A stretch of 22,966 nucleotides of DNA from a virus. A program made the position numbers and the translations under genes. Positions 1 to 22,966 of this stretch are shown one piece after another; positions within the stretch are counted from its first letter, which is position 1; every line of letters starts with the position of its first letter. A model generated the notes under the pieces. It ran no database searches. It had not been told where the DNA came from and was given only the letters and a program-made list of their open reading frames with translations. Where the stretch lies: IMG/VR virus record IMGVR_UViG_3300020603_000144, positions 1 to 22,966 of that record; one strand, given 5' to 3'.

Positions 1-238
1 TGTCCATGTAAGGCTGACTCGTTCCAGTTGAATCAACTCCACCATCAAGAGAATGTCTTGAACTATAATCACTATTTGAGTCATTATTCATTGTTAAAAT
101 GTGTCTTTTATCATCACCTGTTTTTAATGAATGATAAATCAATTCACCAAATTTTCTTGCTGGTAATGCTTCCGATGCACCTAAATCTAAATCTGCTGAT
201 GTTCCACTTAATTTATTGAATTTACTTGCCCAAGCCAT
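1..238 (-). CDS. Adhesin-like tail protein, N-terminal part (runs off the left edge)
   Basis: An open frame starts with ATG at 238 and continues through the window edge, so only about 79 residues are visible. It begins MAWASKFNKLSGTSADLDLG and contains NNDS, YSSRHSLDGG and DSTGTSQ. These line up with the start of each repeat in the protein encoded just upstream (240-1472), for example NNDTSGNYASRYSDNGG and DSTGISQ there. The ATG lies one base after the stop of that gene, so the two are almost certainly co-transcribed. I infer a paralogous tail-tip or receptor-binding protein carrying one more copy of the same domain. The family is common in marine virus genomes but has no firmly known ligand. 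The missing C-terminus prevents a finer call. Confidence 0.75.
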   Translation of the reverse strand, partial: MAWASKFNKLSGTSADLDLGASEALPARKFGELIYHSLKTGDDKRHILTMNNDSNSDYSSRHSLDGGVDSTGTSQPYMD

Positions 239-239
239 C

Positions 240-1472
240 TTAATCACTACCCCATCCTGCAATTATAGATCCTGCTGCAAAGGATCCAGATCCAGTATTA
301 TTAATTTCATATTCTGTTATCTGTGTAGATGTGTTAGCCCACTTACCAACAAACTCTCTACGTCTTGGTGCAGTTCCAGCTCCAGCAGTATTTTGGCTAA
401 CAGAATGCCCGATGAATAATTTTTCTTTGGAACTAACATTAATGAAAAATATATCTATAAAATTATTGAATGAAATATTTAACATTGCCTGTAATGCTGA
501 TTGTGAGATTCCTGTAGAATCTGCTCCTCCATTGTCACTATATCTACTTGCATAATTGCCTGATGTATCATTGTTCACCTGTGTATTCATATCAAGTGTT
601 CCTGACTGTTTTATGAATGCCATTATTCTACAATATTTTTTTGCTGTGAATGTCCCACTTGATAAATTGTCGCCTGCACCACTTAGTTCGTTAGGAGCAA
701 ACAACTGTCCCCAAAAATTATCTGTGTGAGTATCTGCTGAATCTAATCCTAGAACTATTGCCTCACTTCCAGATTCATAAGTCCCTGCATTTGGTCTTAC
801 ATCAACTCTGTTTATTGCAGCAGATGTATTAGCCCATTTAGCAACTCCTTCTGCTCTATTTGGTGCGTTGCCTGCACCTGCTGTGTTTTGATTACAAGCC
901 TCACCACCACAAACTAATTTTTCTTTTGATGAATAATTTGCAACATAAAAATTATAGAATGTTGGCGAAGTATTCCAGTCAGCATCCGTATAATTAAATT
1001 TAGTTACTGACGTTGATGTAGCATCTGCCCCACCATTTCGACTAAATCGACCACAAAAATTAGTTCCACTATCATCATTAAAACCAAAATTTGACCGAGC
1101 CTTTACGCTAGGAACATGATATACTAATACGTTTAATAATCTTTTATCTGATAATCCTGTCACATCAATATTTGATGGACTGCTTACTGCACTTGTTCTT
1201 CCTAATTCTTTCCATCCACCTATATCTCCTGCTCCACGATGCATAGAAGTAAACATCATCATAGGATCTGCAAAGCTATTAAATCTAGAATAATCAGGAG
1301 ATATAAATTTAGCGAAATTTTGTTTAGCTTCTCTAGTGAAATTTCTTAACCCGTTTTTAATATAATTAGTACAATATTTTCCAAAAGAGTATTCACTAAT
1401 GGCAGTATTTCTTATAGGATCATTACTTTTAGCAATCTGTTTTGCAGATTGTTGAAGAAGAGAAGTATTCAA
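240..1472 (-). CDS. Tail adhesin-like protein with a duplicated domain (410 aa)
   Basis: After an N-terminal region of about 85 residues (charged, Phe-rich), the protein holds two copies of one domain, about residues 86-243 and 254-408. Shared landmarks are SRNGGADATSTS / SDNGGADSTGIS, YSSKEKL / VSSKEKL, QNTAGAGNAPNR / QNTAGAGTAPRR and KWANTSAAI / KWANTSTQI. The same pattern opens the next gene (1-238). Domains of this kind recur in marine tailed-virus structural proteins. Their place at the end of the tail module suggests a surface-exposed tail-tip or receptor-binding role, which is inference. Copy A carries Cys residues (C140, C188, C193) that copy B lacks. No signal peptide or catalytic motif is seen. 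Confidence 0.8.
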   Translation of the reverse strand: MNTSLLQQSAKQIAKSNDPIRNTAISEYSFGKYCTNYIKNGLRNFTREAKQNFAKFISPDYSRFNSFADPMMMFTSMHRGAGDIGGWKELGRTSAVSSPSNIDVTGLSDKRLLNVLVYHVPSVKARSNFGFNDDSGTNFCGRFSRNGGADATSTSVTKFNYTDADWNTSPTFYNFYVANYSSKEKLVCGGEACNQNTAGAGNAPNRAEGVAKWANTSAAINRVDVRPNAGTYESGSEAIVLGLDSADTHTDNFWGQLFAPNELSGAGDNLSSGTFTAKKYCRIMAFIKQSGTLDMNTQVNNDTSGNYASRYSDNGGADSTGISQSALQAMLNISFNNFIDIFFINVSSKEKLFIGHSVSQNTAGAGTAPRRREFVGKWANTSTQITEYEINNTGSGSFAAGSIIAGWGSD

Positions 1473-1491
1473 TTAGTAATAATTATTACTA

Positions 1492-2211
1492 TTAGACTGC
1501 TACAGCCTTTAGTAATGTAAATTCGACTGAAATACCTAAAACCCATAAATCTTGGCCTAAGGTATCAGAAGTATCTGAAGGAACTCTGCGAACTCTAATA
1601 AAATAGATATCGCCTGATTGAGGAGATCCTCCTGGTGTTATAGCAGAAGTCTGAGCTGTTTCCATTAGATCGTTTACTGATGTAACAGTGTCTGTAACCG
1701 ATTGAGCTGTTCCTAAAGCAGCATCTAAAGCATCGTCGTTGCCGATAGCTACTGCAGCAATGAAGAATTTTGCATCAGCTGATCCAGCTGCACAAGTCCA
1801 GTAAACTGAAACTTTAATAGTAGAAGAATAATCAATATTTCTCATAGGTTTCCATTGTGCCCACATATTAGAGGTGGTTGCATCAGGCATTTTATGACCA
1901 TGCCAATTTAATTGATTTGTTGAAGTTTCTTTTTCTTCAAACGTTGTTGAATCTGTAGACGATTTCATAAATGCTCCTGCAGATATCCATAAATCTTGTA
2001 ATCCTCTAACTTCTAAGAAAGTATATTCTCTAGGATTAACTACTTTAATAAATTTATATTTTCCTAAAGTAGTGTCATATAATAGATCTCCTACAGTCAT
2101 ATTAGCATCTGCTTCGGAATCTATTTCAGAAGTAGTACCTCTACGAATTCCTCTTTTATTGATTAAAAGGGCTGTAATTGTATCTCCAGTACTCCATTTA
2201 TCTAGGGCCAT
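1492..2211 (-). CDS. Beta-rich tail/baseplate structural protein (239 aa)
   Basis: The N-terminal part (residues 1-80) is a small beta-rich head with VGDLLYDTTLGKYKF. The central and C-terminal part (about 100-235) carries MPDATTSNMWAQW, KVSVYWTCAAGSADAKFF, AIGNDDALDAALGTAQSVTD and SAITPGGSPQSGDIYFIRV. That series is familiar from marine phage particle proteins and is likely a jelly-roll-type beta sandwich. The ATG at 2211 overlaps the end of the upstream 128-aa gene by 14 bases, and the adhesin gene follows 19 bases later. I infer a structural component of the tail tip or an appendage. A capsid-attached appendage is possible. No enzyme motif is visible. Confidence 0.7.
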   Translation of the reverse strand: MALDKWSTGDTITALLINKRGIRRGTTSEIDSEADANMTVGDLLYDTTLGKYKFIKVVNPREYTFLEVRGLQDLWISAGAFMKSSTDSTTFEEKETSTNQLNWHGHKMPDATTSNMWAQWKPMRNIDYSSTIKVSVYWTCAAGSADAKFFIAAVAIGNDDALDAALGTAQSVTDTVTSVNDLMETAQTSAITPGGSPQSGDIYFIRVRRVPSDTSDTLGQDLWVLGISVEFTLLKAVAV

Positions 2212-2584
2212 CTTCTCTCACTGTTAAATCAATTAGTTCTATGAAACACCATGATTCATAATCTTTTTTACAAGGTCCACAACTTCTTGTTAGGTAATTA
2301 CCTTTACAAGATAGACAGAGGGACTTGTAATACTCATTTCTTATCTTTAAGGTTTCATTTATCTCCTGATGGACAATTTGTTCCAAAAGGGATATCCTTT
2401 TATAATGGAAATCTATCAGATAATCCATAGGATATGTTTCATCACTATTTTCAGGTTTTAATCCTATAACTTTAATATCGGAAGGTAATTCTGAGTGTAA
2501 TTGTTTTAGATGTTCTTGTAATCCTTGTATTTGTAATGCAATATCTCCTATTTTTTGATAGCAGATTAAATTATCTAATTTCAT
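2198..2584 (-). CDS. Hypothetical protein with coiled coil and C-terminal zinc ribbon (128 aa)
   Basis: Residues about 12-85 are helical with heptad-like Leu/Ile spacing (IGDIALQIQGLQEHLKQL, ISLLEQIVHQEINETL). Residues 90-105 form a four-Cys knuckle, C90-x2-C93-x8-C102-x2-C105, with a further C113, typical of a small zinc ribbon. The start overlaps the stop of the 212-aa gene upstream as ATGA (2581-2584), and its own end overlaps the following gene by 14 bases, so translation is probably coupled on both sides. It may be a tail assembly factor rather than a virion component because it is not beta-rich like its neighbours. I do not recognise the family. Confidence 0.7.
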   Translation of the reverse strand: MKLDNLICYQKIGDIALQIQGLQEHLKQLHSELPSDIKVIGLKPENSDETYPMDYLIDFHYKRISLLEQIVHQEINETLKIRNEYYKSLCLSCKGNYLTRSCGPCKKDYESWCFIELIDLTVREDGPR

Positions 2585-3219
2585 CCAATATCTCCAAAAC
2601 CTACCCTGGCGGTACCCACTTCAAAAGTTCCAGTGGCTTGTACAACTGGAGCACTAATAATTTCACCAATAGCACCTCCATCTATGACATCTTCTGATGG
2701 TAAGGTGTCTGTGTAATAAGTAATTTTAAATGAAATTGATAATACTTGTTGAGCTCCTTGTTCAGTTACTCTTTTCAACCAAAATGGAACACCTTCTCCT
2801 GCTTTTAACAAGCCTATTGGAAGGACTACTGTATCATAAGGACCGTCTGGAGAATCAGCATCTTCTGAAAAGAATTTTAATCCTGAAGGAGTAGTATCTT
2901 CTGTGGCGATAGATTGTGCTACACCAGAAGTTGATCCATCTCCTTTCCCTACAGTATCTAAAGCACCGGATATTTCAGTTAAAACAGGATTGGTAGTAAT
3001 TTCTATTGTTACTCCGTTGATAGGGCTACCTGAAGGATTGTAAACGTAAAAACAACGATATTCTGTTTTACCTGTTAAAGCTTCGGATCTAGTAATATTG
3101 TCAAAAGCATTTTCAAGGGTATTATCTGTTACAGCTGTAGAAGACATTATTCCTCCTAAAGATCCCTTAGGATCATTATTGGAAGATCCACCAGATAATC
3201 TTAATTCAGGAACAGCCAT
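2581..3219 (-). CDS. Phage-type beta-sandwich structural protein (212 aa)
   Basis: The protein opens MAVPELRLSGGSSNNDPKGS and continues with NTLENAFDNIT and GKTEYRCFYVYNPSGSPING. This pattern of an LSGG start, a short (F/L)D-v-t segment and a YRC(F/I)YV-N strand recurs in tail and appendage proteins of marine tailed phages. The remainder (residues about 65-212) alternates hydrophobic strands with Gly/Asp loops, as in an Ig-like or jelly-roll sandwich. The gene lies 3 bases after the 533-aa tail gene and joins the next gene through ATGA. I infer a virion structural protein of the tail tip. Its exact position in the particle cannot be told. Confidence 0.7.
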   Translation of the reverse strand: MAVPELRLSGGSSNNDPKGSLGGIMSSTAVTDNTLENAFDNITRSEALTGKTEYRCFYVYNPSGSPINGVTIEITTNPVLTEISGALDTVGKGDGSTSGVAQSIATEDTTPSGLKFFSEDADSPDGPYDTVVLPIGLLKAGEGVPFWLKRVTEQGAQQVLSISFKITYYTDTLPSEDVIDGGAIGEIISAPVVQATGTFEVGTARVGFGDIG

Positions 3220-3222
3220 AGT

Positions 3223-4824
3223 TTATCTTTTCTTTTTAAGGAACATTTTTTGATCACAGGAGAAAATAGACTCATTTGCTCTCCATTTAACATAAGTATC
3301 TACATCTCCAATATTAAAGGGCTTTGGAATGCCATTGATGACAGTTGTCGGTTTAGAGGCCAATGTTCCTACAGAAACTATTGCATCATCTTCAAAAGTC
3401 CATATCATATCTTGTAAAGTGGTGGCATCTACAGCTGTTACGACTAGTCCTGTTGGATTTTCTACTATTCCTAACCATCCTATAGTGTCATTTGCTACTA
3501 CATCATACCATCCAAACCAATTATCGTTTATAAGATCTAGACCAGTAGTAGCATTACTATCATCAGTAAAAGTGAAAGGATTAACTACTGGGGAAAGATT
3601 AGCAGGGTTGCCTCTATTGGCATCATCGGTGTTTTTCTGGTTAAAATCGGGAATATCAGTTGTAGTGTTTTTTGTACTAAGGGCAAACCTTTGTTTAGAA
3701 GTAGCTATTTTAAATTTCTTTGTGTTACAAACCACTCTAACGTAAGGATTTCCTCTTCTCATATCAATTGTATGATCTACAATACCATATTTTACTATAA
3801 ATTTACATTGTGAATCATTAAAGCGTTCGAAAACAACATCATGTAAAGTAACTCCTAGGTCACTATTTGAAGCAATTGGTTTAATAGTTCCTGTGGATTC
3901 CCATGCGATTCCATCCCATCCAAAGATTTCTACTCCGGGAGAGGTATTTATTTCTGCTCTAATTAATCCATTTTCTATTACTCTCTCTCCAACGAATTCA
4001 TGATCAGAAGAATACACTCTTGTCCAATCTGCTTCATCTGCTTCATTTTCTGTGTCCCATACTTTGATGTTACCATTTAAACGATTATCTAGATCGACAT
4101 CATATGAAATGAAAATGTTAGGATAGAATATCCATACAAAATCACTTTTCAAAGTTTTTAAAGAAGTTTTATCTGAAATTCCTTTAATAAATAATTTAAC
4201 TTCAGCTACATTAGCAGTAATAGTTCCATTGAAAATCCTTGTTTTATCATCCATTCCTGTCATTTCTCTGTAATATAATTTTGTTACACCATCTTTAAGA
4301 TAATCTAATTGAAATATTACTTCTGTCTTTGTAGCAGATATATTCTGAGTTGCTAAAGTTGTTTCAACGTCATCTACTTCTTCAATTAATTTTAAAATGT
4401 TATTGCTTGCGCCGGCTGAAAGTTCTATGATAATCTTATCACTAGTTGCTAAATCTTCGAAAACATATCGTAGTTTTTCTGTTCCAGAAGATAAAGATGC
4501 ATCTTGTAATTCCATATGACCGTATACAGTTATTCCTGGATAGAGATAACTAAAAGTAGCATATGTACCGATTTTTGTAACTTCAGTACCATCAACAGAT
4601 TCTAATTTAACTTCCAGTTTACCAGAAGCAACATCAACAGAATCATTTGTAATGTTTCCTGAAGAAGTAATGTTTAACTCTCCTCCCATTGTAACATTAT
4701 ATTGACTACCTAAAAGATAGTTAATAATTGGAATACTTCCATCTTGAGAGGTTCTATCATAGACCTTTGCTAAAGGACTGAATTTTTCAGCTGCTACTGG
4801 AGGAGATATTGAAAATCTAGCCAT
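3223..4824 (-). CDS. Large tail protein, possible lectin-like N-terminal domain (533 aa)
   Basis: No sequence family is certain. Residues about 40-235 alternate beta strands in a way that resembles concanavalin/LamG-type sandwiches (ITNDSVDVASGKLEVKLES, KIIIELSAGASNNILKLIEE, TKLYYREMTG, DFVWIFYPNIFISYDVD). Residues about 250-510 form a second beta-rich region (ENGLIRAEINTSPGVEIFGW, NPYVRVVCNTKKFKIAT, LINDNWFGWYDVVAND). The C-terminus is basic (FLKKKR). The gene sits between the candidate distal tail protein and smaller tail-tip proteins, with spacing of one to three bases. That fits a tail-tip or side-fibre protein which might contact host glycans. The lectin-like assignment is inference from strand pattern only. 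Confidence 0.65.
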   Translation of the reverse strand: MARFSISPPVAAEKFSPLAKVYDRTSQDGSIPIINYLLGSQYNVTMGGELNITSSGNITNDSVDVASGKLEVKLESVDGTEVTKIGTYATFSYLYPGITVYGHMELQDASLSSGTEKLRYVFEDLATSDKIIIELSAGASNNILKLIEEVDDVETTLATQNISATKTEVIFQLDYLKDGVTKLYYREMTGMDDKTRIFNGTITANVAEVKLFIKGISDKTSLKTLKSDFVWIFYPNIFISYDVDLDNRLNGNIKVWDTENEADEADWTRVYSSDHEFVGERVIENGLIRAEINTSPGVEIFGWDGIAWESTGTIKPIASNSDLGVTLHDVVFERFNDSQCKFIVKYGIVDHTIDMRRGNPYVRVVCNTKKFKIATSKQRFALSTKNTTTDIPDFNQKNTDDANRGNPANLSPVVNPFTFTDDSNATTGLDLINDNWFGWYDVVANDTIGWLGIVENPTGLVVTAVDATTLQDMIWTFEDDAIVSVGTLASKPTTVINGIPKPFNIGDVDTYVKWRANESIFSCDQKMFLKKKR

Positions 4825-4825
4825 G

Positions 4826-5359
4826 TTAAGTTAATAAAAAGTCAAAGAAGAAATCCAATAAAGGATCTCCAAAGGATACATTACCTGCGATGCCATTAAG
4901 ACTACCAAATCCAACACCATCTTCATCTAATTCCAAATCTCCCGAATCACCATCTTGTAAATCTCCTTTATTTGCAAATTGTATTAGTTCTATGTTATAA
5001 TCAAATGCTACCGTATCTGATCCATTATGGTTAACATATTGAGGTCCATCTACACCAGATTCTGCACTATCTAAGGCATATGTTCCACTATAAATAATAT
5101 CAAAATCTGGATCAGTTGTTGCAAATATTACTGTTGGTTGGTCAGGGTTCTTACAAAGTTGTTTCAAGGCATAAGCTGCAGATAATGGCCAAATCTTTCC
5201 AGTTATTTGTAGTACAAAGGTTTCAGGACCTGTATCTATAACAAAAGGGAAGTTCTTTAATACTTTATCTACTTGCTGTTTCCTGGCAACTTTCCATTTA
5301 ATAGATTCTGGAGGGATTGGAAAAGTTATACCATGTAATTGCCATGTATAATTAGGCAT
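4826..5359 (-). CDS. Candidate distal tail / baseplate hub protein (177 aa)
   Basis: The gene directly follows the tape measure gene (one base between them), where siphoviruses usually encode the distal tail protein. Residues 1-125 look like a compact beta domain (ITFPIPPESIKWKVARK, VLKNFPFVIDTGPETFVLQI, TGKIWPLSAAYALKQL, VAFDYNIELIQFANKGD). This is the kind of tube-like fold used by Dit and related hub proteins. Residues 128-160 are acidic and Gly-rich. The end is unusually hydrophobic (LLDFFFDFLLT), perhaps a docking tail. Assignment rests on position and strand pattern, so a different baseplate subunit is possible. Confidence 0.6.
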   Translation of the reverse strand: MPNYTWQLHGITFPIPPESIKWKVARKQQVDKVLKNFPFVIDTGPETFVLQITGKIWPLSAAYALKQLCKNPDQPTVIFATTDPDFDIIYSGTYALDSAESGVDGPQYVNHNGSDTVAFDYNIELIQFANKGDLQDGDSGDLELDEDGVGFGSLNGIAGNVSFGDPLLDFFFDFLLT

Positions 5360-5360
5360 T

Positions 5361-8303
5361 TTATCTTGCTAACCTCTTCATTGATTTACCTCGGATGCTG
5401 TCTCCTAATAAAGAAGACAGTCGGTCTATTAAATCATCCACGGTTCCTTCAGATGCATTACCTTCTATAGTGATATTAATATCATTAACTACAGTAGAAG
5501 TGTTTCCTCCTTTAAGGTTGTTCATTATTCCTGATAGTCTATCTAGAGGAATAATTGCTTCAGGACCAGCTTCTCCCACTAATCCTAGTGTAGGAGCTGT
5601 TATAACACCACCGCTGGCGAATCCACTTATTCCACGACTTTTGGAAAAGGTAGTAGATCTTGCTCTAGCCGCTAATGATCTCATTGCATTAGCTAATTCG
5701 TCTGCAGCACTTTGAACTTTTATTAATCTTTCATTAACTCCTATGATTTGGACTTGCATGATATATAGGAGGGTGCTTGTGTGATTTAACTTTGCTATTA
5801 ATCTTGTTAACGAAGATATAAAGGTCGTAGAAGTTGCATTGACTACCGTTAACCTTCCATTAAAGGTTGTAGATGTTAAAGATAACGTATTAATTAGGTA
5901 AGTTAACGTATCTGTGCTAGTCAATAAAGTTAAGAAACTGTTATTTAGAAGGTCGATCATTTCAGATAAAAGTGTTATCCTTGCTTGTAATTCCTCGGAT
6001 TGTATCATTCCTGTAAGGTCACCAGCTTCTGCATAAGCAGGTTGCATTGAAGGGATAAGACTAGCTAATCCACCCAATAAGGCTGCTATGGTAAAGTGTT
6101 CTTTAAACCATTTTTCAATACCCTCCGCTAATCCCTTTCCCCATTCTTCTCCTTTCGCAACAAAATCAGAAAATCCAATAGCCTCGTCTATTATTTCTAT
6201 GATATCCCATAAATCATCTGCCATAGCTTTAATTCCTGTCCAAATTGCAGATCCTATTATTTTCCCGCCATTAACAATAGTGTTCCAGGCGTCTGTAATA
6301 GCTTTAGGAAGATCCTCAGTGAAAAATTTAGGAACATCTTTCTTGAAAAATTTATTAAGCCATATACCAGCATGAACTACGGCATCATTAACGTCTAATT
6401 TAAATTTTTCCCAAGATTCTGCTGATTTGATTTTAAATTCAGCATAACCAATAATTAAATCATTAATCCAACTTCTCCAATTCATATCGGCTTCTTCTAA
6501 CCACGTAGGAAAATCCTCTTCCCAAAATTTAGTCCAACCATCAATCATGTTTTTAAGACCTTCCTCATGCGATTTAGCAACCTCTTCATTCCATTTAGTA
6601 AAAGGTCCTTCGATTAATGACCACCAAGCAATTTCCAAATGAGTTACCGCATCTCTTAATGCGACATTTTCTTCCCATACCTCATGTGTCCATTTTGCTA
6701 GTTCCCAACCTATTATAAATCCTGAAACAACGGCTATGGCAGCAAGGCCACCAACAAGTAATATAGTTGCGGTTCCGGCAAGCATAGCAGTAAGTCCAAA
6801 GAATTGCAAAGCTGCACCCATTACCAACATTGGAACGATGAATTGTCCTATAATTGCTAATCCTGCTAATGCTCCTACTATTAATAAAATAGCTGAAACA
6901 ACAAATTTTAATAAAGGTTTGTTTTTTGTCAAAACCTTCATTATTGCTTTAAGAAATTTTCCTCCTTCTTTAAGTATTGGAAGTAAATCCTCTTTTAAAA
7001 TTTCTCCTAAAGTGAAAAAGAATTCTTGTACTTCCTTATCTTCAGCTAGGGATTGTAATATTGCTTGTAATTCTTGTATTACTGGAGCTAATCCCATAGT
7101 AAATGCTAGTTTCAGAGATTGGATACTACCGGCCATTCTCTTTATTAGAGCAACTAAAGATTTTTCAGTTATCACCTCTGCTTGTTTTTTAGCAGTTCCT
7201 TTTTGAGAAGCTCCTTCTATTAATTCATCTAAAATCTCAATGTTATTAATTAAAGCTAAGAAGGCTCTTTCAGCATTAGCATCCATTTTTAGTGATTTTA
7301 CAAAGGCTGATACACCCAATTCACCATGTTGTTTTTTAATTTTTACTATAGCTGTTTTAAATTCTTTTAAAACTTGTCCAAAATTCCTAACTTTTCCTGT
7401 AGAATCAAAAATCTCAACACCCATAGCTTTCATTGATGTACTTAAAGCTACTACTGGGTCTCTAAGATCTCTAAATGCTTGACCTAGAGCTAAACCAGCC
7501 CTACCACCTTGTTGACCAATAATATCACTAACAAGACCTACCATTGCTCCTGTTTCTTCTAAGGTTAATCCCATTAGTATGGCTTGTTGTCCTGCTGCAC
7601 CAAAGGAAATGATCAAATTTTGTATTTCAGCTGTTGATTGTCTGTTTACATTAACTAGAACATCAGCAACATCTTCATAAGAACGATTAAACATTTTTGA
7701 AACTTTGACAATGTTCTGAGCTGCATCTGCTGCGTTAATTTCTTCAATTGCCATCAAGTTAAGAACTTGTGTAACAGCACCCATTGTTTGTTGAGCTATT
7801 TCTAATTCAGTGCCTACAAATTTAACTGCTTTGCCTACTTCTTTGGTAACTGTAGCAACTTCAGCAATATTGAACATAGTTCTACCCGATCCTAGTGTTA
7901 ACATAGCATCGTTCATATACTGTATAGCTACAGCAGTTTTCTCGCTAGTGGATGTTAAATCTAATCCTGAAGCAATAACTGCTCTAACCATAGCATCTTG
8001 TGCTCCAGCAGCCTCTGATACAGTGCTTTGAACTATCCTACTAACTGATCTTAGAGCATCTCTAGCCCTGTTAGCAATAAAACCCCATTGGAAGGCCATA
8101 AAGCCTAGGGATTTTATATGTTTTTTAGCTACTTCATCAGTATCTCTTAAAGTAACATTGACTTTTTTAAGGTTATTATTAGTACCTTTAAAGGCACCTT
8201 TAATATCATTAATATCAGCCTTTACTTTTTTAGTAACTGCGTCTATATTTTCAAAGCCTGTTGAAGACAGGTGAATATTAAAAGTTACATCAGTTCTTGG
8301 CAT
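5361..8303 (-). CDS. Tail tape measure protein (980 aa)
   Basis: The longest gene in the window lies right after the tail chaperone genes. Residues about 90-400 resemble the TP901-type tape measure core (AQDAMVRAVIASGLDLTSTS, FNIAEVATVTKEVGKAVKFV, GLTLEETGAMVGLVSDIIG). Residues 465-533 are a long hydrophobic stretch, two to three possible membrane segments. Residues 535-680 are rich in Trp and charged residues. Residues 895-920 hold the familiar tape-measure C-terminal motif (GGVITAPTLGLVGEAGPEAI, then IPL). With the usual 1.5 angstrom per residue, 980 residues would correspond to a tail near 145 nm. The protein sets tail length and is thought to be released toward the host membrane on infection. 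No peptidase or lysozyme motif was noticed. Confidence 0.93.
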   Translation of the reverse strand: MPRTDVTFNIHLSSTGFENIDAVTKKVKADINDIKGAFKGTNNNLKKVNVTLRDTDEVAKKHIKSLGFMAFQWGFIANRARDALRSVSRIVQSTVSEAAGAQDAMVRAVIASGLDLTSTSEKTAVAIQYMNDAMLTLGSGRTMFNIAEVATVTKEVGKAVKFVGTELEIAQQTMGAVTQVLNLMAIEEINAADAAQNIVKVSKMFNRSYEDVADVLVNVNRQSTAEIQNLIISFGAAGQQAILMGLTLEETGAMVGLVSDIIGQQGGRAGLALGQAFRDLRDPVVALSTSMKAMGVEIFDSTGKVRNFGQVLKEFKTAIVKIKKQHGELGVSAFVKSLKMDANAERAFLALINNIEILDELIEGASQKGTAKKQAEVITEKSLVALIKRMAGSIQSLKLAFTMGLAPVIQELQAILQSLAEDKEVQEFFFTLGEILKEDLLPILKEGGKFLKAIMKVLTKNKPLLKFVVSAILLIVGALAGLAIIGQFIVPMLVMGAALQFFGLTAMLAGTATILLVGGLAAIAVVSGFIIGWELAKWTHEVWEENVALRDAVTHLEIAWWSLIEGPFTKWNEEVAKSHEEGLKNMIDGWTKFWEEDFPTWLEEADMNWRSWINDLIIGYAEFKIKSAESWEKFKLDVNDAVVHAGIWLNKFFKKDVPKFFTEDLPKAITDAWNTIVNGGKIIGSAIWTGIKAMADDLWDIIEIIDEAIGFSDFVAKGEEWGKGLAEGIEKWFKEHFTIAALLGGLASLIPSMQPAYAEAGDLTGMIQSEELQARITLLSEMIDLLNNSFLTLLTSTDTLTYLINTLSLTSTTFNGRLTVVNATSTTFISSLTRLIAKLNHTSTLLYIMQVQIIGVNERLIKVQSAADELANAMRSLAARARSTTFSKSRGISGFASGGVITAPTLGLVGEAGPEAIIPLDRLSGIMNNLKGGNTSTVVNDINITIEGNASEGTVDDLIDRLSSLLGDSIRGKSMKRLAR

Positions 8304-8347
8304 ATTTTTTGTTTATATTTTAAAATAAGGAAAGAAAAAAGAAGTTG

Positions 8348-9003
8348 TTAGTGAGAGTGTTGTCTATATTGAGGATTGGTTGCATACATTTTAGAATATC
8401 TTTGTGCCTGTTTCCCTTTGTTAGATCTTGCCAAAGATTCGACTTCGCGATTTGATTCAGAAAGCATTGCTATAGAAAGAAGAATGCCTTCAGCAGAATC
8501 TCTTTCGAACCCTAAAATTTCATGAGGAAATGCACAGGGCACTGCCTGACAGAGCTGTGCTAAGGATTTGCCGAATTTTGACTCTGCAATTTTTTTCGAG
8601 CTTCTTCTGCTTCTCTAGTCATTCCTGTAATTTCTGTTATTTTGTTAAAAATCGCTAGAACAGTATTGTAACTTAGATCTCTAATGTGAATTGCTTCACC
8701 AGTTAGTAATCTAGGATCATTATTGTCTATGGTTACAGGAGGATCTATTGTGCAAGCAGGTAGGAGGATGTCAATTAAAGGGAGTATTTGTTCTTTAAGA
8801 TACTTTGCATCCTCGTCTGAAAGGTCATCAGATTTTATGTCATGTACATTCTTTGGCATTGAAGAAAATTTATCTAAATTAGATAAAAGATCATAGGTAG
8901 GTATTGGTCTTATAAGCCAAGTTACCTTTCCTACACCGTCTTCCTCAAGGTCAAAGCTTGTTTGTGATTTTTTTCGAAGCTGTGATACTTTTGGATTTGT
9001 CAT
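8348..9003 (-). CDS. Tail assembly chaperone, long form made by -1 frameshift (gpG-gpT type, about 218 aa)
   Basis: The first 138 residues are shared with the short form; reading then moves to the -1 frame at the run of seven A (8596-8590 on the minus strand). The -1 frame is open from 8590 to the stop at 8348-8350, adding 80 residues that start IAESKFGKSLAQLCQAVPCA and end NPQYRQHSH. Codon starts are multiples of 3 in the first frame and one more in the second, which is exactly a -1 shift. Position between tail tube and tape measure, relative sizes and the slip site match the lambda G/GT arrangement. In that system the two forms coat the tape measure during tail assembly and are absent from the virion. 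The second frame's only separate start would be GTG at 8542, so independent translation is less likely. Confidence 0.85.
8532..8587 (-). promoter_or_regulatory. Possible H-type RNA pseudoknot downstream of the slip site
   Basis: Two interleaved stems can form in the mRNA. Stem 1 pairs GCAGAG (8587-8582) with CTCTGT (8554-8549), five Watson-Crick pairs plus a G-U. Stem 2 pairs GCACAG (8560-8555) with CTGTGC (8537-8532), six pairs. The 5' arm of stem 2 directly abuts the 3' arm of stem 1, and their order is that of an H-type pseudoknot. Stem 1 begins only two bases after the heptamer, shorter than the usual 5-8, so stem 2 alone or a partly melted stem 1 may act instead. Confidence 0.5.
8560..9003 (-). 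CDS. Tail assembly chaperone, short form (gpG-like, 147 aa)
   Basis: The gene starts with ATG at 9003, 9 bases after the tail tube gene, with an AGAGGT-like ribosome site 3-4 bases upstream. The protein is acidic and predicted helical (SDEDAKYLKEQILPLIDILL, RDLSYNTVLAIFNKITEITG). It has a basic N-terminus with a beta region (VGKVTWLIRPIPTYDLLS) and ends RKKLQSQNSANP after the slip site. It is the product of ribosomes that do not shift. Location just before the tape measure and the overlapping -1 frame identify it as the G-type chaperone even though the sequence is divergent. Confidence 0.85.
   Translation of the reverse strand: MTNPKVSQLRKKSQTSFDLEEDGVGKVTWLIRPIPTYDLLSNLDKFSSMPKNVHDIKSDDLSDEDAKYLKEQILPLIDILLPACTIDPPVTIDNNDPRLLTGEAIHIRDLSYNTVLAIFNKITEITGMTREAEEARKKLQSQNSANP
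8590..8596 (-). promoter_or_regulatory. Slippery heptamer A AAA AAA for -1 ribosomal frameshift
   Basis: On the minus strand, codons CGA AAA AAA (8598-8590) place a heptamer A AAA AAA in the X XXY YYZ phase required for tandem -1 slippage. The zero frame stops at TAG 8562-8560, 27 bases further on, while the -1 frame stays open for 80 codons. This is read directly from the sequence; slippage itself is inference from the known behaviour of such sites in tail chaperone genes. Confidence 0.85.
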
Positions 9004-9012
9004 TAAACCTCT

Positions 9013-9972
9013 TTATCCAGTAAATTGTGCATTAGTTTTTTCATTAACTATTGTCACAAGTATTGGATCACCGTTTGAATCCCTTTGGGCTGTAAAGTCA
9101 ATTGTTTGTACTAATCGTTCGTAGTTGTCTACTGGTAAGTTATTTGTATCATATGCAATATCTGGAAGATCTACTTTAATTTTTCTATAAGCTTCACCAG
9201 AACCATATGAACCTTCTAGTACAACTTGTTTATCTGTACCATCTAACCAATCTTGATATCTAGTTTCTACATCATATCGTAGATCCATTGAACCAGTAAC
9301 ATCAAGCATGGCTATAATACCAGCTGGAAGATATTTGCTACCTAAAGCAAAAGAATCTTCTTCAACATTATTCTCACACGTAATTGACATGGATTCTACA
9401 AAAGTAGCTGACGAACCACCAAAGGTTGCAGAAACTTCTGTTCCTCCTAAAGGTCTTTCCACAGAATTGAACTCTGGGAATGTAACTGAAGATAAGGTAC
9501 CCATAGATAATTCTTTTCTAAATACAACATCAAAGGAAGCCATTAAAAGTTCAGCTGGATTGTAATCTAATGTCATAGTATTTACAATTCCACCAACATA
9601 TCTATGAGCTTTGACATCTCTTCCAAATTCAGCCCTGAAGAATGGAATTGTCTTGGCTTTTGTAATAACATGTTGATTTACATCAGTGTTTGGGGTTCCT
9701 AAAGTTGTAGTAACAGTACCTAATGCATAATAAACTAAACTCGCAGCTCCAACAGGAAACAATGGAACACTTATTGATCCAGTGAATTTCTGTGGTCCTT
9801 GAATTTTACTTCTTTTAACCCTATCAGAGGTTGTTAATGGATAAATGTATTGATGATCACCACTAATATCATCTCCACCAACATCTAGTGCATGAGAATT
9901 TGCTCCGAACGAACCAAATGACTCGTCTGTAAAGGTTGTTTTCTTTTCAAACAGCATATATCGGTCGGTCAT
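9013..9972 (-). CDS. Major tail tube protein (319 aa)
   Basis: Position between the tail terminator and tail chaperone genes, and the beta-rich sequence, point to the tube subunit. Typical features are an extended N-terminus, strands such as GPQKFTGSISVPLFPVGAAS and GGIVNTMTLDYNPAELLMAS, a central SATFVESMSITCENNVEED, and DVTGSMDLRYDVETRYQDWL in the second half. Two beta-sandwich parts (about 55-165 and 175-300) are plausible, so it is longer than the usual 150-250 residue tube proteins and may carry an extra outer domain. An AGGTGA ribosome site lies about 10 bases before the ATG at 9972. No sheath gene is adjacent, which favours a non-contractile tail. Confidence 0.8.
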   Translation of the reverse strand: MTDRYMLFEKKTTFTDESFGSFGANSHALDVGGDDISGDHQYIYPLTTSDRVKRSKIQGPQKFTGSISVPLFPVGAASLVYYALGTVTTTLGTPNTDVNQHVITKAKTIPFFRAEFGRDVKAHRYVGGIVNTMTLDYNPAELLMASFDVVFRKELSMGTLSSVTFPEFNSVERPLGGTEVSATFGGSSATFVESMSITCENNVEEDSFALGSKYLPAGIIAMLDVTGSMDLRYDVETRYQDWLDGTDKQVVLEGSYGSGEAYRKIKVDLPDIAYDTNNLPVDNYERLVQTIDFTAQRDSNGDPILVTIVNEKTNAQFTG

Positions 9973-9990
9973 ATTTTTTTATTCACCTAA

Positions 9991-10449
9991 TTATGATTGT
10001 GTTATTGAGACTTGCGCATTAATCTCGACCCTTACGGGAATAGCGTCTATATTTCTTTCTGATAGCAGGCCCTCGCCAGTAATAATTCGACATCGAGCTA
10101 TTCTGACAGTGCCACTAATAGTTTTAAGATGGAATTTATCATAAACCTTCTCGGCCACAGCAAGGGCATTTTGTATGCCGGATTTAAAAGTATCTGTGGA
10201 ATTTGAATAATAGAGAAGGTCTATTGCTATGAGAAAATTATTAAAGGTTGTTTTTGAAGTTACTCCTTCATCTGAAGTCATTGAACCAGGAACAATTGTA
10301 GCTTCATATTCTCCTTCAATAAAAGCAGGTTTAGCTCTCCACATATGAACCTTGGATCTAGAACCATCATCTGAAAGTTCTGTGATGGTCTTTGTATCAG
10401 TTTCTATTTGATCGAGAATTGCTGTCCATTTACCAGCTAATCCAGGCAT
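9991..10449 (-). CDS. Tail terminator / tail completion protein (152 aa)
   Basis: Size, place between the gp10-like neck protein and the tail tube gene, and an alpha/beta pattern resembling gpU-type tail terminators support this call. There is an N-terminal helix (WTAILDQIETDTKTI), strands KVHMWRAKPAFIEGEYEATI and FNNFLIAIDLLYYS, a helix GIQNALAVAEKVYDKF and closing strands with VRIARCRI and IPVRVEINAQVSI. These proteins cap the finished tail tube as a ring and provide the head-joining surface. The start at 10449 lies 3 bases after the stop of the gene upstream. Similarity is structural in character; no catalytic residues are expected. Confidence 0.7.
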   Translation of the reverse strand: MPGLAGKWTAILDQIETDTKTITELSDDGSRSKVHMWRAKPAFIEGEYEATIVPGSMTSDEGVTSKTTFNNFLIAIDLLYYSNSTDTFKSGIQNALAVAEKVYDKFHLKTISGTVRIARCRIITGEGLLSERNIDAIPVRVEINAQVSITQS

Positions 10450-10452
10450 AAA

Positions 10453-10953
10453 TTATAATGGTCCTCTTGGAGGTAGTTTAGTTGTCCAGACATTAGTCCA
10501 ATCAATTAACATTAATTCAACTTTAATACCAAGTTCCTGTTCTACAGCTTTCCTTGTATTACGAAGGATGTTTCTTGCTCTAATACCAGGGTGAAAACCA
10601 AATGCTGGGTTTTTTGGATTAACTAGTCTTTTGCTTATTTTAGGAACAAATCTACCACGAGAACGCTCAGTTCCTTGATCAAGATAATGGAATACTGGAT
10701 ATCTAGATCCTACAGTAATCATAGATCTTAAATCAGTTTTTCCATCTTTAGTTTCTTTTCTAAAGATTTGGATAGAATTTCTAGTTGTCCCTGTTTTAAC
10801 AGGAGTATTTAATTGGATAATTTGTTTAGTATATTCAGCTGTGCCATCTATTAATTTTCTAGTAGCAACGCTATAGTATCTCCTTATTTCACCAATTTTA
10901 TCTGCAAAATCTTTAGGATTTACTCGTAAATCAAAAATATATGGATCGGCCAT
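10453..10953 (-). CDS. HK97 gp10-like neck / head-closure protein (166 aa)
   Basis: The core has the layout of the HK97-gp10 family: an N-terminal helical part (VNPKDFADKIGEI, ATRKLIDGTAEYTKQIIQ), then TPVKTGTTRNSIQI, and a strand-turn VGSRYPVFHYLDQGTERSRG leading into FVPKIS. The TPVKTG, Y-x(6)-GT and R-F-x-P elements are the recognisable family marks. A Pro/basic segment and C-terminal amphipathic helix (ILRNTRKAVEQELG) follow. Members take part in neck formation or tail completion. The ATG at 10953 overlaps the last base of the upstream stop (TAATG), suggesting coupled translation. Confidence 0.8.
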   Translation of the reverse strand: MADPYIFDLRVNPKDFADKIGEIRRYYSVATRKLIDGTAEYTKQIIQLNTPVKTGTTRNSIQIFRKETKDGKTDLRSMITVGSRYPVFHYLDQGTERSRGRFVPKISKRLVNPKNPAFGFHPGIRARNILRNTRKAVEQELGIKVELMLIDWTNVWTTKLPPRGPL

Positions 10954-11360
10954 TAAGATTCTTGAATATAGCCTTCAGAAGTAGTTAAGGCAGATATATC
11001 AGGAGGCAATCCTATTAAAGTTTGTTCAGAGATATCTTCAACGTTAAGGTCTACAGCTTCACGAGAAATTCGGTTGATAAAGAATTCAGCAACTTTGCGA
11101 AAATGATCCATCTTCTCTTTAAGTGCAACAGGAATATTTCCAAGGTCTTGAGAAATACCTTCACTATAAGAACCATAGGTTAACCAAACAGCAAAAGCTC
11201 TAGTAGCATCATCTACTTCAGCTGTTACAGCTAGAGGATCTTTAACATTATCTATTACTCTTTTAGCTCTATCTATATTAGCTTGAACAACTGTATCTGT
11301 AACGTGTTTACTAGGAACAACATCTAATAAATCTCTAACTGATTGTACCGTTACAGTCAT
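10953..11360 (-). CDS. Head-tail connector/adaptor protein (135 aa)
   Basis: The first 90 residues are helical (VQSVRDLLDVVPSKHVTDTV, IDRAKRVIDNVKD, ATRAFAVWLTYGSYSEG, PVALKEKMDHFRKVAEFFIN), as in gp6/gp15-type connector proteins that bind beneath the portal. The C-terminal 40 residues are acidic and probably extended. It lies first in the neck gene series gp6-like, gp10-like, tail terminator, tail tube, the canonical order. An AAGGAG site ends about 8 bases before the ATG at 11360 and overlaps the 3' end of the small ORF at 11366-11461. Confidence 0.7.
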   Translation of the reverse strand: MTVTVQSVRDLLDVVPSKHVTDTVVQANIDRAKRVIDNVKDPLAVTAEVDDATRAFAVWLTYGSYSEGISQDLGNIPVALKEKMDHFRKVAEFFINRISREAVDLNVEDISEQTLIGLPPDISALTTSEGYIQES

Positions 11361-11365
11361 AAGAA

Positions 11366-11461
11366 TTACTCCTTAGTTAGTTGAATTTCTGGATCTTGCC
11401 CAAAAGGAGTACAATAATATTCTAGTTTTTTTAACCAGCCGCAGGATTTCTTTTTAATCAT
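11366..11461 (-). CDS. Small basic ORF (31 aa) between membrane protein and adaptor genes
   Basis: ATG at 11461 opens a 31-codon frame reading MIKKKSCGWLKKLEYY, then CTPFGQDPEIQLTKE, stop at 11366-11368. It overlaps the last 8 bases of the upstream 89-aa gene, and its final codons supply the AAGGAG ribosome site of the next gene. It fills an otherwise empty gap exactly, which argues that it is translated. Two Cys, a Lys-rich start and Pro-Phe-Gly are seen. No function is recognised; chance occurrence cannot be excluded at this length. Confidence 0.45.
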   Translation of the reverse strand: MIKKKSCGWLKKLEYYCTPFGQDPEIQLTKE

Positions 11462-11723
11462 ATTTTTTTCTTTCACCTTTTTCTTTGAAATCTCTTGAGA
11501 TTAGCATACCAATTGTGAAACAACTGGAAATTGCAGATATAATAACAGTGTCATAAAGGGTTAATGAATATTCTAAAAGCGAATTAGCAACGTTAGTTGA
11601 AGTTAATGGAGCAAAAAATGATACTCCAAAATTTCCTACATATCGATATATTTGTTTTTTGATAAAAGGAGACATTTCTTCTGGGATAAAAAAATTTGAA
11701 GTGTAGATATCGTAAAATATCAA
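11454..11723 (-). CDS. Small membrane protein, holin-like in layout (up to 89 aa)
   Basis: A hydrophobic segment at about residues 57-75 (TVIISAISSCFTIGMLI) is a clear transmembrane candidate, with a weaker one at about 30-52 (FGVSFFAPLTSTNVANSLL). The C-terminus is highly charged (SRDFKEKGERKKYD), as in many holins. The frame starts with TTG at 11723, 10 bases after the capsid gene; ATG at 11672 is an alternative giving 72 residues. No clear ribosome site precedes either. Its place between the capsid and neck genes is unusual for a lysis gene, so a minor membrane-linked or virion role is equally possible. Confidence 0.55.
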   Translation of the reverse strand: MIFYDIYTSNFFIPEEMSPFIKKQIYRYVGNFGVSFFAPLTSTNVANSLLEYSLTLYDTVIISAISSCFTIGMLISRDFKEKGERKKYD

Positions 11724-11727
11724 GGTA

Positions 11728-11744
11728 TAGCTTTTAAGAAGCTA
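11728..11744 (-). terminator. Hairpin at the end of the major capsid gene
   Basis: The minus strand has TAGCTT (11744-11739), a loop CTTAA, and AAGCTA (11733-11728), a perfect 6-base stem whose loop holds the capsid stop codon. No T-run follows, so this is a weak terminator at best. It may serve as an attenuator or a 3'-protecting stem that favours capsid mRNA over the distal genes. Confidence 0.35.
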
Positions 11745-12732
11745 CGCCTGTAATTGTAGCGATTCTACGGTTTTGAGTTTCCGTACCATCGAATGGTTGC
11801 GGAATATCGATGTATCTGAACCACTGTCGAATAAAGATGTCTTCACCACGAGGAATCTTCCATTTCTCTTGAGCTGGAATAATTCCACCACCGTTAAAGG
11901 TTGCCAAGAATCCTATTGTAGGATCCTGATATGGAACCACCAATGCTTCTGTGTCAACAGGCCATGAAGTATGATTATAAGGCTGTCTAGTCAATACAAT
12001 CTTTACTTTATATTCTGTTTGCAAAAAGTCTTGAATTGGTTGGGTGATGTTCCTAATTAGTTTTAGTTTCGTGACACCTACAAATGCTTGAGCAGGAATA
12101 ATTAAGGCAAATGCTGTTGGCTTGTTCAATTGGGAAGCTGGAATATTGGAATTTTTCACAATATTTGCAATTGCTTTTGCTACATCATCTTCTGGAGTTG
12201 CTGAGGCTGAAGACCAAGTTGCAGTTGCAGCAACATCGTTGTTATCATCTGCTTGATCCACAAGTCCTTCAAGGACATGTTTATCTCTTTCAGCTGCCAG
12301 ATTTTCTGCAGCGCGTCTTGCGCTATCTGCTTCTAACCAGTCTGATGCTCCTCTTAGCTTTGCATCGTTAGAAATAAAGTAACGAGTTTCAGCTAGTTGA
12401 AGATCAACTTTCTTGATATTGTAAGTAACAGGTTTTGCTCTTTCTACCTGAGCTACATTTTCAGCAGGAACTGGATACTGTGTGTTGACAGCATCGTCGC
12501 CTGGAGCAAAGATTTGTGCTTCAATGGAATCCATTGCGCGAGTGACTATTACATCACCGGTTGCAGCTATTAAAGCCGATTCCTGGTAAATCTTTTCTCT
12601 AGTGATTGTCAATAAGACAATCTCATCAAAAGTAGCTTCTCCAAGTTTTGATATTTGCTCTGGGGAATATGTAGCTAGTTCATCTAGGGTTGCATACGGA
12701 ACGCCTCCGTTAAGGCCATCATAGAATTTCAT
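11734..12732 (-). CDS. Major capsid protein, HK97 fold (332 aa)
   Basis: Place after the scaffold and decoration genes, length, and content match an HK97-type capsid protein without an N-terminal delta domain. Visible elements include an N-terminal arm (residues 1-60), a strand-rich part with TYNIKKVDLQLAETRYFISN (E-loop/P-domain area), a long spine-type helix (WLEADSARRAAENLAAERDK), an A-domain with PTAFALIIPAQAFVGVTKLK and YKVKIVLTRQPYN, and a closing PRGEDIFIRQWFRYIDIPQP. The separate upstream scaffold gene agrees with the missing delta domain. A GGTG ribosome-like site lies about 10 bases before the ATG. The fold assignment is inference from pattern and context. Confidence 0.88.
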   Translation of the reverse strand: MKFYDGLNGGVPYATLDELATYSPEQISKLGEATFDEIVLLTITREKIYQESALIAATGDVIVTRAMDSIEAQIFAPGDDAVNTQYPVPAENVAQVERAKPVTYNIKKVDLQLAETRYFISNDAKLRGASDWLEADSARRAAENLAAERDKHVLEGLVDQADDNNDVAATATWSSASATPEDDVAKAIANIVKNSNIPASQLNKPTAFALIIPAQAFVGVTKLKLIRNITQPIQDFLQTEYKVKIVLTRQPYNHTSWPVDTEALVVPYQDPTIGFLATFNGGGIIPAQEKWKIPRGEDIFIRQWFRYIDIPQPFDGTETQNRRIATITGVAS

Positions 12733-12745
12733 GATTATTTTACAC

Positions 12746-13291
12746 CTAAAGGTATTGTACTCTTCCTATCGTCAATCTGGTGAGCACTTTTGTCGCACCA
12801 GCGGCGGAAGTTGTACCTACAGCCACGTCTTCCTCTGCAATTCCTACTATTCTTGCCAGTTCTTTAAATCTAGCTTCTAGTTCGTTACTAGCATCTGTAA
12901 CTGTAGTGTTTGGAATTGTAGTTTTAGAGTATTTGTTAACTTTACCACCCGCGGCATCTACATAGAGAGGATCTCCTCTAGTAATTGCACTGTTGTTGAC
13001 CTTGACTAATAGTCTAGCCCAACCATCTGCAAACACAGGGATTCCTTTAGTACCTATTTGGGTACCTGTAAGATCCGTAGTTGATGGGAAATTCAAATCG
13101 TGAGGATCACGAGTTGATCTATAGTTAACACACTTTGGTAGATCGGTTGATCCGCATTTATCAACTTTGACAACTGAAGATTCTGATACGTAAGTTAGCA
13201 CATAACCACCATCGTCAAGGGAAGTTGCATTTTTAAGTCGCATATTCCACATTTCGCCTGGTTCACGTGCTCTACCTCCGCCGTCAGTCAT
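12746..13291 (-). CDS. Capsid decoration / stabilising protein (181 aa)
   Basis: The gene lies between scaffold and major capsid genes, where head decoration proteins are usually found. The protein resembles DUF2190-like decoration proteins: VFADGWARLLVKVNNSAITR, GDPLYVDAAGGKVNKYSK, ARIVGIAEEDVAVG and a closing TRLTIGRVQYL. The start is glycine-rich (MTDGGGRAREPGEMWNMRLK). Two Cys (KCGSTDLPKC) may form a small disulphide or metal loop. Expected role: trimer or pentamer binding on the expanded capsid surface. A head-fibre protein is an alternative. Confidence 0.65.
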   Translation of the reverse strand: MTDGGGRAREPGEMWNMRLKNATSLDDGGYVLTYVSESSVVKVDKCGSTDLPKCVNYRSTRDPHDLNFPSTTDLTGTQIGTKGIPVFADGWARLLVKVNNSAITRGDPLYVDAAGGKVNKYSKTTIPNTTVTDASNELEARFKELARIVGIAEEDVAVGTTSAAGATKVLTRLTIGRVQYL

Positions 13292-13293
13292 AT

Positions 13294-13953
13294 TTAGTTA
13301 CCACTTGTTATAGTTGCAGGAAGTTTTAAATCTGATAACTCACTGTGTTTTGAAATAGCGTCAAGGATTTTATCCTTTCCAGTCTTACCAGTCTCTTTAG
13401 GAGCTGGAGCATATTTCTTTGCGTCTTCAAGACCTTTTGTTGCATTATCAAGTTCTTCTCTAAGTTTAGAGATAGATTTTTGAGTTTTAGTAGCAACATC
13501 TACCATTGCATTCATTACTTGAACCTTTTTATCCCAAGGGATATCTAGGGTCTTTATTGAGTCAATTGGAAAGTCTTTGTCGATGCTTGTAACGTTTTTC
13601 ACTTGATCACCAAATTTGGCTTCTGCTTGTCTTTCAAGCTTTTCATCAATTGTTTTAGTATATTCAGCGAATTTAGCATCTACAGGATCGATTTTAGTCT
13701 CATCTGTTTTGATACCATTTTCCTCTAATACTTTTCTGGAAAAAGCATACATGTCTTTGAATTTACTAATAGATGATTCATCCAATTTTTTTGATGTTTC
13801 AGTTGTAGTTTCAGTCTTTACGCCTAGTTCTTTTGCTAGGTCTATTCCTGATTTTTCTGCGGCTTCACGAAACAAAGTAAACTTCTCTTTTAATTCGTCA
13901 GGTTTGAGACCATCAAAGTTCTCTTTCTGATCGGGAGTTGTTTGTTTTGTCAT
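13294..13953 (-). CDS. Capsid scaffolding protein (219 aa)
   Basis: The protein is highly charged, mostly helical and Lys/Glu-rich, with coiled-coil stretches (KLDESSISKFKDMYAFSRKV, KSISKLREELDNATKGLEDA) and a low-complexity ending (KYAPAPKETGKTGKDK). It lies directly between the prohead protease and the head shell genes, the canonical scaffold slot. I prefer ATG at 13953, which makes an ATGA overlap with the protease stop (13950-13953), over an in-frame TTG at 13977. The scaffold is expected to fill the procapsid and to be cut by the neighbouring protease. Confidence 0.8.
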   Translation of the reverse strand: MTKQTTPDQKENFDGLKPDELKEKFTLFREAAEKSGIDLAKELGVKTETTTETSKKLDESSISKFKDMYAFSRKVLEENGIKTDETKIDPVDAKFAEYTKTIDEKLERQAEAKFGDQVKNVTSIDKDFPIDSIKTLDIPWDKKVQVMNAMVDVATKTQKSISKLREELDNATKGLEDAKKYAPAPKETGKTGKDKILDAISKHSELSDLKLPATITSGN

Positions 13954-14978
13954 TGTTTTAATTTGTTTATCCAACAAATTTTACATGCAGGACGTCTTAC
14001 GACGGATAATTTGCTAATTTTAGCATTAAATGGTACCCATGCCTGGAATTCTTTTGACCAAACTGATCGTAGTTTGACTTCATAAGATAATCCAATCTCA
14101 CCCTCTGAGAGAGTGATAGGGCCATTATATATACCATTTACATAAAGATGTTTTATTGGCTCGTGGCGCAGAGTGACACCAGTGACCTTTCCATCAATTG
14201 TTGCACCGAAGAGATCATGTTCTGTGTTTAAAAGAGTTTCATCTCCTGATTCCAGGAGAGATTTTTGTTCATTGTAAAGATGGGTTATAAACTCTGGAGT
14301 ATAGACATATTTGGTACCATACATATCAATAACAGTGCCTACTGCAGCAGCAGTACCTTCAAAAGTCTGGCTTGTTTCATCTATAATAGCTTCTCCGTTG
14401 AAAGAGGAAGTTAATTCTGTTCCTTCTTGGGTAGATAATTCAGCAAAACTGGATGATAGATCTGTAACAGCACATGCACATTTAATATTATTATAAGGGA
14501 CAGTTCCATCCAAGCAACTATTAAAAGATTTTTGTCTAGAAGGTTTCCATAGTAAGGTTATTTCTTTGCTTTCTCCTAGATAAGAGTTATCGAATATATT
14601 AGGTAATCTTCTTAATATCCAACGGTCATGTAGGAGATTACCATTAAAGAATAATTCACTAAACTTGCTGGTTTGTTGACCTACTATTAATTTTCCTTGG
14701 TCAATTATTTCATATTTTTCATCGTTTTTAGTATCTCCTTCAAAGGAAAACCATTTAAGATCTCTAGTGTCTTCGGATTTGAGACCAAATAACCTAGTTA
14801 CGGTAGGAGCATCTAATATTTCTATTTGTGAAGAATTTTCTGGTATTTTAAACTCCCAAAACTCTGCTTCATCATCACTGGAGAGAATTGATAGTTGATA
14901 ATAACTAGTAGATTCTTTATCTGTGAATTTATGGATTATATAAGGTAATTCTTTTTTAGTTTGGTCTTTAATTATCAT
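13950..14978 (-). CDS. Prohead protease fused to an N-terminal LigD-phosphoesterase-like domain (342 aa)
   Basis: The C-terminal part (about residues 205-335) fits a herpes-type/HK97 prohead protease: TFEGTAAAVGTVIDMYGTKY, LLNTEHDLFGATIDGKVTGV with candidate H254, GLSYEVKLRSV with candidate S298, and a final LSVVRRPAC strand. The N-terminal 150 residues are extra and follow the strand order of the LigD 3'-phosphoesterase domain: PYIIHKFTDKESTSYYQLSI, WEFKIPE, WFSFEGDTKNDEKYEIIDQG, FFNGNLLHDRWILRRL and ITLLWKP. The histidines and Asp that bind metal in active LigD enzymes (KH and LHYD motifs) appear as KF and YYQ here, so that domain looks inactive. Start ATG 14978 overlaps the upstream gene by 11 bases. 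Protease call is fairly secure; the N-terminal homology is inference. Confidence 0.72.
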   Translation of the reverse strand: MIIKDQTKKELPYIIHKFTDKESTSYYQLSILSSDDEAEFWEFKIPENSSQIEILDAPTVTRLFGLKSEDTRDLKWFSFEGDTKNDEKYEIIDQGKLIVGQQTSKFSELFFNGNLLHDRWILRRLPNIFDNSYLGESKEITLLWKPSRQKSFNSCLDGTVPYNNIKCACAVTDLSSSFAELSTQEGTELTSSFNGEAIIDETSQTFEGTAAAVGTVIDMYGTKYVYTPEFITHLYNEQKSLLESGDETLLNTEHDLFGATIDGKVTGVTLRHEPIKHLYVNGIYNGPITLSEGEIGLSYEVKLRSVWSKEFQAWVPFNAKISKLSVVRRPACKICWINKLKQ

Positions 14979-15498
14979 TGGTTTCTTCCTCGTCTTCTAC
15001 ATCTTTACCATTAAGGGACATTTTGATATCTTCTGGAAGCGAATCATCCATTTCTATAGGAGAAGTGATAAATCCTGAAAGCTCATAAGAAGAACGCCAA
15101 AAACGACAGTGTCCTTCTGGAAGTATTCTTTGAGGATTAGCCTCAACTATTTGACAAGTGTTATCTGAAAAGTTATCACCTTGAATGTAGTGCATACAAT
15201 TACCACAATTCCTTTCGAAAGGTGATATGGATGTATAACTGCAATATTGTTGATCGAATAATCTTTGCTGTGGAGTAGGACGATAGTTTCCTGCAATAAT
15301 CATTGGGATTCCTATTAAAGAGTTCTTTGACATTTTTGATTTACATTCATTAATAGCAATTGCTATAGCTTGCTTGTCAATTTTATGACCTTTCTTTCTT
15401 TTTTCATGTAACACTTTTCTAACACAGTCTTGGTCAACATCTGCTTGTAATGATAAAGCTACTTCTATTTCATGTGAAAATTTTAATTCTTCTTCCAT
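14968..15498 (-). CDS. Four-cysteine HiPIP-like or zinc-binding protein of the head module (176 aa)
   Basis: Residues 86-134 carry C98-x2-C101-x13-C115-x15-C131 with flanking aromatic residues (CGNCMHYIQGDNFSDNTC, EGHCRFWRS). That spacing is the one seen in small phage proteins often labelled high-potential iron-sulfur-like. The N-terminal half has VRKVLHEKRKKGHKIDKQAI and AIAINECKSK, a helix-rich basic segment also frequent in phage proteins beside portal genes. The C-terminus is acidic. Start ATG 15498 overlaps the portal stop by one base (TAATG). Function is unknown: metal binding by the four Cys is likely, while redox chemistry is not shown. Confidence 0.7.
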   Translation of the reverse strand: MEEELKFSHEIEVALSLQADVDQDCVRKVLHEKRKKGHKIDKQAIAIAINECKSKMSKNSLIGIPMIIAGNYRPTPQQRLFDQQYCSYTSISPFERNCGNCMHYIQGDNFSDNTCQIVEANPQRILPEGHCRFWRSSYELSGFITSPIEMDDSLPEDIKMSLNGKDVEDEEETNDN

Positions 15499-17075
15499 TA
15501 TAATAGTTGTCCTTTTATTCTATCTCCTCTAGAATTTATCTCCCTTTCTCTTTTACCTTGAGTTTGCATTCCTCCAGTAGGACTAGCTTGGTCCCTTCCT
15601 AAGAGATCATCAGATACAGATCGTGGAGAATTTCCAAATCCTTTGGATTGTGTGTTATCTAACCAATCAATTAATTCTTCAAATTGGTGTTCAGTTAAAG
15701 GATCTAATCCCCAAATAGCTCTGATTTCTGAAGGAGTAAACACCTTAGCTCCTACAAGGACTGATATTATTTTTGCTAATTCTGTTCTATCTCTATCAAG
15801 GATTAATCTGTTTTTAATAAATAATCTATTTACAACGGCATCATCTATTCCTGGACGAACTATTCTAATATGCCTTTTCATTAATTCTTCTAATTTCTTT
15901 TGAATAACAGAGGCATATATTTCAGCTCTTAAGGCTAGGAAACTAGAAGCATGTACTAGGGAAGTAAATCCTTTAGATTCTCCACCCATTAATGCTGAAG
16001 GAGTTCCTGATGGACCACCTAAAAGGCTATTAATTTGGTCGATTATTGGAAGAGGATCTGCATAAGTAGATGTTTTTGGTTCTATCCAAGTGATTTCAAC
16101 ATTACTACCAGTAGTGAAACCTTGATCGGCTTCTCTCTTAGCATTTGTTTCATTATAATCTTCAATTGCTTGTTTAGCATCAGCCTTTGCAGCTGTTAAT
16201 TTTTCTGAATAAGTTCCTTTGTATCTAGAAGGATCAAACATGTTTAAGTTTAATTTATGCCATTCTCTTGGTAAAGCTCTATTTCTCCATAGCATATCAT
16301 TTCTAATTAAATGTTGTTTCCATGCAATAATACCAAAAAGACTATTGATTGGGGCCATAGACCAAGTGTTTAAAGTCCATCTTTTTAGATTATCCCTAAT
16401 CATTGAACGACGATTATGGAAACTAATATGTAAAATTCTATCTTTTCTTATAACTCTAGTTGCTAAATCATTAATAGAGTAATTTTCATCTATTACATAG
16501 AATTGAGGTTTTGAAATTAATTGAGCTCTGTCTTTAAAAGATATTGAAGGAGAACTACCTATTTGGTCTCTGGTTTCAACTGCAGTTATAGAATGCATTG
16601 GTAGAGGTTCTAAACCTGTAATTCCTTGTGAACCATTAAATTTGATAACATCTACAGCATCACCATATTTCCAAAGATCTACAGTATAATCGTGATATAA
16701 TGCTGGAATATCCATAGCTTTATACCAATTTGTTGCTTCTTCTACGGCATTTTCTTCTTCATTTGTTAAAGTTTTATCTTGGTTTTGAATACTAGGATCT
16801 CCAACTGATTTTTGTACCATTAAAGCAATTAAGGAGACGGCTGAGAAGAGTCTTTCATCATCCCAATAAAGTCTATCTGCTAAGAGGTAACGATTTTCAT
16901 TAACCCTTAAATTAGCAATTTCTTGTAAGGTTCCACCAATTATAGAAGCAGGTGCTATTACTAAAGGATCTACTATAGCTTCTCTTAAATCATAACGTTC
17001 AGTACCAGTTGTAGAAGAAGCTTGGCTACTAGCACTCTCTAGTTGTTTTCTTTTAAATAAATCTAAAAAACCCAT
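15498..17075 (-). CDS. Portal protein (525 aa)
   Basis: The gene follows the large terminase and precedes the protease/scaffold/capsid genes. The protein has the portal layout: disordered basic N-terminus (MGFLDLFKRKQ), wing region with LPMHSITAVETRD and KPQFYVIDENYSINDLATRV, then RVIRKDRILHISFHNRRSM, a long stem-type helix (LTAAKADAKQAIEDYNETNA), a GPSGTPSALMGGESKGFTSL tunnel-loop region, and a helical crown (LELMKRHIRI-like helix, LTEHQFEELIDWLDN). A strong GGAGGT ribosome site lies about 7 bases before the ATG at 17075. Its dodecameric ring is the entry for DNA and the attachment site of the neck. Confidence 0.9.
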   Translation of the reverse strand: MGFLDLFKRKQLESASSQASSTTGTERYDLREAIVDPLVIAPASIIGGTLQEIANLRVNENRYLLADRLYWDDERLFSAVSLIALMVQKSVGDPSIQNQDKTLTNEEENAVEEATNWYKAMDIPALYHDYTVDLWKYGDAVDVIKFNGSQGITGLEPLPMHSITAVETRDQIGSSPSISFKDRAQLISKPQFYVIDENYSINDLATRVIRKDRILHISFHNRRSMIRDNLKRWTLNTWSMAPINSLFGIIAWKQHLIRNDMLWRNRALPREWHKLNLNMFDPSRYKGTYSEKLTAAKADAKQAIEDYNETNAKREADQGFTTGSNVEITWIEPKTSTYADPLPIIDQINSLLGGPSGTPSALMGGESKGFTSLVHASSFLALRAEIYASVIQKKLEELMKRHIRIVRPGIDDAVVNRLFIKNRLILDRDRTELAKIISVLVGAKVFTPSEIRAIWGLDPLTEHQFEELIDWLDNTQSKGFGNSPRSVSDDLLGRDQASPTGGMQTQGKREREINSRGDRIKGQLL

Positions 17076-17080
17076 TTAAA

Positions 17081-18652
17081 TTACCTCCAAGATGCTAAGT
17101 GATGAATAGGAACATTTGAAGGCGATTTCCTTAGTTCTTCGTTTTCTCTTCGAATAAATGATACCATTTGTGCAACCGAGTCAGCTTGGTCTTTTGAACC
17201 TGTAGAAGGATGATCTACTTTCTGACCTCTAATTAATAAGAGTTCTTCCAGTTCTTTAAATAAGAGGTCCCCATAAGGAATCTCTGTGGTTCCTTGAGTA
17301 AAGTCGTTCCTTAGTAGAATCCAATCGTTGAGGTTTAAAGTGTGTTGAATTGTTTCTATGTTGTTTTCTCTCATTAAATTGTTAATTTCATTATGCATAT
17401 AAGCATCAAAAATGTGAGCCCTGACAGGAAGAGCCTCAATTAAAGGTTTTACTATATCAATAACCTCTCGGAGATTAATTTCCTCGTCTTTTGGAGCTAC
17501 AAACACAGTAGAACCAATTATCCTAATATCATCATTAGTTGATTTGTAACCAACTGATAATCCATAAGCATCGTTTTTAATGGAAGGATCGGTTGTTATA
17601 TAGAATTCTATTGCATCTGGATAGAGTCTTAGATCTATACGACTTTTATCTATAGAAGGAGTAAATCCTAACTTTCTATCAGCTTTGTTGGTTGGAGGTT
17701 CTCCAATAAAACAATTTATAACTTTTATTGATCTTTTCTTTAAATCATCTAGTTTGATTTCATTGAAAAAGGTTTTTGTGTCAACTCCTTCTTCAGCTCC
17801 ATAATCTCTATCAAAAATTTCAGGGTGTCTTTTTCTCTCTTCTTCTAAAACCTCTAAAGGAAGATCAGGATTTAATTCCCAAGTTTTCTTCCATACTGGT
17901 AAAGCCCAGTGCCAGTTTTCTGTTACAGCTTGTTTATAAAGAGAAGAGATAAAATCTCCTGCACTAGCTATTGAGGAAATAGCTACTCGAATATCTTCAT
18001 TCCATCCTTTAAAGTTTGCTGTGGAATTTGCTAATTTAAAGTAGATTTCTTCAGGAGAATGCTTTTCACTGTCTTTAAAAGAGGATACCTCATCTGCTAC
18101 AAAGACCTTTACTGTTCTACCTACGCCAGAAGCAACTGAGGAACCTAAGGCTTTAAAGGTGATATTTTTAGGGAATTTGACAGTGTTATATGTTACACCA
18201 GGGTTTTGTGAACAGAAAAATGGAGAATTTGTTAAAAGTTCTTTAGCCCTTTTAAAAACAGTATCTAGTGCTTGATCTTCACTAGGTGCTACATTGATAC
18301 AGAAAATCTCTGCATTAGGCGATAGATGATAGAATTTTTGAGGATCTTTTAACATTAATAACTTTGCAGCTTCATAAAGACCTATCAAGGCTGCAATTGT
18401 AGTTTTTCCTCCTCGCCTACCAGAAACAAAGATTAATTCACTTTTTAATCGTTTATTAGTTTTAGAATCTATTTGATAGAACTCTTTTAGGATATCCTTT
18501 TGTGATTCCCAGAGTTTAAGATTTCCTAATAAAGGATGTTCCCAAAAGAACACAGGATCTATTGAAGCTTTTAATTGTAATGTTAATTTTTCTCCTAGCG
18601 ATAAATCTTCCCAATCTTTGGGATTACAACTAGGAACTAGGCGTGTTATCAT
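17081..18652 (-). CDS. Terminase large subunit, ATPase-nuclease (523 aa)
   Basis: Walker A is at residues 77-85 (SGRRGGKTT) and Walker B at 181-188 (VKVFVADE), with an SGVGRT segment just before it. The C-terminal RNase H-fold nuclease shows the expected acidic residues: D355 in YITTDPSIKND, D416 in HIFDAYMHN and D488/D491 in SKDQADSVAQMVSF. Thus both packaging motor and headful/cos cutting activities appear intact. The first 23 bases overlap the end of the candidate small terminase gene and the portal gene follows 5 bases later. Full length for the family. Confidence 0.95.
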   Translation of the reverse strand: MITRLVPSCNPKDWEDLSLGEKLTLQLKASIDPVFFWEHPLLGNLKLWESQKDILKEFYQIDSKTNKRLKSELIFVSGRRGGKTTIAALIGLYEAAKLLMLKDPQKFYHLSPNAEIFCINVAPSEDQALDTVFKRAKELLTNSPFFCSQNPGVTYNTVKFPKNITFKALGSSVASGVGRTVKVFVADEVSSFKDSEKHSPEEIYFKLANSTANFKGWNEDIRVAISSIASAGDFISSLYKQAVTENWHWALPVWKKTWELNPDLPLEVLEEERKRHPEIFDRDYGAEEGVDTKTFFNEIKLDDLKKRSIKVINCFIGEPPTNKADRKLGFTPSIDKSRIDLRLYPDAIEFYITTDPSIKNDAYGLSVGYKSTNDDIRIIGSTVFVAPKDEEINLREVIDIVKPLIEALPVRAHIFDAYMHNEINNLMRENNIETIQHTLNLNDWILLRNDFTQGTTEIPYGDLLFKELEELLLIRGQKVDHPSTGSKDQADSVAQMVSFIRRENEELRKSPSNVPIHHLASWR

Positions 18653-19214
18653 TAATTGGAGTAATGTTTTTTATTACTTTTTGAGATAGTTTATCAGCAA
18701 ATTTTAATTTACAAGCGGGACAAGCTTCTTGAATTACTGTATCCACTACATTGTTATATTCAACATGGATGTTATCTACCTGGATTTTAGCAATGTTTTT
18801 AAATTCACCTTGTAGTTTTGCTAAGACTTCTAACCAATGGCGAGATTCTGCTAGTAACCCTGTCCAAGCTTTAATTATGCTAGGATCCTTGGTAGCTAGT
18901 TCAGGTTTTAGACTATCAATTTCAGATTGAATAGTTTCAATGGCTGTTATACATTCTTCAGTTTTGTCAATAAATTCATTTGCTAATACAGCTCCATTTT
19001 GAGCTATAATTGCATGATATTCTGGTTTTACATGATATCTTAAATGGTTATACCAATTAGTACTATAAACTTTGTATCCATGAGACTGTAATTGAGAAAT
19101 TACTTCCTTCAATCCCATTTCTCTTTTAAAGTATTTTAACTCATAATCTTCAATACCGTCAATGGAACATAATTCGCAAGAGATAATTGCGTGTTTAGTT
19201 TTCCGTTGTTGCAT
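18630..19214 (-). CDS. Candidate terminase small subunit with two CxxC pairs (194 aa)
   Basis: Position directly before and overlapping the large terminase is the main evidence. The N-terminal part contains a CxxC (C13, C16) and a helical region with YKVYSTNWYNHLRYHV that could be a DNA-binding helix-turn-helix. Residues 75-145 are helical and coiled-coil-like (FIDKTEECITAIETIQSEID, LLAESRHWLEVLAKLQGEF), as in oligomerising small terminases. A second CxxC (C165, C168) follows. The two pairs could jointly bind one zinc ion. The role would be recognition of viral DNA ends and loading of the large subunit. Confidence 0.7.
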   Translation of the reverse strand: MQQRKTKHAIISCELCSIDGIEDYELKYFKREMGLKEVISQLQSHGYKVYSTNWYNHLRYHVKPEYHAIIAQNGAVLANEFIDKTEECITAIETIQSEIDSLKPELATKDPSIIKAWTGLLAESRHWLEVLAKLQGEFKNIAKIQVDNIHVEYNNVVDTVIQEACPACKLKFADKLSQKVIKNITPINDNTPSS

Positions 19215-19365
19215 TAGTTAAAACTCCTTTTTCTGCTTTTGTCCATTTGTCGTTGATAAACTTTTCAGATTTTTGGCAATCAGGTTTAGAGCATTGTCGA
19301 TAAAGTTCGTCGTTCCAATGAAACTCTAACCATGTATGTACCTCTCTCAGGCACTGTACATTCAT
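19195..19365 (-). CDS. Small Cys-containing protein upstream of the terminase genes (56 aa)
   Basis: ATG at 19365 opens a 56-codon frame reading MNVQCLREVHTWLEFHWNDE, then LYRQCSKPDCQKSEKFINDK, ending in the first codons of the next gene (20-base overlap). The HTW start, the YRQC-x4-C pair and the following WTKAEKG are like small phage zinc-finger-type proteins found near terminase genes. It is the first gene of the packaging/structural operon, 24 bases downstream of a TTTATA box, so its message may be leaderless. Metal binding is plausible (C25, C30 with C5 and H16) but unproven. Confidence 0.7.
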   Translation of the reverse strand: MNVQCLREVHTWLEFHWNDELYRQCSKPDCQKSEKFINDKWTKAEKGVLTNATTEN

Positions 19366-19501
19366 AATTATTAAAGGTTAACATTGCCTATAAAGCCACT
19401 GGGAACGGGATATTAAAGAATAGGTATATAGTGGGAAAAACAGGGCAAATATTATAAAAATTATAGAATTAGTAGGGATTTATGGGAAAAATTGAGGAAA
19501 A
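19366..19501. other. Intergenic region between the metallopeptidase and terminase operons
   Basis: No gene is seen in these 136 bases. On the minus strand the region starts with T-rich tracts (TTTTCC and ATTTTTCCC) just after the metallopeptidase stop, which could end transcription in an archaeon. It then holds several TATA-like sequences and the likely promoter of the following operon. No strong hairpin was noticed. Confidence 0.5.
19389..19394 (-). promoter_or_regulatory. Archaeal-type TATA box of the packaging/structural operon
   Basis: TTTATA on the minus strand (inside GGCTTTATAGG) lies 24 bases before the ATG at 19365. In archaea transcription starts about 25 bases downstream of such a box, so the mRNA would begin at or next to the ATG. 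Further A/T boxes (19425-19430 and 19451-19460) lie upstream and could be alternatives. In a bacterium the same hexamer could act as a -10, giving a leader of about 17 bases. Confidence 0.5.
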
Positions 19502-20116
19502 CTAAATGATTTCGGTTTTATTGATTAGATCAGTAATGTCTATACCAACTAATTCAACAGGCCCTATATTTTTTCCTTGGTATTTAAAGTTTTTTCGATA
19601 AAATCTTTTTCTAGGTCTAATACCATTGGAATCTTCATAATCTCGATCATGTACTATTACAGTTTCAGTGTTTCCAGAAGTTCCAGGTCTCATTAGTTTA
19701 TCTTGATAGTTTCTAACCCATCTAGGGGGAAGGACTTTGATATCAACTAAGATAGATACTATCATATGGCAAAGTTCGTGAGATATTGCATCAAAAGATT
19801 GTCTTAAAGCAATTATTCCACCAACATTTGGGATAAAGACATCTACTTGTTTAATATTTTTTCTTGTTATTCCATGAGGAATTCCAGTATTGAGAGTTCC
19901 TGAAGTTAATGCAATAAATTCTGAAGAGTTGCTTTCTGAAGAGTCCCATATTTTAATAGTCCAATCATTTAATCTCTTAGCAATTTCCCATTCTGGAGGA
20001 GTGTTTAGATCTGAAAATCCCCAGAAAATTATTCCTGTTTCAATAATAGCTTTATCAACAGGTTTTAAATTTGTTAGTTTAGGAGAGAACCAAATAGAAA
20101 TTGCTTTGCTAGTCAT
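19502..20116 (-). CDS. Putative zinc metallopeptidase with HELCH motif (204 aa)
   Basis: Residues 108-122 read FDAISHELCHMIVSI; H113-E114-x-x-H117 is the zincin HExxH signature, sitting in a hydrophobic helix as in true zincins. The segment before it (DVFIPNVGGIIALRQS) could be the edge strand. A third ligand is not obvious; H156 and D157 in IVHDRDYED or Glu residues further on are candidates. There is no signal peptide or membrane segment. Possible roles are host wall or S-layer digestion, cleavage of host proteins or virion maturation. None can be chosen from sequence. It overlaps the preceding gene by 8 bases. Confidence 0.65.
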   Translation of the reverse strand: MTSKAISIWFSPKLTNLKPVDKAIIETGIIFWGFSDLNTPPEWEIAKRLNDWTIKIWDSSESNSSEFIALTSGTLNTGIPHGITRKNIKQVDVFIPNVGGIIALRQSFDAISHELCHMIVSILVDIKVLPPRWVRNYQDKLMRPGTSGNTETVIVHDRDYEDSNGIRPRKRFYRKNFKYQGKNIGPVELVGIDITDLINKTEII

Positions 20117-20417
20117 CTATATCATCTTCCTCATAACTGTGAAATTCTTCAAAAATTTTCTTTGCTGCTATTAATTCCCCAAAGTTAATGTTTATAACTA
20201 ATATTTCTTTTCCTAATTTCATTTCTTGGGCTAATCCTACCAGGGAAAGTATACTACCAATAGCTACCATAGGGTCTTTATCACTTAAAATACCTATCAT
20301 TGCTTTTTTAGCTTCTTTTGAAAGGTTGTTAATTAAATCCTCTAATAAAATTTGTTTAGGTTCAAGTTTAATATCCTTTTTATCAACAGGTTTACTAATC
20401 TTCTTCTTCTTCGTCAT
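20109..20417 (-). CDS. Hypothetical protein (102 aa)
   Basis: The protein begins with a Lys-rich tail (MTKKKKISKPVDKKDIK), followed by amphipathic helices (ILLEDLINNLSKEAKKAMIG, AIGSILSLVGLAQEMKLG), a short hydrophobic strand (EILVININF) and a strongly acidic end (EEDDIDD). It overlaps the neighbours on both sides, by 8 bases with the metallopeptidase and about 23 with the proline-rich ORF before it, a mark of an operon. I do not recognise the family. The helical middle may be weakly membrane-associated, but no clear transmembrane segment is present. Confidence 0.6.
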   Translation of the reverse strand: MTKKKKISKPVDKKDIKLEPKQILLEDLINNLSKEAKKAMIGILSDKDPMVAIGSILSLVGLAQEMKLGKEILVININFGELIAAKKIFEEFHSYEEDDIDD

Positions 20418-20499
20418 AAGGATCCTCTGGTTTATACCAATCTGGAGGCGAGGGTTCTTTACCCGGAGGAAAAGGATTAAAAGGTTCAGGGGTTGGCAA
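20395..20499 (-). CDS. Proline-rich acidic microprotein (34 aa, TTG start)
   Basis: A frame opened by TTG at 20499 (a TAA codon lies directly upstream) encodes PTPEPFNPFPPGKEPSPPDW followed by YKPEDPYDEEEED. The repeated Pro-x-Pro pattern and acidic ending are not expected from random AT-rich DNA, which supports translation. It overlaps the start of the 102-aa gene by 23 bases in another frame. Without a typical ATG it could also be the remnant of a longer gene or be reached by coupling from the wHTH gene. No function is known; Pro-rich acidic tails often bind partner proteins. Confidence 0.5.
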   Translation of the reverse strand: MPTPEPFNPFPPGKEPSPPDWYKPEDPYDEEEED

Positions 20500-20557
20500 T
20501 TATAACAATAGTTATTAAAAGAAAATAAAAAATATTAGGTTATGGAGAATCGGTAAC

Positions 20558-20788
20558 CTATTTCCTGTATTTATAGAGCCAACCTTTTCCACAAGGACAA
20601 GATTTTCTCATAACTTCATTATCCCTGTAAAGTGTTAAGATGTTATCATACATTGTTCTTACACCTAGTTTGGTTCTATGGATTAATTCTTGACATGAAA
20701 ACCAATCATCCTGATGTTTTGTAAAGAAATCCTGTAGAACCTTCCTATTTGGAGGAAGCCATTCATCAGTGTTTGGATTTTTAGACAT
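20558..20788 (-). CDS. Small winged-helix DNA-binding protein (76 aa)
   Basis: The layout is helix (RKVLQDFFTKHQDDW), helix (SCQELIHRTK), recognition helix (GVRTMYDNILTLYRDN) and a two-strand wing (EVMRKSCPCGKGWLYKYRK), i.e. a compact winged helix. C64 and C66 lie in the wing. It overlaps the 3' end of the exonuclease gene by 8 bases. It resembles in outline the plus-strand 86-residue protein at 22628-22888, which also ends in a wing with YKLK. Likely a transcription regulator, perhaps of the divergent control region, which is inference. Confidence 0.7.
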   Translation of the reverse strand: MSKNPNTDEWLPPNRKVLQDFFTKHQDDWFSCQELIHRTKLGVRTMYDNILTLYRDNEVMRKSCPCGKGWLYKYRK

Positions 20789-21482
20789 AAATTGTTGGAA
20801 TTGCGTTAAACGCTTCTATTTTCTTATGTACTTGATAAGTTAGTTTAACATCTTTAATGTTGTGATCTAACACATAAGCCATAGCTTTTGGATCACCAAA
20901 TCTTGCTAATTGCCATTCTGATTCTTCAATTCTAGTTTTTTTAACTTCACTGCCTGTTACAGCGCTAATAGCGTCTAAACGATAGCTATGTACTTTAATT
21001 GAAGTATGAGACATTTTCCATGTATCTCCATATCGAAGGGTTTTGTGTTTTGGTAATAGGTTATCTAATCCCATAATTAATGCTCTAGATCTAAGGAAAG
21101 GAATATCGTGTTTTCCCCAACCAACTGAGTAATGACCTATTAAAAGGTCAATTTTTAAAGATTTCAAATCAGTTAGGAATTCAGTTAAAATCCTCCTATC
21201 GAAATCAACTGTTCTTTTTCTTAAAGAGGAATTGATGTCTTCGCGAGTTAATTTGTATTTCTTTACGGCTATTATTTTTTCACCGTGAGAATACTTTGTA
21301 TCAATTTCCCTGACTAGAAGAACCACAGTTAAAAGATTTCCAAATTCAGGATCTAGATTGGTGTTTTCAATATCAACATATCCTATTCTTTTAATTCCAT
21401 ACAATCGGTATTTTTGATGCATTGTATAGGCTGGATAGTCTTTTTTAATTAACTTTGATACCAATGTAATAATCCTTAGCAA
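20781..21482 (-). CDS. RNase H-fold 3'-5' exonuclease-like protein (up to 233 aa)
   Basis: Motif Exo I is GYVDIENTNLD (D-x-E), Exo II-like is LIGHYSVGWGKHDIPFLRSR (terminal Asp before P-F-L), and Exo III is DHNIKDVKLTYQVHKKIE (final Asp). A SYRLDAISAVTG segment lies between them. This is the pattern of YprB/RNase_H-type exonucleases related to the proofreading domain of B-family polymerases, with no polymerase domain here. The start is uncertain: TTG at 21482, TTG at 21464 or ATG at 21422 are in frame, and a TATA-like ATTTAAATA at 21490-21498 would place the mRNA start near 21468, favouring the later starts. It may process viral DNA ends or repair intermediates. Confidence 0.75.
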   Translation of the reverse strand: MLRIITLVSKLIKKDYPAYTMHQKYRLYGIKRIGYVDIENTNLDPEFGNLLTVVLLVREIDTKYSHGEKIIAVKKYKLTREDINSSLRKRTVDFDRRILTEFLTDLKSLKIDLLIGHYSVGWGKHDIPFLRSRALIMGLDNLLPKHKTLRYGDTWKMSHTSIKVHSYRLDAISAVTGSEVKKTRIEESEWQLARFGDPKAMAYVLDHNIKDVKLTYQVHKKIEAFNAIPTIYV

Positions 21483-21489
21483 GGAATAG

Positions 21490-21498
21490 TATTTAAAT
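21490..21498 (-). promoter_or_regulatory. TATA-like box upstream of the exonuclease operon
   Basis: ATTTAAATA on the minus strand is a good archaeal TATA box. The predicted start of transcription, about 26 bases downstream, is near 21468, after the TTG at 21482, which bears on the start choice of the exonuclease. It lies between the terminator of the fibre gene and the exonuclease, as expected for a fresh transcription unit. Confidence 0.5.
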
Positions 21499-21576
21499 GT
21501 TTAGGAATTAATACAAAATTTTGTCTTCAATAATACTTTCTCTGCCTATAGTTTAATTTTAACAGTCAAGGCGAAG

Positions 21577-21605
21577 AAAAAAAAATATAGCCTTAAAGGG
21601 CTATA
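21577..21605 (-). terminator. Hairpin plus T-run terminator of the fibre gene
   Basis: The minus strand has TATAGCC (21605-21599), loop CTTTAA, GGCTATA (21592-21586), then nine T (21585-21577). The 7-base stem is perfect and the TAA stop of the fibre gene lies in the loop. The T-run fits termination in both archaea and bacteria. Confidence 0.8.
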
Positions 21606-22132
21606 ACTTTGTATTTTACCGCTGCACCAGCAGTTATTTTCACATCAGTACCATCGTGGGTACCTTCTGCGAGATCATAACTATTGCCATCTCCTTCAGT
21701 AATTATAGGAATTACCAAAGAAGGTGTTCTACCTAAGCTATGGGCAATACTTTGTTCAGCCCCGTTACCTGTTTGCTCGGTGCTTTTAAAGAAGCTAATT
21801 TTTCCACTTTGAATAGTAGAAGAAGTAAATTTAGCATTCGTGATAGTATTGTCTCTGATCTTTGCGGTTTCAACTGCATCATCAGCTAGTTTTGCTACTG
21901 TTACGGCGTCGCTTGCTATTTTTGCCGTCGTTACGGAAGAAGCTGCTAATTTGTCTGTAGAAACTGCAAGGTCAGCTATCTTTGCCGTGGTAACAGCGCT
22001 ATCTGTGATCTTGGCGGTTGTAACTGCGTTTGATGCAATATCAGCTGCAACAATCGTAGCGTCAACGATGTCTGAAGATTCTACTTCGACATCTGTGCCA
22101 AGTGCTCTGTCAATATGTTTTCCAGAAGTCAT
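21593..22132 (-). CDS. Fibre protein with exact 10-residue repeats (179 aa)
   Basis: From ATG 22132 the protein has residues 21-110 built of about nine 10-residue units of the type KIADxAVTTA, with Lys at 41, 51, 61, 71, 81, 91, 101 and 111. This strict period suggests a trimeric fibre shaft or beta-solenoid. The C-terminal domain (about 117-179) includes TEQTGNGAEQSIAHSLGRTP and ends VKITAGAAVKYKVIAL, a type common at phage fibre tips. An in-frame TTG at 22141 is a less likely start. The gene stands apart from the tail module, as a single unit with its own terminator, so it may be separately regulated. Receptor binding is likely but the receptor is unknown. Confidence 0.8.
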   Translation of the reverse strand: MTSGKHIDRALGTDVEVESSDIVDATIVAADIASNAVTTAKITDSAVTTAKIADLAVSTDKLAASSVTTAKIASDAVTVAKLADDAVETAKIRDNTITNAKFTSSTIQSGKISFFKSTEQTGNGAEQSIAHSLGRTPSLVIPIITEGDGNSYDLAEGTHDGTDVKITAGAAVKYKVIAL

Positions 22133-22337
22133 AAAAATCAATATATTTTATTTCTCCTGAAATTTTAATGACCATGTCACCAAGAGACCGTTTCTATAGG
22201 TTAATTTGCTTTAAAGGTTATTAGTAGATTAACTATCTAATTGCTCCATCAATTGCAACAAGTCTTTAATTGTCATTATCAAAACTTTGTAACTTTTTCT
22301 CTACCCAAAAGGGTTTTGAAAAATGCTTATACATGGA

Positions 22338-22359
22338 TTTTTGGGTAATTTCCCAAAAA
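22338..22359. repeat. Perfect inverted repeat TTTTTGGG / CCCAAAAA
   Basis: Arms of 8 bases (22338-22345 and 22352-22359) flank TAATTT. A related but smaller palindrome, CAAAA-GGG-TTTTG, lies at 22306-22318. The dyads could be operators for a winged-helix dimer or weak terminators. The right arm is followed by C rather than T runs, so an operator seems the better reading. Confidence 0.55.
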
Positions 22360-22400
22360 CCCCCTTCCCGCCGCGGAATTGGCGCGCTAATATTTATATA

Positions 22401-22440
22401 TTATATATATAAAGCTTTCGTCTTATATATAAAGCTTTTG
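22401..22440. repeat. Tandem 20-base direct repeat with TATA box and AAAGCTTT palindrome
   Basis: Two adjacent 20-base units, 22401-22420 and 22421-22440, agree at 17 of 20 positions and share TATATATAAAGCTTT minus its first bases. Each has a TATA-like core joined to the palindrome AAAGCTTT. A degenerate reverse-oriented relative (CTTTATATATAAG) is at 22451-22463. They could be doubled promoters with a built-in operator, or iterons. Confidence 0.65.
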
Positions 22441-22558
22441 GTTATAAAATCTTTATATATAAGTACGATTTATATATTATAAAAAGAATATATAAGATGT
22501 AATAAAAAATAAAATTCGCGCGCGTTTTTATTAAGCGCGTAAATTTTAAATTTTATTA

Positions 22559-22608
22559 TAGATCGCTAGTAAGCTAGCGCAACAGCTAGCTCGCGATGAA
22601 ACGATCTA
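22559..22608. repeat. Nested inverted repeats with GCTAG motifs before the plus-strand gene
   Basis: Outer arms TAGATCG (22559-22565) and CGATCTA (22602-22608) enclose the hairpin CGCTAG-TAAG-CTAGCG (22564-22579), the palindrome AGCTAGCT (22584-22591) and TCGCGA (22591-22596). GCTAG occurs three times. The block lies 20-70 bases before the ATG at 22628 and could be an operator, a structured 5' leader or a cruciform at an origin. Confidence 0.6.
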
Positions 22609-22627
22609 CATAGGAAAACACACAGAC

Positions 22628-22888
22628 ATGAACACAAAGAAATCTGCAGTGTCCCAGTTCAGCGACATAGGTGTAGCTGAGATACCTGCAACAGACGTCT
22701 CCTTGACGAGCAAGATCGAGGAAGTGTTCCGAACATATCCAGACAAGTTCTTCACACAAAGAAACTTCGTCTGCGAAGGCTTCGGCAAACGCAATCCTCA
22801 GGTGCATCAATCGCTGATGCGCTTGCTAGAAAAAGGAACTATCTTCCGAGAAGGCAGCCGCAAGAAGTACTTCTACAAACTAAAGTAG
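22628..22888 (+). CDS. Winged-helix-type DNA-binding protein, opposite strand (86 aa)
   Basis: This is the only gene on the plus strand. Residues 1-25 are a flexible arm. Residues 26-86 give helix (LTSKIEEVFRTYPDKF), helix (TQRNFVCEGF), recognition helix (KRNPQVHQSLMRLLEKG) and wing (TIFREGSRKKYFYKLK), a winged-helix outline. Its base composition is visibly richer in G+C (about 45% in the first 60 bases by my count) and it prefers AAG, TTC and other C/G-ending codons, unlike the leftward genes. It may be an early regulator acting on the adjacent repeats, perhaps acquired from another source or host. No ribosome site is evident, though a TATA-like ATTATAG lies at about 22556-22561. Confidence 0.7.
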   Translation: MNTKKSAVSQFSDIGVAEIPATDVSLTSKIEEVFRTYPDKFFTQRNFVCEGFGKRNPQVHQSLMRLLEKGTIFREGSRKKYFYKLK

Positions 22889-22937
22889 AAGAACTTTCAG
22901 CGACTACGTAGTCGGAAATCCCCTATTTTTTTTTTTT
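22865..22937 (+). terminator. Two hairpins and T12 after the plus-strand gene
   Basis: Arms 22865-22876 and 22885-22896 pair over 12 bases with one mismatch around the loop AAACTAAA; the TAG stop lies within the right arm. The perfect palindrome CGACTACGTAGTCG follows at 22901-22914, then a run of 12 T (22926-22937). Together these form a strong rightward terminator, although the spacing of the T-run from the second stem is about 11 bases. Confidence 0.7.
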
Positions 22938-22966
22938 CATTTTTCACCTGGATTTTTTATCAAAGG

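Follow-up and report, generated by a model that had tools for sequence, protein, structure and literature searches.

A divergent control region with an unusual degree of structure, in what is probably an archaeal tailed virus, is indeed present at positions 22142-22627, and its interpretation as a promoter region is well supported. We consider it likely to be a divergent archaeal-type promoter and regulatory region, located at the junction of the late (leftward) and early (rightward) gene modules. The first-pass annotation had proposed a candidate replication origin and/or a divergent switch. The switch is supported by the opposite orientation of the flanking modules, TATA boxes facing both ways and the conservation of a promoter core in a related virus, whereas an origin is a possibility with which the data are compatible.

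Genome map and probable host

The window (the whole stretch of 22,966 nucleotides analysed here, positions 1-22,966 of IMG/VR record IMGVR_UViG_3300020603_000144) belongs to an uncultured tailed virus also represented by four further IMG/VR contigs, with 99.9-100% identity. The longest contig of this virus, G001 (70,958 bp), contains the whole window in nearly identical form, and another, G003, spans both G001 ends and supplies the missing 197 bp, closing the map at 71,155 bp. The minus strand of the window carries terminase, portal, tape-measure and tail-fibre genes, and a tRNA search of the window identified none. Leftward from the control region, the minus strand holds the structural module along with the tail-fibre gene; rightward, on the plus strand, are a winged-helix gene, a probable T-run terminator, a repeat array, the gene for a 229-aa protein and the early/replication module. 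The early and structural modules converge at about 44.6 kb of G001. The ORFs, the skew and the closed 71.2-kb map place the divergence point at 22142-22627, and this layout confirms the annotated position of the region between a plus-strand winged-helix gene and the leftward genes.

This virus is probably a tailed virus infecting archaea. An archaeal host is the best prediction from gene content, given the PolB protein (closest in tblastn to those of haloarchaeal tailed viruses, with 24% identity), the pairing of a CobS-like AAA ATPase with a CobT-like vWA protein, the presence of GTP cyclohydrolase and QueC, and an ERCC4/XPF-type nuclease; a HerA-like ATPase is also encoded. Boxes of the TTTAAATA/TTTATATA type are found shortly 5' of the start codons of several other genes of the virus, the placement of the TTTAAATA-type boxes being that of leaderless archaeal promoters. 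The virus is similar to the marthaviruses of marine and lake Thaumarchaeota, described in a study of Lake Baikal (PMC7678222): it is a tailed virus with a CobS-like gene and a plausible archaeal host, the likeness being one of description, not of sequence. A terminase query of GTDB found no relative. The CobS-like and CobT-like genes adjoin each other (L018:8673-11302). The GTP cyclohydrolase I and QueC genes (L020:151-1923) suggest a preQ0-type pathway and, possibly, DNA modification. Methyltransferase-like, acyltransferase-like (hexapeptide) and NeuB-family genes lie in a row at L018:17635-19645 (only the NeuB match was tested), and may possibly serve sugar or glycan modification.

Sequence elements and conservation of the control region

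The features of the region and its flanks are as follows (a dot indicates no strand).

21593..22141, minus strand: first leftward gene, tail-fibre-like (PHROG tail fibre match, E 4e-19)
22142..22389, minus strand: leader region predicted for the leftward transcript, some 250 nt long (ORF list, repeats, RNA fold)
22404..22438, minus strand: two direct TATATATAAAGCTTT copies, 20 bp apart (BRE-like and TATA)
22422..22463, dot: inverted repeat ranking first in the genome (arms of 18 nt with 94% complementarity, loop of 6 nt)
22468..22494, plus strand: promoter element with core TTTATATATTATAAA at 22469-22483, predicted to drive the winged-helix gene
22499..22559, plus strand: hairpin A, with GCGCGC, second strongest inverted repeat of the genome
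22560..22607, plus strand: hairpin B, TAGATCG...GCTAGC-GCAACA-GCTAGC...CGATCTA
22628..22888, plus strand: 86-aa winged-helix protein (structure model, paralogue alignment)
22895..22938, plus strand: probable terminator, a CGACTACGTAGTCG palindrome followed by a T12 run (sequence)

All the elements previously listed for this region (AT tracts, a tandem repeat, GCGCGC, inverted repeats and a threefold GCTAG) are present, and the claim that symmetric elements are denser here than elsewhere was borne out. By inverted-repeat peaks, the region ranked first of 291 windows of 486 bp, with five peaks versus a mean of 0.75 in dinucleotide shuffles (0 of 200 shuffles reached five). The two best ungapped inverted repeats of the whole genome (loops of 3-15 nt) both lie in the region, with scores of 15.5 and 14.0, the next in the genome scoring 10.5. 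The GCGCGC sites at 22382 and 22518 are the only two in the 71-kb genome. GCTAG occurs at 22565, 22573 and 22585 (at least three copies were present in 0.4% of region shuffles), and this threefold block is accounted for by hairpin B. The GC content of 22390-22560 is 17%, and the lowest-GC 120-bp segment of the genome, at 13%, is also located in the region (next lowest, 18%); 13% GC over 120 bp is in keeping with the AT-rich unwinding element of a replication origin. As single-stranded DNA, 22380-22627 folds far better than shuffles (z = -4.7). An Rfam search of the window gave no match at the gathering threshold.

On the leftward side, the tail-fibre-like protein contains repeated 'TTAKI' motifs, and its gene starts at TTG 22141 or ATG 22132, with AGGAG upstream. 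The predicted leader contains an inverted repeat, TTTTTGGG-CCCAAAAA, at 22335-22362, has an RNA fold z of -2.9 and includes no convincing ORF in the ORF list. The tandem repeat annotated as 20 bases long is indeed a TATA-coupled unit with 20-bp spacing, but its copies (TATATATAAAGCTTT at 22404-22418 and 22424-22438) are identical in only 15 of 20 bases. The minus strand of each copy reads AAAGC-TTTATATA (positions 22413 and 22433), and AAGCTTTATA is absent from the 71-kb genome outside 22404..22438. The pair constitutes BRE/TATA-like predicted promoters aimed at the structural genes. Plus-strand TTTATATA is found at 22452 and 22469, such that TATA/BRE-type elements face both ways, and the strongest inverted repeat itself holds TATA boxes for both directions. 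The reading as a two-way promoter is also backed by the near repetition of the 22468..22494 element 5' of the 229-aa early gene (96% over 27 bp, G001:2191-2217). With transcription start positions predicted from TATA spacing, hairpin A is predicted to lie in the leader of the winged-helix mRNA, and the fold of this predicted leader (z = -4.8) also favours the promoter reading.

Relatives were sought in IMG/VR with terminase, 229-aa, CobS and winged-helix queries, which returned mainly the same virus; a major capsid protein (MCP) query yielded two useful relatives, G013 (54,982 bp) and G014 (31,755 bp), with an MCP 65% identical to that of this virus. Relatives found by PolB (22-25% identity) were dropped, as they gave no terminase match. 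Gene order in G013 and G014 is largely kept, in reverse orientation, and G013 proteins are mostly 30-65% identical to those of this virus, with a winged-helix homologue 30% identical to the 86-aa protein. The 15-mer TTTATATATTATAAA has a single copy both in this genome (expected number, 0.002) and in G013 (expected number, 0.001), in each case upstream of the winged-helix homologue. Three features of G013 argue against the promoter reading: its winged-helix gene is located not at the divergence point but some 4 kb away; only about 38 bases separate the beginning of the TATA element from the start of this gene, which has no long hairpin leader; and its AAGCTTTATA box faces the early side, whereas that of this virus faces the late side. 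G013 does not retain the minus-strand promoters and palindromes at the corresponding place, and neither a GTAGA array (described below) nor a comparable inverted repeat was found in G013, G014 or G015, all three of which are incomplete contigs. On present data, the promoter core is conserved and the palindromes are specific to this virus.

The model of the 86-aa protein built from a paralogue alignment (mean pLDDT 76.5) has AlphaFold helices followed by a two-strand wing. Its top PDB matches are of the MarR/MepR type, with a best E value of 2.5e-3, so that the likely assignment is to the winged-helix fold class rather than to a particular family. The paralogue alignment shows the 86-aa protein to be one of six or more small winged-helix-like proteins of this virus. 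The winged-helix-like set maps to 22628-22888 and 20558-20788 in the window, L018:12040-12387 and 12827-13093, and L019:2718-3008, 4467-4757 and 5056-5331. Several of its members share an N-terminal 'DIG'-type motif, also present in the 229-aa protein, the structure model of which had a pLDDT of 32.

These elements suggest the following model. Host TBP and TFB would bind the TATA/BRE boxes on both strands; the two minus-strand boxes 20 bp apart (22404-22438) would drive the structural genes, and the conserved box at 22469-22483 the winged-helix regulator gene. The overlapping inverted repeats are the probable target of the winged-helix protein, and perhaps of its paralogues; such binding would switch between the two directions and control its own gene. 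The two leader hairpins would probably add control after initiation, through attenuation, RNA stability or access to the start site.

The GTAGA array and alternative interpretations

Just beyond the window, in the overlapping contigs, a feature more striking than the control region itself separates the winged-helix gene from that of the 229-aa protein. Some 74 degenerate direct repeats, each 20-21 bp long, extend over 1.5 kb of the plus strand (L005:5789-7250, corresponding to G001:217-1678 and to about 23416-24877 in window numbering), some 0.85 kb from the AT-rich core. Spacings are mostly 20 bp (43) or 21 bp (22), and nearly all units carry GTAGA, a few having GGAGA, the rest of the unit having diverged. 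The array has no convincing ORF and is apparently noncoding; a coding repeat was rejected, as the mixture of 20- and 21-bp periods disrupts the reading frame and there is no long ORF. A pattern search of IMG/VR retrieved the same virus and one short unrelated low-complexity match (L022), and a search of GTDB found nothing comparable among 100 stretches: their longest chain of exact GTAGA cores was 12, versus 29 here, and those inspected were mostly near-identical satellites, not diverged units with a conserved core. A centromere function was dropped because none of the proteins scanned was recognisable as a partition protein. The GC-rich stretch flanking the array resembles related repeat sequence and displays no excess folding (z = -0.2). 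Contig ends at L005:5339-5572 fall in a GC-rich TGCCC repeat with a 9-bp period, G001 restarting 198 bp further on. At this edge of the array, the minus strand of L005:5310-5420 has a short reading frame with collagen-like G-X-Y repeats, possibly coincidental.

The control region and the adjacent array may together form a replication origin, a possibility that we hold tentatively and that is compatible with the promoter reading, as both could be true. The 17%-GC inverted-repeat core would be the unwinding element, and the array past the winged-helix gene an iteron-like field for an initiator, possibly a winged-helix protein. The genome's lowest-GC 120 bp and strongest inverted repeats, the adjoining direct repeats with their almost invariant core and the virus's own PolB are consistent with this view. 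The GC-skew analysis proposed for detecting an origin placed the cumulative minimum at 22948, close to the terminator, and the purine-skew minimum at 22454, but this is also where the genes change direction; G-C skew and A-T skew both follow gene direction, so skew is fully confounded with transcription and cannot separate it from replication here. No initiator gene was recognised among the proteins scanned, and the lack of an array or comparable inverted repeat in G013 also counts against an origin, as far as that incomplete contig extends.

It is rather unlikely that the hairpins are mainly RNA elements that give the winged-helix gene an attenuator or terminator-like leader, the DNA palindromes having no role. 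The predicted leader (22498-22640) does fold into a pair of adjacent hairpins, which follow the predicted promoter and precede the ATG (-38.8 kcal/mol, z = -4.8). However, the strongest inverted repeat (22422-22463) is part of the promoter sequence and precedes the predicted start, which bars it from acting in this leader RNA, and the hairpin leader is absent in G013. A packaging site or physical genome end is very improbable: the window, G001 and G002 all end within 36 bp past the winged-helix gene (L005:5339, 5375 and 5373), but G003 reads straight through, the G001 ends do not overlap, with 197 bp missing between them, and the break falls in a GC-rich repeat, making an assembly break the simpler cause. 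Finally, a low-complexity AT-rich spacer with no function is scarcely credible, for although short palindromes arise readily in AT-rich sequence, the repeat content exceeds that of every dinucleotide shuffle and a relative with such divergent proteins (mostly 30-65% identical) has kept the promoter core.

Comparison with known systems and implications

The proposal that the winged-helix protein controls its own region is based on its position and on known archaeal viral switches, such as F55 and C68 (PMC5569661). In SSV1 (Fuselloviridae), the ribbon-helix-helix protein F55 controls early promoters through ATAGATAG sites (PMC5569661). As in that system, a small virus-encoded DNA-binding protein is associated here with tandem repeats in or beside BRE/TATA promoters, and is proposed to regulate its own gene as well as early genes; unlike F55, the protein is a winged-helix one with predicted binding, to other sites, in an unrelated virus. 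The gene for C68, a regulator of a Sulfolobus plasmid-virus, faces a divergent promoter, as does the virus-encoded regulator gene here, and the C68 site overlaps the BRE (PMC5569661). The protein and motif differ from those of C68 (motif TATG(C/GG)TTTTC), and long hairpins and an array are present here, none being described for the C68 divergent promoter in the passage cited. Iteron plasmid origins (RK2, F, P1 and R6K) have 2-7 direct repeats, 17-22 bp in length, close to an AT-rich unwinding element, and their initiators contain winged-helix domains (PMC4980987). The virus resembles them in repeat length (20-21 bp), proximity to an AT-rich element and possession of a winged-helix protein; it differs in having about 74 units rather than 2-7, located about 0.85 kb from the AT-rich core, and no recognised Rep homologue.

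The array, in which a near-invariant 5-bp core recurs at intervals of two helical turns while the genome is otherwise compact, stands out by its copy number and calls for a binding protein. It is conceivable, if improbable, that the control region, the winged-helix gene and the array of about 74 GTAGA units form one composite replication/maintenance locus. If so, a small winged-helix protein would bind both a giant iteron-like field and a palindromic AT-rich core, and replication or segregation would be coupled to the early/late switch. Regulation and replication start sites are little mapped in uncultured archaeal tailed viruses, and this locus, which combines a small winged-helix protein with one conserved promoter core and a defined set of palindromes, provides a compact and testable model.
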